Assembly: GCA_030523775.1 (NCBI GenBank)
Contig: JAUNHW010000004.1
Location: forward strand, 99,215-163,214
Direction of reading: 5' to 3'
Origin: Akkermansia sp.
GTDB taxonomy: Bacteria > Verrucomicrobiota > Verrucomicrobiia > Verrucomicrobiales > Akkermansiaceae
Length of the DNA: 64,000 bases
Shown here: positions 1 to 64,000 of the stretch, in pieces
Position numbering within the stretch: the stretch's first letter is position 1
Layout of the letters: every line of letters starts with the position of its first letter
The notes under the pieces: generated by a model
What the model was told of the DNA's origin: nothing
Database searches by the model: none
What the model saw: only the letters and a program-made list of their open reading frames with translations
Translations under genes and position numbers: made by a program

Positions 1-1
1 T

Positions 2-286
2 CCCGCCACCGCGAGCGAGCCGTCCATGGCGCGCAAGTTCGGCCACGTGATGAACGGCGGCTACGCCGCGGGATACTACTCCTACAAGTGGGCGGAGGTG
101 CTGGCTGCGGATGCCTTCACGCGCTTCTCCAAGGAGGGCGTGCTCAACCCCGCCACCGGGCGGGCCTACAGGGATTCCATCCTCTCCAAGGGTGATTCCA
201 AGCCCGCCATGCAGCTCTTCGACGACTTCATGCACCGCAAACCCAACCCCGACGCCCTCCTGCAGAAGCAGGGAATCATCAAGTGA
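2..286 (+). CDS. M3 family oligopeptidase, C-terminal end (partial)
   Basis: Only the last 94 residues are present; the reading frame is open from base 2 and the gene starts outside the window. The run [20 protein letters not shown] followed by F-x-x-F-x-x-x-G matches the conserved C-terminal part of the M3 zinc metallopeptidases (oligopeptidase A and dipeptidyl carboxypeptidase), and the end '[11 protein letters not shown]' is typical of that family. The HEXXH zinc site would lie upstream and cannot be checked. The expected role is cytosolic breakdown of short peptides. OpdA-like and Dcp-like members cannot be told apart from this tail. Confidence 0.85.
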
Positions 287-333
287 GCCTGCCGGGGTGC
301 ACGAACATCGTTCTCCTCCCGCGCTTTTCTTCC

Positions 334-362
334 TTGACGCACGGAAGCCCGTTTGCTACAAT
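334..362 (+). promoter_or_regulatory. promoter of the carboxyltransferase gene
   Basis: TTGACG (334-339), 17-base spacer, TACAAT (357-362). Transcription should begin near 369, giving a leader of about 47 bases before the ATG at 416. Confidence 0.7.
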
Positions 363-415
363 CCTCCACAATAACGCGCAAACGCGCGCATAGAAATGTC
401 AACCTGTAACACAAT

Positions 416-1921
416 ATGAATCCTGCAACATTCAATTGCACCGTACTCCGCGACGGCCACCAGTCCCTGGCCGCCACCCGCATGTCCACCCAGCAGATGC
501 TTGATATCGCGCCCATTCTGGACACCATGGGCTTCTCCGCCCTGGAGACTTGGGGCGGCGCGTCCATCGATGCCGGGCTGCGCTTCCTGGGCGAGCTGCC
601 CTTCGAGCGTCTGGACACCCTGAAGCGCCTGGCCCCCAAGACCCCGCACATGATGCTGCTGCGCGGCCAGAACATGGTGGGCTACACCAACTACGCGGAC
701 GATGTGGTGGAGGCCTTTGTGAAGATGAGCGCCAAGCACGGCATGAACATCTTCCGCATCTTCGACTGCCTGAACGACCCGGAGAACATGCGCACCTCCA
801 TCCGCGCCGCCAAGGAGGCCGGATGCATCGCCCACGGCACCATCTGCTACACCACCTCCCCCGTGCACAACCTGGAATACTTCGCCAACCTCGGCAAGAA
901 AATCAAGGAGATGGGCGCGGACGGCATCGTCATCAAGGACATGGCGGGCCTCATCCCGCCCAGCGAAACCGCCGCCCTGGTGGAGACGCTCAAGAGGGAG
1001 ACGGGGCTGCCCGTGTGGATTCACACGCACGAGACCGCCGGCCTGGGCGCCGCCACCTACGTGGCCGGCATCAACGCCGGGGCGGATGCCGTGGACGTGT
1101 CCATCTCCCCCTTCGCCAACGGCACGGGCCAGCCGGACTGCATGCGCATGCTCGCGCTTCTGCGCGGGTACGACCGCTGCCCGGTGGTGGCGGACGACTT
1201 CCGCGACAAGCTCACGCAGATTTCCGCCATGCTCCAGCCGGTGTATGAGAGCCTCTCCCGCTTCACCAACCACCGCAACGAGATTGTCAACAGCGACACC
1301 CTGCGCTACCAGGTGCCCGGCGGTATGCTCTCCAACTTCCGCAACCAGCTCAAGGAGATGAACATGACCGACAAGTTCGAGGAGGTCTTTGCGGAAATCC
1401 CCGTGGTGCGCAAGGCCCTGGGCTGGATTCCGCTGGTCACCCCCACCTCTCAGATTGTGGGCGTGCAGGCCATGATGAACGTCAAGTTCGGCCGCTGGAA
1501 GAACATCACCCCGCAGTGCGCGGATGTGGCCCTGGGCTACTACGGCCACACCCCCGCCCCCGTGGACAAGGATCTGCAGGAGCTCTGCGCCAAGAAGATG
1601 GGCAAGGACCCCATCACCTGCCGCCCCGCAGACCTCATCAAGCCCGGCATGCAGGACCTGCGCGACAAGCTCACCGCCAAGAATATCCCCGCCACGGACG
1701 AGAACTGCGTGATTTACGCCATGTTCCCCCAGCAGCTGGAGGACTACTACGCCGGCAAGCGCCCGGAGCCGCCCACCGCTCCCGCCAAGCCCGCCGTGCC
1801 GGAGAACTGCGGTGCCCCCGTGGCACTCTCCTCCGTGGGCGTTTCCGCCGCCATCTCCGGCCGCCAGATGAAGCTCAACATCCTCGGCAAGGTGTACGAC
1901 GTCCAAATCGAGGAGGTGTAA
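416..1921 (+). CDS. oxaloacetate decarboxylase alpha / pyruvate carboxylase subunit B-like carboxyltransferase without biotin domain
   Basis: 501 residues. The N-terminal TIM barrel of the carboxyltransferase family is clear: 'TVLRDGHQSL' (metal-binding Asp and substrate Arg), 'ETWGGAS', 'RGQNMVGY', the carbamoyl-lysine region 'VIKDMAGL', and the metal ligands in 'IHTHETAGLG'. The conserved PYC/OADA domain follows ('QVPGGMLSNFRNQL', 'VTPTSQIVGVQA'). The protein ends at 'LGKVYDVQIEEV', exactly where family members normally go on through an Ala/Pro linker to the biotinyl domain with AMKM; that domain is absent. It therefore needs a separate biotin carrier, as in multi-subunit methylmalonyl-CoA/oxaloacetate decarboxylases or split pyruvate carboxylases. 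No carrier or sodium-pump beta subunit is nearby. A strong hairpin terminator follows. Confidence 0.85.
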   Translation: MNPATFNCTVLRDGHQSLAATRMSTQQMLDIAPILDTMGFSALETWGGASIDAGLRFLGELPFERLDTLKRLAPKTPHMMLLRGQNMVGYTNYADDVVEAFVKMSAKHGMNIFRIFDCLNDPENMRTSIRAAKEAGCIAHGTICYTTSPVHNLEYFANLGKKIKEMGADGIVIKDMAGLIPPSETAALVETLKRETGLPVWIHTHETAGLGAATYVAGINAGADAVDVSISPFANGTGQPDCMRMLALLRGYDRCPVVADDFRDKLTQISAMLQPVYESLSRFTNHRNEIVNSDTLRYQVPGGMLSNFRNQLKEMNMTDKFEEVFAEIPVVRKALGWIPLVTPTSQIVGVQAMMNVKFGRWKNITPQCADVALGYYGHTPAPVDKDLQELCAKKMGKDPITCRPADLIKPGMQDLRDKLTAKNIPATDENCVIYAMFPQQLEDYYAGKRPEPPTAPAKPAVPENCGAPVALSSVGVSAAISGRQMKLNILGKVYDVQIEEV

Positions 1922-1944
1922 GGCTGCAGCCAAGCATTCATCCA

Positions 1945-1978
1945 AAAGGCCCGCCCGGTATGCACCGGGCGGGCCTTT
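1945..1978. terminator. bidirectional terminator between carboxyltransferase gene and yidC
   Basis: A perfect 14-base-pair stem (arms 1945-1958 and 1965-1978) starts with AAA and ends with TTT, so it can work on both strands for these convergent genes. Its core is almost the same as that of the hairpin at 44409-44441. Confidence 0.85.
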
Positions 1979-1999
1979 CAAATAGAAGGCGGTTGCAGG

Positions 2000-3916
2000 T
2001 TACTTTCTGGCCTGCCGCTGCTGCTCCTTGAGAGCCTGCTGCTGGGCTTCCATCATGCGCTGCATGAATCCCTTCTTTGCCCCGGCCTTGTGCTTCACCT
2101 TGGTGAGCTCCGGCTGGGGAAGGCGGCGGATGAGGATGGTCTGGATGATGGAGATGATGTTGGTGGTGGTCCAGTAGAGGGCCAGGGCGCTGGCGTAGGT
2201 GTAGCAGAACAGGAAGAAGAGCGCGGGCATCCAGCGCATGATTTTCACCTGCGTGGCATCACCGGTGGCGGGGGTCATGTGCATCTGGATGATCATGGAT
2301 GCGGCCATGAGGATGGGCAGCACGTTGAGCGGCAGGTTGTACCCGAACACGGGTATCCAGCACACCGTGTCCATCTGGGAGAGGTCGCTCACCCAGCCCA
2401 CCCATTCCGCACCGCGGAATTCCGCCGCGGAGAGCAGAACCCAGAAGAAGGCGAAGAAGATGGGCATCTGCAGCAGCATGGGCAGGCAGCCGCCCATGGG
2501 GGAGATGCCGTACTCCTGGTAGAGCTTCATCATTTCCATCTGCACCTTCTGCTGGTCATCGGGGTACTTCTCCTTCAGCTCCTTCATCTTGGGCTGCAGC
2601 AGGCTCATGCGCTTCATGCTCATGTAGCTCTTGCGGTAGAGCGGCCAGATGATGCCGCGCACCACGAAGGTCATGGCCACTATGGCCCAGCCCCAGTTGC
2701 CGAACCACCCGTAGAACAGGTTGATGAGCCAGTTCATGGGGTAGCTCAGGAAGGTGAGGATGCCGTAGTCCATCAGGCGGTCCAGCTTGCGGAACTCCCC
2801 GTTCATGTCGCTGAGCATCAGGTTCAGCTTGGGCCCCGTGAACACGGAGTAAGAGAGGTTTTTCTGCCCGCCCTGCATCTCTGCTGTCTTGGGGCTGAGC
2901 GTGAAGTCCGGCAGGCACACGGCGAGCTGCACGCCGTTGGTGCTGGTTTCCCCGGTGACGGGAAGCTTGAAGTTGGCGGGTGCGGCATAGATGCCGCCGT
3001 TGCCGGAGTCCTTGGCGGGCTGGATGATGCTGGCGTAGTACTGGTTCATCACGCCGGCCCATTCCAGCGCCTTGAAGTCGCTGGTGCAGATGCGCGCCTT
3101 GGTGCCGGAGAACATGCCGCTGAAGGAACCGGCGCTCTCCTTGTTGAAGTCGCCGTTGTCCTGGGTCACATAGTAGGAGTAGCGGTCCGGCTCGTCCGTG
3201 GATATCTGGCAGGCACCGCCGGCGTACAGGCCCCAGTTGCGGGCCTCCATGGACTGGGCGGAGGTGTTCTGCACGTCAATCTTCAGGTCGAACGCGTAGG
3301 CGTTGCCGTCGATTCGCTGCTCCCCCTGCTGCAGGGGCTTGAGGGTGTAGATCTTGCGGATGACGAGCTCGCCCACTTGCGCGACGAGTGTGATGCTGCC
3401 CTCATCCTGGGCCACCACCCGGTAGGCGGCGGTGTCGAAGGTGGCGGGGCGGTCCTCCGCCAGGCCGAACATGAGCGTGCCGATGCCGTGGTCGGGGTCG
3501 GAGTTGATGGATACGTTCTGCTGCAGTTCCGGCTTGGTGCTGTTGATGGCCTTGCCCACCATCTCCACGCCGGAGATGCTGCCGCCCACATCGCGGAAAT
3601 GGTAGCGGGCCACCACGTTGCCCTCTGCGTCCTTGCCCTCCAGCACGGCAATCTCCTGCGCGGGCTTGGCGGCGGCGGGGGCATCCGTGGCGGGGGCTGC
3701 GGGCTGGGCAACGGGTGCTGCTGCGCCATCAACGGGTGTTGCCGGTTGCGCGGCGGGTTCCGCGGGCTGCACCGGGCTTGCCGCCTGCTGGGCGGGATCC
3801 GCCGGCGCGGTGGCCGCGGGTTGGTCTGCGGGCTGCTCCTGCGGTTCGTTCATGGTCCATTGCAAACCGAGCAGGACCACGCAGATGGTGACAACTATCC
3901 AGGCTGTTCTATCCAT
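2000..3916 (-). CDS. yidC: membrane protein insertase YidC
   Basis: 638 residues, inner membrane. It inserts and folds membrane proteins, alone or with SecYEG. There is an N-terminal membrane anchor (about residues 5-20), a long Ala/Pro/Gln-rich linker to about residue 85, then the large periplasmic P1 domain typical of Gram-negative YidC. The 60KD_IMP core starts near 'GNWGWAIVAMTFVVRGIIWP', where the Arg in the first core helix is the hydrophilic-groove residue, and includes 'MGGCLPMLLQMPIFFAFF'. The C-terminal tail is Lys/Gln/Arg-rich, which suits ribosome contact. It is the last gene of the rpmH-rnpA-yidD-yidC cluster, a near-universal arrangement. Confidence 0.97.
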   Translation of the reverse strand: MDRTAWIVVTICVVLLGLQWTMNEPQEQPADQPAATAPADPAQQAASPVQPAEPAAQPATPVDGAAAPVAQPAAPATDAPAAAKPAQEIAVLEGKDAEGNVVARYHFRDVGGSISGVEMVGKAINSTKPELQQNVSINSDPDHGIGTLMFGLAEDRPATFDTAAYRVVAQDEGSITLVAQVGELVIRKIYTLKPLQQGEQRIDGNAYAFDLKIDVQNTSAQSMEARNWGLYAGGACQISTDEPDRYSYYVTQDNGDFNKESAGSFSGMFSGTKARICTSDFKALEWAGVMNQYYASIIQPAKDSGNGGIYAAPANFKLPVTGETSTNGVQLAVCLPDFTLSPKTAEMQGGQKNLSYSVFTGPKLNLMLSDMNGEFRKLDRLMDYGILTFLSYPMNWLINLFYGWFGNWGWAIVAMTFVVRGIIWPLYRKSYMSMKRMSLLQPKMKELKEKYPDDQQKVQMEMMKLYQEYGISPMGGCLPMLLQMPIFFAFFWVLLSAAEFRGAEWVGWVSDLSQMDTVCWIPVFGYNLPLNVLPILMAASMIIQMHMTPATGDATQVKIMRWMPALFFLFCYTYASALALYWTTTNIISIIQTILIRRLPQPELTKVKHKAGAKKGFMQRMMEAQQQALKEQQRQARK

Positions 3917-3940
3917 GGCGTATGATGGGGGTGAAGGTGT

Positions 3941-4186
3941 TTAGGATTGCTTGCGGGGCGGTACGGGATCATAGCCGCAACCGCCCCAGGGATTGCAGCG
4001 CAGGATGCGCCAGATGCCCAGCGCAGAGCCTTTCAGGGCGCCGTGCTCTTCCACGGCTTGAATGAAATAGGTGGAGCAGGTGGGCGTGAAGCGGCATCCG
4101 CTGTTCGGGCCGCTCAGTGCATGCAGCGGGCGGCTCAGGAAACGCTTGTAGAAGCGCACCGGGAGGATGACCATTTGCTTCAGCAT
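3941..4186 (-). CDS. yidD: membrane protein insertion efficiency factor YidD
   Basis: 81 residues. The family core '[10 protein letters not shown]', '[20 protein letters not shown]' and '[17 protein letters not shown]' is complete, with the conserved cysteines. YidD is a small amphipathic inner-membrane protein that helps YidC-dependent insertion. It overlaps the end of rnpA by 7 bases and lies 24 bases before yidC, so the genes are probably co-transcribed and translationally linked. Confidence 0.96.
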
Positions 4187-4557
4187 GCTGCCTGCTTGTT
4201 GAGGGTTCGTTTCAGGAGTCTCAGGAAATCCTGCTCCATTTCCGCGTACGTGGCCTGTGCCGCGCTTGTGCGCACCACCACCACCACATAGCGGCCCGCG
4301 GCCAGCGGTGCCCCATGCTTGCGCAGCAGCTCGCGCACGCGCCTGCGCGCGAGCACGCGTTCCACGGCGTGGCCCATGCGGCGGGTGGTGATAATGCCGA
4401 AGCGGGATTCTGCATCGCCGCGGGCGGCATCCGCCTGTTCGGCGGGAAGGGGAGCTGTGCTCAGGATAAGGAAACGCCCTGCTCGGGATGACCCCGCCGC
4501 CCGCACCAAGGCGAACTCGGAGGCTCGCTTCATGGTTTGGCGCCGCGTGAGCTGCAT
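4180..4557 (-). CDS. rnpA: ribonuclease P protein component
   Basis: 125 residues, the protein subunit of RNase P, which trims the 5' leader of pre-tRNA. Position between rpmH and yidD and the patterns '[18 protein letters not shown]' and '[20 protein letters not shown]' identify it. The family signature is normally A-V-x-R-N-R-x-K-R-x-x-R-E. Here it reads [13 protein letters not shown], so the central Asn and Arg of the RNR motif are replaced by Val and Leu; the DNA at about 4340-4380 confirms this. The C-terminal end is longer than in E. coli and rich in Val and Ala. Start taken at 4557; an internal ATG eight codons later is possible. Confidence 0.93.
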
Positions 4558-4632
4558 CGTTGAACAGGGCGTGTTTTCCTGTTGCGGGGGTATTCTCCCG
4601 CCAGGGGGCGGGAACCCGCTGCCGGCGCGGCT

Positions 4633-4815
4633 TTAGCCGTGCTGGATGATGTGGCGCTTGAAGTGGACTTCGGCGCCCTTCGGAAGAAGGCGCTTGCGGC
4701 CCTTGGCGCGGCGGCGGGCCAGGATGGCGCGGCCGTTCTTGGACGCCATGCGGGCGCGGAAACCGAACTGCTGCTTGCGGCAGCGCTTGGAAGGCTGGTA
4801 TGTTCTCTTGCTCAT
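4633..4815 (-). CDS. rpmH: large ribosomal subunit protein bL34
   Basis: 60 residues starting '[19 protein letters not shown]' and continuing with the bL34 pattern '[20 protein letters not shown]'. bL34 is usually 44-46 residues; here about 14 more follow, ending '[12 protein letters not shown]'. The start at 4815 was chosen because every bL34 begins at this point; a longer in-frame ATG at 4884 would lie at the promoter. Confidence 0.97.
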
Positions 4816-4872
4816 GTCTCTGGTTTTTTGGTGAAGTTTCCTCCGGTCCGTCTCACAACGTCCGGAGCGCAT

Positions 4873-4900
4873 ATTGTACGCCACTTCTCCCGCATGTCAA
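4873..4900 (-). promoter_or_regulatory. rpmH operon promoter
   Basis: On the minus strand TTGACA (4900-4895), 16-base spacer, TACAAT (4878-4873), a near-consensus promoter. Transcription should start near 4866, giving a leader of about 50 bases with a purine-rich GGAGGAAA stretch well upstream of the ATG. Confidence 0.8.
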
Positions 4901-5010
4901 GCACCAATCCAAAAAAAATCACGGCAATTATGTGTGCAATTCCCCGCCCGTGCCATTCAAATTCAGACGTCGGCAATATTCATTGGGCTGTACGGGCCTG
5001 CCGAATATGC

Positions 5011-5040
5011 TTGCGGGGGGAGGCGGGTTCCGCGTATACT
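5011..5040 (+). promoter_or_regulatory. promoter of membrane protein gene at 5086
   Basis: TTGCGG (5011-5016), 18-base spacer, TATACT (5035-5040). Predicted transcription start near 5047, which argues against the in-frame ATG at 5047 and for the one at 5086. Confidence 0.55.
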
Positions 5041-5085
5041 CACGGCATGTATGGGGTGGCGCAAGCTTCTGCTTTCCAAGGTATC

Positions 5086-5739
5086 ATGCCGGCGGTTTTC
5101 CTTATAGAGTTTACCGGTGTGGTGGCAGCGGTGTGCTTTCAGCGCCCTGTGCGGAGCTTTGCGGGCAAGATGGTGTTCGGTGCGCTATGCGCGCCGCTGC
5201 TGTCGTACGGCTGCCTGGCGGCGGGCGTCTCCTCGCTCCCGGCGCATGCCCTTCTGGTGCTGGTGCTCGGCTTGTGCGTGAGCAAGTGCGGGTGGCGCCG
5301 CACGGTGCTATCCCTGGGCTGTTGGGCGTTTGTAACCTACATGCTGTTAATGGCCTTGCGCGTGCCGCTGCAACCCGGCGCCCCCATGCAGAACGCGGCG
5401 GGGTGTCTGCTGCCGCCGGTGGTGTTTCCCTGCGTGCTGGCGCTGTTGTTGAGCGTGCATAAAAGCCCCGTGCGTTTCTGGAGTGCGTTCGTGGGCGTGT
5501 TTCTGGTGCTCTATGTGATGCAGGTGGTGGGTGCGGCGGAGCTCGAGCACTCTGCGGACATCTGGGAGACGCACAAACTCCTTCTGGTGCGCGAAGTGGT
5601 GTTCGGCGTAATGGAGCTGGCCCTGCTGTGCGTGATGTTCATCCATGTCCTGCAGGCCCCGCCCCGGCGCGCGCTGTGGGTACTGGCCCTGTATTCCCTG
5701 CGCACGGTGTTCGTGGTGTACATGATGCTTGCGCGCTGA
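5086..5739 (+). CDS. hypothetical multi-pass membrane protein
   Basis: 217 residues from the ATG at 5086, which has AAGG about seven bases upstream; 13 further codons would be added if the ATG at 5047 were used. Most of the length is hydrophobic and can be read as six or seven membrane helices, for example 'HALLVLVLGLCVSK', 'FVTYMLLMAL', 'VVFPCVLALLL' and 'FVGVFLVLYVMQVV', with short basic loops and a basic end. I do not recognise the family. It is expressed divergently from rpmH and has its own promoter. Confidence 0.6.
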   Translation: MPAVFLIEFTGVVAAVCFQRPVRSFAGKMVFGALCAPLLSYGCLAAGVSSLPAHALLVLVLGLCVSKCGWRRTVLSLGCWAFVTYMLLMALRVPLQPGAPMQNAAGCLLPPVVFPCVLALLLSVHKSPVRFWSAFVGVFLVLYVMQVVGAAELEHSADIWETHKLLLVREVVFGVMELALLCVMFIHVLQAPPRRALWVLALYSLRTVFVVYMMLAR

Positions 5740-5839
5740 GTGCGCCGGATTTCCCGGCGGGCGCATCCTGCCGTAATTGTTATTGAACCGCGTCCCCCCT
5801 CCTGTTTGTCCCTCACGCGGGAACATCCCCAAACAGGAT

Positions 5840-6121
5840 ATGAACAACAAGAACATCACACGGTACACATACGAGAGCACGGATTTCCAAGGCTGGCGCG
5901 TGAGCATCCAGCGGCGGGGAAGGATTATCACGCGCTATTTCTCCGACCTCCAGTGCGGCTCCGAGGAGGAGGCCCACCGCCAGGCCCTGGAATACCGCGA
6001 CCGCGTTTTCGCTCAGCTGGCGGCCAACCGCAACAACCTGGAGGCCTACATGGACCAGGAGCTGGAAAACGTGCAGGAGATGCTGCGCGAGAAGGAGCGC
6101 GGCTATTCCTCCGGCGTGTGA
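5840..6121 (+). CDS. small AP2/ERF-like domain protein
   Basis: 93 residues. The N-terminal 55 residues, with 'YTYESTDFQGWRVSIQRRGR' followed by 'RYFSDLQCGSEEEAHRQALEYRD', have the G-W-x-V-x-I-x-R-x-G-(x)n-F-x-D-x-x-x-G-x-x-x-A-x-x-x-A-x-x-Y-R-D pattern of bacterial AP2-like DNA-binding domains, a three-stranded sheet plus helix. The rest is an acidic helix that may be a coiled coil. Start chosen at 5840 because the domain begins just after it and upstream codons look unlike protein. DNA binding is inferred from the fold. Its 3' end overlaps the convergent gene by 19 bases. Confidence 0.6.
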   Translation: MNNKNITRYTYESTDFQGWRVSIQRRGRIITRYFSDLQCGSEEEAHRQALEYRDRVFAQLAANRNNLEAYMDQELENVQEMLREKERGYSSGV

Positions 6122-6489
6122 AGCTGCGGCGCCAGCGCGGATTGCAGCTCCGCGCACCGGTAGAATTCCGCCTGTTCCAAACGGCGGAACTGCGCGGCCA
6201 GCCGCTCCAGCACCTCCACCAGGCGGGTCTTCACGTCCGGCGTGTTGTCGATGTAGCTCCAGAGCTCATTCTCCCCCTCGCCCCGCATGGAGGCCAGCTT
6301 CTCCAGGCAGGCGTGCAGCTGCGGTACGGCGGCTGCGGCTGATGCCGCATCCGTCACCCCGGCCAGCAAGGCGTTTTCCTCTGCCAGGGCCTGTTCCAGC
6401 GCAGCGCACGCCTGCTGCGGCGCTCCCGCCGCAAGCGCGGGGGCGCAAACGCACACACATGCGCAGAACATTGTGGGCCCACACATCAT
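6103..6489 (-). CDS. hypothetical exported protein
   Basis: 128 residues. A hydrophobic start ending in 'CAPALAAGA' looks like a signal peptide with an A-x-A cleavage site near residue 21. The rest is mostly helical with many Ala, Leu and Glu residues. I recognise no family. The true start could be the second Met (residue 2 or 7). It runs convergently into the AP2-like gene. Confidence 0.45.
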   Translation of the reverse strand: MMCGPTMFCACVCVCAPALAAGAPQQACAALEQALAEENALLAGVTDAASAAAAVPQLHACLEKLASMRGEGENELWSYIDNTPDVKTRLVEVLERLAAQFRRLEQAEFYRCAELQSALAPQLHTPEE

Positions 6490-6563
6490 ACACGCCCATC
6501 ATACAGTGCGCGCGCCGCGCTGTCAAGGGATGGGCTTTTTTGAATCACATGTGCTGGCCGAAC

Positions 6564-6589
6564 CCCCGCCCGGAGATATGCGGGCGGGG
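6564..6589. terminator. hairpin after the RND pump operon
   Basis: A 9-base-pair G+C stem (arms 6564-6572 and 6581-6589) lies 15 bases beyond the stop of the RND gene. There is no clear T-run on the minus strand, so it may act as a 3' end stabiliser rather than an intrinsic terminator. Confidence 0.4.
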
Positions 6590-6603
6590 TGGATTGCGTC
6601 TTC

Positions 6604-9600
6604 CTACTTCCCCTCCGGTGTGGGAGTTTCCTTGCCGAGCTTCCGGGCGGTCCAGTCCCTCATGCGCGCGAAGAGGGAGTAGAGAGCGGGCACCAGGAAG
6701 ATGCCGAAGCAGGTGGCAAGCAGCATGCCGTAGAAGGTGGTGACGCCGATTTCCACGCGGCTGGCGGCACCGGAACCGGTGGCCACCAGCAGGGGAACGA
6801 CGCCGAAGATGAAGGACACGGCGGTCATCATCACCGCGCGGAAACGCATGCGCGCGCCGTTGAGCGCGGCATCCTGGATGCGAGTGCCGTGCGTCTCGTG
6901 ATCCACCTTGCTGAACTCCACCATGAGGATGGCGTTCTTGGCGGCCAGGCCGATGAGCATCAGCAGGCCCAGCTGCACGTAGATGGAGAGGGAGAGCCCG
7001 TAGAGCTGCGCGCCCATGAGCGCGCCCAGCGTGGCCACGGCCACGGAGAGCATCACCGGCACGGGCGTGGTCCAGCTCTCATACTGCGCCACCAGGAAGA
7101 GGTAGGCGAAGATGATGGCCATGGCCAGTAGCGGGCCCAGCTGGCCCTCGTTCTGGCGCTCCTGGTAGGAGAGGTCCTTCCAGGCGGCCTGCCAGCGGCG
7201 GTTGTTGCCGGCGGCCTTCTCCTCCTCGTTGAGCTTGGCGATCTCGTCCTCGATGAAGCGCATGACCTTGCCGGAGCCCACGCCGGGCTTGCTCATCACG
7301 GTGATATCCGCGCTCATGAGCTGGTTGAAGCGGCCGTAGGAGGCCGGGCCCATGCGGTAGGACAGCGTGCACACCGCGGAGAGCGGCACCATCTGGCCAT
7401 CCGTGTTGCGCACCATCTGGTTGAGGATGTCGTCCGCCGTGCGGCGGTCCTTGGTGTCGCCCTGGATCATCACCTTGAAGTTGAAGCCGTAGAGCGTGAA
7501 GTCGTTCACGTAGTAGGAGGACATCACGCTCTGCAGGGTGCTGAAGATGGTGTTCACGGGCACCTTGAGAGCCTGGGCCTTGGCGCGGTCCAGCTCCAGG
7601 AAGACCTGCGGGTTCTCCGCGTTGTACTCGGTGCGGGCCATGGCAACGAGCTCCTGGTTGGCCATGAGGCGCTCCATGAGAATCTTGGCGGTGTTGCCGA
7701 GGTCCACGGGCGTGGCGTCACCGGAGCCCTGCAGCACCAGGGAGATGCCGCCCGTGACGCCCAAGCCCTGGATGGCGGGCGGGGTGACGGCCATGATGTT
7801 GGCCTCCGGGATATCTGCGCATGCGGCGTTGATTTTGGCGGCAATCTTGGAAACGTGCAGCTCCGGGTCCTTGCGCTGGTTCCAGGGCTTGAGCATAATC
7901 ATGATCATGCCGTTCTGCTCGCCGGAGCCGGAGGTGATGCTGAATCCGCTCATGGCGTTGAACTTGTCGATGCCCTCAATCTTGGAAAGGCGCTCCTCCA
8001 CCTGGCGCATCACCTTGTCGGTGCGCTGCTTGGCGGTGGCGGTGCCCTCCATGGAGACCATGGCCAGCAGGGCGCCCTTGTCCTCCACGGGAATGAAGGA
8101 GTTGTTGAGGGCGCGGGGGATGAAAAGGTTCTCCGGCTTGTAGCGGCGGTCCGCCTGCTCCGCCATGAATTTGGCGCGCTTGGCGGGGTCCTTCATGATT
8201 TCCTCCATCTTGGCGGTCATGCCCGTCATTTCGCCGATGGGCTTCATCACGAAATCCGGCAGGCCCGCGTAGTACAGGTAGTTGGCGCCCAGCACCAGCA
8301 GCACCACCAGCACCGTGAGCCATGCGTTGCGCACCAGGATGCCCGACACGCGGAGGTAGAAGTTGCGGCCCTTCTCCAGCGCCCAGTTGAACGGCCCGAA
8401 CAGAATCACGCGCGCGCGCCGCGGCTGCTTGTCCGCCGGGCGCAGAATGAGCGCGCACAGGGCGGGGGAGAGGGTGAGGGCGTTGATGGTGGAGAAGCAG
8501 AGCGCCACGCACATGGTGACGGAGAACTGGGTGTAGATGACGCCCACCATGCCGCCGTAGAAGGCAATGGGCACGTACACGGCCAGGGTGACCAGGGTGG
8601 TGGCGATGACGGGCCCGGTGATTTGCTTCATGCTCTTGATGGCGGCGTCTAGGGGCCGCATCTTCTCCTCCTGGATGAGGCGCATGGCGTTCTCCACCAC
8701 CACGATGGCGTCATCCACCAGGGAACCAATCACCAGGATGAGGCCGAACATGGTCAGCACGTTCAGCGAGTACCCCAGCACGTACATCACCATGAACGCG
8801 CCCAGCAGCGACACCGGGATGGCGATGGCCGGAATCAGCGTGGCGCGCCAGTCCTGCAGGAAGATGAACGTCACGAATATCACCAGCGCCAGCGCCAGGC
8901 CCAGCGTGAAGATACTCTCCTTCATGGTGGCGTCGATGGCGCGTGTGGGGTCGTACGCGGCGGTCCACTCCACGCCGTCCGGGAATTCGATTCCCTGCAG
9001 GCACTCGTGCACCTTGAGCACGGTGGCGAGGGCGTTGGCCTCGTTGTTTCGGAAGATGATCATACCCACGCTGTCCCTGCCGTTGAGGCGGCTGTAGCCG
9101 CTGTTGCGCTCGGAGCCCAGCTCTACGGTGGCGATGTCGCGCAGGTAGGTGACGTGGCCGTTCTCCCCGCGTTTCACGATAATGTTGCCGAACTGCTCCG
9201 CGGTTTTGAGGCGGCCGGTGGCGGTCACCTTGAAGGTGGCGTAGGACTGCTCGTCCTCAGAGCCCACGGAGCCAGCCGCGGCCTGGATGTTCTGGCCGTT
9301 GATGGCATCGCGCACATCCTGCGGGGTGATGTTGAGGGCGTTCATGCGGGTGGTGTTCATCCACACGCGCATGGAGTAGTTGCGGGGCGGCAGGATATCC
9401 GCACTGGAGACGCCGTCCACCTGGCACACCACGTCCTTCACGTTCATGCGCAGCCAGCTGGAGAGCTCCAGGATGCTCATCTTGTTTTCATCGCAGGTGA
9501 AGCAGATGGAGTTGAGCATGTCCCCGGAGCGTTTGCGCACGCTGTAGCCGGTCTGCTTGATTTCGGACGGCAGCTTGGATTCCACGGCCTTGATGGCGTT

Positions 9601-9927
9601 GGATACGTTCACCTGCGCCATGTCGTCGCTGGTGCCCACCTTGAAGATGAGGGTGAGGGAGTAGGAGCCATCGTTGCCGCAGGTGGAGTAGAAGTACTCC
9701 AGGTCGTCCATGCCGATGAGCTGCTCCTCCACGGGGGCGGCCACCACCTCCGCCACCTCTTCGGAGCTGGCGCCGGCGTAGTTCATGCGCACGGTGATGG
9801 TGGGCGGGGAGACCTCCGGGTATTCGGAGATGGGCATTTTGCTGAGGCACAGGATGCCGCCCAGCATCATCAGGATGGAGATGACGAAGGCGAACTTGGG
9901 ACGGTGGATGAAGAATTCGGAAAACAT
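6604..9927 (-). CDS. RND multidrug efflux pump, inner-membrane transporter (AcrB/MexB type)
   Basis: 1107 residues, the trimeric proton-driven pump of a tripartite drug exporter. It shows the HAE1 pattern: first helix with '[19 protein letters not shown]', '[19 protein letters not shown]', the proton-relay pair in helix 4 ('[19 protein letters not shown]'), and the Lys of helix 10 in '[13 protein letters not shown]'. Two large periplasmic loops give the expected length (AcrB 1049), plus about 50 residues around 560-610 ('[20 protein letters not shown]') that look like a charged insertion. It follows the fused adaptor gene by 22 bases. No TolC-type outer-membrane gene is present in the window. 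Confidence 0.95.
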
Positions 9928-9949
9928 GGTTGTAAAGGGGAAAAGGGGG

Positions 9950-12088
9950 TTACTGGGCGGATTCCGGGGTGACGGGCGTGCCGTCCTCCAGCTCCGCCAG
10001 GTTGGTGGTGATGACCTGCATGCCGGGCTCCAGTCCCTGGCAGACGGCTGTGGCGCCGTCCTCCGTGGAGCCGCCGGTGATGATGTTCACCTTTCTGGCG
10101 TGCCCGTTCTCCGCCACGTACACGTACTTGCCGCGCGTTTCCGTGAGCACGGCATCCGCCGGAACGGACGGCACCTTGAATTCCGGGCTGCGGCGCATTT
10201 TCACGGTCACCGTGCCGCCGGGCGTCAGGGTTTCGGCGGCGTTCGGGAAGGTGGCCCAGAAGTTGAGCGTGTCGGTGGATTCCTGGATGTGGTTGTCGCA
10301 CACGGCTATGTGCCCGGTTTCCCTGTGGGTCTGCCCGGTGGCGGTCACCAGCGTGATTTCCGCCTGCCTGGCCATGGTTCCCGCATTGCCGAAGGCGCTC
10401 AGCAGCGCGGTCTCGCTGAGCGGGAAGCGCACGTAGATGGGGCTGGTCTGCACCAGGATTGCCAGCGGCGTGCGGGAGGCTATGTACCCGCCCACTGAGA
10501 TGCGCGCGCGGCCGATGATGCCGTCCATGGGTGCCGTGATGGTGCAGCGGGAAAGGTCGTCTTCCGCCACGCGGAGACTGGCTTCCGCGGCGGATTTGAG
10601 GGCCTGGGCCTCCGCCAGGGTGGCGCGGGCGCTCTCCATCTCGTCCTTGCTGGAGGCGTTGCTCTTCAGGAGAAGCTGCTGGCGCTCGTACTTGAGCCGG
10701 GCATCATGGATGCTCACATCCAGCTGGGCGATGGCGGACTTGCGCACGTTCACCGCGGCCTGGTAGTGGGTGGGATCGATTCTGAACAGGGTGTCACCCT
10801 TGTGGACGCGCTGTCCTTCCTCAAAGGGCATGTCCTTGAGAAGCCCCTGCACCAGCGGGGTGATGAGCACCTTGTTGATGGCTTCCACCTGGGCTCCGGC
10901 CACGCTGATTTCCGTGGGGTCCTCGATAAGTTTCACCTCGGCGGTCTTCACGGGCACCGCCTCCCCGGCCACCTGGCCGGAGGCGCTTTCCTTGCGCTCC
11001 ACCTTCTGGTCCGGGTATACCGGGACGACCTTGGCCCCCACGCGTGTCTTGTGGGAGCCGTCCGTAATCACGGTTTCGCCCTCCTGCACGCCGTCGTAGA
11101 TGGCCTGGTAGCGGCCCTGCACGGTACCGGCCACCACCTCCTTGCGGGAGACGGTGTCCTCTGCATCCACGGTGTAGACGTAGGAGCCGCCTGCATCATG
11201 GTGCACGGCGGTGAGCGGCACCATCACCACCTCTGCGGTGTCGCGCAGCTTCACATACACGGAGCTGATGCCGGAGGGCAGGAGCGTGTGCTCCCGGTTG
11301 GCGAATTCCGCCCACAGGGTGTAGGTGTCGGATCCGCCGGTGAGCAGGTTGTCCACAATCTTCACCTTGCCGGGGGCACCGTACTGCAGCCCGGCGGCGG
11401 TCAGGATGCGCACATCCGCCAGCTCGCCGATTTTGTTAGGGCCGTGGAAGATGGCGTTCACATCATGCTGGCTGAGCGGGAAGCGCACGTAGATGGGATC
11501 CGCCTGGTTGATGACGGCCAGCTCCTCCGCGGGGGTCACGTAGTTGCCGGGGGAGATGAGCAGGCGGCCTATGTAGCCGGTGATTTCCGCGCGGATGGTG
11601 CAGTCATCCAGGTCCTTGCGGGCGCGCACCAGTTCCGCCTCTGCGCCCACCTTCATGGCCTTGCTGGTGGCCAGGGCTGCCATGGCGGTCTCGTACGCCT
11701 CCTGGCTGGCGGCCTGGTTGTTGGCCAGGTTGGAAAGGCGCTTCACGCGCTTCTCCGCGTACACAATCTTGGCATCCAGCTCCGCTATGGCGGCCTCAGC
11801 CTTCTGCACCGCCGCCTCATAGCGCAGCGGGTCGATGCGCATCAGCACATCCCCCTTCTTCACAAAGTTGCCCTCCTTGTAGCGCACTTCCACGAGGTAG
11901 CCCTCCACTGCGCTGTGGATGCCCACGGAATCAATGGCCTCCGTGAGCCCTATGCTCTTGCGGATGATGCGGTCCTGCCCCTTGGTGGCCTTTTCCACCT
12001 GCACGCGCGGTGTGCTTCCGCCCGGCATCTGGGCCAGCGCCACACCGCCCAGCAGTACCGCCGCCGCCAATGCTTTCATGGTCTTCAT
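9950..12088 (-). CDS. tandem-fused double RND periplasmic adaptor protein
   Basis: 712 residues, about twice the usual 370-400. After a signal peptide ('[20 protein letters not shown]') two complete adaptor modules follow. Module 1 (about 25-365) has the lipoyl half '[20 protein letters not shown]', a coiled-coil hairpin, the second lipoyl half '[20 protein letters not shown]', and the beta-barrel and membrane-proximal domains. Module 2 (about 375-712) repeats it: '[17 protein letters not shown]', '[20 protein letters not shown]', 'IYVRFPLSE'. Both contain 'PIYVRFPLS', evidence of an internal duplication. RND adaptors work as six subunits around a pump trimer, so three fused copies would supply six modules. 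There is no N-terminal lipobox. Confidence 0.93.
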
Positions 12089-12121
12089 ATGTGTTGAAAA
12101 TTGTTTCCTTTGTTAAATTGT

Positions 12122-12180
12122 TTTAGTTTTACAACTAAATTGACGCGGCGCATGTTACCACACGCGCGCGCGATTGGCAA
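12122..12180 (-). promoter_or_regulatory. promoter and palindromic site of the RND operon
   Basis: Minus-strand TTGCCA (12180-12175), 17-base spacer, TAACAT (12157-12152). Between this and the gene lies an inverted repeat, TTTAGTT-4 bases-AACTAAA (12122-12139), in an AT-rich leader of about 55 bases. The position just after the start of transcription suits a repressor operator or a leader hairpin. No regulator gene is adjacent. Confidence 0.6.
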
Positions 12181-12212
12181 GCCCGCTGCCAAAGATAATT
12201 TCAATTATAGAT

Positions 12213-13487
12213 TCAATGGGGTACCGCGATGGTCTGTTCGCGGTCCGGGCCCACGCCGACGGAGCCGACGGGGCAGCCGACAATCTCACCGAAGCGCTTG
12301 ACGTATGCCTGGCAGTTGGGGGGCAGCTCCTCCCAGCAGGTGCACTTGGTGATGTCCTGCTTCCAGCCGGGCAGGGTTTCGTATATGGGCTCGCAACGTT
12401 CCCAGTCCTCCATGAGGGCAGGGGGGTACTCCAGCACCTGGTCGCCCATGCGGTAGCCGGTGCAAATCTTGATGGTGTCGCGCTCGTCCAGGCCGTCGAG
12501 GTTGGTCATGGCCATCTCGTCGAACCCGTTGAACATGGCGGAGAAGCGCAGCACCACGCCATCCGTCCAGCCGCAGCGGCGGGGACGCCCGGTGGTGGCT
12601 CCGAACTCACGGCCCAGGCCGTGCAGGTAGTCTGCAATTTCCGCGTCCTCGGTCACAAAGGGACCGGCGCCCACGCGGGTGGTGTACGCCTTGCACACGC
12701 CGATAACCTTGTCGATGCGGGTGGGGGGCACGCCGGAGCCGGTGCAGCAGCCGCCGGCACTGGTGTTGGAGCTGGTGACGAAGGGGTAGGTGCCGAAATC
12801 GATATCCAGCATGGCGCCCTGGGCACCCTCGAAGAGGACGGTCTTGCCGGCCTTCACGGCCTTGTTGAGCACGGGGATGGTGTTGGTGATGTGGGCGCGC
12901 AGCACGTCTGCCGCCTGCATCACGGCATCCAGCGTCACCTGCGGGTCCGCGGGTTTCCAGCCGAGGCGCGCAAGCTCCTCGTTGGCGGTTTTGATGCGTG
13001 CCTTGAGCACGCGCTCCAGGCGTTGCGGGTCCACCAAATCCACCATGCGGAGGCCGATGCGGCGCGCCTTGTCCGCATAGGTGGGGCCGATGCCCTGCTT
13101 GGTGGTGCCGATTTTCTGGTCGCCCAGGGCCTCTTCCTGCGCGGCGTCAATGTCCTTGTGGATGGGGAGCACCACGTGGGCGCGGTCGGAGATGAGCAGG
13201 TTCTCCGGGGAGATGGCCACGCCCAGGCCGCGGAGGGTGGTGATTTCCTCCACCAGGGAGGAAGGGTTGATGACCACGCCGTTGCCGATGATGTTCACCT
13301 TGCCGGGCCAGAGGATGCCGGAGGGCACCAGGTGCAGCACGTACTTGCGGCCGTTGGCGATAACGGTGTGGCCGGCGTTGCTGCCGCCCTGGCTGCGCAC
13401 CACGTAGTCCGCGCCTTCCGTCAGGAAGTCGATAACCTTGCCCTTGCCTTCATCTCCCCACTGGGAGCCTATCACGAGTGTATTCAT
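12213..13487 (-). CDS. purA: adenylosuccinate synthase
   Basis: 424 residues, the normal length. It joins aspartate to IMP using GTP, the first step from IMP to AMP, in the cytosol. The GTP loop 'SQWGDEGKGK' with the catalytic Asp, 'GGSNAGHTV' with the catalytic His, 'GIGPTYADKARR', and the late signature 'GATTGRPRRCGWTDGV' are all present. CAGGAAAG lies about 10 bases before the ATG. It follows carA by 18 bases, so the two nucleotide genes are probably one operon. Confidence 0.97.
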   Translation of the reverse strand: MNTLVIGSQWGDEGKGKVIDFLTEGADYVVRSQGGSNAGHTVIANGRKYVLHLVPSGILWPGKVNIIGNGVVINPSSLVEEITTLRGLGVAISPENLLISDRAHVVLPIHKDIDAAQEEALGDQKIGTTKQGIGPTYADKARRIGLRMVDLVDPQRLERVLKARIKTANEELARLGWKPADPQVTLDAVMQAADVLRAHITNTIPVLNKAVKAGKTVLFEGAQGAMLDIDFGTYPFVTSSNTSAGGCCTGSGVPPTRIDKVIGVCKAYTTRVGAGPFVTEDAEIADYLHGLGREFGATTGRPRRCGWTDGVVLRFSAMFNGFDEMAMTNLDGLDERDTIKICTGYRMGDQVLEYPPALMEDWERCEPIYETLPGWKQDITKCTCWEELPPNCQAYVKRFGEIVGCPVGSVGVGPDREQTIAVPH

Positions 13488-13505
13488 AAATGCTTTCCTG
13501 TAAAA

Positions 13506-14648
13506 TTACTTCTTGGCGTTGCGGATGAGCTGCAGGAACTCCGGGAAATAGCAGGGCTTGCCCTCTGCATCCGGCGCGCCCTCCGGGTCGAACTCCACGC
13601 CCAGTGCGGGCTGCGTCTTGTGGCGTATTCCCTCCACGGAGCCGTCGTTCATGTTCACGTGGGTCACTTCCAGCTCTGCGGGCAGGGCGTCTGCATCCAC
13701 GGCGAACGCGTGGCTCTGCGCGGTGATGTACACCTTGCCGCCCTGCACGGCTTTCACGGAATGTCCGCCGCCGCGGTGGCTGGTGTGCAGCTTGACGGTC
13801 TTGCCGCCGAAGGCGTGCGCCAGCAGCTGGCAGCCCAGCCCCACGGCGTACACGGGAACCCGGCCCACCAGTTTCTTGATTTCCGCATGCACGGACGTGA
13901 GAGCGGCGGGATCGCCGGGGCCGTTGGAGAGCAGCACGCCGTCCGGCTTGAGCGCCAGCACCTCTTCCGCGGGGGTGGTTGCGGGCACCACGGTCACATC
14001 GCAGCCGTCGCGGCGCAGGCAGCGCAGCAGGTTGCGGGTGATGCCGAAATCGTACGCCACCACCTTGTGCTGCACGGGGCCCAGCTCGTAGTAGTTGGAG
14101 AGGTCCCCGGCGGTCTTGTTGGGAAGTTTCCAGATGCGGGATTCGCCTTCCCAGTGGTAGGGCGCGGCGGTGCTCACCTCTGCCACCAGGTTGCTGCCGG
14201 CGAGCGGGGCGCACTCCTGCGCGGCCTTCACGGCGGCGGCGGCGTCAAGCTCGGTGGTCACGCAGGCGCGCAGCGCGCCCTTGGTGCGCAGCACCTTCAC
14301 CAGGCGGCGCGTGTCCACCCCCTGGATACCGGGGATTGCGTGGCGCTGCATCCAGGGCTCCATGGGCTCGTCTGCGCGCCAGTTGCAGTGCAGGCGGGCA
14401 AGCTCGCCCGCCACAATGGCGCGCACGTGCGGGCAGTCGCTCTCGTTGTCTTCCCCGCACACGCCGTAGTTGCCGATTTGGGTGTAGGTGAAAGCGAGCA
14501 CCGTGCCGCGGTATGCGGGGTCTGTCATGGCCTCCTGGTATCCCACCACGTTGGTGTCGAAACAGGCTTCACCCACCGCGGTTCCGGTGGCGCCAAAGGA
14601 TTTGCCTTCAAAAATCGTTCCGTCTTCCAGTGCAAGAATTGCGTTCAT
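13506..14648 (-). CDS. carA: carbamoyl phosphate synthase small subunit with a degenerate glutaminase site
   Basis: 380 residues. The N-terminal CarA domain ('MNAILALEDGTIFEGKSFGA', 'YTQIGNYGV', 'IPGIQGVDTRRLVKVLR') and the C-terminal class I amidotransferase domain are both full length. The nucleophile motif, normally G-I-C-L-G-H-Q, reads A-V-G-L-G-C-Q: the catalytic Cys is Gly and the neighbouring His is Cys. The histidine motif, normally G-H-P-E, reads F-D-P-E: the catalytic His is Asp. DNA at 13825-13850 and 13575-13600 confirms both. The subunit should not hydrolyse glutamine, so the enzyme would use free ammonia, like vertebrate CPS I. Start at 14648 (an upstream in-frame ATG at 14750 is unrelated in sequence). 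carB is outside the window. Confidence 0.93.
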   Translation of the reverse strand: MNAILALEDGTIFEGKSFGATGTAVGEACFDTNVVGYQEAMTDPAYRGTVLAFTYTQIGNYGVCGEDNESDCPHVRAIVAGELARLHCNWRADEPMEPWMQRHAIPGIQGVDTRRLVKVLRTKGALRACVTTELDAAAAVKAAQECAPLAGSNLVAEVSTAAPYHWEGESRIWKLPNKTAGDLSNYYELGPVQHKVVAYDFGITRNLLRCLRRDGCDVTVVPATTPAEEVLALKPDGVLLSNGPGDPAALTSVHAEIKKLVGRVPVYAVGLGCQLLAHAFGGKTVKLHTSHRGGGHSVKAVQGGKVYITAQSHAFAVDADALPAELEVTHVNMNDGSVEGIRHKTQPALGVEFDPEGAPDAEGKPCYFPEFLQLIRNAKK

Positions 14649-14670
14649 GCTTGTTACGTTTAGCCGTGGA

Positions 14671-14699
14671 ATCTTACCCAATCCGCCGCGGAAAGGCAA
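14671..14699 (-). promoter_or_regulatory. carA-purA promoter
   Basis: Minus-strand TTGCCT (14699-14694), 17-base spacer, TAAGAT (14676-14671); transcription should start near 14664, about 16 bases before the carA ATG. No long leader for a pyrimidine or arginine attenuator is present. Confidence 0.65.
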
Positions 14700-14792
14700 G
14701 GCAATTATTCCCCGTCCGGAAAATTCGGCGCGCGGTGGTGAGCGTTCCACCCTTTACATGCACGCTCCTGCGGGCGTAAAAAAATCCGAAAC

Positions 14793-14831
14793 AAAAAAAC
14801 AGGGGAAGGTTCCTTGCGGAGCCTTCCCCCT
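14793..14831 (-). terminator. terminator of the tRNA-Thr/Lys/Lys operon
   Basis: On the minus strand a long GC hairpin (14831-14801) is followed by seven T (14799-14793), directly after the last tRNA-Lys. Confidence 0.85.
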
Positions 14832-14835
14832 GACA

Positions 14836-14908
14836 TACCCCCGCGCGGGCTCGAACCGCGGACAAATTGATTAAGAGTCAACTGCTCTACCAACTGAGCT
14901 ACGGAGGC
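14836..14908 (-). tRNA. tRNA-Lys (anticodon CTT), copy 2
   Basis: 73 bases forming a full cloverleaf: acceptor GCCTCCG/CGGGGGT (with wobble pairs), D arm GCTC/GAGC, anticodon loop CTCTTAA, and TTCGAGC in the T loop. Discriminator A; CCA is not encoded. Identical to the copy at 14947-15019. Confidence 0.95.
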
Positions 14909-14946
14909 GTGATATGGTGCGTTTCAGCCGTGGGCCTACAGACTGG

Positions 14947-15019
14947 TACCCCCGCGCGGGCTCGAACCGCGGACAAATTGATTAAGAGTCAACTGCTCTA
15001 CCAACTGAGCTACGGAGGC
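14947..15019 (-). tRNA. tRNA-Lys (anticodon CTT), copy 1
   Basis: Same 73-base cloverleaf and CTT anticodon as the downstream copy; the two are separated by a 38-base spacer and appear to be a tandem duplication transcribed from the tRNA-Thr side. Confidence 0.95.
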
Positions 15020-15058
15020 ACTGTGTCTGTAGGCGCACCCCGCATGGCGATGCGGTGA

Positions 15059-15130
15059 AGCCGCTGGTCAGATTTGAACTGACGACCCACGCATTACGAA
15101 TGCGTTGCTCTACCACTGAGCTACAGCGGC
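15059..15130 (-). tRNA. tRNA-Thr (anticodon CGT)
   Basis: 72 bases. Acceptor GCCGCTG/CAGCGGC pairs perfectly, the anticodon arm is ACGCA-TTCGTAA-TGCGT giving CGT, and the T loop is TTCAAAT. Discriminator T; CCA not encoded. First gene of a three-tRNA operon. Confidence 0.95.
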
Positions 15131-15217
15131 GACGCTGTGCGCGGCGGAAGTAAAACACAGGCCGCGCGATTATGCAAGCAAAATTTCTTATTTTTCCACA
15201 AAATCGGCAAACTTGCA

Positions 15218-15246
15218 TTGATTTTGCCTCCGCAGTGGGGCAGAAT
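15218..15246 (+). promoter_or_regulatory. hemW promoter
   Basis: TTGATT (15218-15223), 17-base spacer, CAGAAT (15241-15246). The leader of about 45 bases contains a short tandem repeat of CCTAAT (15270-15286). Confidence 0.5.
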
Positions 15247-15297
15247 GAGCGCGAGCATCAAGTCAAAATCCTAATCCTAATCCTAAATTCCCCTGGA

Positions 15298-16389
15298 ATG
15301 GTGGAATCCCTGTACATCCACATACCGTTCTGCCACCGCATCTGCCCGTACTGCGCGTTTTTCAAGCACACGCCGGGCAGTACGGACATGCGCGGCTTTG
15401 TGGCGGCAGTGGCGCGGGAGGCGCGGCTGCGTTTGCCCGCCGGGTTTGCGCCGCGCACGGTGTATTTTGGCGGCGGCACGCCGAGCATGCTCTCCCCCAC
15501 GCACCTGGAGCGTCTGGTGGCGGGGCTGCGGGATGCTGTGGATTTCTCCCGCGTGCAGGAGTGGAGCTTCGAGGCCAACCCGGCCACCTTCACGCCCGCG
15601 AAGGTGCGGCAGTGGCGGGAGCTGGGCATCAACCGCGTCTCCCTGGGCGTGCAGAGCTTTGAGCCGCGGCTGCTGCAGCTGCTGGGGCGCGAGCACACGC
15701 CCGCGGATGTAGAGGAGAGCGTGCAGATGCTGCAAGATGCGGGCATGCCGCATATCAACATCGACCTCATGTTCGCGCTGCCGGGGCAGACCGCGCAGGA
15801 GTGGGAGCACACGCTGCGCGAGGCCGTGCGCCTGGGCGTGGATCACATCTCCGCATACAGCCTCACGCTGGAGGAGGGCACGCCCTTCCACCGCCGGTAC
15901 GCGGGGAGCGGGGACGAGGAGCGCGATGCCGCCCTCTTCGAGCTGGCGGAGGATATCCTCACCGCCGCAGGCTTCCGCCACTACGAGATTTCCAACTACG
16001 CGCGCACGGGCGGGGAATCCCTGCACAACCTCGCCTGCTGGCAGGGCAAGGATTATATCGGCCTGGGGCCCGGCGCCTGCGGCACGGTGGACGGCACCCG
16101 CTACGAGAACGCGGGCGACACCGCCGCCTACATTGCCGCGCTGGGGCGGGGCGAGCTGCCACCCGGCACGGCGGAGAAACTATCCGCGGAGGCGCGCCGC
16201 ACGGAGCTTCTGGGCCTGATGCTGCGCACGGACACCGGTCTGCCCGCCGCCATGCTGCGGCCGCAGGACGCGGAATTCGTGTGCATGCTGGAGCGGGAGG
16301 GCCTGGCGCGGCGCGGTGGGGACGGCGCTCTGCTGCTCACGCGGCGCGGGCGTTTGGTGGCGGATGAGATAGCGGTTGGGCTCATGTAG
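15298..16389 (+). CDS. hemW: radical SAM heme chaperone HemW-like
   Basis: 363 residues from the ATG at 15298, after which 'LYIHIPFCHRICPYCAFF' gives the C-x3-C-x2-C cluster of the radical SAM fold at once; the longer in-frame extension upstream covers the promoter. Other family marks are 'YFGGGTPSML', 'FEANPATFT', 'RVSLGVQSF' and 'NIDLMFALPGQT', with the C-terminal HemW-type domain. HemW binds heme and passes it to respiratory proteins; it lacks the fourth Cys of true HemN (C-x-C), seen here as Y-C-A-F. A HemN-like role is less likely. Confidence 0.88.
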   Translation: MVESLYIHIPFCHRICPYCAFFKHTPGSTDMRGFVAAVAREARLRLPAGFAPRTVYFGGGTPSMLSPTHLERLVAGLRDAVDFSRVQEWSFEANPATFTPAKVRQWRELGINRVSLGVQSFEPRLLQLLGREHTPADVEESVQMLQDAGMPHINIDLMFALPGQTAQEWEHTLREAVRLGVDHISAYSLTLEEGTPFHRRYAGSGDEERDAALFELAEDILTAAGFRHYEISNYARTGGESLHNLACWQGKDYIGLGPGACGTVDGTRYENAGDTAAYIAALGRGELPPGTAEKLSAEARRTELLGLMLRTDTGLPAAMLRPQDAEFVCMLEREGLARRGGDGALLLTRRGRLVADEIAVGLM

Positions 16390-16442
16390 CAAGACACGGA
16401 ATGGACTTGCCAGCGCGCGGGCGCGTGCATACAATGCCCGCC

Positions 16443-17921
16443 ATGAAGACAAGCGTGTTGATACAGGCCGGCCTTTGCGCCGCCGCCCCCGCCCTCTTTG
16501 CGCAGGATGACCTGCTGGATTCCCTGAAGGATGTGCTGCCTTCCGAATCCTCCACCCTGGAACAGCCGGCCGCCGCCCCCCAAACCACGCAGGATGCCCA
16601 GGCCGCGGATACCACACCCGCCGCCCACCCCAAGGAGTACGCCGCCTTCAAGGAGCGCCTCCAGCAGGAGGCCAAGGCTTGCAACTATGATTTCCTGCCC
16701 GCCATGAAGGCCATCCTCACCGCCACGAACGACGAGTTTGCCGTGGATGCCTGGATGCGCCAGGCCGCTGCGGAGGGTGTTGCCCCCGCCATGCAGTATT
16801 TGGGCGACAAGATGCTCACCGGCGTTACCGCGGAGGAGCTGCAGAGCCCGCAGGTGAAAGAGGCCTTTGCCATGGTGAAGAAGGCGGCGGATGCCGGGTA
16901 CGCCCCCGCCATGCTCAACGTGGCCCTGGCCCGCATCAACGGTATCGGAACTCCCAAGGATGAGGCCCAATCCCGCAAGGATATGCTCGCCGCCTGCAAG
17001 GGCGGCCAGTTCATGCCCCGCTTCAAGTGGCTCCAGCTCACGGGGCGGCTGGACGGGTTCGACTCCAAGGACAAGCCGGAGGTCAAGTCCGAGATTGAGC
17101 GCGGCAACCACCATGTGGTCTACTTCCTGGGCATGCAGGCCCCCACCGACAAAGAACGCTCCGAATGGCTGCAGAATGCCGTGAAGCTGGGCAATGCGGA
17201 GGCCGTGTACGCGCTTTCCGCCGCATGCTCCGCCACCATGCCCAAGCAGAGCTACCAACTGCTGCAGGAGGCCGTGAAGATGCACAGCCCCGGCGCCGTG
17301 TTCCTGCTGGGCTGCCTGCTCACGGAGCCCAACCAGCCCGCCGCCGTCAAGGGGCTCGGCATCCCGCACAACGACAAGATGGGCCGCCAGCTTATCCGCC
17401 TGGCCGCCATGTCCGGCAACACGGAGGCCCGCTACATGCTCGGCATGTCATACCACGACGGCAAGTACGGCTTTGCCAAGGACGACACCCGCGCCTACCG
17501 CAACTTTGCCATCGGCGCGCGTGCGGGCGATCCCATGTGCTCGTTCGCCCAATCCCTGATGCTGCTCAAGGGCCTGGGGGTGCAGAAGAATGAGAAGGCC
17601 TCTCTGCCGCTCATGCTGGAAGCCGCCAACCGCGGCATTCCCTCCGCGCTCATCCTCATGGCGTATGTGCAGTACAACGGCCTGGGCGGCATCCCCGCGG
17701 ATGCCTACAAGGCCAAGCAGACCCTCCAGGATGCCCTGGCCAACAATGTCCCGGAGGCACTCGTCTACCTGGCCTACATCACCGCCAGGGGCGGCGTGAA
17801 CCTGGAGGCGGATGCCGCGGAATCCGCCATGTACCTGCGCATGGCGGAGCACGACCTCAAGGACGAGGCCAAGAAGATGTACGACGACATGGAGAAGAAC
17901 GGCTGGGACCCCGAGCTGTAA
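16443..17921 (+). CDS. exported Sel1-repeat protein
   Basis: 492 residues. Signal peptide 'MKTSVLIQAGLCAAAPALFA' ends at A-Q. An Ala/Pro-rich linker follows, then about eight to ten Sel1-like (TPR-related) repeats, visible as A-x2-Y-A-x-A-x-x-x-L-A or L-G-x-x-Y-x-x-G-x-G units such as 'ARYMLGMSYHDGKYGFAKDD' and 'SALILMAYVQYNGLGGIPAD'. Such solenoids bind other proteins in the periplasm; no enzyme site is seen. TTGCCA (16407-16412), 17 bases, TACAAT (16430-16435) lies only 7 bases before the ATG, so the mRNA is probably leaderless; this fixes the start at 16443 and excludes the in-frame ATGs at 16401 and 16434. Confidence 0.8.
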   Translation: MKTSVLIQAGLCAAAPALFAQDDLLDSLKDVLPSESSTLEQPAAAPQTTQDAQAADTTPAAHPKEYAAFKERLQQEAKACNYDFLPAMKAILTATNDEFAVDAWMRQAAAEGVAPAMQYLGDKMLTGVTAEELQSPQVKEAFAMVKKAADAGYAPAMLNVALARINGIGTPKDEAQSRKDMLAACKGGQFMPRFKWLQLTGRLDGFDSKDKPEVKSEIERGNHHVVYFLGMQAPTDKERSEWLQNAVKLGNAEAVYALSAACSATMPKQSYQLLQEAVKMHSPGAVFLLGCLLTEPNQPAAVKGLGIPHNDKMGRQLIRLAAMSGNTEARYMLGMSYHDGKYGFAKDDTRAYRNFAIGARAGDPMCSFAQSLMLLKGLGVQKNEKASLPLMLEAANRGIPSALILMAYVQYNGLGGIPADAYKAKQTLQDALANNVPEALVYLAYITARGGVNLEADAAESAMYLRMAEHDLKDEAKKMYDDMEKNGWDPEL

Positions 17922-17941
17922 CAGCCCGCGGAACCGGCGGC

Positions 17942-18298
17942 TCATTTCCCGCAGCCGTCCGCGCAGGGCGGGTCCTGCTGCTCGCCGCCGAAACGGCTGC
18001 GCACCCCCGCCACCAGGTCGTCCGTCTCCATCATGCCCGCGCTGTAGAGCATCTCGTCCTGCGGGGCCAGGATGCTCAGCAGGCGGCGGAATTCCCCCAC
18101 ATGCTGCTTCTCCTCGTCGGCAATGTCCAGCAGCACCTTGCGCGCCAGCTGGTTGTCCGTGGATTCGGCAAGTTGCTCATAGAGCTGAATGGCCTCGTAT
18201 TCGGCGGCAATCATGAAGCGCACGGAGCGCACGAGTTCCTTGAGGGTGAGTTTGCGCGGGCAATCGAGCCCGCTGAAGGCTGATGAGAATTCTGGCAT
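17942..18298 (-). CDS. ferritin-like protein of the encapsulin-cargo type
   Basis: 118 residues. Two helices carry the iron-site pattern: 'AAEYEAIQLYEQLAE' and 'LLDIADEEKQHVGEFRRLL'. This E...E-x-x-H arrangement in a half-size (two-helix) ferritin matches the rubrerythrin-like domains found as cargo of, or fused to, encapsulin shells. No encapsulin gene is adjacent here. The C-terminal tail 'DPPCADGCGK' has two Cys and could be a targeting or metal-binding tag. A role in iron storage or peroxide handling is inferred. Start at 18298 is the only Met just before the domain; the upstream extension covers the divergent promoter region. Confidence 0.72.
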   Translation of the reverse strand: MPEFSSAFSGLDCPRKLTLKELVRSVRFMIAAEYEAIQLYEQLAESTDNQLARKVLLDIADEEKQHVGEFRRLLSILAPQDEMLYSAGMMETDDLVAGVRSRFGGEQQDPPCADGCGK

Positions 18299-18395
18299 AG
18301 TGCAGGGTGTGACGCCGCGCCCGCCCGGAGTGTCCAATAACGGTTGGAAACGGTCGAATCTGCGTAAAAAAAGCGCTGGATGCGGCATTCCCGGC

Positions 18396-18423
18396 TTGCA
18401 AGTGCCGGAAAATCGTGTACAAT
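18396..18423 (+). promoter_or_regulatory. promoter of the PpiD-like foldase gene
   Basis: TTGCAA (18396-18401), 16-base spacer, TACAAT (18418-18423), giving a leader of about 60 bases before the ATG at 18489. Confidence 0.6.
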
Positions 18424-18488
18424 CAGCCGCGTTAGCGTGCGCAAACGCGCGCGCATAGGGAAAAAGGACATCTTCACATAGAAACGAT

Positions 18489-20252
18489 ATGAGCGTACTT
18501 GAATTCATCCGCCGGAACTCGCTGTTGGTGCTGATAGTGGTGTTTGCCCTGGGCCTGGGCTTCCTGTTCATGGACTATGGCGACAAGGGCAACATGTTCG
18601 GCACGAACTTCTACATCCAGGTGAACGGCGTGAGCTACAACTACCAGGAAACCGTGAACCTGGGCGAGAACGGGGAATCCTACCTGCACTCCCTCTACTC
18701 CACCGCCAGCCAGAAGGTGCGCAACAAATTCGATGCCAACGAGGACGACAACATGAGCGACGACGAGCTCGCCGCCATGAACGCCTGGCTAGAGGAGCAC
18801 CAGGAGTACAGGGAGTACATGGACTTCATAGGCAGCATGATGCAGGTGATGAGCTTCGGATACGCGGAGGACGGCGGCGTGAACGTGGCCGTCAACCGCG
18901 CCATCATCCAGCAGGTGGGCCAGGAGCTGGGCATTATGCCCTCCAAGGAGCAGGTGGATGCCTACATCAAGGCCATGCCCCCCTTCCAGCAGGACGACGG
19001 CTCCTTTGACCAGGAGCTCTACCACCGCCTCACCGGCTACGACCGCGTGCGCGGCCTGAGCAACAACACCCAGGAAACAGCCTTCCGCAGCGTGGTGTCG
19101 GACCTCATCGTGCTGGAGTGCCTGAACAACATCTTCACCGGGGATGTGCGCTACCAGGGCAAGGCCGTGTCCGAGCTGGTGGACGCCATCCACCAGGACA
19201 TGCGCGGCAAGAATGCCTGGCTGCCCGCAAGCGCGGTGGGCGAGCCGCCCGCTCCCTCCGAGGAGGAGCTGCGCGAATTCTGGGAGGAGACCAGGGAGGA
19301 CTACAAGAGCGATGAGCGCCGAATCGTTTCCGTCTACACGCTCGCTCCCGCAGAGGGCGCCAACCTGGAATCCCTCATCGCCACGGCGGATATGCTCATG
19401 GAGGACCTTTCCAAGGCGGACGGCAAGGGCTTCGACCAGCTGCTGGAGGGCGCCGCGGAGAACCCCGAGTACGAACCCTTCACCTACAAGACCGCAGACG
19501 GCAAGAGCCACACCACCTCCGCGCTCACCACGCTGGCCGGAGCCCCCGCCGAGCTCCAGGTGCAGGTGGACCACAACGGCAAGACCATACCCCTGGCAGA
19601 GGTGGCTTTCTCCGAGGTGGACACCGCTCCCACCGTGCAGCAGTACGAGGACAACCTGAAGGCCGGCAACCTGGAGCAGCGCGTCAGCATCAAGCAGGTG
19701 CGCGGCTACTTCCTCACCAAGGACAGCAAGCTCATCTTCATCCGCGTGGAGGCTATTGAGGAACCCGTGGTGCTGGAATTCGAGGCCGCACGAGAGAAGG
19801 CGCTCGCAGCCCTCAAGAAGCAGCGCGCCGACAATGCGCTGGAGGTGGCCGCCCGCAAGCTCTTTGCGGATATGGAGGCCGCGCTGCCGGAGGGCGGCGT
19901 GGGAGCCGCCTTCGCCAAGGCGGAGGCCGCCGGCGCCACCGTGAAGGACTTCGGGCCCGTCAGCGTGGCCACCTCGGCGGATGACCTGCCCGCCGGTGTG
20001 GATGCCAAGGCGCTCATCAGCGTGCCCACAGGCAAGCTCGCACCCATCGCCATCTCCAAGGAAGGCGCCAGCATCACCGCCGTTACCGGGCGCACCATTG
20101 TGAACAGCCCGGATTACGCCGCCATCAAGTCCTTCCGCGCCATTCCCATGGAGAACGCCCGCCTGCGCGGCGAAATCCTGGTGGACTGGATCCAGGACAC
20201 CTACAAGAGCTACAAGGTGCAGTTCGCCAAGGAGGTGAGACTCCACCAGTAA
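18489..20252 (+). CDS. PpiD/SurA-like periplasmic folding factor, membrane-anchored
   Basis: 587 residues. One N-terminal membrane helix ('NSLLVLIVVFALGLGFLFMD') and a long periplasmic part. The first 200 residues after the helix ('VNGVSYNYQETVN', 'GVNVAVNRAIIQQVGQELGI', 'YIKAMPPFQQDDGSFDQELY') follow the SurA-type N-terminal chaperone domain seen in PpiD. The middle, where a parvulin domain would lie, is divergent: I cannot see the usual active-site residues, so isomerase activity is doubtful. It likely binds unfolded exported proteins at the translocon exit. It precedes the POT transporter by 25 bases, probably in one operon. Confidence 0.75.
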   Translation: MSVLEFIRRNSLLVLIVVFALGLGFLFMDYGDKGNMFGTNFYIQVNGVSYNYQETVNLGENGESYLHSLYSTASQKVRNKFDANEDDNMSDDELAAMNAWLEEHQEYREYMDFIGSMMQVMSFGYAEDGGVNVAVNRAIIQQVGQELGIMPSKEQVDAYIKAMPPFQQDDGSFDQELYHRLTGYDRVRGLSNNTQETAFRSVVSDLIVLECLNNIFTGDVRYQGKAVSELVDAIHQDMRGKNAWLPASAVGEPPAPSEEELREFWEETREDYKSDERRIVSVYTLAPAEGANLESLIATADMLMEDLSKADGKGFDQLLEGAAENPEYEPFTYKTADGKSHTTSALTTLAGAPAELQVQVDHNGKTIPLAEVAFSEVDTAPTVQQYEDNLKAGNLEQRVSIKQVRGYFLTKDSKLIFIRVEAIEEPVVLEFEAAREKALAALKKQRADNALEVAARKLFADMEAALPEGGVGAAFAKAEAAGATVKDFGPVSVATSADDLPAGVDAKALISVPTGKLAPIAISKEGASITAVTGRTIVNSPDYAAIKSFRAIPMENARLRGEILVDWIQDTYKSYKVQFAKEVRLHQ

Positions 20253-20277
20253 CTTTTCACCACCTGCTCCCACAGCC

Positions 20278-21915
20278 ATGAGCGCGTTCCCCCCGCAGGG
20301 CAAGTACATTATCGGCAACGAAGCCTGCGAGCGCTTCAGCTTCTACGGCATGCGCAGCATCCTCACGCTGTACATGACCAGCATGCTGGCCATGACCCAG
20401 CAGGAGGCCGTGGAGGTGGGGCACCTGTTCCTGGCCATCATCTACATCCTGCCGCTGCTCGGCGCGTGGATAGCGGACCGCTTCCTGGGGCGCTACCGCA
20501 CCATCCTGTACATCTCCGTGGTGTACTGCATGGGCAACTTCATCCTGGCGTGCTCGGACTTTGCGGACAGCATCGACACGCGGCGCATCATCCTCTTCAT
20601 CGGCCTGTTCACCATAGCGGTGGGCACGGGCGGCATCAAACCCTGCGTCTCCGCCTTCATCGGCGACCAGGTGCAGGACCAGACGGATTCCAAAATCATG
20701 GCGCGCGTGTACGCGGCGTTCTACTGGTCCATCAACCTGGGCTCGTTCTTTGCCTTCCTGGTGATACCGTGGATCAGGCAGAGCATGGGGTACAGCTGGG
20801 CGTTTGCGGTACCCGGCGTGTTCATGGCCATAGCCACGTTCCTGCTGTGGTGCGGGCGCAAGACGTACCACCACCGCCAGCCCACGCAGCCGCACTTCCT
20901 GCCCTGCCTGTTCACGCGTGTGTTCAAGGGAGCCAAGGCGGCATGCGAGAAGTTCGGAGCCGCCGTGGTGCAAGAAACCTCCCGCTCGGTGCTGGGCATT
21001 CTTTCGTTCATTGTGCTGGCACCCGTGCTGGTGCTGCTGGCATACTGGGCCAGGGAGGGCGCCACGCAGCTGGGCATGCTCTGCGGGCTTAGCGAGACCG
21101 TTGCCGCGCTCTGCGGCCTGGCGGCCATCATCCTGTACATCATCGCCATTGTGGTGGCGGGGCTGCGCCTGGCGGCCGCCACGGGTGCGCGCGGCTTCAT
21201 CGGCGTGTCCGGCAGCCTGCTCTTCAACCCCGCGGAAACCACCGCCGCCCGCTACACGGAGGAGGAAATCCACGGTGCGCGCAACATGGTGCGCGTGCTC
21301 ATCGTATTCCTCATGATTATCCCCTTCTGGAGCCTGTACGACCAGACCACCACCAGCTGGGTGCTGCAGGGCGACAAGATGCAGGCGCTGCAGTTCTCGA
21401 TGTTCGGGCAGGATTTCAAGTTCGGCGCGGAGGAGATGCAGAGCTTCAACCCGCTGCTCATCATGATCATGGTGCCGCTGGTCACGCTGTTCGTCTACCC
21501 GTACATCGGGCGGTGGAGCCAACCGCTGCGCCGCATGGGCTGCGGCATCGTGCTGGCAGGCATCGGCTACGGCGTGGTGGCGTGGATTCAAACCCGCCTC
21601 GATGCCGGCGAGAACCTTTCCATCCTCTGGCAGTGCCTGCCCTACCTCATCATCACCATCTCTGAAATCCTCGTCAGCACCACCGGCCTGGAATACGCCT
21701 ACACCGCCGCCGGAAAGAACATGAAGAGCATCGTGCTGAGTTTCTTCTACCTCACCAGCACCATCGGCAACTGCCTCATTGTCTACTTCACCTCCATGGT
21801 GGACGACCCCGCCTCCGTACACACCTTCCTGCTGTACGGCGCCCTGGCCGTCTGCATCGGCATTGTCTTCATGTGCGTCACCTTCCGCGAGAAATTCAAG
21901 GCGGAGGCGGAGTGA
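20278..21915 (+). CDS. POT/PTR family proton-dependent oligopeptide transporter
   Basis: 545 residues, inner membrane, MFS fold. The family signature near the N-terminus 'ACERFSFYGMRSILTLYMT' (E-x-x-E-R-F-x-Y-Y-G form) and 'FTIAVGTGGIKPCVSAFIGD' identify it. About 14 helices can be counted, two more than the MFS core, as is usual in bacterial POTs. It imports di- and tripeptides with protons. The central loop 'VLQGDKMQALQFSMFGQDFK' is longer than in compact members. Followed by a GC-rich inverted repeat and then the small-RNA array. Confidence 0.93.
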   Translation: MSAFPPQGKYIIGNEACERFSFYGMRSILTLYMTSMLAMTQQEAVEVGHLFLAIIYILPLLGAWIADRFLGRYRTILYISVVYCMGNFILACSDFADSIDTRRIILFIGLFTIAVGTGGIKPCVSAFIGDQVQDQTDSKIMARVYAAFYWSINLGSFFAFLVIPWIRQSMGYSWAFAVPGVFMAIATFLLWCGRKTYHHRQPTQPHFLPCLFTRVFKGAKAACEKFGAAVVQETSRSVLGILSFIVLAPVLVLLAYWAREGATQLGMLCGLSETVAALCGLAAIILYIIAIVVAGLRLAAATGARGFIGVSGSLLFNPAETTAARYTEEEIHGARNMVRVLIVFLMIIPFWSLYDQTTTSWVLQGDKMQALQFSMFGQDFKFGAEEMQSFNPLLIMIMVPLVTLFVYPYIGRWSQPLRRMGCGIVLAGIGYGVVAWIQTRLDAGENLSILWQCLPYLIITISEILVSTTGLEYAYTAAGKNMKSIVLSFFYLTSTIGNCLIVYFTSMVDDPASVHTFLLYGALAVCIGIVFMCVTFREKFKAEAE

Positions 21916-21954
21916 TCGCCTCGCGCGGACCCTATGAATTGACAGAAACGACGC

Positions 21955-22150
21955 CCGCCCGTCTTCGCCAAAGGCTTCGCCGTGGCCTTCGGGAGATATT
22001 TGGGCGGGAGACGTCATCCACCCCGCGGTGCGGGGTTCGGTACAGAATTGTTTGGATGGTGGACATTCCCAACCCTCACGGGATTGGGCTAAATTTGTAT
22101 CGCCATCAAGATGGCTCAAAGTTAGCGCGCGCTCCGCGCGCGAGGTGCAC
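21955..22150. repeat. degenerate inverted copy of the dispersed repeat
   Basis: Parts of this stretch match the reverse complement of the 98-base repeat at 28922-29019 and its flank: CCCGTCTTCGCC with CTTCGCCG near 21958-21984, and AAAGTTAGCGCGCGC followed by CCGCGCGCG at 22118-22143. The middle is diverged. The GCGCGCGC arms form a strong hairpin. The remaining sequence up to 22171 shows no gene. Confidence 0.45.
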
Positions 22151-22171
22151 GCGAGCGCGGGTATGCAACCG

Positions 22172-22426
22172 ATGCTCAAATCGTGCGCGTTTTTCTGTTG
22201 CCTCTCCGTTGTCGCGTGAGCGTTTGGTTGACCCGCACCGAAGGTGCGCTATATTACGGTGGGCAAATGGACCGCTGATTGTTGCGAGGTCTTGCTGGAA
22301 CACGGAGCCGATGTCAATGCCAAGGATGATGACGGCGAGACGGCCCTGGATCTTGCAACCGGGAATGGGGATTCTGCCTGCTGCAGGGTGTTGCTCTCAC
22401 ACGGCGCATGCGCCAAGGCACCCTAG
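22172..22426 (+). pseudogene. remnant of an exported ankyrin-repeat protein
   Basis: A possible signal-peptide start ('MLKSCAFFCCLSVVA', from 22172) meets a stop at 22217-22219. In another frame, from about 22271, two ankyrin repeats remain: '[20 protein letters not shown]' then '[20 protein letters not shown]'. The [16 protein letters not shown] and VLLxHGA patterns are diagnostic of ankyrins. The frame change and the lack of more repeats suggest a broken or shortened gene. A TTGACC/TATATT promoter-like pair (16-base spacer) lies at 22229-22255, so a small ankyrin peptide starting at a GTG near 22244 or 22259 is not excluded. Confidence 0.5.
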
Positions 22427-22462
22427 ACATCATCTTCCGTTTGCCGTGGGCTGTTTTTGGTG

Positions 22463-22566
22463 TTGACTCGGTTCGTGTACGGTGGTAGATTGCGCTCATC
22501 GGGGCGACTCGCTGCATTGGATAACGCCAAAGTTAGTGGCTATTGCGGCGGGTTGCCCCTTCTTTT
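22463..22566 (+). ncRNA. array small RNA A, copy 1
   Basis: Promoter TTGACT (22463-22468), 17 bases, TAGATT (22486-22491). Predicted RNA from about 22498 to 22566. It folds as one 15-base-pair closing helix (22501-22515 with 22545-22559, including G-U pairs) around an internal TTGG/CCAA hairpin, then TTCTTTT (22560-22566) as terminator. No open frame is conserved in it. Promoter to gene body is repeated exactly at 23218-23420. Confidence 0.75.
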
Positions 22567-22674
22567 GAAGATTGGGGCTTGCGAAATGGTTGGGGTGTGG
22601 TATGGTGGTGGCGTGAAGAAGGGAGGCAAGAGGAAGCTGCATGTGCGACCCGCAGAGTTTGCGGTGGCGGCGCG
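22472..22674. repeat. 203-base perfect duplication, copy 1
   Basis: Identical base for base to 23218-23420. It contains the -10 box and body of RNA A, the second promoter, and the first 21 codons of the small protein gene. Confidence 0.95.
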
Positions 22675-22825
22675 GAAGCACGGAACGCATGGCTGGCGGC
22701 TAGGAGAAAGGCTCAGCGTTGCCTTGCATGCCCCCTGGGATGCTAGCCATCCCGCCGGGGCGGCACATCACGCGCCGAAACCGGAAGAGTTGAAGGCACG
22801 AAACCAGATACAGGCTTATCCGTGA
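22613..22825 (+). CDS. small basic leaderless protein a, within RNA array
   Basis: 70 residues from a GTG at 22613. Promoter TTGCGA (22579-22584), 16 bases, TATGGT (22601-22606) lies only 6 bases before this GTG, the same leaderless layout used across the window, so the longer in-frame reading back through RNA A is rejected. It begins 'VKKGGKRKLHVRPAEFAVAA', strongly basic, then diverges from its paralogue (23359) and comes together again at the end ('HAPKPEELKARNQ' against 'HQPKLPPEMKRRND'). I recognise no family. Its charge would suit RNA or DNA binding. It could also be non-coding sequence duplicated with the RNA. Confidence 0.5.
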   Translation: MKKGGKRKLHVRPAEFAVAARKHGTHGWRLGERLSVALHAPWDASHPAGAAHHAPKPEELKARNQIQAYP

Positions 22826-22905
22826 CGCGGATGGTGATGCGTCCACCGTCGTGTGGGAGCGTGATTGCCGGTCGAAGCTGTTTTTGCTGTTGACTTGGTG
22901 GTGGG
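22825..22905. repeat. 81-base repeat after small protein a
   Basis: Matches 23589-23669 with one visible mismatch. It begins near the stop codon of the small protein gene, contains an imperfect CGGATGG/CCACCG hairpin, and runs into the next array promoter. Confidence 0.85.
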
Positions 22906-23040
22906 GTGTGGTAGATTGGCCTTCGGATGGGCGCTGTCTATCGTCAGCTTAGCTTGACTGAGTAAGGCGAGGCAGCGTCCGTTTATGTTATAGGGGTGAT
23001 TCCGAATTCATAGGAGAGGACGTCTTTGCTGCCTGTTTCT
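22890..23040 (+). ncRNA. array small RNA B, copy 1
   Basis: Promoter TTGACT (22890-22895), 16 bases, TAGATT (22912-22917). RNA from about 22924 to 23040. GGCAGCG at 22971-22977 can pair either with CGCTGTC at 22932-22938 or, in its first six bases, with GCTGCC at 23028-23033 just before a T-rich stretch, so two exclusive folds exist. A GTCA/TGAC hairpin (from 22943) sits in the 5' half. The second copy is at 23830. Confidence 0.72.
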
Positions 23041-23073
23041 TGGACAAGGCTCGTGATTTTTCCCGATTTGCTG

Positions 23074-23178
23074 TTGACTTGGTGGTGGGATGGTGGTAAT
23101 AGAAGCTGAGAAAGGGATGTTGAAGCCACCATCGCCAAGGTTCGACCGGCGAACTCACAGCGCTTCAGCGTCCCTTTT
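23074..23178 (+). ncRNA. array small RNA C
   Basis: Promoter TTGACT (23074-23079), 17 bases, TAATAG (23097-23102). RNA from about 23109 to 23178. A 13-base-pair closing helix (23114-23126 with 23162-23174) surrounds an inner hairpin TCGCC/GGCGA (23132-23136 with 23148-23152). TTTT at 23175-23178 ends it. Sequence is unrelated to A or B although the plan is the same. Confidence 0.72.
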
Positions 23179-23206
23179 CGTATATAGGAAGTATGCTCTG
23201 AATTTA

Positions 23207-23312
23207 TTGTCTCTCATTTCGTGTACGGTGGTAGATTGCGCTCATCGGGGCGACTCGCTGCATTGGATAACGCCAAAGTTAGTGGCTATTGCGGCGGGTT
23301 GCCCCTTCTTTT
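23207..23312 (+). ncRNA. array small RNA A, copy 2
   Basis: The RNA body is identical to copy 1: closing helix 23247-23261 with 23291-23305, then TTCTTTT (23306-23312). The duplication begins inside the spacer, so the -35 region differs: TTGTCT (23207-23212), 18 bases, TAGATT (23232-23237). Expression may be weaker than copy 1. Confidence 0.7.
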
Positions 23313-23420
23313 GAAGATTGGGGCTTGCGAAATGGTTGGGGTGTGGTATGGTGGTGGCGTGAAGAAGGGAGGCAAGAGGAAGCTGCATGTGCGACCCGCA
23401 GAGTTTGCGGTGGCGGCGCG
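23218..23420. repeat. 203-base perfect duplication, copy 2
   Basis: Identical to 22472-22674, 746 bases away. The perfect identity, including non-coding bases, suggests a recent duplication or gene conversion. Confidence 0.95.
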
Positions 23421-23574
23421 TATGCACGCTTTGGACTGGTGGAAGGAGCAGCGGCGCTGTGATTTGCGGAGCGCTTTGTTTGATTCCGCGCGGCAGATGC
23501 CCGCGCACCAGCCGAAGCTGCCGCCGGAGATGAAACGCCGCAACGATCCGCATACCTGCCGGTATTCCTGGTGA
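23359..23574 (+). CDS. small basic leaderless protein b, paralogue of protein a
   Basis: 71 residues from the GTG at 23359, with TTGCGA (23325-23330), 16 bases, TATGGT (23347-23352) just upstream. The first 21 residues are identical to protein a; the rest is different ('MHALDWWKEQRRCDLRSALF') until a similar basic end. A fixed start with a changed body could mean specificity switching, or simply decay of one copy. No known family is recognised. Confidence 0.5.
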   Translation: MKKGGKRKLHVRPAEFAVAARMHALDWWKEQRRCDLRSALFDSARQMPAHQPKLPPEMKRRNDPHTCRYSW

Positions 23575-23588
23575 ATGGCTAGTTATGC

Positions 23589-23669
23589 ACGCGGATGGTG
23601 ATGCGTCCGCCGTCGTGTGGGAGCGTGATTGCCGGTCGAAGCTGTTTTTGCTGTTGACTTGGTGGTGGG
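23589..23669. repeat. 81-base repeat after small protein b
   Basis: Second copy of 22825-22905, again lying between a small protein gene and the next array promoter. Confidence 0.85.
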
Positions 23670-23754
23670 GAGGTGGTAGGTTGTTCATGCAACAGGCCAC
23701 CTATTGCCGGGCGCCCCGCTCTTTGAGCGCGGTCCGGAGGGTGGCCACTTTTTT
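23654..23754 (+). ncRNA. array small RNA D
   Basis: Promoter TTGACT (23654-23659), 17 bases, TAGGTT (23677-23682). RNA from about 23689 to 23754. Nested helices GGCCACC/GGTGGCC (23695-23701 with 23740-23746) and CGCTC/GAGCG (23717-23721 with 23725-23729), then six T (23749-23754), a strong terminator. Confidence 0.75.
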
Positions 23755-23829
23755 ACCCTGGTTTCTTGCAGCACAGGTAATGGATGATGGGTTCCATGCT
23801 TTTTTTCCATGCCTTTTTCGCTTTTGCTG

Positions 23830-23979
23830 TTGACTTGGTGGTGGGGTGTGGTAGATTGGCCTTCGGATGGGCGCTGTCTATCGTCAGCTTAGCTTGACTG
23901 AGTAAGGCGAGGCAGCGTCCGTTCATGTTATAGGGGTGATTCCGAATTCTAGGAGAGGATGTCTTTGCTGCCTTTTTTC
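23830..23979 (+). ncRNA. array small RNA B, copy 2
   Basis: Promoter TTGACT (23830-23835), 16 bases, TAGATT (23852-23857). RNA from about 23864. It differs from copy 1 by a few substitutions and one deleted base. The change GGAC to GGAT in the lower helix keeps pairing through a G-U, and the terminator is stronger: GCTGCC (23967-23972) followed by six T. The alternative pairing of 23872-23878 with 23911-23917 is kept. Confidence 0.75.
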
Positions 23980-24013
23980 TTGGGCATGGCTCGTGATTTT
24001 TCCCGATTTGCTG

Positions 24014-24146
24014 TTGACTTGGCGGTGTGGTGTGGTAGCATTTCCTTGGTCTCCGTTTCTGTTCCTGCGGGGCATCGCTCAAGGGGGCAGATAGGGGGGA
24101 GGTGCGGGATGTCCACCGTATGCTCCTGGTATTAACCTTCCTTTTT
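24014..24146 (+). ncRNA. array small RNA E
   Basis: Promoter TTGACT (24014-24019), 16 bases, TAGCAT (24036-24041). RNA from about 24048. A helix GGGGCAT/ATGCTCC (24069-24075 with 24120-24126) is visible and a T-run follows at 24142-24146, but the terminator stem (GGT/ACC) is weak. The least certain RNA of the set. Confidence 0.55.
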
Positions 24147-24155
24147 GTCTTGCTG

Positions 24156-24271
24156 TTGACTCGGTAGTGAGGTTGTGGTATGCTCGCGCTTGTCGGCGTT
24201 CTGGCGATTCGTTCGCCTTTCCCGCAAGGGAAGTTTAACCCGATAGGCGCTTCTACGGAGGCGCCTTTTTT
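24156..24271 (+). ncRNA. array small RNA F
   Basis: Promoter TTGACT (24156-24161), 17 bases, TATGCT (24179-24184). RNA from about 24191. Three hairpins in a row: GGCGA/TCGCC (24203-24217), TTCCC-GCAA-GGGAA with a GNRA loop (24219-24232), and terminator GGCGCTTC/GAGGCGCC (24246-24265) followed by six T. Confidence 0.75.
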
Positions 24272-24303
24272 ATTCCAACCCCATTTTGCTGGGGTTGAGG
24301 GTA
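24272..24303. repeat. copy of the 3' end of the flavin oxidase gene
   Basis: These bases match 24775-24806, the last codons of the minus-strand GlcD-like gene, with about one mismatch. Both carry an AACCCC/GGGGTT hairpin. It is a displaced gene end inside the array, a likely footprint of recombination. Confidence 0.6.
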
Positions 24304-24370
24304 TGGCGGGGGCTAGGCCAATGGCTCTGGAGGTGCTTACGCGGCGGCTCTGACTATTTTGATTTTGGAG

Positions 24371-24514
24371 TTGACTTGGCGTTCTGGTGTGGTAGATTGA
24401 AGTTCCTGACGGCACCTTGCGTTGGCGGAACCGAAAAGCCATAGCGAGTAAATTGGGCACGAACGCCGTGTTACCCGTCATGACACCCCCGTTCCTGACG
24501 GGGGCTTCTTTTTT
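24371..24514 (+). ncRNA. array small RNA G
   Basis: Promoter TTGACT (24371-24376), 16 bases, TAGATT (24393-24398). RNA from about 24405 to 24514. A closing helix TGACGG/CCGTCA (24407-24412 with 24475-24480) and then a separate terminator CCCCCG/CGGGGG (24486-24491 with 24499-24504) with a T-run at 24509-24514. Confidence 0.75.
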
Positions 24515-24527
24515 GGGGCTTTTGGTG

Positions 24528-24627
24528 TTGACTTGGTCGCTGGATGTGGTATGTTGAGCTTCAGGAACGCCCGGCGCCATATAGGGGACTTAGTTTGCCC
24601 CAGTGCTGCTGGGCGTTCCTGTCTTTT
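24528..24627 (+). ncRNA. array small RNA H
   Basis: Promoter TTGACT (24528-24533), 16 bases, TATGTT (24550-24555). RNA from about 24562. A perfect 11-base-pair closing helix, CAGGAACGCCC (24562-24572) with 24611-24621, encloses a GGGG/CCCC hairpin; TCTTTT follows. Last member of the array. Confidence 0.75.
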
Positions 24628-24721
24628 GCAGGTAGAAGCAATGCAGGTGCGGCTCCTTTCGTTCCTTGAACATGCACACGGTGATGCGGGCTTCGATGGG
24701 CAGACCCTTCTCGTTGTCCAC
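24590..24721 (-). pseudogene. possible gene fragment opposite RNA H
   Basis: One minus-strand frame between RNA H and the flavin oxidase gene reads like protein: 'LWAFTAPVDNEKGLPIEARI' then 'TVCMFKERKEPHLHCFYLQK', stopping at 24590. It has no ATG; a GTG at 24721 is the only near start, and the frame is open back to the oxidase stop. It may be the tail of a lost gene. I do not recognise it and it could be chance. Confidence 0.25.
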
Positions 24722-24772
24722 AGGTGCGGTGAAGGCCCAAAGCCTTTCCTGTTTGCCGCGGCAATGCGGCGC

Positions 24773-26155
<1,383 letters not shown>

Positions 26156-26165
26156 GGGAAGAGAA

Positions 26166-26957
26166 TCAATCCTTGCCTGTACCCCAGCGGCGGTGCAGCC
26201 AGTGCTCCGCGGGGGAGAAGATAATCTTGTCCGCCAGCAGGCCGATGGCGATGATGATGAACATGATGCCGATGACCTGGTACATGCGCTGCAGCTCACG
26301 CCCGTAGTGCAGGTACTGGCCGATGCCGAAGCCGGAGACCACGGAGACGTAGATTTCCGCGGCCATGAGCGAGCGCCACGCGAAGGCCCAGCCCTGCTTC
26401 ATGCCGCTCACCACGAAGGGCGCGGAGGCCGGCAGGGTGACGTGCACCAGCGTGTACAGCTTGCCCGCGCCCATGGTGCGGGCGGCGCGCGCGTAGATGG
26501 GCGGCACGTTCTTCATGCCGTTCTCCGTGGAGAGCAGCACGCTCCACAGCGTGCCCATAATCACCACGAACAGCAGCGCCGCCTCCGTCTGCCCGAACCA
26601 GATGCACGCCAGCGGCACCCAGCACACGCTCGGCAGCGCCTGCAAGCCCAGCGCCAGCATGCCCAGCGTGTCGTTCACGCACTTGAAGCGCGCGGCCAGC
26701 ATGCCCAGCGGCACGCCCAGCGCCAGGCCGATGACGTACCCGATGAGCAGGCGCCGCAGCGTGATGACCATGGAGAGCGGTATCTTGCCGTTGGCCATGT
26801 TTTCCCACAGGTAGCGGCCCACGGTGCTGGGCGGCGGCAGCACGAAGGGTGACCACAGGCTCTCCTCTAGCCCGATGCACGCCAAATCCCCCGTGAGCGC
26901 GGCCCACACGAGGATGAGGAAGGCGAAGAACGAGACGATGATGGTGAAGCGTTTCAT
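26166..26957 (-). CDS. ABC importer permease, SsuC/TauC/NrtB family
   Basis: 263 residues with six membrane helices. N-terminal 'VLPPPSTVGRYLWENMANGK' is the typical opening of the nitrate/sulfonate/taurine/pyrimidine permease family, and 'TMGAGKLYTLVHVTLPASAP' followed by 'SGMKQGWAFAWRSLMAAEIY' contains the EAA loop that contacts the ATPase. It follows the ATPase gene by 10 bases. Confidence 0.93.
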   Translation of the reverse strand: MKRFTIIVSFFAFLILVWAALTGDLACIGLEESLWSPFVLPPPSTVGRYLWENMANGKIPLSMVITLRRLLIGYVIGLALGVPLGMLAARFKCVNDTLGMLALGLQALPSVCWVPLACIWFGQTEAALLFVVIMGTLWSVLLSTENGMKNVPPIYARAARTMGAGKLYTLVHVTLPASAPFVVSGMKQGWAFAWRSLMAAEIYVSVVSGFGIGQYLHYGRELQRMYQVIGIMFIIIAIGLLADKIIFSPAEHWLHRRWGTGKD

Positions 26958-26967
26958 GGCGGGCGGT

Positions 26968-27780
26968 TCAATCGGTTTCCTCTGCGGCGTACCCCTTGAG
27001 CGCGGAGGTGATTTCGCGCGAGAGGTCCGCGAGGTCGTGGTTGTTGATGTTGCGCGGGCGCGGCAGGTCCACGGCGAATTCCTCGCGCACGCGGCCGGGG
27101 TGCGGCGAGAACAGGATGACGCGTGTGCCCAGGCACACGGCCTCGCGCACGTTGTGGGTGACGAAGATGATGGTCTTGCGGCGCTTCTGCCAAATCTCCT
27201 GGATATCGCCGTAGAGCTGCTCGCGGGTCATGGCGTCCAGCGCGGAGAACGGCTCGTCCATCAGCAGGATTTTCGGGTTGGGCGCGAGGGAGCGCGCGAG
27301 CGCCACGCGCTGCCGCATGCCGCCGGAAAGCTCGTGGATGTTGGCGTGGGCGAAATTGTCCATCTTCACCAGGTACAGGTAGTACTTGGCCACCTCCAGG
27401 CGCTCCTTGTCGTTCAGGTTGGGCTTCTGCTTGAGCCCGAACATCACATTGCCGATGACATCCAGCCACGGGAAGAGCGCGTGCTCCTGGAACATCATCA
27501 TGCGGTCGCGCCCCGGCCCGGCAATCGGCGCGCCGTCGATGAGCGCGGCCCCCTTGTCCGGCTCCTCCAGCCCGGCGATGATGTTCAGCAGGGTGGACTT
27601 GCCGCAGCCGCTGGGCCCCACGAAGCACACGAACTCGCCCTCGTTGATGTCCAGCGACACGTCCTCCAGCGCAGCGACGGTGCCGCCCTGGGCGTTGTCG
27701 AAATACTTGCAGACGTGCTCCACGCTGAGCTTGGCGGTGGGGTACGCATGGATTTCCTGGTTGATGTTCTCCTGTGTCAT
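26968..27780 (-). CDS. ABC importer ATPase, SsuB/TauB/NrtD family
   Basis: 270 residues from the ATG at 27780. Walker A 'GPSGCGKST', Q loop 'MMFQEHALFPWL', signature 'LSGGMRQRVALARSL', Walker B 'ILLMDEPFSALD' and H loop 'IIFVTHNVREA' are all intact. The ATG overlaps the stop of the binding-protein gene (ATGA, 27777-27780), so the two are translationally coupled. Confidence 0.95.
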   Translation of the reverse strand: MTQENINQEIHAYPTAKLSVEHVCKYFDNAQGGTVAALEDVSLDINEGEFVCFVGPSGCGKSTLLNIIAGLEEPDKGAALIDGAPIAGPGRDRMMMFQEHALFPWLDVIGNVMFGLKQKPNLNDKERLEVAKYYLYLVKMDNFAHANIHELSGGMRQRVALARSLAPNPKILLMDEPFSALDAMTREQLYGDIQEIWQKRRKTIIFVTHNVREAVCLGTRVILFSPHPGRVREEFAVDLPRPRNINNHDLADLSREITSALKGYAAEETD

Positions 27781-28784
27781 GGGCGGGTGTCCTCCTTTTC
27801 CTCCTGCGGTTGGTAAATCAGGTCCTGGATGTCCGGCACGTGGTCCAGCAGGTCGCATGCCTGGGCATCCTTCACAAACTGGCGCAGCCCCGGCAGGTCG
27901 ATGTCGTCCGTGAGCTTCAGGCGCCCCCAGGCGGAAGCCACCAGCTGCGGCTCCATGGGGGCCTGGGTGAGCTCGGTGAGCTCCTCCACCACGCGTTGCT
28001 GCGCCTCCTGCGGGTGCTCCTGTATCCACTGCGTGAGCTCACGCTGCGCGCGGATGATGGCCGCGGCCTCTTGCGGGTGCGCCTTCAGCCAGCCCGTGCG
28101 CGCCGCCAGCACCGTGGTCACCACGTCCGGCTCCTGCACCAGCAGCGCGGCGCCCGCATCCCGCTCCAGGCGGGACACCCACGGCTCCACGGTCCAGCAG
28201 GCGTCAATGTCGCCCTGCTTCATGAGCTGCAGCTGCATGGCGTTGGGCGTGGGGGACACGCGGCAGTCGCCCGCGCCCTCCAGCGTGGTTTTGAGACCGT
28301 TTTTTGCGAGCCAGGCGCGGCAGGAGACGTCCTGCGTGTTGCCGAGCTGCGGGGTGGCGATGTTGCGCCCCTTGAAATCCGCGGGCTGGGAGATGCCCTT
28401 GCCGGGGGCCACCAGCAGGGCGGAGCCGCCGTTCACCGCGCCGCAGAGCAGGCGCAGCGCGCGGCCGTTGGAAACCGCGTAGGCGTTGATGGCGGGGCTG
28501 GGGCCCACATAGGTCAAATCCGCGGTCTTGCCGAACAGGGCCTCCATGGCCGTGGGCCCGGCGTTGTACGTGTACCATTCGAAGGTATATCCCGGCAGGT
28601 AGCGCTCGAACCAGCCCTCCCCGTGGCGGCTCATGTTGCGTGCCACCAGCGCCTGCACATGCGTCACGTTCGGGAAGCAGCCCATGCGCACCACGCGGCT
28701 TTCCGTGTCCTCGCGGCTGCACGCCGTGGCCAGCAGCGCCACCGCTGCCAATACCATCACCAGGGCTGTCCATTGCCATCTCAC
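27777..28784 (-). CDS. ABC importer substrate-binding lipoprotein, SsuA/TauA/ThiY-like
   Basis: 335 residues from a GTG at 28784. The start is set by a promoter, TTGCCT (28822-28817), 17 bases, TATTCT (28799-28794), nine bases upstream; the ATGs further up would lie in the promoter. It gives a lipoprotein signal 'VRWQWTALVMVLAAVALLAT' with lipobox L-A-T-A-C. The mature part has 'NVTHVQALVARN', 'TYVGPSPAINAYAVSNGRAL' and 'GDIDACWTVEPWVSRLERDA', as in the NMT1/SsuA-type periplasmic binding proteins. Substrate (sulfonate, nitrate, pyrimidine or other) cannot be told. First gene of a four-gene operon ending in a flavin oxidase. Confidence 0.9.
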   Translation of the reverse strand: MRWQWTALVMVLAAVALLATACSREDTESRVVRMGCFPNVTHVQALVARNMSRHGEGWFERYLPGYTFEWYTYNAGPTAMEALFGKTADLTYVGPSPAINAYAVSNGRALRLLCGAVNGGSALLVAPGKGISQPADFKGRNIATPQLGNTQDVSCRAWLAKNGLKTTLEGAGDCRVSPTPNAMQLQLMKQGDIDACWTVEPWVSRLERDAGAALLVQEPDVVTTVLAARTGWLKAHPQEAAAIIRAQRELTQWIQEHPQEAQQRVVEELTELTQAPMEPQLVASAWGRLKLTDDIDLPGLRQFVKDAQACDLLDHVPDIQDLIYQPQEEKEDTRP

Positions 28785-28921
28785 GGGAAGCCCAGAATAC
28801 CAGACCCCACCGCGAAAGGCAAGGTGATATCGCTTCATGCGTACCCAACCCACCGTCATGAAAAGCACCCTGCGATTTGTTCGTTGGGGGCATCGTGATG
28901 GTACGCGCGCGGGGCGCGCGC

Positions 28922-29019
28922 TAACTTTGCAAATAGTACATAGTACATAGCCCGCCTCGGCGAAGCCTTGGCGGAGACGGGTACATAGTAAATCACATGG
29001 CGGGGTGGCAACACGCTCC
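28922..29019. repeat. 98-base dispersed repeat, copy 1
   Basis: Nearly identical to 33239-33336 in the same orientation (about four differences). It contains AGTACATAGTACATAG, an imperfect CCCGCC/GGCGG hairpin and GTACATAGTAAAT. It lies between the ABC operon promoter and the tRNA-Ser terminator. Confidence 0.9.
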
Positions 29020-29022
29020 TGC

Positions 29023-29059
29023 AAAAAAAAGCCCCCGGTGCCATGTGGCAGCGGGGGCT
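29023..29059 (-). terminator. tRNA-Ser terminator
   Basis: Minus-strand hairpin AGCCCCCG/CGGGGGCT (29059-29030) followed by eight T (29030-29023). Confidence 0.85.
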
Positions 29060-29065
29060 TTCCTA

Positions 29066-29153
29066 CGGACAGGGAGGGATTCGAACCCTCGGTACGCTTT
29101 TGGCGCACACACGATTTCCAATCGTGCTCATTCGACCTCTCTGACACCTGTCC
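29066..29153 (-). tRNA. tRNA-Ser (anticodon GGA)
   Basis: 88 bases with a long variable arm, as expected for tRNA-Ser. Acceptor GGACAGG/CCTGTCC, anticodon arm CACGA-TTGGAAA-TCGTG giving GGA, T loop TTCGAAT, discriminator G. CCA is not encoded. Confidence 0.96.
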
Positions 29154-29291
29154 AATGAAGTCGGGGCGGAATATACGCCATGCAGGGGGAAATGGCAAGC
29201 ACAATTTTTGGACGCGGCAAAGAAAATGTGGCGGCTGTGCGAAAAAAGGCGCGCCCGGAGCGGGCGCGCCTTCATAAAACAGTACCCAATC

Positions 29292-30323
29292 CTACTTGGC
29301 CCAGGTGAGGATGACCTTGCCGGACTTGCCGGAGTTCATGGCATCGAAACCGTCCTTGAAGTCGGTGTAGTCCATGCGGTGTGTGATGATGGGGGAGACA
29401 TCCAGGCCGGAGCGGATCATGGCGTCCATCTTCTGCCAGGTGGAGAACATCTCACGCCCGTAGATGCCCTTCATCTTGAGACCCTTCCAGACGAAGGTGT
29501 TCCAGTCGATTCCGGAGCCGCCGGGCTGGATGCCGAGCAGAGAGATGCGGCCGCCGTACATGGAGTGCTTGATGACATCCTGCAGGCAGGAGGGTGCGCC
29601 GCTCATCTCCAGGCACACGCCGTAGCCCTCGTCGATGCCGAGGTCCTTCTTGGCCTGGTCGATGGAGTCGCCGTCCTTGACGTTGACGGTGCGGTCCGCG
29701 CCCATCTTCTTGGCGAGACCGAGGCGGAAATCGGAGATGTCCGTGACGGTGACGCTCTTGGCACCGGCCTTCTTGCAGACGGCGGTGGCCATGGAGCCGA
29801 TGAGGCCCGCGCCGGTGATGAGCACGTCCTCACCCACGAGGTCCCAGGAGAGGGCGGTGTGGGTGGCGTTGCCGAGGGGGTCCAGGATGGAGGCAATCTC
29901 CATGGACATGTCCGGGTGAATGGGCACCACGTTGTTCTGGGGGATGGAAAGGTACTCCGCAAAGGCGCCGGGGCGGTTCACGCCCACGCCCTGGGTGTTG
30001 GGGCAGAGGTGGTACATGCCGCGGCGGCAGTTGTGGCAGTGGCCGCAGACGATGTGGCCCTCTCCGGAGACGACCTGTCCGGGCTTGTAGGCGGTGACGG
30101 CGGCGCCCACCTTCTCGATGATGCCGCAGTACTCGTGGCCCACGTGCATGCCCACGGGGATGGTCTGCTGGGCCCAGGGGTCCCAGTTCCAGATGTGCAT
30201 ATCCGTGCCGCAAATGGCGGTCTTGTAAATCTTGATGAGAACATCATTAGGTCCGACTTCGGGCATGGGTACGTCCAGGAGTTCGAGCCCCTTGTCAGCC
30301 TTTGTTTTGACGAGAGCCTTCAT
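29292..30323 (-). CDS. tdh: L-threonine 3-dehydrogenase
   Basis: 343 residues, the E. coli Tdh length. It oxidises L-threonine to 2-amino-3-oxobutanoate with NAD. Zinc alcohol dehydrogenase fold: catalytic zinc ligands in '[15 protein letters not shown]' and 'GHEY', structural zinc Cys cluster '[15 protein letters not shown]', '[14 protein letters not shown]', Rossmann '[12 protein letters not shown]', and 'EMSGAP' and 'KGIYGREMF', the last two typical of Tdh. The usual partner kbl is not in the window. Start at 30323 (MKAL); the longer frame covers the intergenic region. Confidence 0.95.
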
Positions 30324-30447
30324 ATGGGAACTAGTATACGCCCCCGGGAGGGAAAGGCAAGGGAAATGTGCCGCCCGCCCCGCCCGATTCCCGTGAACGC
30401 ATTTGCGGCTTGAAAAGAGCGGGGAATCTTGGTTCAATGGGTGGGTT

Positions 30448-30903
30448 ATGGCTACCATTTACGAAGAAATCACGGAACAGATGAAAACCGCCATGCGCGG
30501 GAAGGACGCCGTGGCGCTCGGCGCGCTGCGCGGGCTGAAGACCGCCCTGCAGAATGCGCAGATTGCCAAGGGCAACGTGCACGACGAGCTGCCCGCGGAG
30601 GAGGTGATGACCGTTATCCGCAAGCAGATCAAGCAGCGTGAGGATTCCATTGCCATGTTCGAGCAGGCCGGCCGCGCGGATGCCGCCGACAAGGAGAAGG
30701 CGGAGATTGCCGTGCTGGCCGCGTTCCTGCCCAAGGAGATGGAGGAGGCGGAAATCCTGCCCATCCTGGAGGCGGTCATGGCGGAGCTGGGAGCCACCAC
30801 CAAGAAGGATATGGGCCGCGTGATGAAGGAGATGCAGGCACGCACGGAGGGCCGCGCCCCCGGCAAGGTGCTCTCCAAGCTCGTGGGTGCCAGGCTTTCC
30901 TGA
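30448..30903 (+). CDS. GatB/YqeY domain protein
   Basis: 151 residues. The helical YqeY domain is complete: '[20 protein letters not shown]', '[20 protein letters not shown]', '[11 protein letters not shown]' and '[12 protein letters not shown]'. The domain also ends the GatB subunit of tRNA amidotransferase; free forms are thought to act in tRNA-related processes but are not well defined. TTGAAA (30410-30415), 17 bases, TTCAAT (30433-30438) ends 9 bases before the ATG, so the leader is two or three bases at most. It heads a four-gene run with ispD. Confidence 0.92.
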
Positions 30904-30912
30904 TATGCCGCC

Positions 30913-31581
30913 ATGTTTTGCGCCGTTATCGTAGCCGCCGGAAGCGGACGCCGCGCCGGGTTCGACAAGCTGGCCGCCCTGCTGGACGGCGTGCCTGTGC
31001 TGCGCCGCAGCGTGGATGCCTTTGTGGCCGCGGGCTGTGATGCCGTGGTGGTGGTGTGCCCGCCGGAGCGGTGGGAGTCCACCGGGCTGGCATCTGCAAG
31101 CTTCCCCGTTCCCGTGACCCGCGTGGATGGCGGGGCGGAGCGCCAGGATTCCGTGGCGGCGGGCTTGCAGGCCCTGCCGCCGCAAACGCAGCTGGTGGCC
31201 GTGCACGACGGCGCGCGCCCGCTCATCACCGCAGAGGGCATCCGCCGCTGTGCGGAGGCCGCGCGGGAATGCGGCGCCGCCGCTTGCGCGCACCCCGTGG
31301 TGGACACGCTCAAGCGGGCGGACGAGCATGATTGCTCCCTGCCGGAGGCGGTGAGCCGCGAGCACCTGTGGGGCATGGAGACGCCGCAGGTTTTCAGGCT
31401 CACCCTGCTGCAGGAGGCCTACCGCACCGTGCGCGAGCGCGGGCTGGCGGTTACGGATGAGGTCTCCGCCGTGGAGGCCGCGGGCGTGCAGACGCGCCTG
31501 GTGCAGGTGGGGCCGAATATGAAAATCACCATGCCCGGTGATTTGGAGCTTGCGGAATTAATCTGGAAGCACCGCCCGTAA
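30913..31581 (+). CDS. ispD: 2-C-methyl-D-erythritol 4-phosphate cytidylyltransferase
   Basis: 222 residues. It joins CTP and MEP in the non-mevalonate isoprenoid pathway. The nucleotide loop 'VIVAAGSGRRAGFDKLAALL', 'VHDGARPLI' and 'TDEVSAVEAAG' are diagnostic. It begins 10 bases after the YqeY-like gene, and its TAA overlaps the ATG of the next gene. ispF is not nearby. Confidence 0.95.
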   Translation: MFCAVIVAAGSGRRAGFDKLAALLDGVPVLRRSVDAFVAAGCDAVVVVCPPERWESTGLASASFPVPVTRVDGGAERQDSVAAGLQALPPQTQLVAVHDGARPLITAEGIRRCAEAARECGAAACAHPVVDTLKRADEHDCSLPEAVSREHLWGMETPQVFRLTLLQEAYRTVRERGLAVTDEVSAVEAAGVQTRLVQVGPNMKITMPGDLELAELIWKHRP

Positions 31582-32339
31582 TGCCCGCCGCACCGCACAC
31601 GGAGCCACGCCCCGCGTGGGTTGTGGGCACAGGTTTTCTGGGAGCCGCGCTGCTGCGCGAGCTGCCGCATGCCATAGGCATAGACTGCGCCGCTCCCGCA
31701 GATGTTCGCGGAGATGCGGCGGATGCCGCCGTTCTGGCGCGGGCGGCGCAAACGCTTGCCCCGCAGCTGGTGTTTTGCTGCACCGCCACGCATGGCGGGG
31801 ATGCCGCCGCCTACCGCCACGCATACGCGGATGTGGTTTCCGCGCTGCCGCCGGGTGCGCGCGTGGTGTTCTGCTCATCCACCTCTGTGGAGCACGCGGA
31901 CGGTGAGCGCCAGCGGATTCTGCGCGCGGCGGAGGATGCCGTGCTGGCGCGCGGCGGCGTGGTGGCGCGTTTGGCCCCGCTGTACGGGCCGGGCCGCTGC
32001 GAGCTGCTGCGCCGCCACCTGGCCGGCGAACCCAGGCTGGCGGGTGAGGGCGCGCGCGTGCTGAACTACCTTCACGTGCAGGATGCCGTGGATGCCCTGC
32101 TGCTGCTGGCCGCGCGCGGGGAATCCCGCTGCTACACCGTGTGCGGGGAAAGCTTTTCCAAGGCGGAGGCGTACGCCCTGCTGGAACGCCTCACCGGCGT
32201 GCCCGCCGCACATGCAGATACCGCACCCTCCCCCCGCGGCTGCGGTGGCGCGGCTGCGGACACCGCAGCCATCCGTGCGCTCGGATGGCAGCCCGCGCAC
32301 TCCTTTGCGGATTTCGTGACCGATGCCTGCCATGCGTGA
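31581..32339 (+). CDS. NAD(P)-dependent epimerase/dehydratase-like protein
   Basis: 252 residues. An N-terminal Rossmann start 'WVVGTGFLGAALLRELP' and the extended-SDR layout ('VVFCSSTSVEHADG', 'RLAPLYGPGRCELLRR', 'NYLHVQDAVDALLLLA') are clear. The usual catalytic Y-x-x-x-K is not visible, so it may be atypical. The closest pattern is the group of short sugar-nucleotide epimerase-like proteins; the substrate is unknown. Translation is coupled to ispD by TAATG overlap. Confidence 0.75.
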   Translation: MPAAPHTEPRPAWVVGTGFLGAALLRELPHAIGIDCAAPADVRGDAADAAVLARAAQTLAPQLVFCCTATHGGDAAAYRHAYADVVSALPPGARVVFCSSTSVEHADGERQRILRAAEDAVLARGGVVARLAPLYGPGRCELLRRHLAGEPRLAGEGARVLNYLHVQDAVDALLLLAARGESRCYTVCGESFSKAEAYALLERLTGVPAAHADTAPSPRGCGGAAADTAAIRALGWQPAHSFADFVTDACHA

Positions 32340-33129
32340 CGACCTCTACCAGCTCCTGGATGCCCACCCCACCGCCACGCAGGAGGAACTGAAGGCCGCC
32401 TACCGCCGCCAGGCCAAGAAGTACCACCCCGACCACAACGCAGGCAATCCCGCCGCGGAGGAGCGTTTCAAGGACATCGTGGAGGCCTACCGCATTCTGG
32501 GCGACCCCGCGGAGCGCGAGCTCTACGATGCCGAGTGCGAGCGCGACCGCCGGTACGCGGGCGCGCCGGAGCTGGCCGCCATGCGCCGCCATATCCGCGT
32601 TTCCGCGCGCCACGGGCGCGAGCGGCGCGAGAAACGCGGCTCCAACAGGCGGCGCGATGACCGCGAACCCTCCTACGCGCGGCGGCCCCGCCTGTTTTTC
32701 ATCGGCCGCAACCGCAAGGTGAGCCTGTGGCACCTGCTGGCCTTCTATGCCGTTGCCCTGGCGCTGTTCATCCCCGCCGTCACCAAGTCGTGCCGTGTGG
32801 CGGAGCGTGAGCTGGCGCGGGCGGACTCCACCGCGGAATGCTCGCTCGCGCCGGAGGAAATCAAGGCGCGCGCGCTGGATGCCGTGGCAGAGCTGCGCCG
32901 GCGGGCGGAGCAGGGGGACACGGAGGCGCAGGTCAAGCTCGGCCTCGTTCTCTATGCTGGCCTGGGCGGTGTGGATGCCGACCGCGCCGCCGCCCGCGAA
33001 TGGTGGCGCAAGGCCGCGGAAAGCGGCCATCCCAAGGCCGTGGAGTATCTGCAGAAATACACTAGCACCGCACCCCCGCCGGAGTACGACCCCCATGCGG
33101 AGGTTATCCGCGCCGCCCAGCCGGAATGA
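32332..33129 (+). CDS. membrane-anchored J-domain protein with Sel1 repeat
   Basis: 265 residues from the ATG at 32332 (another in-frame ATG is 9 bases earlier). An N-terminal J domain (about 1-65) keeps the H-P-D loop in 'AKKYHPDHNAGN', so it can stimulate an Hsp70. A basic linker (about 85-125, rich in Arg) leads to one membrane helix ('LWHLLAFYAVALALFIPAV'), and then a periplasmic or external Sel1 repeat ('AQVKLGLVLYAGLGGVDADR'). The J domain should face the cytosol. Overlaps the end of the preceding gene by 8 bases. Confidence 0.85.
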   Translation: MRDDLYQLLDAHPTATQEELKAAYRRQAKKYHPDHNAGNPAAEERFKDIVEAYRILGDPAERELYDAECERDRRYAGAPELAAMRRHIRVSARHGRERREKRGSNRRRDDREPSYARRPRLFFIGRNRKVSLWHLLAFYAVALALFIPAVTKSCRVAERELARADSTAECSLAPEEIKARALDAVAELRRRAEQGDTEAQVKLGLVLYAGLGGVDADRAAAREWWRKAAESGHPKAVEYLQKYTSTAPPPEYDPHAEVIRAAQPE

Positions 33130-33238
33130 CCGCGCTGCGCAGCAGTGCGGTTTGCCCCGAAGGGGTGAGGAGCCGAGAGGCGGCTCCGAATCAAGCCCCG
33201 TGGGGCGGTGCCGAAGCAATTTGGGAAATTAGCGCGCC

Positions 33239-33336
33239 TTACTTTGCAAATAGTACATAGTACATAGCCCGCCTCGGCGAAGCCTTGGCGGAGACGGGTA
33301 CATAGTAAATCCCATGGCGGGGCGGCAACACGCTCC
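33239..33336. repeat. 98-base dispersed repeat, copy 2
   Basis: Same element as 28922-29019. It ends one base before the stop codon of the minus-strand gene at 33337. Upstream (33130-33238) lies a run of small hairpins such as GCCCC-GAA-GGGGT and GAGCCG/CGGCTC, and no gene. Confidence 0.9.
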
Positions 33337-33903
33337 CTATGACGCCTTGGGGTGCTTGGTTGCCTTGGCGGGCTTGCGCTTTCTGCGGCGCGCCTTGCGC
33401 TTGGGTTTGCGGGCGCGCATCATCTCGTTCTGGATGAGCATGAGCGCAAACATGGAGGCGCCGTCCACCTTCACGGCGGAGGCCTCCGAAACGGAGCCCG
33501 CCATCTGGATGAGCTTTTGGATGAAGGTGGTGTACTCGTCCTCGTCCAGCGCAATCTCCGCCTCGTCCATGAGGGAGAGGAACTTGGTGAGCGAGCGGTA
33601 GAATGCCAGCCAGTTGCCGCCCGGTCCCACGGGCAGGCTCGCCATCAAGGTGTCCGGCAGGGAGTTGAGCGCCTTTTCCAGCCGCTTGAGCCGGGCCTTG
33701 CGCGCCAGGCTGTTCTCCTGGCTCGCCGCCGCCTCCAACAGGTAGCGCGCATGCGTCTCGAACTCGCCGTAGGCGTGCAGGGTGTCCACGGGAACATGCC
33801 CCGGCTGCGGCGCGGTGCCGCCGCGCGCAGCCGCCTGCTCGAACAGGCGCTCCAGCACCAGCAGCCGCCCCTTCGCCGTCAGCTTTTCCCTTTCAAAAAA
33901 CAT
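33337..33903 (-). CDS. hypothetical helical protein with Lys/Arg-rich tail
   Basis: 188 residues, starting 'MFFEREKLTAKGRLLVLERL'. The body looks all-helical and contains no motif I know. The last 26 residues are extremely basic ('KPKRKARRRKRKPAKATKHP'), like nucleic-acid-binding or histone-H1-like tails. Minus-strand TTGCCT, 17 bases, TAGAAT stands 8 bases before the ATG, giving a leaderless mRNA and fixing the start. The tail suggests binding to DNA, RNA or the ribosome; that is inference only. Confidence 0.6.
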   Translation of the reverse strand: MFFEREKLTAKGRLLVLERLFEQAAARGGTAPQPGHVPVDTLHAYGEFETHARYLLEAAASQENSLARKARLKRLEKALNSLPDTLMASLPVGPGGNWLAFYRSLTKFLSLMDEAEIALDEDEYTTFIQKLIQMAGSVSEASAVKVDGASMFALMLIQNEMMRARKPKRKARRRKRKPAKATKHPKAS

Positions 33904-34043
33904 CTGCCGCCATTCTAGCAACTCCCGCGCCCGTAGGCAACGCCAAATTTGCAGCGCCGGCGGGGCGCATGTGTCCCAATGGTTGAGAAAGGCAAATCTA
34001 CACCGCCGGAGGCGGCGGTAGTTGCGCCCGCCGCCGTTTCCGC

Positions 34044-35201
34044 TCAGAATGAGAACACTGCCTGCACGCCCCACAGGGTCTCGTCGCGGGTGTCGTTGCG
34101 GTAGGCGGGGTTGTGGATGTACTGGAAGTGCGGCTTGAGCTTGAACCAGTCCGTGAGCTGCAGGCAGTAGGTGATTTCCAGCGCCTGCTCGCGCGGGTGG
34201 TCGGTTTTCGGGGCGCCCTTGAACACGCCCCATGCGATGCCCAGGAAATCATCCTCGCGCTCCGGGATGAGATACAGGCGCGCACCCAGGGAGAGGTCGA
34301 AGCAGTTGCAATCCTCCGTTTGCTTCATGGCCGCCCCTGTGCGCAGGAAAAACTCGGCCCGGTCGCAGGGCGCGGCCTCCACGCTGGCGCAGAGGCCGCC
34401 GTTGGTGTCCGCGTGCGTGTGCTTCAGGAACGGGTTGAAGCGCAGGGCGCACGCGCCGTCTGCAAAATCGTGCCTGTACTCGCCCATCAGGGCGTAGCCA
34501 TCGATACTCCGCGAGTGGAACGGGTTGTAGCCGGCCTCGCACCCGCAGCGGGTGAAGGCCAGCGTGGCGGCGTCTTTCCCTGTGAACTGCCATTGCACCA
34601 TGGCGGCCAGGTTGGCCTCCTGGAGCGGCAGCACGGTGCTGTTGGTAAATCCGCTGTTGGTAAAGCTGCAGTAGGTGCAGTTGGCAATGGAGACGGCATC
34701 CAGGTAGTTGGTGAAGTTGAGCATGCCGGCGGTGATGCACACGCGCCTGTGCGCCAGGTACTGCATGATTCCCAGCTCCGGGACGACACCCTTGTGCGGT
34801 CCGCGTGCATCTGCATGCGGGCTGGCCGCGGAGCCGTAGCCATCCGCGAAGTAGCGGGACTCTTTCGCGCTGGAGCGGTCCAGCCCCCACGCACCGTCGA
34901 ACTCCGCCAGCAGCCAGGTGCCGCCGTGGGTGTCGTTGCGCAGGATTCTCTGGTTGGCGAGCACGCGCAGGAACAAGTTGTTGCTGCGGGAACAGGTTTC
35001 TGGCATGGCGCGGTGCGTGTGCCAGAATCCGTATGCGGCATCCACCATCCACAGCGTGCCGTATTGCTCCGCCGCCTTTTTCTTGAAGGCGGGGGCGTTC
35101 TCTGCGGGATTGAGCAGGTTGTTGTCTATCAGGATATCGCCGCCCCATACGGGGGATATGAGAGCAGCAGCCGTTGCTATAATCGCGGTTGTCGTTTTCA
35201 T
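34044..35201 (-). CDS. OprB-like outer-membrane beta-barrel porin
   Basis: 385 residues. Signal peptide 'MKTTTAIIATAAALISPVWG'. The mature part alternates polar and hydrophobic residues in strands and ends in Phe ('WGVQAVFSF'), the usual signal for barrel insertion. 'HPREQALEITYCLQLTDWFK' followed by 'LKPHFQYIHNPAYRND' is typical of the carbohydrate-selective porin OprB family, which generally ends with a 'P.xQYxxxP' strand of this kind. Sugar specificity is unknown. Several Cys residues are unusual for a porin. Not obviously linked to the feo genes downstream on the same strand upstream of it. Confidence 0.75.
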   Translation of the reverse strand: MKTTTAIIATAAALISPVWGGDILIDNNLLNPAENAPAFKKKAAEQYGTLWMVDAAYGFWHTHRAMPETCSRSNNLFLRVLANQRILRNDTHGGTWLLAEFDGAWGLDRSSAKESRYFADGYGSAASPHADARGPHKGVVPELGIMQYLAHRRVCITAGMLNFTNYLDAVSIANCTYCSFTNSGFTNSTVLPLQEANLAAMVQWQFTGKDAATLAFTRCGCEAGYNPFHSRSIDGYALMGEYRHDFADGACALRFNPFLKHTHADTNGGLCASVEAAPCDRAEFFLRTGAAMKQTEDCNCFDLSLGARLYLIPEREDDFLGIAWGVFKGAPKTDHPREQALEITYCLQLTDWFKLKPHFQYIHNPAYRNDTRDETLWGVQAVFSF

Positions 35202-35214
35202 GTCGGGAAAGGTA

Positions 35215-35343
35215 TTATTTCCTCTTTCGGCACTTGGGGCAGTCTCCGCCGCAGCCGCCGCACTTGCCGCCGCCCTTCAGGCTGAAGTACAGCGCAAAGC
35301 CGCCGGCAACGAGCAGCAGGACGATGAGGATGAGGTCATTCAT
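35215..35343 (-). CDS. FeoB-associated Cys-rich membrane protein
   Basis: 42 residues, too short for routine gene calling. One membrane helix ('[20 protein letters not shown]') then '[16 protein letters not shown]', the C-G-G-C-x-x-x-C-x-x-C tail of the small partner encoded next to feoB in many bacteria (FeoC-like/FeoB-associated family). The start overlaps the end of feoB by 8 bases. It probably assists or senses Fe(II) transport. Confidence 0.85.
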
Positions 35344-37993
35344 GGCGGTACCGGTTGGGACGGAAGACGAGGTACACCAGCCCACCCGCCAGGAGGCATG
35401 CGAAGAACTGCCCGCTGCGGAACACGCCCAGCTCCGCCCACTTGCCCAGCTGGTTCACCAGGAACGCCACCATGTACGCCCAGGCGGTCATGAATCCCAC
35501 CGCCAGCAGGGTCCAGCGGGAGCTGTGCATCTCCCGCCGTATCGCGGCGCAAGCCGCCACGCACGGCGCACACAGCAGGTTGAACAGCATGAACGAGAGC
35601 GCCGCCGCCCGCGTGCCGAACAACCCCGCGCCGCGGATGGCGCGGGCGATGCCGTTGGCCTCCTCACCTCCGTTGTCGTCCGCGGGAGCCGCCTGCGGTG
35701 CGGGTGCGGCGGGAACATCCATGTGCGGGTGTTCGTGGAGCCACCTGTGCCAGAGGGCGATGGTGGGTGCGGTGAAGGCATTGAGGCGCGGCAGGTCGCT
35801 CGTGCGGGGCAGGGTGGTCGTCTCATCGTCCATGGCGGAGCCGTAGAGCACGCCCAGGGTGCCCACCACGTTTTCCTTGGCGATGATGCCGCTGATGGTG
35901 GCCACGGCAGGCCGCCAATCCCCCCAGCCGAGCGGGGAGAAGACGGGGGCGAAGTTGCGGCCGGCATCCGCGAGCATGCTCTGCTCCACGGCGGGCTTGT
36001 TGTGCGCGGTGTCCAGGAAGCGCATGTCCCAGCTGTAGTTGCTGGCGAACCAGATGAGGGCGGAGGCGAGAAAGATGATGGTGCCGGCCTTTTTCACGAA
36101 TTCCCGGCAGCGCTCCATGGCGCGGGTGTTGATGCTGCCGCCGCTTGGGCGGTGGTAGGCGGGCAGCTCCATCACAAAGGGGGTGTATCCCCCCGCGAAC
36201 ATGTGCGTCTTGCGCAGGATGAGCCCGCCCAGAATCACGGAGCCGATGCCCGCAAAGTACGCCAGCGTGGCGATGGTGGCATCCTGCCCCAGCACCGCGC
36301 CGAACAGCGTGATGAGCGGCAGCTTGGCGCTGCACGGGATGAACGTGGTGAGCATCACCGTCATGCGCCGGTCCTTGTCGTTCTCTATGGTGCGGGATGC
36401 CATGATGCCCGGCACGCCGCAGCCCATGGCCACCATGAGCGGGATGAAGGATTTGCCGGAAAGACCGATGAGGCGGAAGATGCGGTCCATCATGAACGCC
36501 ACGCGCGCCATGTACCCGCAGTCCTCCAGCAGGGAGAGCAGCAGGAACAGCACGGCCATCTGCGGCAGGAAGCCCAGCACCGCGCCCACGCCCGCCACAA
36601 TGCCGTCCGTCACCAGGGCCACCAGCTGCGGGCTGCAGTTCATCTGCAGCGTGCCCAGCATGCCGGTGCCGAAGGCGACCGCGCCCAGCGCCGCCAGCCA
36701 CATGGCGTATTCCGCGCGCCCCGCGCGCCCCGTGGTGCGCAGCGGGTGCCACCCGAAGCGCGGCGGCACCGCGCCGAAACGGTTGGCGCGCGCGTTTCCC
36801 CGCCGCAGCAGGCAGAGCAGCAGCAACCCGGCGTTGGCGGCATACAGCACCCACATGATGCCCGTGTGCAGCGCTTGCGGCAGATGCGGGCACATGTGCT
36901 CCAGCAGGAAGGGGGCAATAGCCAAATACAGCCAGGAGCCGCCCAGGCCCATATCATGCAGGCGGCGCAGGGTGGCCGGGAACACCAGGCACATGGCCAG
37001 GATGCTGCTGAGCATCACCATGCATTCCGGCTGCGCGGGCGCATTGCCGATGAAGCCGTGCAGCCAGCCCAGCACCACCGGGCCGAAAACCACATCGCCC
37101 GCCCAGTCTGTGCCCCACTTGCCCACGGTGTTGATGGAAAGGTAGTAGATGCACCACATCACCAGCGCAAAGATGCCGATGCCCAGAAAGCGGTGCGTGA
37201 CCACGCGGTCAATCTTGGCGGTGAACGCGCTCGGCTCGCCCGTGTGCTCCACCGCGCGGGGGATGATGCCCAGTATGGCATCATACCGCCCGCCCGCGAT
37301 GATGGAGGCGATGTCGTCCCCCAGCTCCGTCTCCACGTCCTCCCGCAGGTGGTCCAGCAGGTGGCAGATGTGGTGGCTGTGCTCCGGGATGAGCGCGCTG
37401 TCGTTCTCCAGCAGCTTCACGGCTTCCCAGCGCGTGCAGGGGTGCTCCTCTATAATGCGTTCCAGCGCGCGCTCCACGGCGGGCGGGAAGGGGAGCGGTT
37501 TCCCTGCGGGCGGTGCTGATTCTCCGCCTATGAGGGCGCGCAGCTCCTGCAGCCCCTTGCGGTGCAGGGCGCTCACCTCCAGCACGGGGCAGCCCAGCGC
37601 CTCCCCAAGCGCCGCGGTGTCGATACGCAGGCGCCGCCGCTCCAAGAGGTCCGTCATGTTGAGTGCAATCACCACCGGCAGCCCGGTTTCCAGCAGCTGG
37701 CTGGTGAGATACAGGTTGCGCTCCAGGTTGGTGGCGTCCACCACGTTCACCACCAGGTCCGGCCGCTCCTCCAGCAGGTGGCGGCGCGCCACCACTTCCT
37801 CCGGCGTGTACGGGGAGAGCGAGTAGATGCCGGGAAGGTCGATGATTTCCACGTCCTCCCGCCCGCGCAGGCGCCCGCCCTTGCGCTCCACGGTGACGCC
37901 GGGCCAGTTGCCCACGTATTGGTTTGCCCCGGTCAGCTCGTTGAAGAGTGAGGTCTTGCCGCTGTTCGGGTTTCCTGCCAGTGCCACCCTCAT
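35336..37993 (-). CDS. feoB: ferrous iron transporter FeoB with DUF805-like insertion
   Basis: 885 residues against about 770 in E. coli. G domain: G1 'GNPNSGKTS', G3 'DLPG', G4 'NMTD', then the helical GDI region. The membrane part has the two Gate motifs ('[20 protein letters not shown]', '[13 protein letters not shown]'). Between the first membrane helix (about 295) and '[16 protein letters not shown]' (about 450) lies an extra stretch of about 120 residues with '[20 protein letters not shown]', '[11 protein letters not shown]' and '[16 protein letters not shown]', the hallmarks of DUF805 membrane domains. It takes up Fe(II). The ATG overlaps the feoA stop. Confidence 0.95.
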
Positions 37994-38229
37994 GATACCT
38001 CAATGCATGCAGCCTCTGCCTTGCGCAGCGAGAGCACATACCCCCGCACGCTGATTTCCAGCGGGTCGCCCAGCGGCGCCATACGCCGCACGCTCACCTC
38101 CGCTCCCCGCGTGAGCCCCATGTCCAGTATCCGCTGCCGCAGCGGCCCCGCGCCGTTCACGTGCGCCACCCGCACCGGCTCGCCCACTTTCACCTGGTTC
38201 AACGTCCTTCCTGTCGCTTTCTCTGCCAT
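37990..38229 (-). CDS. feoA: ferrous iron transport protein FeoA
   Basis: 79 residues from the ATG at 38229. SH3-like FeoA domain: '[20 protein letters not shown]', '[20 protein letters not shown]' and '[20 protein letters not shown]'. FeoA is a small cytosolic partner of FeoB. It overlaps feoB by four bases (ATGA). Confidence 0.95.
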
Positions 38230-38249
38230 GGCTTTCCTTGTTCGCAATG

Positions 38250-38307
38250 AATGTTAGCCCAGACAAACATTTTGGTCAAGCGCAAAAGTTAGTCATGACT
38301 AACTTTT
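38250..38307 (-). promoter_or_regulatory. feo promoter with palindromic metalloregulator sites
   Basis: Minus-strand TTGACC (38279-38274), 17-base spacer, TAACAT (38256-38251). An imperfect inverted repeat with AATGTT and AACATT arms (38250-38271) covers the spacer and -10 box. A perfect 24-base palindrome (38284-38307; half-site AAAAGTTAGTCA) lies just upstream of the -35 box. The first is placed as an operator would be; the second could bind the same regulator. The TTAG/CTAA arms recall DtxR/MntR-type sites more than Fur boxes. Confidence 0.75.
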
Positions 38308-38329
38308 CTCCGCGGCAAGCTGAAAACGC

Positions 38330-38358
38330 TTGCCAGAAAGGGGAACGTGCGGTAGGAT
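38330..38358 (+). promoter_or_regulatory. tRNA-Arg promoter
   Basis: TTGCCA (38330-38335), 17-base spacer, TAGGAT (38353-38358), seven bases before the predicted transcription start and 13 before the tRNA. Confidence 0.75.
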
Positions 38359-38371
38359 AGGCGCGTTTCCT

Positions 38372-38445
38372 GCTCCGGTAGCTCAGCTGGATAGAGCACG
38401 AGCCTTCTAAGCTTGGGGTCCCGCGTTCGAGTCGCGGCCGGAGCG
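38372..38445 (+). tRNA. tRNA-Arg (anticodon TCT)
   Basis: 74 bases. Acceptor GCTCCGG/CCGGAGC pairs perfectly, anticodon arm CGAGC-CTTCTAA-GCTTG gives TCT, T loop TTCGAGT, discriminator G. CCA not encoded. Confidence 0.96.
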
Positions 38446-38451
38446 CTCGCA

Positions 38452-38479
38452 CAGGCGCACCCCGCACGGGTTGCGCCTG
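38452..38479 (+). terminator. hairpin after tRNA-Arg
   Basis: CAGGCGCA/TGCGCCTG stem (38452-38459 with 38472-38479) followed by GTTATTAT, a weak T-rich end. Confidence 0.6.
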
Positions 38480-38546
38480 GTTATTATACCTGTTCAGCCG
38501 AAAACCCTTGACCGGGCGGGAAGCAATGGGGTAGAATGCCAGAACC

Positions 38547-39320
38547 ATGTGGAAACAAACGTATGCAACCGTGATGGCCTTGGTGGCGGCGGTGGGGCTG
38601 GTGTCCTGCTCCTCCACCTCGCACTTTGACCAAGTGCCCAAGAACACCGGGTTCTTCCAGCACCTGACGGAGAACAAGGACAAGGACATACCGCTGGATG
38701 CCTACTGGGTGACCGGAATGAGCGACAAGGAATGGGACCAGCGGGTGACCGGGGAGGATGCCCGCGGAGTGAGCGTGTGCATTGCGCCCGTAACGCTGAA
38801 CTACATGGCGAACCGCCCCGCCGACAGCAAGAAGATGGCGGAGATTGTGGAGTTGAAGCAGTATTTCGACCGGGCGCTCATGAGGGAATTCCAGAAGGTG
38901 AGCACCAATCCCAAGAACCATTTTCGCCTGGCGCAGCAGGGCAGCCCCGGCGTCTACACCATGGAGACCGCCATCCTTTCCGCCAAGCCTGCGGTTATCA
39001 GCAAGAACGCAGCCGTGAAGGTGCTGGGCGAGGCGCTCGGCGCGGGCATGGTCACAAGCCACGTGCTGGGCAAGGATGAGGACAAGGGGTCCATCTGCAT
39101 CGGCACCCGCATCAAAGACCCCTCCGGCCGCGTGGTGAGCGAGAGCGCCAAGTACATGACCGGCAAGTCCAGCATCCTGGGGTACGACCTGAAGGATTAC
39201 CAGAGCTACGCCCACCACAAGGCCTGCATAGACGACTGGGCGAAGCTGGCGGCGGAGAGCTTCGTGTCCAAGTCCGACGCGAAGCTCAGCTTCCCCTGGC
39301 TCAAGCTCAACCCGTTCTAA
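38547..39320 (+). CDS. DUF3313-like exported lipoprotein
   Basis: 257 residues. Signal 'MWKQTYATVMALVAAVGLVS' then C-S-S-T, a lipobox L-V-S-C. The body ('FDQVPKNTGFFQHLTENKDK', 'VCIAPVTLNYM', 'LMREFQKVSTN', 'YTMETAILSAKPAVISKNAA') follows the layout of DUF3313 lipoproteins, whose function is unknown. TTGACC (38508-38513), 18 bases, TAGAAT (38532-38537) ends nine bases before the ATG, so the leader should be very short. Confidence 0.65.
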   Translation: MWKQTYATVMALVAAVGLVSCSSTSHFDQVPKNTGFFQHLTENKDKDIPLDAYWVTGMSDKEWDQRVTGEDARGVSVCIAPVTLNYMANRPADSKKMAEIVELKQYFDRALMREFQKVSTNPKNHFRLAQQGSPGVYTMETAILSAKPAVISKNAAVKVLGEALGAGMVTSHVLGKDEDKGSICIGTRIKDPSGRVVSESAKYMTGKSSILGYDLKDYQSYAHHKACIDDWAKLAAESFVSKSDAKLSFPWLKLNPF

Positions 39321-39332
39321 GGCGGGGATTCC

Positions 39333-41438
39333 CTACTTGCTGTGCACGTTGAGCATCTGGGCGTACGTGGGAACGGGCCAGAGGTCGGCGTCCACCATGG
39401 TTTCCAGCGTGTCCACGGTCTGGCGCGCGGCGTCCATGGCGGCGCGCATCTTGGCGGCATCGCAAACGGCGATGGCCTTCTCCAGGGCCTTGGCGCGCAG
39501 GGGAATCTGGTCGTAGAGCTCGCCGATGCGCGAGGCCTTGTCTGCGGCAGCCTTGAGGCCGTGCTTCACGCCGGATGCCTTGATGGCGGCCACGGTGTTG
39601 CAGATGGCGGTGAGCTGGGACTCCACGGCGGGAGCGTAGATGGTGCGCAGCATGTTGAGGCAGGTCTTGGCCTCAATGTCGATGAGCTTGATGTAGTTCT
39701 CCATGAGCACCTCCTTGCGGGCCACGGATTCCGCCTTGGTGAGCACGCCGTACTTGTCCATGAGGGCGATGGTGTCCTTGCGCACCATCACGCCCATGGC
39801 CTCCTCCGCGGATTTGATGTGGGGCAGGCCGCGGCGGGCGGCCTCCTTCACCCATTCGTCTGAGTAGCCGTTGCCGTTGAAGATGACGCGGTCGTGTTTG
39901 GTGACCATCTCGCGCAGGAGCTCTGTGACGGCATCGTTGAACCCGGGCTTTCCGGCGTGTGCTTCCAGCTTGGAGGCCACGTAGTCCAGGGATTCCGCCA
40001 CAATGGTGTTGAGGATGGTCATGGGCCAGGCGCAGGTCTGGGATGAGCCCACGCCGCGGAACTCGAACTTGTTTCCGGTGAACGCGAAGGGCGAGGTGCG
40101 GTTGCGGTCGGATGTATCCTTGGGCAGGGTGGGCAGGGTGTCCACACCCAGTTTCACCTGGCTTTTCACGGCGGAGCGCTTGGCGCCGCCCTTCTTGATC
40201 TGCTCGATGATGTCCGTGAGCTGCTCGCCCAGGAAGATGGAGATGATGGTGGGCGGGGCCTCCTGTGCACCCAGGCGGTGGTCGTTCCCCGCCTTGGAGA
40301 TGGAGGCGCGCAGGATGTCCGCGTGCAGATCAATGGCGCGGATGACGGCGGCCAGCATGGTGAGGAAGAGCAGGTTGCTGTGCGGGGTGGTGCCGGGGCT
40401 GAACAGGGAGCCCATCTCCGGCGTGGAGAGGGACCAGTTGTTGTGCTTGCCGGAGCCGTTCACGCAGGCGTAGGGCTTCTCGTGCAGCAGGCAGACCAGG
40501 TTGTGCTTGAGCGCCTGGCGCTGCAGGATGTCCATGATCATCACGTTGTGGTCCACGGCCACGTTCACGGGCTCGTAGAGCGGGGCCAGCTCGAACTGCG
40601 CGGGCGCGGCCTCGTTGTGCCGGGTCTTGGCGGGCACGCCGAGCGCCCACAGCGCGTGGTCCACGGAGCTCATGAACTCCAGCACGCGCTCCTTGATAGA
40701 GCCGAAGTAGTGGTCCTCCATCTGCTGGTGCTTGGGCGGCAGGCAACCGAAGAGCGTGCGGCCCGTCTCTATCAAGTCCGGGCGCTTCAGGTACAGGTCG
40801 CGGTCAATGAGGAAGTATTCCTGCTCCGCGCCCAGGTCGCTCCCCACAAAGCTGTGCGCCACGCCGAAGCAGTGCAGCACGCGGGATGCCTGTTTGCTCA
40901 CCGCCGCCATGGAGCGCAGCAGCGGCGTCTTCTTGTCCAGCGCCTCCCCGGTGTACGAGCAGAAAGCGGTGGGGATGCAGAGGGTGGCGGTGTGCGCCGT
41001 GCGCTTGATGAAGGCGGGGCTGGTGGGGTCCCAGGCGGTGTAGCCGCGGGCCTCGAAGGTGGCGCGGATGCCGCCGTTCGGGAAGGAGGATGCATCCGGC
41101 TCACCCTGGATGAGGGTCTTGCCGGTGAACTCGCAGATCATGCCGCCCTTGCCGTCCGGCTCCACAAAGGAGTCGTGCTTTTCCGCCGTGGCGTCGGACA
41201 GCGGCTGGAACCAGTGCGTGTAGTGCGTGGCACCCTTGGAGAGCGCCCAAATCTTCATGGCCTGCGCCACCTCCTCTGCAATGCTGGGATCAAGCCGCCC
41301 GCCCTGCTGGACGGTGGTGAGCATCTTCTTGAACGCGCTCTTGGAGAGGTACTTCTCCATCGTCTTGATGCCGAAGGTGTCGCTGCCGTAGAGGGCATCG
41401 AGAGCATCGGCCGGGGCCATTATGGTGTCGTTTGCCAT
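39333..41438 (-). CDS. glnN: glutamine synthetase type III
   Basis: 701 residues, the GSIII length. It makes glutamine from glutamate, ammonia and ATP as a dodecamer. GSIII signatures: '[20 protein letters not shown]' near the N-terminal domain, '[14 protein letters not shown]' (metal-binding Glu), '[20 protein letters not shown]', '[12 protein letters not shown]'-type ('[20 protein letters not shown]'), '[14 protein letters not shown]' and '[10 protein letters not shown]'. The long C-terminal helical part is also typical. Start at 41438 from the family N-terminus; the frame is open upstream but crosses the promoter TTGCCA (41505-41500), 17 bases, TAGACT (41482-41477). Together with an ammonia-type CarA it fits a high-ammonia life style. 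Confidence 0.96.
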
Positions 41439-41476
41439 GGTGTCGTGCACGCGTTGTTCTCCACGCCTGCGCGCGC

Positions 41477-41505
41477 AGTCTAGCACAGCCGCCGCGCCTT
41501 GGCAA
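41477..41505 (-). promoter_or_regulatory. glnN promoter
   Basis: Minus-strand TTGCCA (41505-41500), 17 bases, TAGACT (41482-41477); leader about 32 bases. It is close to, and divergent from, the promoter of the iron-sulfur protein gene. Confidence 0.7.
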
Positions 41506-41583
41506 GCGCATATTCGCGCGCGTGTGAGCCGCGGTGTGCGAATCTTCTTCCATTCCGGCGCGCTTTGCCATACAATGGAGAGC

Positions 41584-43287
41584 GTGAAGAGGAAGGGCCA
41601 CAGCAAACCCGCCGTTGTGAGACGCGCCGTAGCCGGGCTGGTGCTGCTGCTGTTTGCGGCGGCATTCGGCGGGCAGATGGTGGTGGACGGCGTGAGCTGG
41701 CAGAATGCACCGGCCTGCGTGCAGTTTGTACCTGCGCTGTTGCGTGTGCTGCACGGCTGCTGGCCCGCGCTCGGCGTGCTGGCGGTGTTGGCTGCGCTCA
41801 CGCTGGTGTTCGGCCGCGTGTACTGCTCCTGGATATGCCCGCTGGGGATATTGCAGGACATTGTGGTGCACCTGCGGCCCGCGGCCAAGCTGGGGCGCTA
41901 CATGCCCAACCACTGGGTGGTGCGCACGGTTTTCGGCGTGCTTGCGTTCGGTTCCCTGGCGTGCGGCTCCGTGGCCGTGCTGACCTGGCTGGATCCCTAC
42001 ACCGTGGCTGCGCGCGCCGCCACGGCCTTCCTGGACCCCGTGGCGGAGATGTTGCTCGGCCGGCCGGACGACCTGGCGCGCTACACGCCGTGGCTGTGGC
42101 TGCTGGCGGCGGCATCCCTGCTGCTGCCGCTGGTGATGGCGTTTTTCCGCGGCCGCCTGTACTGCAACACCATCTGCCCCGTGGGAGCCCTGCTGGGGCT
42201 GCTCTCACGCCGCGCCCCGCTGGCCCCCAAACTGCGCCTGGACACCTGCGCGCACTGCGGCTCCTGCATGCGCGCGTGCAAGTCCAACTGCATCGATATC
42301 CGCAACGGCAGGATTGATTCCACCCGCTGCGTGGCATGCTACGATTGCCTTTCCGTCTGCCGCACCGGGTCCATTTCCCTGCTGAAGCCGCAGCCCGCCA
42401 AGCCGCGGTCCGTGCAGAAGCAAGCCGCGGGGCAGGGGGAGACCCCGGGCATTTCCCGCCGTGCTTTCCTCGGTATCGGCGCATTCGGCGCCGCCACGCT
42501 TGCGCTGCCCGCCCGCGCCCAGGAACCGTGGGAGGGCGCGCAGGAGGAAGCGGAGGCAGACAACCCCGCCGCGCCCGGTAGCAACACCGCACCCGCCGCC
42601 ATTCCGCCCGGCGGGAGGAACGTGGAGCTTTTCCTGAGCCGCTGCACCGGCTGCGGCCTCTGCATCGCCAACTGCCCCACGCACGTGCTGCGCCCCGCCT
42701 ACATGGCGCACGGTGCGGGGGGCTTCATGAAACCGTACATGAATCTCACCGCGCATGCGTGCGAGGACTCCTGCAACATCTGCTCCAACATCTGCCCGGA
42801 AGGCGCGCTCGTGCCGCTGCCGCTGGAGGAAAAGCAGCGCACCCAGATTGCCCTGGCCGCGTTCACCCAGGCCAACTGCAACGTCTGGAACAACGGCGAG
42901 CCCTGCGGCAAGTGCGCCCAGGCTTGCCCCACCGGCGCCACCCAGACCGATACCGTCCTCGTCCCCTTCATCCTGCCGGAGAAGTGCGTGGGCTGCGGAC
43001 GCTGCGCACGCGTCTGCCCCCACTCCGCCATCCGCATGGAACAGCGCACGGAGGGACGCCGCCGCCTCGCCGTGGTGGACCGCTCCCTCTGCATCGGCTG
43101 CGGCGCCTGCGCACAAGCCTGCAGCCGCCATCACGCCATCGATTCCCGCAAGCTGGAGGCTCCCTACATGAAACCCGCACGCTGCATCGGCTGCGGGGCA
43201 TGCGTGGTGGCTTGCCCCGCCGCGCCCAAGGCCATGGGCGTCACCCCGCGCTTCCGGCATCTCACCGCCGCGCCGCGCCGCAAGTGA
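41584..43287 (+). CDS. NapH/NapG-like membrane polyferredoxin fusion
   Basis: 567 residues from a GTG at 41584, placed seven bases after TACAAT (41571-41576; -35 TTCCAT, 41548-41553); an ATG at 41575 would overlap the -10 box. Part 1 (about 1-275) is NapH-like: four membrane helices, 'YCSWICPLG' and 'YCNTICPVG', then two [4Fe-4S] motifs ('[15 protein letters not shown]', '[11 protein letters not shown]'). A twin-arginine-like segment '[20 protein letters not shown]' follows internally, then a NapG-like part with '[11 protein letters not shown]', '[12 protein letters not shown]', 'CGKCAQAC', '[11 protein letters not shown]', '[11 protein letters not shown]' and '[11 protein letters not shown]'. 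About eight clusters should carry electrons from the quinone pool outward. No terminal reductase is adjacent. Confidence 0.85.
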
Positions 43288-43340
43288 GAAGGCCAATCCG
43301 GAATTGCCATTTCCGCCATGGCGTGTGATAATGCCCCCGT

Positions 43341-44045
43341 ATGATGACCATTTCCAAAGAGACCCCGCAGGCGGAGCTGCTGCAGCTGAGCGATGCCGTC
43401 ATCAAGCGCGAGTTCTTGAAAGGCACGCCGCTGAACTTGGGCAAATTCCTGCGCTATGTGCTGCTCTACCTGCTGTTCCCCGGCATGGTATTCGGCTTTG
43501 CGGCGGGCATTGTGCTAACCGTGGTGTTCTGCCTGGCCCTGGCGGGCATCCTGCTGTGGGGGGATGAATCTGATGCCTCCGTGGCCATCTACAGCTGGCT
43601 CGCCGCAGGGGCTGTTGTTGTGGTGCTGGTCAATATCGTGGTCATCTGCGCCGGGTGGCGCGACTGCCGGCGCCGCGCAGCGTTCCGCCCCGCCGCAGCC
43701 GGGCTCAAGCACCCCCAGACCTCCCCCGTGGGGTATACGCCGCGCTGGCATGAGAAGGACGGCTTCCACATCGCGGAAATGGTGCTCCGCGCCCCCGCGC
43801 GCGGCGTCTATGCCATCTTCGTCACCATCCCGGAGTATGATGGGCGCCAGCTCATCACCGGCGGCAAGACCGGCACCTGCACGGTGCAGGCGGAAGGCAA
43901 GCCCGGCGGCACCTTCCAGGCGCTGGTGCTCTACCGCCTGGAGCAGGGGCTCCACGAGCTTTCCTGGGCCGTGCCCGCCAAATCCATGCCCGCCCCCCGG
44001 CTCTCGCTCACCCAGCTGAACGAAATCCGGGAACGCGAAATTTGA
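43341..44045 (+). CDS. hypothetical membrane protein with two helices and soluble C-terminal domain
   Basis: 234 residues. Two membrane helices ('LLYLLFPGMVFGFAAGIVLT' and following, and 'AAGAVVVVLVNIVVICAG'), then a 130-residue soluble domain ending 'LTQLNEIREREI'. I do not recognise the family. TTGCCA (43304-43309), 17 bases, GATAAT (43327-43332) lies 8 bases before the ATG, another leaderless layout. Confidence 0.65.
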   Translation: MMTISKETPQAELLQLSDAVIKREFLKGTPLNLGKFLRYVLLYLLFPGMVFGFAAGIVLTVVFCLALAGILLWGDESDASVAIYSWLAAGAVVVVLVNIVVICAGWRDCRRRAAFRPAAAGLKHPQTSPVGYTPRWHEKDGFHIAEMVLRAPARGVYAIFVTIPEYDGRQLITGGKTGTCTVQAEGKPGGTFQALVLYRLEQGLHELSWAVPAKSMPAPRLSLTQLNEIREREI

Positions 44046-44054
44046 AAATATGGC

Positions 44055-44082
44055 TTGACAATGGGGCGGGGTGGCGTATCAT
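44055..44082 (+). promoter_or_regulatory. rpmE promoter
   Basis: TTGACA (44055-44060), 16 bases, TATCAT (44077-44082). The leader to the ATG at 44121 is about 32 bases. Confidence 0.7.
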
Positions 44083-44120
44083 CTGCGGCGCGCTGCGATG
44101 GAAACGCAGCCTACACCGTT

Positions 44121-44387
44121 ATGAAACCAGAAATCCATCCCAAGTACAATCCCGTTGTGTTCGTGGACATTACCACGGGCCGCCGCTTCATCACCCGCTC
44201 CACCGCCACGTCTGAGAAGACGGAGGTTATCGATGGTGTCGAGCACTACGTGATTTCCTGCGGCATCACCTCCGATTCCCACCCGTTCTTCACCGGCAAG
44301 AACCAGTTCGTGGATACGGAAGGACGCATCGACAAGTTCCAGAAGCGTTTCGGCAGCGTGCGCCGCGCCAAGAAACCCACTCTGTGA
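44121..44387 (+). CDS. rpmE2: large ribosomal subunit protein bL31, type B
   Basis: 88 residues beginning 'MKPEIHPKYNPVVFVDITTG'. The bL31 core 'SHPFFTGKNQFVDTEGRIDK' and 'FQKRFG' is present. The zinc-binding C-x-x-C of type A is missing, which together with the insertion 'RSTATSEKTEVIDGVEHYVI' marks the zinc-free type B form. A strong terminator follows. Confidence 0.95.
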   Translation: MKPEIHPKYNPVVFVDITTGRRFITRSTATSEKTEVIDGVEHYVISCGITSDSHPFFTGKNQFVDTEGRIDKFQKRFGSVRRAKKPTL

Positions 44388-44408
44388 TTTGCTAAGTCAA
44401 CCATTTTT

Positions 44409-44441
44409 AAGGCCCGCCCGGCATGCTGCCGGGCGGGCCTT
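44409..44441. terminator. bidirectional terminator after rpmE
   Basis: 14-base-pair stem (44409-44422 with 44428-44441) preceded by TTTTT and followed by TT. The core is nearly the same as that at 1945-1978, so a stock terminator sequence may be reused in this genome. Confidence 0.8.
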
Positions 44442-44461
44442 TCACATGGTGAGGTTGCAGG

Positions 44462-45034
44462 TCAGTTTCTTTGGAAGGTAGCCTGTTTGCCGGCGTACCT
44501 GTTTTCCAGGAAGGCGCGCAGGCGCTGCTCTGCAATCGTCACGGCCGCGTTGTCCTGCATGGCCTGAATGCGCGCCGCATTCTTCACGGCGTTGATGATG
44601 GATGCGCGGTCCTGGTCTGATATGTTGTTCCACCAGCCGTTCTCACTCTTGATGGTGGGCTCTCCGATGGGCTCCAGGCTGGTGACGATGATCTCGTAAC
44701 GTACGGTGAGAACATTGTCTGCCCCCGCGTGTTCCGCAACGCGCATGCCGTACTTGGCTTTGAATTTCTGCGAGTAGTCGATTTTCCACGTGCTGCCCCA
44801 GGAGGTGTTTTCCATGTGCTTGATGGCAATGACATCCTTCTCGTACGAGTTGAACTCGAAGATTTCTTCTCCCCGTTCGGTCATGGTGATGGTAACGTCC
44901 TCGATGCCCGGTTTGATGAAATCGATGATATCATCCCACGCCTTCCAGAGTAGGGCGGTGGATGCCAGGATGAGGACGATGAGGGCGACCCAGCAGCCGC
45001 TCCTGCCGCTTTGTTTGGCTTGTTCTTCAGGCAT
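44462..45034 (-). CDS. hypothetical protein with one membrane anchor, possibly DUF4230-like
   Basis: 190 residues from the ATG at 45034. One N-terminal membrane helix ('CWVALIVLILASTALLWKAW'), then a periplasmic domain of about 150 residues with 'KIDYSQKFKAKYGMRVAEHA', 'VLTVRYEIIVTSLEPIGEPT' and a final helix. The arrangement resembles DUF4230 proteins but the match is by eye only. Confidence 0.5.
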   Translation of the reverse strand: MPEEQAKQSGRSGCWVALIVLILASTALLWKAWDDIIDFIKPGIEDVTITMTERGEEIFEFNSYEKDVIAIKHMENTSWGSTWKIDYSQKFKAKYGMRVAEHAGADNVLTVRYEIIVTSLEPIGEPTIKSENGWWNNISDQDRASIINAVKNAARIQAMQDNAAVTIAEQRLRAFLENRYAGKQATFQRN

Positions 45035-45145
45035 AATCAGAATCGGGTTGCGCAACCTTGCCTGCATTAAAGCACGCATTTGGCGGGCGGGTCAAGTTTT
45101 GGGGTTGACATGGCGGGCGTTTCGGGGTAGTGTATGGGCAACCCT

Positions 45146-45409
45146 ATGAATACCATGTATACCCGAAGAAGTAATGTAGACACCCTGCTTGGATTGAGGA
45201 AGCACCGTTACCTGCGTGCCGTGCTGCGCCGCGGGAACCGTTACCGCTCCCCCAAGCCCACCCTTTCCTCGCGCGTGCGGGATTGGTTGCTGCGCCTGCT
45301 GGCCGAGAGGGAGGTGCCGCACTGCGCGAAGTGCCGTGAGATGCGCCCGCGTATCCACAATGCCTTCCGCCGCGGCGTGCGCCGCCACCCCGGCATCGAC
45401 ATAGAGTGA
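45146..45409 (+). CDS. small basic hypothetical protein
   Basis: 87 residues, very rich in Arg ('HRYLRAVLRRGNRYRSPKP', 'RVRDWLLRLLAERE'), with one C-x-x-C ('HCAKC'). TTGACA (45105-45110), 17 bases, TAGTGT (45128-45133) puts the transcription start near 45140, so the ATG at 45146 (or 45155) is used and the ATG at 45134 is not. Nucleic-acid binding is possible from the charge. The stretch up to 45477 holds a CCCTCTGC/GCAGAGGG inverted repeat that may be its terminator. Confidence 0.55.
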   Translation: MNTMYTRRSNVDTLLGLRKHRYLRAVLRRGNRYRSPKPTLSSRVRDWLLRLLAEREVPHCAKCREMRPRIHNAFRRGVRRHPGIDIE

Positions 45410-45477
45410 GCGCGCACCCTCTGCGCCATGAAGCGGCACTGTGTACCCACTCCGTCCGGGGTGCAGAGGGAGGATGC

Positions 45478-46911
45478 TTATTTGGCGGGTGCTGCAGCCG
45501 CTCCGGCGGTGGTGATGGAAAGGTTTTTCAGGGTTGCTCCGGTGGGGGAAACCGAAAGCGTGGGCTTGCCGCTGCCGGACTCGGCGCGGCAGGCCTCGCC
45601 TATGAGCTGGTTGCCCAGCCACACGTAGAATCCGGGCTGCACGCCATCGGAAGCTTTGCCGGGTACATATGCCACGCGGATGCTTTCCGTATTGGTGCTC
45701 ATATCGCGGGAGTAGAGGATGAAATCCTTGCCCCAGGTGATGTAGCACTCGCTGATGGTCAGGGTGCCGCGCTGCTTGCCGGTGTCGATTGTGAGGGAAA
45801 GCCCGCCTTGGGCATCCCACTTGTTGTCCGAATAGCCGTTGCCCACCTGCACGGGACCGAGATCCACGGTTACGGATTGATTGGCGGCGGGATGGAGCGC
45901 GCCGCTCCATGAGGCGGCATCCGCATTTTGGGGAATGGCTGCAAAGCCGGATTTCTTGGTGGCCGCCTTGCGGGGGAGTCCCGCCGTGCGGCCGCTGTAC
46001 CCCAATGCCTTGGCCAGATTGCCGGCCATGATGAGGTTGGTCTGCGTGCCGGGGTGAATCCAATCCACGCGCTGATTTGGGCTAACCAAGGCCCCGTAGG
46101 GGTCGGCGGGCGAGACCGCCACATCCACCGTGCCCGCGCCGGGGGCCACATAGCGCACGCCCTTCTTCTTGGCCCAGGCTTCCAGCGCCTTGTTGAAATC
46201 CGCGATGGCGGCATGGTCCGCCGCCGCAAACTGCGTGCGGCCGGGGGGGATGAGCCCCATCACCACCACCTGTTTGGTGGATTTGGCTTTCAAGATGGTG
46301 TCCACCAGCGTGTCCATGGTGCCCTTGCCGCTGAAGGTGAAGCTGTCGCCGTCCGCGGTGGCGCCCAGGATACCCAGCAGGGCCTTGGGCAGGTTGTCCG
46401 CCTTGGAAATGCTGCCGCCCTGGTGGAAATTCTGGATGATGTCGTTCGTTCCCAGCAGCACAATGTATGTTTGGGCCTTGTGAGCCTTCACCAGGCCGCC
46501 GATGGTCTGGCCGGCGTATTTCACGCCGGAGCCGGTCTTGTAGGCCAACCCGGTGGCTTCTTGTGTGTAGCTTGTGTTCTCCGGTTCGAAAAGCTGCCAA
46601 ATCTGCCCGCCCTCATGCGCGGAGTGCAGGTTCTTGAACGCCACCCCGCGGTACGACTCGCCCGCCAGGTCGACGCCGTTTCCCTTGCCCCGCTGGAAAT
46701 TGTTGCTGTTGTATCCCGTCTCCTGGTACTTCACCCCGTTGTCCACCATTATCTTGTGGAAATCCCAACGGTAGGAGCCCGTGTTGATGCCGTGGGTGAT
46801 GGAATCCCCCACAAACATCACCTTGCCCAGCCCCTGACCGCCTTCGCCGGCGGCACCGGCACACGGAGCAACCAGGGCCAGGGTAAGCGCTGTGAGAATA
46901 TGGTTTTTCAT
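45478..46911 (-). CDS. secreted SGNH/GDSL-type esterase
   Basis: 477 residues. Signal peptide 'MKNHILTALTLALVAPCAGA'. The SGNH blocks are present: block I 'VMFVGDSITHG' (catalytic Ser), Gly block, block III 'VLLGTNDI' (Asn) and block V 'VDWIHPG' (Asp and His). After residue 310 there is a second domain rich in beta strands ('SVTVDLGPVQVGNGYSDN', 'GTLTISECYITWGKDFILYS') that resembles a carbohydrate-binding or jelly-roll module. Enzymes of this type remove acetyl groups from sugars such as sialic acid or plant glycans; the substrate is not shown by the sequence. Confidence 0.82.
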   Translation of the reverse strand: MKNHILTALTLALVAPCAGAAGEGGQGLGKVMFVGDSITHGINTGSYRWDFHKIMVDNGVKYQETGYNSNNFQRGKGNGVDLAGESYRGVAFKNLHSAHEGGQIWQLFEPENTSYTQEATGLAYKTGSGVKYAGQTIGGLVKAHKAQTYIVLLGTNDIIQNFHQGGSISKADNLPKALLGILGATADGDSFTFSGKGTMDTLVDTILKAKSTKQVVVMGLIPPGRTQFAAADHAAIADFNKALEAWAKKKGVRYVAPGAGTVDVAVSPADPYGALVSPNQRVDWIHPGTQTNLIMAGNLAKALGYSGRTAGLPRKAATKKSGFAAIPQNADAASWSGALHPAANQSVTVDLGPVQVGNGYSDNKWDAQGGLSLTIDTGKQRGTLTISECYITWGKDFILYSRDMSTNTESIRVAYVPGKASDGVQPGFYVWLGNQLIGEACRAESGSGKPTLSVSPTGATLKNLSITTAGAAAAPAK

Positions 46912-46941
46912 GGATGAAGGGAATGTTGTTTTCTTGCGCTC

Positions 46942-47433
46942 CTATTCCTCGCTCTGCTGTTTGGCGCGCTCGAAGGAGCTGTCGACAATCTGCCAGGCCT
47001 TTTCCACATCGAAAAAGCCGTTCACCTCCGTTTCCTTGTTCTGGAGGGTCTTGTAGGTCTGGAAAAAGTTTTCGATTTCCTGGAGATAGTGGGGCGGCAG
47101 GTCATTCAGGGTGTGCACGTGGTCGTAACGGGGGTCTCCAACGTTCACGGCCAGGATTTTCACGTCCGGGGCTCCGCAGTCTATCATGTCCATGCCGCCA
47201 ATCACGCGGCATTCCACATAGCACCCGGGGAACGTGGGCGCCGAGGTGAAGACCAATATATCCAGCGGGTCGCCGTCCAGGTACAGCGTGTCCTCCACAA
47301 AACCGTATTCTGCGGGGTAGTACACGGAGGAATAAAGGACGCGGTCCAGGCGGATGCGCCCGGTCTTGGCATCCACCTCGTACTTGTTGCGGCTCCCCAT
47401 GGGAATCTCGATGCGGGCTTCGATGGTCCTCAT
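46942..47433 (-). CDS. ppa: inorganic pyrophosphatase
   Basis: 163 residues, family I soluble enzyme. 'EIPMGSRNKYEVDAKTGRIR', 'YPAEYGFVEDTLYLDGDPLD' with the metal Asp residues, and 'VGDPRYDHV' are conserved. It hydrolyses pyrophosphate from biosynthesis. Minus-strand TTGACG, 17 bases, TACCAT (ending about 47442) stands 8 bases before the ATG at 47433, another leaderless start that rejects the upstream in-frame ATG at 47451. Confidence 0.95.
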   Translation of the reverse strand: MRTIEARIEIPMGSRNKYEVDAKTGRIRLDRVLYSSVYYPAEYGFVEDTLYLDGDPLDILVFTSAPTFPGCYVECRVIGGMDMIDCGAPDVKILAVNVGDPRYDHVHTLNDLPPHYLQEIENFFQTYKTLQNKETEVNGFFDVEKAWQIVDSSFERAKQQSEE

Positions 47434-47533
47434 AGTCAGGCATGGTACCACAGCCTTGGCGCCGCGTCAAGGTGCACGCAGGACAAGGCGGTACCCAACC
47501 GCGAATGTGCGGGCCGGTATAACTGCGTAGACC

Positions 47534-47947
47534 TTACGGCGCGACCTTCTTGATGATGAAGGTGACCACGCCGAAGAATTCCGCGCCGAGTTCCGGGGTG
47601 ATGGTGATGGGCCTGTAGGCCGGGTTCTCCGGCACCAGGCGCATGCGCGTGGCGGTTTTCTCAAAGCGCTTCACGGTGAATTCCCCGTTGACGGAGACGA
47701 TGATAATCTGCCGGTTGGCGGGCGTGAGGCTGCGGTCGACGACGAGGATGTCGCCATCGTCTATTCCGGCGCCCACCATGCTGTCGCCGCGTGCGCGGAC
47801 GAAGTAGGTGGCGGCGGGGTGGGAGATGCAGAGGCGGTTGAGATCCAGCGTGCCGTTCAAATCGCCCATGGCGGGGGATGGAAAGCCTGCGGCCACGCCC
47901 TCTGCGAAGAGGGGTGCGCCGTTGCTGCTGAATTCATCCGTACCCAT
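47534..47947 (-). CDS. umuD: UmuD-like SOS mutagenesis protein (S24 autoprotease)
   Basis: 137 residues, the E. coli UmuD length. The cleavage site A-G lies in 'FAEGVAAGFPSPA', the Ser nucleophile in 'ARGDSMVGAGI' and the Lys base in 'GEFTVKRF'; 'DLNRLCISHPAATYFVRA' closely follows UmuD. There is no N-terminal helix-turn-helix, so it is not LexA. RecA filaments should trigger its cleavage, and UmuD' then helps a translesion polymerase. No umuC is adjacent. It begins 6 bases after recN, so both should be induced together. Confidence 0.92.
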   Translation of the reverse strand: MGTDEFSSNGAPLFAEGVAAGFPSPAMGDLNGTLDLNRLCISHPAATYFVRARGDSMVGAGIDDGDILVVDRSLTPANRQIIIVSVNGEFTVKRFEKTATRMRLVPENPAYRPITITPELGAEFFGVVTFIIKKVAP

Positions 47948-47953
47948 GGCGGT

Positions 47954-49603
47954 TCAGGCTTGCAGCAGGGTTCTGGCGTGGGCCTCCGCCTCCTTGCCGT
48001 GGGAGCCGAGCATGCGCACCAGCTCCGCCACGCGGGCATCGTTGCGCACCTCCTGCAGGCGGGATGTGGTGCGGCCGCCCTCCGTGGCCTTGGAGATGAG
48101 GTAGTGGTGGTCCGCCAGTGCGGCCACTTGCGGGAAGTGGGTGATGGCGATCACCTGGTGGTCGCGCCCGAGCTCGCGCATCTTCATGCCCACGGCGCGG
48201 GCAATTTCCCCGCCCACGTTGGCATCGATTTCATCGAAGATGAGCAGGGGAGTGTCATCCTGTTTGGCGAGCGCGCTCTTGAGGGCGAGCATCACGCGCG
48301 CGAGCTCGCCGCTGGAGGCGATGAGGCGCAGCGGCTTCACCGGCTCGCCGGGGTTGGGGCCGAACAGCACCTCTATTTCATCCATGCCTTGCGGGCCCGG
48401 TTCCGTTTCCGTGAGCTGCACGGTGAAGAGGGACTGCTTGAAGCCCAGCTGGGCGGCGTGGGTGAGGAAATCCCGTTCCAGGCGCGGGGCTGCCTTGCGG
48501 CGCGCTGCGGAGAGGGCCTTGCCGGCCTCCGCCACGGCAGCTTCCGCGGCCTGCTGCGCGGCTTCCAGCTCTGCCAGCCGCTCCTCGCGGTTGGCAATGG
48601 AATCCAGCTTCTCCCGGCAGTGTTGCAGGTGCTCCATAATGGCGGGGAAATCCGCTCCGTACTTGCGTTTCAGGGTGTCCAGCGCGGCCACGCGCTCCTC
48701 CAGCGCGGCGGTTTCCGCGGGGTCGGCATCCAGCGCGTCCGCGTAGTCGCGCAGGTCGGCGGCTACATCGTTGAGCACCTCCAGCGCGTTGTCCAGGGGG
48801 GCCAGCCACTCCGCCGCGGCGGCATCCAGGCGCTCCAGGTCGTGCGCGCCGCGGATGATGCGGTGCAGGCGGGGCAGCAGGGCGTCCTCATCGCCGTCCA
48901 GGGCCTGGGCCATGGGCACGGCGGCATCCCGCAGGCGTCCGGCGTTGCGTGCGCGCTGCCAGCGGGACTCCAGTCCCTCCACCTCCTCTGCGGTGAAGCT
49001 TGCGGCTTCAATCTCCTCCACCTGGTGCTGCAGGAAATCAATCTCGCGCGCGTTGGCCATCTCGCTGTCCCGCAGCTCGCGGTAGGCGGCGCGGGCATCC
49101 AGCATGGCGCGGTAGGCCGCGCGGTAGCGCGTGAGCAGCGCGGCATCCTCCGCAAAGGCATCCAGCAGCACCATCTGGCGCTCCTGTGAGGTGAGCGAGC
49201 GGTGGGAATCCGGCTGGTGCATGTCCACCAGGCCGCTGCCGATGGTTTTGAGCAGGGCGAGCGTGACGGGTGTGTTGTTGATGAACTGGCGGTTCCCTGT
49301 GGGGGTGAGGGTGCGGCGGATAAGGAGCTCGCCGTCCTCGCAGGGGGGCACCCCGGCCTCCTCCAGTCGGGAGTTGAGCTCTGCCGCCGCCGGCAGGTGG
49401 AAGGCGGCCTCTATGCTGCACTGGGTCTCCCCGCTGCGGATGAGCGATTTGTCCGCGCGCTCGCCCAGGGCCAGCGCAATGCCGCCCATGACCACGGATT
49501 TGCCGGCGCCGGTCTCTCCCGTGATGCCCAGGAAGCCGCTGCTCGGCTCCCAGCAGAGTTCATCCACCAGGGCCAGGTTGCGTATCTTGAGCAGGGCGAG
49601 CAT
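47954..49603 (-). CDS. recN: DNA repair protein RecN
   Basis: 549 residues, an SMC-like ATPase for double-strand break repair. N-terminal 'MLALLKIRNLALVDELCWEP' and Walker A 'GITGETGAGKSVV', a central coiled coil (about 150-370), and the C-terminal 'IASSGELARVMLALKSALAK' signature with Walker B 'LLIFDEIDANVGG'. 'DMHQPDSHRSL' replaces the usual 'GQH' segment. It heads the recN-umuD operon. I could not identify a LexA box by eye. Confidence 0.95.
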   Translation of the reverse strand: MLALLKIRNLALVDELCWEPSSGFLGITGETGAGKSVVMGGIALALGERADKSLIRSGETQCSIEAAFHLPAAAELNSRLEEAGVPPCEDGELLIRRTLTPTGNRQFINNTPVTLALLKTIGSGLVDMHQPDSHRSLTSQERQMVLLDAFAEDAALLTRYRAAYRAMLDARAAYRELRDSEMANAREIDFLQHQVEEIEAASFTAEEVEGLESRWQRARNAGRLRDAAVPMAQALDGDEDALLPRLHRIIRGAHDLERLDAAAAEWLAPLDNALEVLNDVAADLRDYADALDADPAETAALEERVAALDTLKRKYGADFPAIMEHLQHCREKLDSIANREERLAELEAAQQAAEAAVAEAGKALSAARRKAAPRLERDFLTHAAQLGFKQSLFTVQLTETEPGPQGMDEIEVLFGPNPGEPVKPLRLIASSGELARVMLALKSALAKQDDTPLLIFDEIDANVGGEIARAVGMKMRELGRDHQVIAITHFPQVAALADHHYLISKATEGGRTTSRLQEVRNDARVAELVRMLGSHGKEAEAHARTLLQA

Positions 49604-49670
49604 AATTTGCTTTGCGTTACTCCTTCATTATGGCATAATATTCAGGAAAGTTAAATCAAATTTTTCGCGC

Positions 49671-50444
49671 ATGCACGTTCTTTTCCTCGGCACCGGCACA
49701 TCCACCGGAATCCCCGTCATCGGCTGTGATTGCCCGGTCTGCAAGTCCGCCAACCCCCGCAACAGGCGCCTGCGGGCCTCTGTGGTGGTCAGCAGCCAGA
49801 ACACCACCATCCTGGTGGATTCCGGGCCGGACTTGCACGAGCAGGCGCTGCGGCACCGCCTGACGGCCATCACGGCGGTCCTGTACACGCACGAGCACCT
49901 GGACCACGTGGCGGGGTTCGATGAAATGCGGGCGTTCTGCTGGCACATAGAGGGGCGCCTGCCGCTGTATGCGGGCACGCGCTGCATGGAGCAGCTGAAG
50001 CGCATGTACGGCTGGGCGTTCCGGGAGAGCAACGACTACCAAGGCTACATGCGCCCGGATGCGCGCGACCACGCGGGCAAGCCGTTCAGCATCGGGGATA
50101 TATCCGTGGAGCCCGTACCCGTGGTGCACGCCACGGTGGAGACCTACGGCTATGTATTCCGCCACGGCGGGAAGAGCTTTGCCTACCTGCCGGACGTGAA
50201 GGAGCTGCCCGCGGCCTCCCGAGCGCAGCTGCACGGGTTGGACGCCATTGCCATGGACGGCCTGCGCTACCGCCCGCACCCCACGCACCTGAACATAGAC
50301 GAGAACGTGGCCATCATGAAAGAGCTTGCGCCCCGGCGCGGCTATGTGACCCACACCGGGCACAACGTGGAGTACGGGCAGCTCTGCACGGAGCTGCCGG
50401 AGTTCATGGAATCCGCCTACGATGGTTTGCAGCTGGAGCTGTGA
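49671..50444 (+). CDS. MBL-fold metal-dependent hydrolase, PhnP-like
   Basis: 257 residues. The opening 'MHVLFLGTGTSTGIPVIGCD' followed by 'CPVCKS' matches the PhnP subfamily, where the Cys residues bind a structural zinc. The two-metal site is in 'LYTHEHLDHVAGFDEMRAF', with later His/Asp ligands in 'VVHATV', 'DGLRYRPHPTHLN' and 'HTGHN'. PhnP splits cyclic ribose phosphates; no phn genes are nearby, so the role here is a general cyclic phosphodiesterase or unknown. The start agrees with the divergent spacing from recN. Confidence 0.85.
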   Translation: MHVLFLGTGTSTGIPVIGCDCPVCKSANPRNRRLRASVVVSSQNTTILVDSGPDLHEQALRHRLTAITAVLYTHEHLDHVAGFDEMRAFCWHIEGRLPLYAGTRCMEQLKRMYGWAFRESNDYQGYMRPDARDHAGKPFSIGDISVEPVPVVHATVETYGYVFRHGGKSFAYLPDVKELPAASRAQLHGLDAIAMDGLRYRPHPTHLNIDENVAIMKELAPRRGYVTHTGHNVEYGQLCTELPEFMESAYDGLQLEL

Positions 50445-50498
50445 ACCGGAGCAAAAGAGTTGACAAAGCCGCGCGCGTGGGGTAGGTTGCACTTTGTT

Positions 50499-51077
50499 AT
50501 GAGTCTCCGCCTTGCTGTGTTGGGTTCTGGTTCCGGTTCCAACTGCCAGTCTATCTTCAATGCCATAGACGACGGCCGCCTGGATGCGGAAGTGGCGATT
50601 GTGCTTTCCGACCATGAGGATGCCTTCATTCTGGAGCGCGCGCGCAAGCGCGGCGTGCGGGCGGAGGTGATGGACTGCGGCGGCTACAAGAACAAGTTCC
50701 CGCTGGAGGTGCAGGAGGCCGTGGCCCGGCAGCTCCGGGAGCTCAAGGTGGACCTGGTTTGCCTGGCCGGGTTCATGCGCCTGGTGAAGGAACCCCTCTT
50801 GAGGGCCTTCCCGAACCGCATCCTCAACATCCACCCGGCCCTGCTGCCGCAGTTCCCCGGTGTGGAGGCCTGGACCCAGGCGCTGCAGGCCGGGGCCAAA
50901 CAGACCGGCTGCACCGTGCATTACGTGGATGCCGGCATGGACAGCGGGGAAATCATCATGCAGGCATACGTGCCCGTGCTGCCGGGGGACACCCCGCAAT
51001 CCCTCCACGCCCGCATCCAGGTGCAGGAGCATATCCTGTACCCGGCGGCCATCCTTTCCGCCGTTTCCCGCCTGTAG
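50499..51077 (+). CDS. purN: phosphoribosylglycinamide formyltransferase
   Basis: 192 residues. It transfers a formyl group from 10-formyl-tetrahydrofolate to GAR in purine synthesis. 'LRLAVLGSGSGSNCQSIFNA', catalytic 'NIHPALLPQFPG' (Asn and His) and 'VDAGMDSGEIIMQ' (catalytic Asp) are present. The usual 'KGLHA.x.A' reads 'PGVEAWTQALQAGAKQTGCT', a small variation. TTGACA (50460-50465), 17 bases, TAGGTT (50483-50488) ends 10 bases before the ATG, so the leader is very short. Confidence 0.93.
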   Translation: MSLRLAVLGSGSGSNCQSIFNAIDDGRLDAEVAIVLSDHEDAFILERARKRGVRAEVMDCGGYKNKFPLEVQEAVARQLRELKVDLVCLAGFMRLVKEPLLRAFPNRILNIHPALLPQFPGVEAWTQALQAGAKQTGCTVHYVDAGMDSGEIIMQAYVPVLPGDTPQSLHARIQVQEHILYPAAILSAVSRL

Positions 51078-51083
51078 GCGGCG

Positions 51084-53783
51084 CTATCCCTGCTGCGGGG
51101 GCGTAATGGGATTCCCCGCGCCGGGCAGGGGCTTGATATACAGGTCCTGCTGCGGGAAGGGTATCTCGATTCCGTTTTCGTTGAAGGTCTTGTAGATGGC
51201 TTCCCGCACGCGGGAGAGCACCACTTGCTTGGCGTTCACCGGCACCCACACCCAAATGGTGAGGTTGACCGCGCTGTCCGCGAATTCGCTGAGGGTCACG
51301 GTGCTGGAGTGCTGCGGTGAAAGCCCGGGCAGGCGCCGCAGGGCCGCCAGGATGAGCCGCCGCGCGTACGCCACGTCCGTGCCGTAGGTCACGCCAATTT
51401 CCACCTTGCAGTTCTCATACTGGTGGTTGCGGGTGAGGTTGTTGAAGTTCTGGTTGAAGAGCTGCGCGTTCTGGAAGCAGATCACGGAGCCGGAGAGCGT
51501 TTCCAGCGTGGTGGTGCGGTAGCCTATGTTGGCCACCCTGCCGCGTATGCCGTCGCACTCCACCATGTCGCCCGGCCTCATGCGCCCCAGCATGAGCGAG
51601 ATGCCGCATACCAGGTTCTCGATGGTGTCCTTCAAGCCTATGCCCACGCCCACGGACATGCCGCCCATCACCACCAGCATGGAGTTGTAGTCCGCATCCA
51701 GCAGGTCCAGCGCGAATATCACGTAGCTGCACCACAGCAGCAGCGCCGCCAGGGTCATAAACGTCTGGCTGCGCCCGGCGTCCGTCTTGTCGCCGTATAT
51801 CATGGCAATGGTTTGGCGTGCCACCTGGATCAGGCAGTTGAGGGCAATGCCCACGGTGATGATGAGGATGAGCGAATCTGCGGAGACGGTGCGGATGAAA
51901 CCGTCCATATGATGCGGCACGCCCATCCAGGAGCGCAGGAAGTGCGCCAGGTCGAAGCATTCGGAGGACCAGCTCAGGCCGTACCAGATGAGCAGCAGGA
52001 AGATGAGGGGCTGCACCATGTTGGAGACAATGAGGTGAATCCACACGTTGATGTAGTGGTGGTAGCCCTTCAGGTGGCGGTTGGCCGCCACGCGGCGGCA
52101 CACCAGCTTGGCGGCCTTGGAGATGGCGCTCATCAGCATGATGTTGGCAATCATCACGTACCAGGACAGCTCCACCAGAATCCACAGGTAGTAGTAGCCG
52201 GAGTAGCATACGTACACGCCTACCGCCATGATGAAGATGCTCAGCACGGCAAACACGCGCGCAGAGATGCGCAGGTTGTCGATGCGCTTCAGGAAGCGCA
52301 GAATCATCCAGAGCGCGCACAGCGCGAAGATGATGCCGGAGGTCATGGCCACGATGAAGCTCGTGCACATCATCACGCAGTACACGATGCACAGCAGGTT
52401 GAGCACAAACAGAGGCTCGAACAGGCGGATGCCGCTCAGCACGCGCCGCGAATTCAGGCACACCGTCATGGACCCGAACAACATTGCGGAGATGAGCATG
52501 AACTCTCCCATGTCCATCAGGTGGCTCCCCAGGTAGGAGGGCTGTACAAACAGGCTGTACACTATGAGCCCCACGCCCAGCAGCGTGCAGGCAAGCGGCA
52601 GCATGGCCGCGCGCAGACGCTTGGGGCTGATGTGCTGGAGCCGCTGCCTGCGGCAGAGATGCCACGCGCACCGGCAGAGCAGGGATGTTACCACCAGCAG
52701 GATTACGAAAAAGACGCCCGCTTGCCGCAGGGATGCGGCGAAGTAGGTGTCGTTGGGGTCAATGTAGTTGTTGTAGAAAGCCTTGCCGAGATAGAGCCAG
52801 GTGGTGATGTAGTTGCCAGTGTTGTCCATCTTGCGGTAGGGGTGGGAGGGGTCCCAGAGGCTCGTGGCGATGCGTGCGGCGAGCCTGCCTTCCACCTTCT
52901 GCTCGTTTTCAATGGAGAATTTGCCCGTCACGTCCACATCGGTTCCGTAAGCCTTGGCCTCCTCCACCGCCTTTTCCAGGAATTCGGCGCGGCGCTGGTC
53001 CGTGGCGTCACCTTCCTTTTCCAGCTGCTGGGCCTTCTCCATGGTGGTGCCTGTCTCCTTCCCTGCCGCCTGGCGGGCGACTTTCCCCTTGTCTGCTTCC
53101 GATGCCTTGTTCTTTTCGTTGAAGTCGATGATCTTTTTCAGGTCGATGGGGGTGCGGTCGGAGGCAAAGAAGGCGTAGCGCTCCACCTGGGAACCGTTGG
53201 CGTACAGGTCCAGTTTGCGGATTTTTTCCGTAATGTCGTTGAAGCGCTTCTCCGCCCCAAGCATTTCCTTGTGCAGTTCCTTGTAGGTTTTCTCCAGTCC
53301 CGAGCAGTCGCGCAGGGCGGTCTGGAGCTGCTCCCTTTCCTCTGCAGAGAGCTTGGCCTTGTTGATGCCGCGCATAATCTGCGCCAGGTATCCGTAGCGC
53401 TGGATGGCCATTTCCATGCGCAGGCGCGTGCGCATGAGGGGGAAATTGCCGCTGGTGCAGCGTTGGCGCAGCTCCGCTATTTCACGGCAGTAGTGCGTGA
53501 GGTAGAAAAAGTTGTTGAAGTCTTGGAAGAAGACGGCTATGTGCAACTCCTCGTACTTCTTCTCCAAATCGTCCAGAATGTTTTCCGCCGCGGTGCGCTG
53601 CGCCTGGAGCAGGAGCTGCACTTTGTCGTTGCGCTGGCTTTCCCGCGCCATTGCGCGCTGTATCGTCTCCAGCCGAAGGTCGGATCTGTAGTCGATATCC
53701 TCCTCGTCCGCCCGCGCGGTGGTGAACAGGCATGCCAGGGAGAGCAACAGGTTTGTCAGGACATGAAGATAACGGTGGTTCAT
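51084..53783 (-). CDS. large MscS-family mechanosensitive channel
   Basis: 899 residues. Signal peptide (first 25), then a periplasmic coiled-coil region (about 30-330), about eight to ten membrane helices, and a C-terminal MscS core. The pore helix and beta domain are clear: 'MLVVMGGMSVGVGIGLKDTI', 'MRPGDMVECDGIRGRVANIG' and 'RTTTLETLSGSVICFQNAQL'. The plan is like MscK or YbdG-type large relatives of E. coli MscS, which release solutes on osmotic downshock. It converges with purN at a 6-base gap. Confidence 0.92.
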   Translation of the reverse strand: MNHRYLHVLTNLLLSLACLFTTARADEEDIDYRSDLRLETIQRAMARESQRNDKVQLLLQAQRTAAENILDDLEKKYEELHIAVFFQDFNNFFYLTHYCREIAELRQRCTSGNFPLMRTRLRMEMAIQRYGYLAQIMRGINKAKLSAEEREQLQTALRDCSGLEKTYKELHKEMLGAEKRFNDITEKIRKLDLYANGSQVERYAFFASDRTPIDLKKIIDFNEKNKASEADKGKVARQAAGKETGTTMEKAQQLEKEGDATDQRRAEFLEKAVEEAKAYGTDVDVTGKFSIENEQKVEGRLAARIATSLWDPSHPYRKMDNTGNYITTWLYLGKAFYNNYIDPNDTYFAASLRQAGVFFVILLVVTSLLCRCAWHLCRRQRLQHISPKRLRAAMLPLACTLLGVGLIVYSLFVQPSYLGSHLMDMGEFMLISAMLFGSMTVCLNSRRVLSGIRLFEPLFVLNLLCIVYCVMMCTSFIVAMTSGIIFALCALWMILRFLKRIDNLRISARVFAVLSIFIMAVGVYVCYSGYYYLWILVELSWYVMIANIMLMSAISKAAKLVCRRVAANRHLKGYHHYINVWIHLIVSNMVQPLIFLLLIWYGLSWSSECFDLAHFLRSWMGVPHHMDGFIRTVSADSLILIITVGIALNCLIQVARQTIAMIYGDKTDAGRSQTFMTLAALLLWCSYVIFALDLLDADYNSMLVVMGGMSVGVGIGLKDTIENLVCGISLMLGRMRPGDMVECDGIRGRVANIGYRTTTLETLSGSVICFQNAQLFNQNFNNLTRNHQYENCKVEIGVTYGTDVAYARRLILAALRRLPGLSPQHSSTVTLSEFADSAVNLTIWVWVPVNAKQVVLSRVREAIYKTFNENGIEIPFPQQDLYIKPLPGAGNPITPPQQG

Positions 53784-53893
53784 TGCGCTGCTTTGCTCTG
53801 CTTATAGCGGGAAAGCGGGGCTTTGTCAAGGTGTACGTGCCGGCATTTCCAACTGCTATTGAATGGAGTGCCGCGCGGCGTGGTCTGCCACGC

Positions 53894-55093
53894 ATGCGCG
53901 ATATCTGGAAAAGGTTGAAGGGTGCGGCATCCCGCACCATGGGATTTGTGTGGGAGCGCACGGGCACGGCAGCGGCCCTGGCCCTGCTGCTGGGAACGGC
54001 CGGCATGGGCGCCTACCACTTGGCCGCGGGTGATGACGCCGGGCAGCGCGTTGCTTTCTTTACGGGGGCGCGCAACGCCGCCGGGGCCGTGCCGCCATCC
54101 GGTATTGCCGCCCTGGAACACGTGGACGGGGCGGAACCGGGCGTGCCCCATGTGCGCATGGAGACGGATGCCGCCGGGCGGGTGACACGCTTGCTGCATG
54201 TGGATGCCAAGGGGCAGCCGCAGCCCATCCCCGGCAGCCTTGTGGCGGAGCAGCGCGTGGCGTACGATGCCGCGGGGCGCGTGCTGCGCAAGGAGAATTT
54301 CGCCGCGGTGGGAACACGCGTGGAGGATGTGGACGGCGTGGCGGTGAGCGAGTTCACCTACGATGCCTCGGGCCGCCTTCAAGTCACCACCTTCCGCAAT
54401 GCCGGGGGAGAGGTGTGCGTGCCGCACCGTCCGGGCTACGCGCGCCAGATTATCAGCTATGATGCCCAGGGGCGGCCGCTGGAGATACGCCACCTGGATG
54501 CGCAGGGGCATTTGGTCACCAATTCCCGCGGTGAGCAGCTGGTGCAGTTTGAGTATGACGATGAGCACCACCGCGCCACGCGCCGCAATTTGGTGGACGG
54601 GGCACCCGCCGACAACGCGGACGGTGTTGCGGAGCAGCGCGAGGAGCGCACGGCGGATGCCGCCACCCTGCGCCGCAGCTGGTACAACGCCGCCGGAGAA
54701 CCCGTGCCCGGCGCGCCGCAGCAGGTGGCCGCCGTGCAGTTCAACCACGGGGAGAACGGCAGCACGGAGCGTGAGCAGTACCGCAACCGCAACGGTGAGC
54801 CTTGCTCCGCCTGCCGCGTGTGCGCAGAGCGCCTCTCCCGCCGTGATGACGCCGCCCGCACAGAGTGGGAATGCTACAATGCGGCAGATGGGCTGCCGTG
54901 CAACAATCCCGCCCTGGGCTACGCGGAACGCATCACCGAATTCAATGCTGCGGGAGAGCCGGAACGCGAGTATTTCTGGGACGACAAGGGCCACCCCTGC
55001 CCCTGCTATGAGAAGCGCCACATCCGCCGTGCCGGCTGTGAGTATATCCTTTCCCTGTACACGGACGGCTCTTCCGAATTCCGCCCGCGCTAG
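53894..55093 (+). CDS. membrane-anchored YD/RHS-like repeat protein
   Basis: 399 residues. A basic start and one membrane helix ('TGTAAALALLLGTAGMGAYH') are followed by an external part with repeated units: 'YDAAGRVLRKENF', 'YDASGRLQVTTFRNAGGE', 'YDAQGRPLEIRHLDAQGH', 'FNAAGEPEREYFWDDKGHP'. The Y-D-x-x-G-R pattern is that of YD/RHS repeats, but the protein is far shorter than RHS toxins and has no toxin tip. A surface or cell-wall contact role is a guess. The start at 53894 is the last Met before the helix with a basic flank. Confidence 0.65.
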   Translation: MRDIWKRLKGAASRTMGFVWERTGTAAALALLLGTAGMGAYHLAAGDDAGQRVAFFTGARNAAGAVPPSGIAALEHVDGAEPGVPHVRMETDAAGRVTRLLHVDAKGQPQPIPGSLVAEQRVAYDAAGRVLRKENFAAVGTRVEDVDGVAVSEFTYDASGRLQVTTFRNAGGEVCVPHRPGYARQIISYDAQGRPLEIRHLDAQGHLVTNSRGEQLVQFEYDDEHHRATRRNLVDGAPADNADGVAEQREERTADAATLRRSWYNAAGEPVPGAPQQVAAVQFNHGENGSTEREQYRNRNGEPCSACRVCAERLSRRDDAARTEWECYNAADGLPCNNPALGYAERITEFNAAGEPEREYFWDDKGHPCPCYEKRHIRRAGCEYILSLYTDGSSEFRPR

Positions 55094-55102
55094 GGCGGGG
55101 CG

Positions 55103-55765
55103 TCAATCCAGCAGCGCAAGCTCCAAATCCTCCACGGAGCCGAACACGGGAAGCCCGCTCGCCACCAGGTCCCGCGCCTTGGCATAACCCCAGGCCACCA
55201 GCAGGCATTCGCAGGGCGCGTTTGCGGCTGTGCGGGCATCGTGCATGGAATCCCCCACCAGCGTGAGCTCATCCACGCCCACGCCCCATTCTGCGGCTAT
55301 GTGGCGCAGGGCTGCGGGGTCCGGTTTGCGGGGGAACTTGCCGGAAAAGCCCATCACCGGGGCAAAGGGGATGGTGGAGAAGAGCGAGCGCACCATCGGC
55401 TCCGTCACATCGTGCGGCTTGTTGGAGAGCACGGCCATCTTGGCACCCTCCGCCGCCAGGCGGCTCAGCAGGATGGGTATGCCGGGGTACACGCGCGTCA
55501 TGTCCCCCTGCCAGGTGCCGGGGTACTCCTGCCGGAAGCCCGCGTGCACCTCCTCCAGCAAATCCGCGGGGGCCTCCGCCGCATCCGCGTAGCCGATGGC
55601 CGCCGCGCACAGGTTGGCTGCGCCGCGGCCTATCATGAAGCGCACGGCGTGTTCCGGGTGCGTGGGCAGCCCCAGCTTTTCCAAGGCCAGGTTCAGCGCG
55701 GCGGCTATCCCGGGCAGGGAGTGCACCAGCGTGCCGTCCAAATCAAAGACAAGGTGCCGTTTCAT
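55103..55765 (-). CDS. gph: HAD-family phosphatase, phosphoglycolate phosphatase-like
   Basis: 220 residues. HAD motif I 'FDLDGTLVHS', motif II 'VLSNKPHDVT', the motif III Lys in 'GKFPRKPDP', and motif IV 'LVGDSMHDARTAANA'. The Gph-like cap helices lie between motifs I and II. Gph clears 2-phosphoglycolate formed during DNA repair or oxygenase side reactions; other small phosphates are possible. Its ATG overlaps the lpxA stop (ATGA). Confidence 0.85.
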   Translation of the reverse strand: MKRHLVFDLDGTLVHSLPGIAAALNLALEKLGLPTHPEHAVRFMIGRGAANLCAAAIGYADAAEAPADLLEEVHAGFRQEYPGTWQGDMTRVYPGIPILLSRLAAEGAKMAVLSNKPHDVTEPMVRSLFSTIPFAPVMGFSGKFPRKPDPAALRHIAAEWGVGVDELTLVGDSMHDARTAANAPCECLLVAWGYAKARDLVASGLPVFGSVEDLELALLD

Positions 55766-56547
55766 CAGTGAATGAAGCCGCGTTCGGATGTCTGCAGGAA
55801 CTCCACCAGGTGGCGCACATGCGGGTTGTTGCCGTACTGCTCGTCAGAGGTGACGGTCTGCAGCTCCTCCTGCAGGTTGCCGCCCTTGTAGAGGAAAATC
55901 TTGCGGTAGGCGAATTTCAGGGCGCGCACATCGTCCTCTGAGAACCCGCGGCGCTGCAGGCCGATGGTGTTGATGGCACGCACGGCGGCGGGTGCGCCCT
56001 CGATAATGGTGTAGGGCGGCACGTCCATGGGCACGCGGGCGCAGCCGCCCACCATGGCATGAGCGCCCACGCGCACAAACTGGTGCAGCGCGGCGAACCC
56101 GCTCACAATGGCCCAGTCGCCGATATGGCAGTGCCCCGCTATGCCGGCGTATCCGGAAATGATGCAGTGGTCTCCCACCACGCACTCGTGGCCGCAGTGG
56201 CTGTTGATGAGGAAGTTGTTGTGGGAGCCGATGATGGTCTTGGTCTCCGCCGTGGTGGAGCGGTTGATGTTGCAGTTCTCGCGGAACGTGTTGTGGTCCC
56301 CCACCTCCAGGAAGGTGGGTTCGCCCTTGTACTTGAGGTCCTGCGTCTGCAGGCCGATGACCGCGAACGGGTAGAATACGTTGCCCTCGCCAAAGGTGGA
56401 GGGGCCGCCCAGCACCACGTGGCTGTGCAGGATGCACCCGCGCCCCAGTTTCACATGCGGGCCCACCACGCAGTAGGGCCCGATTTTCACGTCCTCCGCC
56501 AATTCAGCGGTGGGATCGATGATTGCTGTGGGATGTATTTCAGCCAT
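55765..56547 (-). CDS. lpxA: UDP-N-acetylglucosamine acyltransferase
   Basis: 260 residues. It starts lipid A synthesis by O-acylating UDP-GlcNAc. The hexapeptide-repeat left-handed helix is obvious ('IHPTAIIDPTAELAEDVKIG' onward), with the catalytic His region 'NNFLINSHCGHECVVGDHCI' and 'GFAALHQFVRVGAHAMVGGC', and the LpxA-type C-terminal helices. Minus-strand TTGAAT, 16 bases, TACAAT lies six bases before the ATG at 56547, so translation probably begins there without a leader; a GTG two codons earlier is the alternative. Confidence 0.95.
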   Translation of the reverse strand: MAEIHPTAIIDPTAELAEDVKIGPYCVVGPHVKLGRGCILHSHVVLGGPSTFGEGNVFYPFAVIGLQTQDLKYKGEPTFLEVGDHNTFRENCNINRSTTAETKTIIGSHNNFLINSHCGHECVVGDHCIISGYAGIAGHCHIGDWAIVSGFAALHQFVRVGAHAMVGGCARVPMDVPPYTIIEGAPAAVRAINTIGLQRRGFSEDDVRALKFAYRKIFLYKGGNLQEELQTVTSDEQYGNNPHVRHLVEFLQTSERGFIH

Positions 56548-56666
56548 GCCCACATTGTACTCCCGTCGCGCGTGAATTCAAGGAAAAAACGCCGCCGCAG
56601 GCGCTTCCCCGCTCCATGGCGCAAAGAGGGCTTGAAACGCAAGTGCCCATCTGCTACCTTGCCGCC

Positions 56667-57566
56667 ATGAAGTCAGCCGTGCTAGCCGTTCTCCTGGCCT
56701 CTGCGGGCATCCTGCAGGGGGCGCCCGCCGCCGGTGTGCGGTACCACCTGCCCGCCACCGGGGTGATGCCCAGCTCCGCATCCTTTGAAATGTTCTCCTA
56801 CCTGCATGAACGGCACGGCTCCGGCAGCCTGGCCATGCAGAAGTACGAGCTGACCCTGCCGCTTTCCGACCCGCGCCGCAGCGGGTACAACGAGTGGATG
56901 TTCAACGCCTCCTTCGATGCCGAGATTGCGCACGCGCATGCGCCCGGGTTCGGGCTGCGCAAGCGAGAGCTCTACGACTTCGCCCTGCCGCTCTCCCTCA
57001 TACGCGCCTACCCATCCACCAACCGGCTCATCGTGGCGGCCGCGCCCACCCTCGCCTCGGATTTCGTGAAGTGGGAGCGCGCCCTGAGCATGAACGCCCT
57101 GGTGGAATACCGCATCAAGGCGAGCGACCGCTTCACCTACGCCTTCGGCGCGGCTTGCACCCCGCGCATGCTTTCCTGGGGGCTGCTCCCCGTTTTTTCC
57201 TTTGAATGGAAGCCGAACGATGATTGGAACGTGAAGCTGGGCGGTGCCCGGTTCACGGTGATGCGCGAGTTGCCGCGCGGCTGGAGCGCGGGCTTCTTTG
57301 CCTGCGGGGCGGGCGGCTCCTGGGCCGTGACCACGGCAGAGGGGCATTCCCGCCTGTTCCGCATGCGTACGTTGGTGGTGGGCGGCATGGCGGAGTGGGA
57401 TTTCTCCCGCCCCGGCCAGCGCAAGCGCATCGTCAACTTTGCCGTGGGTATGCCGGTGCTCACCACGGCGGAATACTGCCGCTTCAACGCCCGCAAGAAA
57501 ACCCTCGGCAAGCATCACTACGGCACGGGCGTGTACGCTTCCGCCGCCCTGGATTTCCGCTTCTGA
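56667..57566 (+). CDS. putative outer-membrane beta-barrel protein
   Basis: 299 residues. Signal peptide 'MKSAVLAVLLASAGILQGAP'. The mature part reads as alternating strands and ends 'YASAALDFRF', with a final Phe, as in barrel proteins. The pattern recalls DUF6268-type outer-membrane proteins, but I am not certain. TTGAAA (56632-56637), 17 bases, TACCTT (56655-56660) lies six bases before the ATG, again leaderless. Confidence 0.65.
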   Translation: MKSAVLAVLLASAGILQGAPAAGVRYHLPATGVMPSSASFEMFSYLHERHGSGSLAMQKYELTLPLSDPRRSGYNEWMFNASFDAEIAHAHAPGFGLRKRELYDFALPLSLIRAYPSTNRLIVAAAPTLASDFVKWERALSMNALVEYRIKASDRFTYAFGAACTPRMLSWGLLPVFSFEWKPNDDWNVKLGGARFTVMRELPRGWSAGFFACGAGGSWAVTTAEGHSRLFRMRTLVVGGMAEWDFSRPGQRKRIVNFAVGMPVLTTAEYCRFNARKKTLGKHHYGTGVYASAALDFRF

Positions 57567-57572
57567 CGCCGC

Positions 57573-58106
57573 TCACTTTCCGCCCTCCTGCACGGTGTAG
57601 CGCAGGCGCGAGGTGTCGAACCCGCGGGCGCGGGCCTCGTTCAAAAGCTCGCGTATCAGCCCGCGCTCCGGCTCCCTCTCCCGCGTGAGCAGCCACAGGT
57701 AGCGGTCGTCCTCCCCGCTCACCAGCGCTCCCGTGTACCCATCCGTGGCGTACAGGATGTGGTACGGCGTGCGGAACCAGGAGTACGGCGGCACAAAGGA
57801 AACCTGCAGGCGCCCGTCCCCCTGCGGGCAGCTCCCCATGCCGACGGCGTGGTGGCGCACACCGTCCTCATCCGTCCCGTTGTTGCTTATTTTCACGCGT
57901 CCGTCCGGCAGCATGGTGTAGTCGGTGTACACGCGGTCCAGGCCGGACTCGAAAGCGTGGTCGTAGCGCGCCTGTTCATACCAGCGGCCCATGTAGCGGC
58001 CCAGGTTCACCCCGCGCTGCGGGGCGGTGTTCACCATGCGTTGGCCGTATTCCTTGTCCTTGCGGAACATATCCTTGCAGTAGTGTATCAGAGCGCGTAT
58101 GAACAT
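57573..58106 (-). CDS. bacterial lipocalin (Blc-like)
   Basis: 177 residues. The lipocalin G-x-W motif appears in 'LGRYMGRWYEQARYDHAFES', then 'DYTMLPDGRVKISNNG', 'LQVSFVPPYSWFRTPYHILY' and 'YLWLLTREREPERGLIRELL', matching Blc order. Blc-type lipocalins bind lysophospholipids at the outer membrane, usually as lipoproteins. Here I see no lipobox or signal peptide in the ATG start at 58106 ('MFIRALIHYCKDMFRKDKEY'), so its location is unclear. Confidence 0.85.
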   Translation of the reverse strand: MFIRALIHYCKDMFRKDKEYGQRMVNTAPQRGVNLGRYMGRWYEQARYDHAFESGLDRVYTDYTMLPDGRVKISNNGTDEDGVRHHAVGMGSCPQGDGRLQVSFVPPYSWFRTPYHILYATDGYTGALVSGEDDRYLWLLTREREPERGLIRELLNEARARGFDTSRLRYTVQEGGK

Positions 58107-58203
58107 GCAGACGTGACACCGTGGCGGCGCCATCCGTTGCAAAACCGGTAGCGCGGGAAATTGCCAATTGTCAATTGGCGCGGGCGGTGCTAGAATGCCG
58201 GGC

Positions 58204-58947
58204 ATGAAACGCATTCTGTTGATGTTGTGTTCCCTGGTGTTCGGCGGCCTGGCGCAGGCGCAGCTGCCCGGTGTGTGCACGCAGGCTGTGGTGGGAGTCA
58301 CGGAGGGGTGGAACTCCTCCCACGCCCGGGTTTCCCTGGTGGAGCGCAATGCCAACGGGCAATGGGTGCGCGTGCTGGGGCCGTTCCCCGCCCGCCTGGG
58401 CCGCAACGGTACCGTCTGGGGGTTGGGCATCCACGCCAACCCGCGCGGCGCCACGCTCAAGAAGGAGGGGGATGGCCGCTCCCCCGCCGGCATTTTCGCC
58501 ATCGGCGGGCTCTGGACCACCACCAAGACCCCCGTGAAGCACGACCGCGCCCTGCCGGAGGTGAAGGTGGGGCCCAACGACCTGTGGGTGACGGATCTGA
58601 ACATGCCCAAGTACTACAACCGCTACGTGCGGTTGGACCACCCCGCCGCCACGCCGTGGGAGCTGCATGAGCAGATGAAGCAGACGGACTACCCGCACAG
58701 CATCAAGCTGCTCATCTGCCACAACACGGCGGGCACGCCGGGGCGCCCCGTGCTGGGCGGCGGCTCCTCCATCTTCTTCCACATTTGGCGCAACGACGGC
58801 GCAGCCCCCACCGCCGGGTGCACCACCCTGCAGGAGCAGAACCTGCGCGCCATCATCAGCCGGCTCAGCGTGGCGCGCCACCCCGTGTACATTCTGCTGC
58901 CCTCTGCAGAGTACACGCGCCTGCGCTCCGCCTGGCGGCTGCCGTAA
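58204..58947 (+). CDS. L,D-transpeptidase family protein (YkuD domain)
   Basis: 247 residues. Signal peptide 'MKRILLMLCSLVFGGLAQAQ'. The catalytic segment 'SIFFHIWRNDGAAPTAGCTT' keeps the His and the Cys in the (S/T)-x-G-C form of the YkuD fold. Such enzymes make 3-3 crosslinks in murein or attach proteins to it; this short variant belongs to the less studied ErfK-like group. TTGTCA (58168-58173), 17 bases, TAGAAT (58191-58196) stands seven bases before the ATG, so the mRNA is leaderless. Converges directly with tatC. Confidence 0.85.
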   Translation: MKRILLMLCSLVFGGLAQAQLPGVCTQAVVGVTEGWNSSHARVSLVERNANGQWVRVLGPFPARLGRNGTVWGLGIHANPRGATLKKEGDGRSPAGIFAIGGLWTTTKTPVKHDRALPEVKVGPNDLWVTDLNMPKYYNRYVRLDHPAATPWELHEQMKQTDYPHSIKLLICHNTAGTPGRPVLGGGSSIFFHIWRNDGAAPTAGCTTLQEQNLRAIISRLSVARHPVYILLPSAEYTRLRSAWRLP

Positions 58948-59985
58948 TCACCCGCAGCGGCGGGCGAACAGGATGCACAGCTCGTAGAGCAGGTACATGG
59001 GCAGCGCCATGATGAGCATGGTGCCGGGGTCCGGCGCGGGCGCCAGCACAAGCGCCAGCGCCAGACAGCCCACCAGGGCGTACGCCCGCGTGCGCTTCAT
59101 CAGCTCATAGGACAGCACGCCCAGGCGGATGAGCGGCACCACGATGACAGGGAGCTCGAAAATGACGCCGAACACCAGGATGAGCTTGGCGGTGAAGGTG
59201 AGGTAGTACCCGATGCGCCAATCGTTGTCGATTCCCATCTCCCGCGAGTAGTTGAAGAAGAAGGAGAGCACGCGCGGCAGCACCAGGAAATAGGAGAACG
59301 CGCAGCCCGCCAGGAACAGCAGGAATCCCCAGAACAGGCACTTGTACACCAGCTTGCGCTCATGCTCCAGCAGCCCCGGCACCACAAAGCGCAGCAGAAA
59401 GTACATCATCACCGGGAAGGATACTATCAGCCCGCAGAAGAACGCCAGGCTCAGGGAGAGCATGAACGCCTCCCCCGGCTGGAACGCGCCCATGAGCCCG
59501 CCCCCGTTCGCCTCTTCCCCGGCGGGGTGCGGATTGGCCCCGCTCTCATACAGGCTTTTCAACAGCGGGGTGGTGAGCATGCCCCCCGCCTCTGCCGCAG
59601 GCAGGGCGCGTGCGGCCTGGAGCTGCGGCACGGCGGCGGCAAGCTCCCGCTGGCGCGGGGTGAGCCGCGCGGTGAATTCCGCCCGCTCCCGCTCCGCCAG
59701 CATGGGCAGCACAGCCGCCGCACGGCGCGCGGTGCACCAGTCCCCGGCATCCACGCCTGCGGGCAGGGTGGTGGATTCATAGCGTGCGGAAAGTTCCTGC
59801 ACAGGGCGCGTGAGCACGGCCATCACCTCATCCGTGAAACTGAAACACAGCACCATGCCCGCCAGCAGGCACAGCCCCATGGCAATGAGCGTGCGGCGGA
59901 ATTCCTCCAGGTGGTCCAGCAGGGACATCTCCGCCCCGCCCGGCGGGGTGTGCCGCAGTTTCAGGAGCTGGTTGAGCAGGAACAT
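58948..59985 (-). CDS. tatC: Sec-independent translocase TatC with large periplasmic insertion
   Basis: 345 residues against about 250 usually. The N-terminal 'MSLLDHLEEFRRTLIAMGLC' (H-L-x-E-x-R), 'GEAFMLSLSLAFFCGLIVSF' after the first loop, 'GLLEHERK' and the late helices are TatC-like. Between helix 1 (about 35-50) and helix 2 (about 170-190) the periplasmic loop has about 115 residues, instead of about 25, Ala- and Glu-rich with predicted helices. TatC binds twin-arginine signals. tatA/B are not in the window. It starts 15 bases after the ATPase gene, so they may be co-transcribed. Confidence 0.92.
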   Translation of the reverse strand: MFLLNQLLKLRHTPPGGAEMSLLDHLEEFRRTLIAMGLCLLAGMVLCFSFTDEVMAVLTRPVQELSARYESTTLPAGVDAGDWCTARRAAAVLPMLAERERAEFTARLTPRQRELAAAVPQLQAARALPAAEAGGMLTTPLLKSLYESGANPHPAGEEANGGGLMGAFQPGEAFMLSLSLAFFCGLIVSFPVMMYFLLRFVVPGLLEHERKLVYKCLFWGFLLFLAGCAFSYFLVLPRVLSFFFNYSREMGIDNDWRIGYYLTFTAKLILVFGVIFELPVIVVPLIRLGVLSYELMKRTRAYALVGCLALALVLAPAPDPGTMLIMALPMYLLYELCILFARRCG

Positions 59986-60000
59986 GGCGGGGAAGGGGGC

Positions 60001-61035
60001 TTAGCCGATTTTGATGCCCAGCCGTTCCATGGCGGGGGTGTCCAGCGCGCAGGGGTCCGGCGCCACCCAGTGGCCCGGTTCAATTTCCCGCGGCGTGAGG
60101 TCCATGCCGATGGTGGCCTCGTAGTACGGGTGGTTCACGCGGCGGCCGAAGGCGCTGCCGGGCGGCGGGTCGATGGGTGAGGGCACTTCCCCCGGCAGGG
60201 GAATGCCGCGTTTGCCGCGGTCCGCCGGGGCGGTGGAGGGGATGGCGGAGATGAGGGCGCGCGTGTACGCATGGTACGGCGTGGCGTACAGCTGGTCCGC
60301 ATCCGCCGTTTCCACAATCTTGCCCAGGTACATCACCGCCACGCGGTCGGACATGTGCCGCACCACCGACAGGTCGTGCGAGATGAAGAGGTAGGAGAGC
60401 TTGAGCTCGCGCTGCACATCCAGCAGCAGGTTGAGCACCTGGGATTGCACGGAGACATCCAGCGCGCTCACCGGCTCGTCCAGCACCAGCAGCTGCGGCC
60501 CCAGCACCAGCGCGCGCGCAATGCCGATGCGCTGCCGCTGCCCGCCGGAGAATTCATGCGGGTACTTGTCCACCGCGGCGGCGGGGAGCCCCACCAGGTC
60601 CAGCAGTTTCAGCACGTGCTCCATGCGGGATTTGCGGGAGCCGATACCCGCCACCACCATGGGCTCCGCCACCAGGCGCCCCACGTCCATGCGCGGGTTC
60701 AGGGAATCCGCGGGGTCCTGGAACACCATTTGCACCTGGCGCCGCAGTTTGCGCAGCCGCCAGGCGGAGCGGTGGGTGATATCCCTGCCCAGCAGGCGGA
60801 TGCTGCCGGAAGTGGGCTCGTGCAGCCGCACAATGCAGCGGCCCAGCGTGCTTTTGCCGCAGCCGCTCTCCCCCACCAGCCCAAGCGTTTCACCGGGGGC
60901 TATGGAGAGGGAGACGCCGTCCACGGCTTTCAACACGCCGCGTGCGCGGGAGAGGATGCTGCGCCTTCCCGCGGGGAAGTGCATGCAGAGGTTTTCCACC
61001 TCCAGGATATTCTGCTGTTGCGCGCCGCCTCTCAC
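60001..61035 (-). CDS. oligopeptide/dipeptide ABC transporter ATPase (OppF/DppF-like)
   Basis: 344 residues from a GTG at 61035. Minus-strand TTGTCA (61071-61066), 17 bases, TAGAAT (61048-61043) lies seven bases upstream, so the GTG is the leaderless start; the in-frame ATG at 61071 is in the promoter. Walker A 'GLVGESGCGKSTLGR', signature 'FSGGQRQRIGIARAL', Walker B 'LLVLDEPVSALD', 'FISHDLSVV' and the peptide-importer C-terminal 'YTRALISAIP' are clear. It should power a peptide importer whose other parts lie outside the window. Confidence 0.93.
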   Translation of the reverse strand: MRGGAQQQNILEVENLCMHFPAGRRSILSRARGVLKAVDGVSLSIAPGETLGLVGESGCGKSTLGRCIVRLHEPTSGSIRLLGRDITHRSAWRLRKLRRQVQMVFQDPADSLNPRMDVGRLVAEPMVVAGIGSRKSRMEHVLKLLDLVGLPAAAVDKYPHEFSGGQRQRIGIARALVLGPQLLVLDEPVSALDVSVQSQVLNLLLDVQRELKLSYLFISHDLSVVRHMSDRVAVMYLGKIVETADADQLYATPYHAYTRALISAIPSTAPADRGKRGIPLPGEVPSPIDPPPGSAFGRRVNHPYYEATIGMDLTPREIEPGHWVAPDPCALDTPAMERLGIKIG

Positions 61036-61125
61036 GCCGGGTATTCTAGCATTTCCCCCGCGCCATGACAATTGGCAATTTGCATGCGGCGGCGGGCTTC
61101 ATGCCTGGCATGCCCCCGGTTCTCC

Positions 61126-62550
61126 CTACTGGGCGAGGGCGGTGAGCAGCTTTTTGTGGATGCCGCCGAACCCGCCGTTGCTCATCACCAGCAGCACGTC
61201 CTCCGGGTGGGCACGGGAGACCACGTTGGCCACGATGTCGTCCGCGTTCTCGCCCAGGTAGCAGTCCGTTCCCGTTGCCTCGATATCCGCCTTGAGCCTG
61301 GCTTCGTCCAGCTGGTCCTCCTGTGCCACGGTCTTGTGGTTCTCCACGCGCGAGATGACGGCCAGGTCCGCCTGCGAGAGGGCGTCTGCGAGCTCGTTCT
61401 GGAAAAGGTTGCGGATGGTGGTGTTGCTGCGGGGCTCGAAAAGCACCCAGAGCCGCTGCCCCGGGAAGCGCTGGCGCAGGCCGGCAATGGCCTGGCGGAT
61501 GGCTGTGGGGTGGTGCGCGAAATCGTCCACCACGGTAACGCCGTTCACGCAGCCGCGCACTTCCTGGCGGCGCGCCACGCCCTCAAAGGAGAGCAGGGCG
61601 GCCCGGATTTGGTCTGCGGAGAGCCCGGCAACGCGCGCGGCGCAGGCGGCCATGGCGGCGTTGCGCACGTTGAATTCGCCGATCATCGGCACGTCGAACT
61701 GCTCGTTGGCCATCTCCCAGGCGGTGCCCGTGCCGCCGGAGAGGGTGAAGCTGCTGCCATCCGTGCGCTGCTTCATGTCGGAGATGAGGATATCCGCATC
61801 CGGGCCGAAACCCACGCCAACCGTGCGCACCATGCGCAGCTCCCGCGTGGCGCATGCGCGGACATCCGCGCAGTTGGGGCAGTCTGCGTTCAGGAACACC
61901 ACCCCGTTGCGGGGAACCACGCGCAGCAGGCGCTTGAAGGAGAGCTTGATTTCATCCACGTTGGCGTAGATGTCCGCGTGGTCCATTTCTATGTTGTTGA
62001 TGACCACCACTTCCGGCAGGTAGTGCAGGAACTTGGAGCGCTTGTCGAAGAACGACGTGTCGTACTCGTCGCCCTCCAGCACGCAGAAGGGGGAATCCGT
62101 GAAGCGGCCGCCGCGTTTCAGGTTGCGCGCAATGCCGCCTATCATGAAACTGGGGTTCAGGCCGTTGGCCTCCATGAGCCACGCCAGCATGGAGGTGGTG
62201 GTGGTCTTGCCGTGCGTGCCGGTTACCACATAGTTCCGGTGCCCCCACAGGAAGAATTCCTTCATGGCCTCCGGCAGGCTCATGTAGCGCAGGTGGCGCT
62301 CCAGCACGGCCTCCACCTCCGGGTTGCCGCGGCTCATGGCGTTGCCGATGATGATGAGATCGGCGTCGTCCGGTATGTTTTCCGGCTTGTAGCCTTGGAA
62401 AATCTTGATTCCCTCGCTTTCCAGGAAGGTGGACATGGGCGGGTAGACATTGGCATCCGTGCCCGTGACCCCGTAGCCCTGGCGGGCCATGGCAGAGGCC
62501 ACCGCGCCCATGGCGGTGCCGCAGATTCCGAGAAAATGTACGTTCTTCAT
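61126..62550 (-). CDS. mpl: murein peptide ligase Mpl
   Basis: 474 residues. It ligates recovered L-Ala-gamma-D-Glu-mesoDAP to UDP-MurNAc in murein recycling. 'VHFLGICGTAMGAVASAMAR' and 'TGTDANVYPPMSTFLESEGI' are typical of Mpl rather than MurC; the P-loop is 'VTGTHGKTTTTSMLAWLMEA', and 'DDFAHHPTAI' and 'FEPRSNTT' follow. Start at 62550; a promoter TTGCCA, 17 bases, TACGCT lies upstream with a leader of about 30 bases. Confidence 0.93.
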   Translation of the reverse strand: MKNVHFLGICGTAMGAVASAMARQGYGVTGTDANVYPPMSTFLESEGIKIFQGYKPENIPDDADLIIIGNAMSRGNPEVEAVLERHLRYMSLPEAMKEFFLWGHRNYVVTGTHGKTTTTSMLAWLMEANGLNPSFMIGGIARNLKRGGRFTDSPFCVLEGDEYDTSFFDKRSKFLHYLPEVVVINNIEMDHADIYANVDEIKLSFKRLLRVVPRNGVVFLNADCPNCADVRACATRELRMVRTVGVGFGPDADILISDMKQRTDGSSFTLSGGTGTAWEMANEQFDVPMIGEFNVRNAAMAACAARVAGLSADQIRAALLSFEGVARRQEVRGCVNGVTVVDDFAHHPTAIRQAIAGLRQRFPGQRLWVLFEPRSNTTIRNLFQNELADALSQADLAVISRVENHKTVAQEDQLDEARLKADIEATGTDCYLGENADDIVANVVSRAHPEDVLLVMSNGGFGGIHKKLLTALAQ

Positions 62551-62717
62551 GTGTAGCAATATTCGGAGAGCGCGCAGAGCGTAGCCCAATTCGCCCTCCT
62601 TGGCAAGCTTTTTCATGTGCCCGCGCCCCGCGCGCACTACGCGCGCGCTTTTTCCTTGACCCGTCGTAGGGTTCCTGATACAAGTGGAAGCGGTCGTTGA
62701 AGCGGCCGCTCCATGTT

Positions 62718-64000
62718 ATGAAAAGAACTGATATCGAGCGCATCCTGGGAGAAGGGCTCATCACGCCCGCCCAGCATGATGCCATTATCGAGCGATTCCA
62801 CCTGGAGGAGAACAAGAGCCACAAATGGCTGGCCGTGAGCCTGAGCTCCCTGGCGGGGCTGCTGGTGCTCGGCGGCATTATCATGCTCATCTCCGCCAAC
62901 TGGGAATACATACCGCCCATGGTGAAGATGGGCACGGGCATAGGCCTTATGGTGCTCTTCTGGGTGCTGCACATCTGCTTTGCGGAGAAGCGGCCGGCCG
63001 CGGCGGAGACGTTCTCCCTGCTGGGCGGCGGCATGTGGCTGGCCAACATTGCCCTCTACGCGCAGATATTCAACCTGCAGAACCCGTTTGTGGAGGGCTG
63101 CGCGCTGTTCCTGGCGGGCATTATCCTGCTGCCGCTGCTCACGCGCCAGCGCGTGCTGGTGGCGGCCGTGGCGGTCACCAGCATTATCCTCTTCATCGCG
63201 GCAACGGACGTGCGGCCGGAGGACTCCTTCCTGTCGCTGCGGGACTACGCGCTGCCGGACGATGAATACTTCGGCCTTGCGGGCGTGACCGCGCTGATGG
63301 TGTTCTGGTGGGTGGTGAGCGAGCGCTGCCGCGACTGCAAGAGCTACCTGCGCTCGCACGCGTGGCTGGCCATTCCCGCCGGGCTGGCGCTGGTGTTCTT
63401 CCTGCAGGGCATCCTGCAATACGTTGAGACATGGGGCGAGCCCAGCACCTACACGCTGGAGCAGTGGACGCCCACGCTGTACGTGCTGGCGATTGTTCCG
63501 GTGGTGATGCTGCTGTTCAAGCCGAAGGGCCCGTGGGGCATCTGGCTGTTCTTCACGCTGTGCACCACGGTGATGGCGGGTGCGTACGCCGCGCTGCGCC
63601 TGCCGGAGCTGGTGGAGCTGCCGGGGCGCCTGGTCGCCATCGGCCTGTGCTTTGCGTACGGCATCGTGTTCATGTTCACGGGCACGCGCTTCCTGCGCCT
63701 CTCCTGGATCAACTACGGCTCCCTGTTCATCGTCTGCGCCGGCATTGCGCTGATGGCGGACGTGTTCGACTCGTTCACGGAATCCGGCATAGCGCTCATC
63801 GGCTGCGGCGTGCTGCTCTTTGTGCTGCTCTGCCTGGTGGAATCCTCCCGCCGCAAGGTGGCTAACAAGGTGCGCGAGGAGAAGATTGCCGCCGCCAAGG
63901 GCGCTGCACCCGTTCCCGCCCCGGCACCCAGGCCTGTGCCCGCGCCCAAGCCCCTTGCCAAGCCCGTGGCCGTGGTGAAACCCGTGGCCGTGCCCAAGCC
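62718..64000 (+). CDS. DUF2157 multi-pass membrane protein (partial)
   Basis: At least 427 residues; the gene runs off the window. An N-terminal cytosolic helix ('IERILGEGLITPAQHDAIIE') precedes about ten to twelve membrane helices, as in DUF2157 proteins ('WLAVSLSSLAGLLVLGGIIM', 'LISANWEYIPPMVKMGTGIG'). After the last helix comes a Lys-rich segment and a Pro/Ala/Val-rich linker ('PVPAPAPRPVPAPKPLAKPV'), which suggests a further domain outside. Promoter-like TTGACC, 17 bases, TACAAG lies about 40 bases upstream. Confidence 0.8.
   Translation, partial: MKRTDIERILGEGLITPAQHDAIIERFHLEENKSHKWLAVSLSSLAGLLVLGGIIMLISANWEYIPPMVKMGTGIGLMVLFWVLHICFAEKRPAAAETFSLLGGGMWLANIALYAQIFNLQNPFVEGCALFLAGIILLPLLTRQRVLVAAVAVTSIILFIAATDVRPEDSFLSLRDYALPDDEYFGLAGVTALMVFWWVVSERCRDCKSYLRSHAWLAIPAGLALVFFLQGILQYVETWGEPSTYTLEQWTPTLYVLAIVPVVMLLFKPKGPWGIWLFFTLCTTVMAGAYAALRLPELVELPGRLVAIGLCFAYGIVFMFTGTRFLRLSWINYGSLFIVCAGIALMADVFDSFTESGIALIGCGVLLFVLLCLVESSRRKVANKVREEKIAAAKGAAPVPAPAPRPVPAPKPLAKPVAVVKPVAVPK

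Follow-up and report, generated by a model that had tools for sequence, protein, structure and literature searches.

We identified ten predicted small-RNA genes in a row in the genome of the gut bacterium Akkermansia. We conclude that the array is probably a collection of orphan genes for RNA antitoxins, with unit G drawn from a family that occurs beside predicted toxin genes and the other units predicted to have the same role against other toxins. Kind G explains the array, which is likely a store of RNA antidotes that would shield the cell from toxins brought in by phages, because the RNA family of this one unit adjoins predicted RNase-toxin genes in Mu-like prophages.

The array lies within a 64 kb window (the whole stretch of DNA analysed, 64,000 nucleotides) and comprises eight kinds of unit, A to H (Table 1). 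The original prediction placed nine promoter copies on the plus strand, and all nine coordinates are exact; the tenth promoter is, as it noted, a variant, and segments A (216 nt, 98% identical) and B (128 nt, 99% identical) each occur twice. The nine are the sole matches to TTGACTN{12,15}TGGTA on both strands of the window, where 100 shuffles of the window gave a mean of 0.02 and a maximum of 1. Genome-wide, with up to three mismatches, the pattern has 81 matches, compared with 41 for a reversed control pattern. The array promoter looks like a strong general type rather than a private signal, because similar promoters, with mismatches, occur elsewhere in the genome. Only one short tandem repeat was found in the array (13 nt x 2.1 copies, 23792-23818), and it lies outside the RNA cores. 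An ankyrin-gene remnant is also present at the array.

Table 1. Units of the array and associated features (positions in the window).
Feature	Position	Strand	Details
Unit A, copy 1	22463..22568	+	promoter 22463-22492; predicted RNA ~22498-22568; closing helix 22501-22559; T-run; fold z -4.6
ORF after A copy 1	22613..22825	+	70 aa, GTG start; 3' half alternative to that of the copy-2 ORF
Unit B, copy 1	22890..23046	+	promoter 22890; predicted RNA ~22919-23046; weak fold, z -1.4
Unit C	23074..23182	+	promoter 23074; predicted RNA ~23104-23178; fold z -4.0
Unit A, copy 2	23207..23314	+	variant promoter at 23207; -35 reads TTGTCT
ORF after A copy 2	23359..23574	+	71 aa, GTG start; 7 protein-database relatives
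Unit D	23654..23756	+	promoter 23654; predicted RNA ~23684-23754; fold z -3.3
Unit B, copy 2	23830..23990	+	repeat of B; exact-consensus promoter
Unit E	24014..24140	+	promoter 24014; predicted RNA ~24043-24140; weak fold, z -1.2
Unit F	24156..24276	+	promoter 24156; predicted RNA ~24184-24272; fold z -3.2
Copy (41 nt) of neighbouring FAD-oxidase gene end (repeat family D7)	24272..24312	.	3' of unit F
Unit G	24371..24517	+	promoter 24371; predicted RNA 24394-24517; model R1, 123.8 bits; kind tied to phage toxins
Unit H	24528..24632	+	promoter 24528; predicted RNA ~24557-24630; fold z -4.3

The earlier claim that no protein-coding signal spans the units needs some correction, as a short ORF comes after both copies of A. 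The copy-2 ORF has relatives in the protein database, so the array does contain some protein-coding signal; no Pfam match (a longer frame was searched) and no PADLOC match were found for this ORF. Helices had been claimed for seven of the eight segments. Six of the eight kinds fold with z <= -2 (G at -2.2, the others as in Table 1), and the folds of B and E cannot be told apart from those of shuffled sequences. Covariation, which the original prediction had named as a test of the helices, supports them for G, the one kind with enough relatives: across 16 copies, six of them orphans, both sides have changed in 19 of 28 pairs, a value reached by none of 500 shuffles. In the orphan copies 160 of 168 base pairs are formed, and in the toxin-linked copies 208 of 222. 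No short tandem repeats are evident in alignment A1. Y RNA, tRNA-like and other known RNA families were set aside, as no Rfam family reaches its cut-off within the array (the sole sub-threshold match is DUF805b, E 0.11). Transposable repeats were set aside because the units have common promoters but not common ends, and riboswitches or leader RNAs because the units finish in their own T-runs and do not stand before genes (with the exception of A, which is followed by an ORF).

Genes for G-type RNA are convergent with, and abut, genes that end in a predicted RNase toxin domain, and such pairs were found in Akkermansia Mu-like prophages and in one viral contig. Each of the 12 hits of the G-type toxin profile is faced by a convergent RNA that matches model R1, and the distance between the RNA and the end of the hit ranges from -7 to 103 nt; seven of these loci contributed their RNA to model R1 and six their toxin to the profile, and three of the 12 (L299, L303 and L304) are in neither training set. 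Toxin profile matches occur in 10 of 76 genomes and R1 RNAs in 23, and all ten toxin genomes lie within the 23 (Fisher p 1.2e-6). Model R1 has 43 matches in the genus, at least 15 of which abut a toxin gene (11 recognised by profile, L179 by Pfam, and L337, L319 and L324 by eye; the remaining 28 were examined in part). Pfam gave no match for the ORF in L337. The toxin domain is modelled as a RelE-like fold, and in structure searches the best alignments are to RelE-type and CDI entries, with modest Z. The G-type toxin profile matches nothing in the window's own genome. The one Portal_Mu gene of genome G000 (L185) lacks a long tail.

The same position behind the portal gene is occupied by unrelated RNAs where the portal tail is of the PBECR2 type (over the cut-off in L184, L205, L191, L199 and L210) or the PBECR3 type (L182, by Pfam), and a G/I-type RNA lies behind a PBECR1 gene in L179. 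The Portal_Mu body is common to these proteins and the tails differ; for example, the near-identical bodies of P0026 and P0033 end in different domains. Portal_Mu matches numbered 46, of which 43 loci were oriented (the exceptions are G024:C55, one of two in G066:C30, and G041:C156), and 35 entered the antisense-promoter comparison after removal of three duplicates and five loci running into a contig end. A strong antisense promoter lies 3' of the portal gene in 14 of 17 loci with nuclease-type tails and in 0 of 18 others, where the split was made by eye after reading the tails and downstream DNA, and the promoter score and its cut-off of 8.5 were devised for this analysis. RNA kind tracks the toxin domain and not the portal. 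RNA similarity correlates with toxin domain similarity over 20 loci (Mantel r 0.73, with RNA starts set by hand, the RNA cut at the stop codon, L198 dropped for an RNA part of <60 nt, and L202 and L128 not entered). In the 14 full-portal loci, the correlation of RNA similarity is 0.53 with the toxin and -0.08 with the portal body.

The same locus in related species carries like promoters with other sets of units, a comparison that the original prediction had suggested, and arrays recur in other species, with a tandem pair in another family. Orphan units related to toxin-linked RNAs were identified in six genomes (G048, G049, G051, G052, G053 and G060). Unit I, present in G052 and G053, belongs to the same RNA type as the RNA of toxin L201, and a relative of unit B lies beside a PBECR2-type RNA in G048. 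Relatives were also found of C (G051, L101), D (G052, G053 and G051, with a fragment in G036), E (G066, L138), F (G053) and H (G053, L106). A toxin partner was not found for seven of the eight window kinds (all but G). DNA searches of the 76 genomes (B with C; H; E with F; D) gave no further toxin-linked relative; unit A was searched only as part of the whole array, and three candidates per genome were scored. The pattern of unit D occurs in no viral contig searched. The portal of L114 matches three loci in viral contigs, one being its own contig, and a single record among annotated phages, in the portal part only; one PBECR2 tail and one PBECR3 tail had no match among annotated phages.

The original prediction offered sibling regulators, RNA decoys, or RNA parts of a defence or RNP system. 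This list, which the present results support in part, takes in a toxin-neutralising role, and the link to toxins itself was absent from it. We favour, as the likely reading, an RNA-based immunity of type III-like kind that is directed at virion-borne toxins and stored as orphan genes, with transcription and neutralisation inferred. Each RNA would be transcribed on its own and then fold, and would bind its cognate BECR-fold RNase domain, leaving the toxin unable to cleave the RNA of the cell. For a lysogen, the RNA would be essential to withstand the toxin of its own prophage, and a cell that has the RNA but not the prophage would be safe from virions that deliver the portal-toxin fusion. Units may have been acquired from prophages and retained side by side once the toxin was lost, in the manner of protein immunity genes in type VI secretion arrays.

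The convergent gene order would also suit a type I-like mechanism, in which the toxin transcript is blocked by an antisense RNA that anneals to its 3' end, the orphans being leftovers. The RNA terminator reaches or overlaps the toxin stop codon, giving a convergent 3' overlap, and in L135 and L205 the RNA core overlaps coding sequence. In most G-type loci, however, the conserved core is clear of the coding sequence; the covarying structure is shared by orphan copies, and orphan units stand in strong-promoter rows in a genome without a G-type toxin match to pair with. We regard antisense action as quite unlikely.

It is similarly improbable that the RNAs are phage morons or regulatory sRNAs with a job unrelated to the toxin, for which the site after the portal is a tolerated insertion point. 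RNA I does lie at the same place beside a tail-less portal in viral contigs L141 and L142 (the gene after the portal in L142 has no Pfam match), and no toxin partner is known for A, C, D, E, F or H, but RNA kind goes with the toxin domain, and the 18 portals that lack the antisense promoter include two with peptidase-like tails (L188 and L189). A decaying prophage remnant, kept by recombination between repeated promoters and without present function, would account for the signs of active rearrangement (the repeated A and B, the lost -35 in the second A, the ankyrin-gene remnant and the duplicated oxidase end). Nine of the ten promoters nevertheless keep the exact consensus, pairing in orphan G copies is as complete as in toxin-linked copies, and arrays stand in other species, with a tandem pair in another family; decay seems to us very improbable.

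ToxN-type toxins have a Kid/MazF-like fold, and in type III loci a terminator separates the RNA from the toxin gene. Some of the tails described here match Pfam PBECR1, PBECR2 or PBECR3, and the best alignments of the G-type domain, of modest Z, are those to RelE-type and CDI entries. The preferred reading, RNA immunity, resembles type III systems (ToxIN, CptIN, TenpIN) and AbiF-RCd22 in that a protein toxin would be bound, and thereby neutralised, by a structured non-coding RNA. In the passages of PMC12373285 drawn on here, the RNA of type III and AbiF systems precedes the toxin gene and has short tandem repeats, type III RNA and toxin are co-transcribed, and the AbiF RNA RCd22 is reported to act in cis and in trans. 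The predicted RNAs differ in their place, 3' of the toxin gene and on the opposite strand (all 12 G-type loci), in having their own promoter and no short tandem repeats, and in facing a BECR-type domain on a virion protein. AvcID, as far as PMC10511110 is cited here, also has an RNA antitoxin; its toxin is not of the ToxN nuclease type but a deaminase, is not phage-structural, and is described without an orphan bank. Type VI clusters of Vibrio cholerae contain rows of orphan immunity genes like toxin-paired ones in other strains (PMC5361080, in part). Two units, G of the window and I of G052 and G053, would fit this pattern, with no toxin partner found for the other seven window kinds; the V. 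cholerae genes encode proteins, and the genes here are predicted RNAs against toxins on phage portals. Polymorphic toxins of the MuF type in temperate phages, and PBECR fusions to MuF and portal, have been described (PMC5512222, PMC5576092). They share with the present proteins a conserved structural body with exchangeable C-terminal toxin domains and, as in the 12 G-type loci, a candidate immunity gene adjoining the toxin. In the relevant parts of those reports, immunity is attributed to a short protein-coding ORF that follows the muf toxin gene (89.4% of 191), unlike the RNA predicted here, and RNA is not mentioned as a means of immunity.

Precedents exist for RNA antitoxins and, separately, for banks of orphan immunity genes, but we found no paper joining them in the open-access literature. 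Unrelated RNA folds that each block a BECR-type RNase would, if real, be useful for studies of RNA-protein recognition, and direct laboratory testing is feasible because the toxin/RNA pairs are short and self-contained. We give slightly more than even weight to a wider picture in which the weapons of Akkermansia and its Mu-like phages are RNase toxins borne on virions and neutralised by RNA rather than protein, with one antidote family per toxin domain, and in which hosts and prophages store many antidotes in tandem promoter-RNA-terminator arrays, as an immune repertoire of nucleic acid against proteins that phages deliver. If this is true, immunity to polymorphic toxins can be RNA, and such immunity would escape surveys based on protein immunity genes.

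The genome containing the window belongs to the genus Akkermansia (2.33 Mb), and Akkermansia sp. MAGs from the guts of horse and other animals are its closest named relatives. The region between a peptide-transporter-like gene and an FAD-oxidase-like gene carries ten promoters on the plus strand, nine that match TTGACT-N12-15-TGGTA perfectly and one variant. The nine are the only matches to this pattern in the whole window, where 0.02 are expected. Behind the promoters are eight kinds of segment (units A to H), with A and B present twice each. All kinds except B and E, six in total, fold clearly better than shuffled sequences (z -2.2 to -4.6), and an Rfam search of the array returned no family at its cut-off. 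The short ORFs behind unit A have their first ~20 residues in common and differ in the remainder; a further relative occurs in genome G051 (L089). The end of the oxidase gene is repeated behind unit F, G and H separating the copy from the original, an arrangement that reads like a trace of stepwise insertion at the 3' end of the gene.

Coordinates of features in the window and in related genomes
Feature	Sequence	Position	Strand	Remark
Peptide-transporter-like gene	window	20278-21915	+	bounds array on one side; named by eye from translation
Ankyrin-repeat gene remnant	window	about 22249-22426
Apparently whole ankyrin-repeat gene	L010 (G052)	about 10720-11220		by eye
Short ORF behind unit A	window	22613-22825
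Short ORF behind unit A	window	23359-23574		7 protein-database relatives
Copy of oxidase gene end	window	24272-24312		41 nt, 90%
Original of that copy	window	24775-24815
FAD-oxidase-like gene	window	24773-26299	-	bounds array on other side; named by eye from translation
AbiEii gene	L009 (G051)	10081-10920		at array site
Units D and C	L101 (G051:C71)	1480-1645		back to back
D-like fragment	L139 (G036:C5)	12534-12568
Additional orphan unit	L288 (G053:C102; L113)	around 3817
Toxin-like ORF	L337 (G033:C29)	4695-5102		not portal-fused
G-type RNA	L337 (G033:C29)	about 5078-5201		convergent with toxin-like ORF

Two close relatives have arrays with other contents at the same site (D, an I unit, G and an H-like unit in G052, L010; D, I, F, G and a further unit, J, in G053, L011), and a third, G051, encodes AbiEii there instead. 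Thus, the site is variable, and in one relative it holds a known defense gene. Units D and C of L101 lie under a single promoter and terminator, which apparently allows two of the RNAs to be made as one transcript. The additional orphan unit of G053 (one without an adjoining toxin gene) has the array promoter, and its terminator abuts the end of a chromosomal gene. The D-like fragment in G036 directly follows an apparent CRISPR array with cas genes upstream (by eye).

The neighbors of its relatives provide a clue to unit G. A DNA search of 76 genomes of the genus, together with a pattern search, found scattered G-like copies, and one viral contig (L114) has a copy as well. On that contig, the RNA abuts the end of a Mu-type portal gene (Portal_Mu) whose product has a long C-terminal tail; it is encoded on the other strand and converges with the portal gene, a placement also found in L128, L131, L132, L135 and L136. 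The consensus of 16 aligned G copies (A1) comprises a closing helix, two inner hairpins and a terminator. Both sides have changed in 19 of 28 pairs, and pairing holds in 94.4% of cells vs 79.3% in shuffles, none of 500 shuffles reaching any of five measures. Sliding the partners out of register lowers pairing to 35-48%. Orphan copies are as intact as toxin-linked ones (160/168 pairs in six orphans, 208/222 in eight toxin-linked copies).

Portal_Mu genes gave 46 matches in 30 of the 76 genomes, of which 43 were read, and their long tails are mutually different. Pfam searches with the 190-residue ends placed PBECR2 above cut-off in five tails (L184, L205, L191, L199, L210) and PBECR3 in that of L182; L190 (PBECR2) and L206 (PBECR3) fall slightly below cut-off, and the tail of L198 resembles LPD3 at a score below cut-off. 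PBECR1 occurs as a separate gene behind a short portal (L179). The part of PMC5512222 that treats PBECR presents it as a group of predicted phage RNase domains. The same searches gave no meaningful match for L195, L197, L192 or the G-type tails, the predicted RNase domains tied to unit-G RNAs. Two tails look peptidase-like (L189, weak Pfam; L188, motif by eye) and lack an antisense promoter. In its own frame, the toxin-like ORF of L337 is not fused to a portal, and it has no Pfam match.

Downstream of tailed portals, the other strand has a promoter of the sigma-70 type and a structured stretch, together with a terminator that extends up to or into the toxin stop codon. Antisense promoter scores of at least 8.5 occur at 14 of 17 nuclease-type or unassigned long tails (all but L201, L202 and L205) vs 0 of 18 other portals (Fisher p 2.9e-7, only a guide because groups and cut-off were chosen by eye); on the sense strand, 0 of 35 portals reach 8.5. 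Built from seven G-type toxin tails, profile A2 matched 12 times in 10 of the 76 genomes, with no match in the window's genome (G000), G051, G052 or G053. The covariance model of G (R1) finds a convergent RNA at all 12, -7 to 103 nt from the profile-match end (weakest L297, 23.7 bits). Seven of these loci gave their RNA to R1 and six their toxin to A2; L299, L303 and L304 are paired although absent from both training sets. Across the genus, R1 matches 43 times in 23 genomes, and every one of the 10 toxin genomes is among them (Fisher p 1.2e-6). Among 239 genomes sampled from the order, 16 match: 15 Akkermansia and one from another family, with two tandem copies and no toxin recognized within the 8 kb of sequence examined.

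Comparing only RNA outside coding sequence, toxin-tail similarity correlates with RNA similarity (Mantel r 0.73, p 0.0001, 20 loci). At 14 full-portal loci, RNA correlates with the toxin tail (0.53, p 0.0009) and not with the portal body (-0.08, p 0.75). Thus, tail and RNA move together, and the phage body varies around them. Toxin-linked RNAs and orphan units form a single population. In a comparison of all against all, the window's G clusters with RNAs of G-type tails, unit I (G052, G053) with those of L201 and L192, a G048 orphan with those of PBECR2 tails L184, L205 and L210, and a G051 orphan with an array-like promoter (L287) with that of the PBECR2-like tail L190. The G048 orphan is in tandem with a relative of the window's unit B. 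No toxin-linked relative of A, C, D, E, F, H or J has emerged so far in this comparison, and an orphan relative is likewise lacking for five toxin-linked RNAs or pairs (L182, L195, L198, L206, and L191 with L199). In G049 and G060, tandem arrays of such units lie at a distance of a few kilobases from a portal-toxin gene, and the G049 array includes a copy of the RNA type abutting that same gene.

In the literature, immunity to MuF toxins is attributed to small ORFs (PMC5576092), and orphan immunity arrays that resemble the present one are described in type VI secretion clusters (PMC5361080). We found no noncoding-RNA immunity to MuF toxins of prophages in open-access literature. Type III toxin-antitoxin systems have tandem repeats in the RNA, which precedes the toxin gene and is co-transcribed with it; tested here, neither feature was found, and therefore we do not file the system as type III. 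Such a system, RNA against protein, is still the closest working model, and ours likely works in a similar way. Our observations cover the anatomy, the linkage, the way RNA kind varies together with toxin domain, and the orphan banks; beyond them, we predict that each unit is transcribed, that the portal tails are toxic and that the virion delivers the toxin. Binding of the RNA to the toxin protein would neutralize it, and the orphan units may thereby protect the cell.
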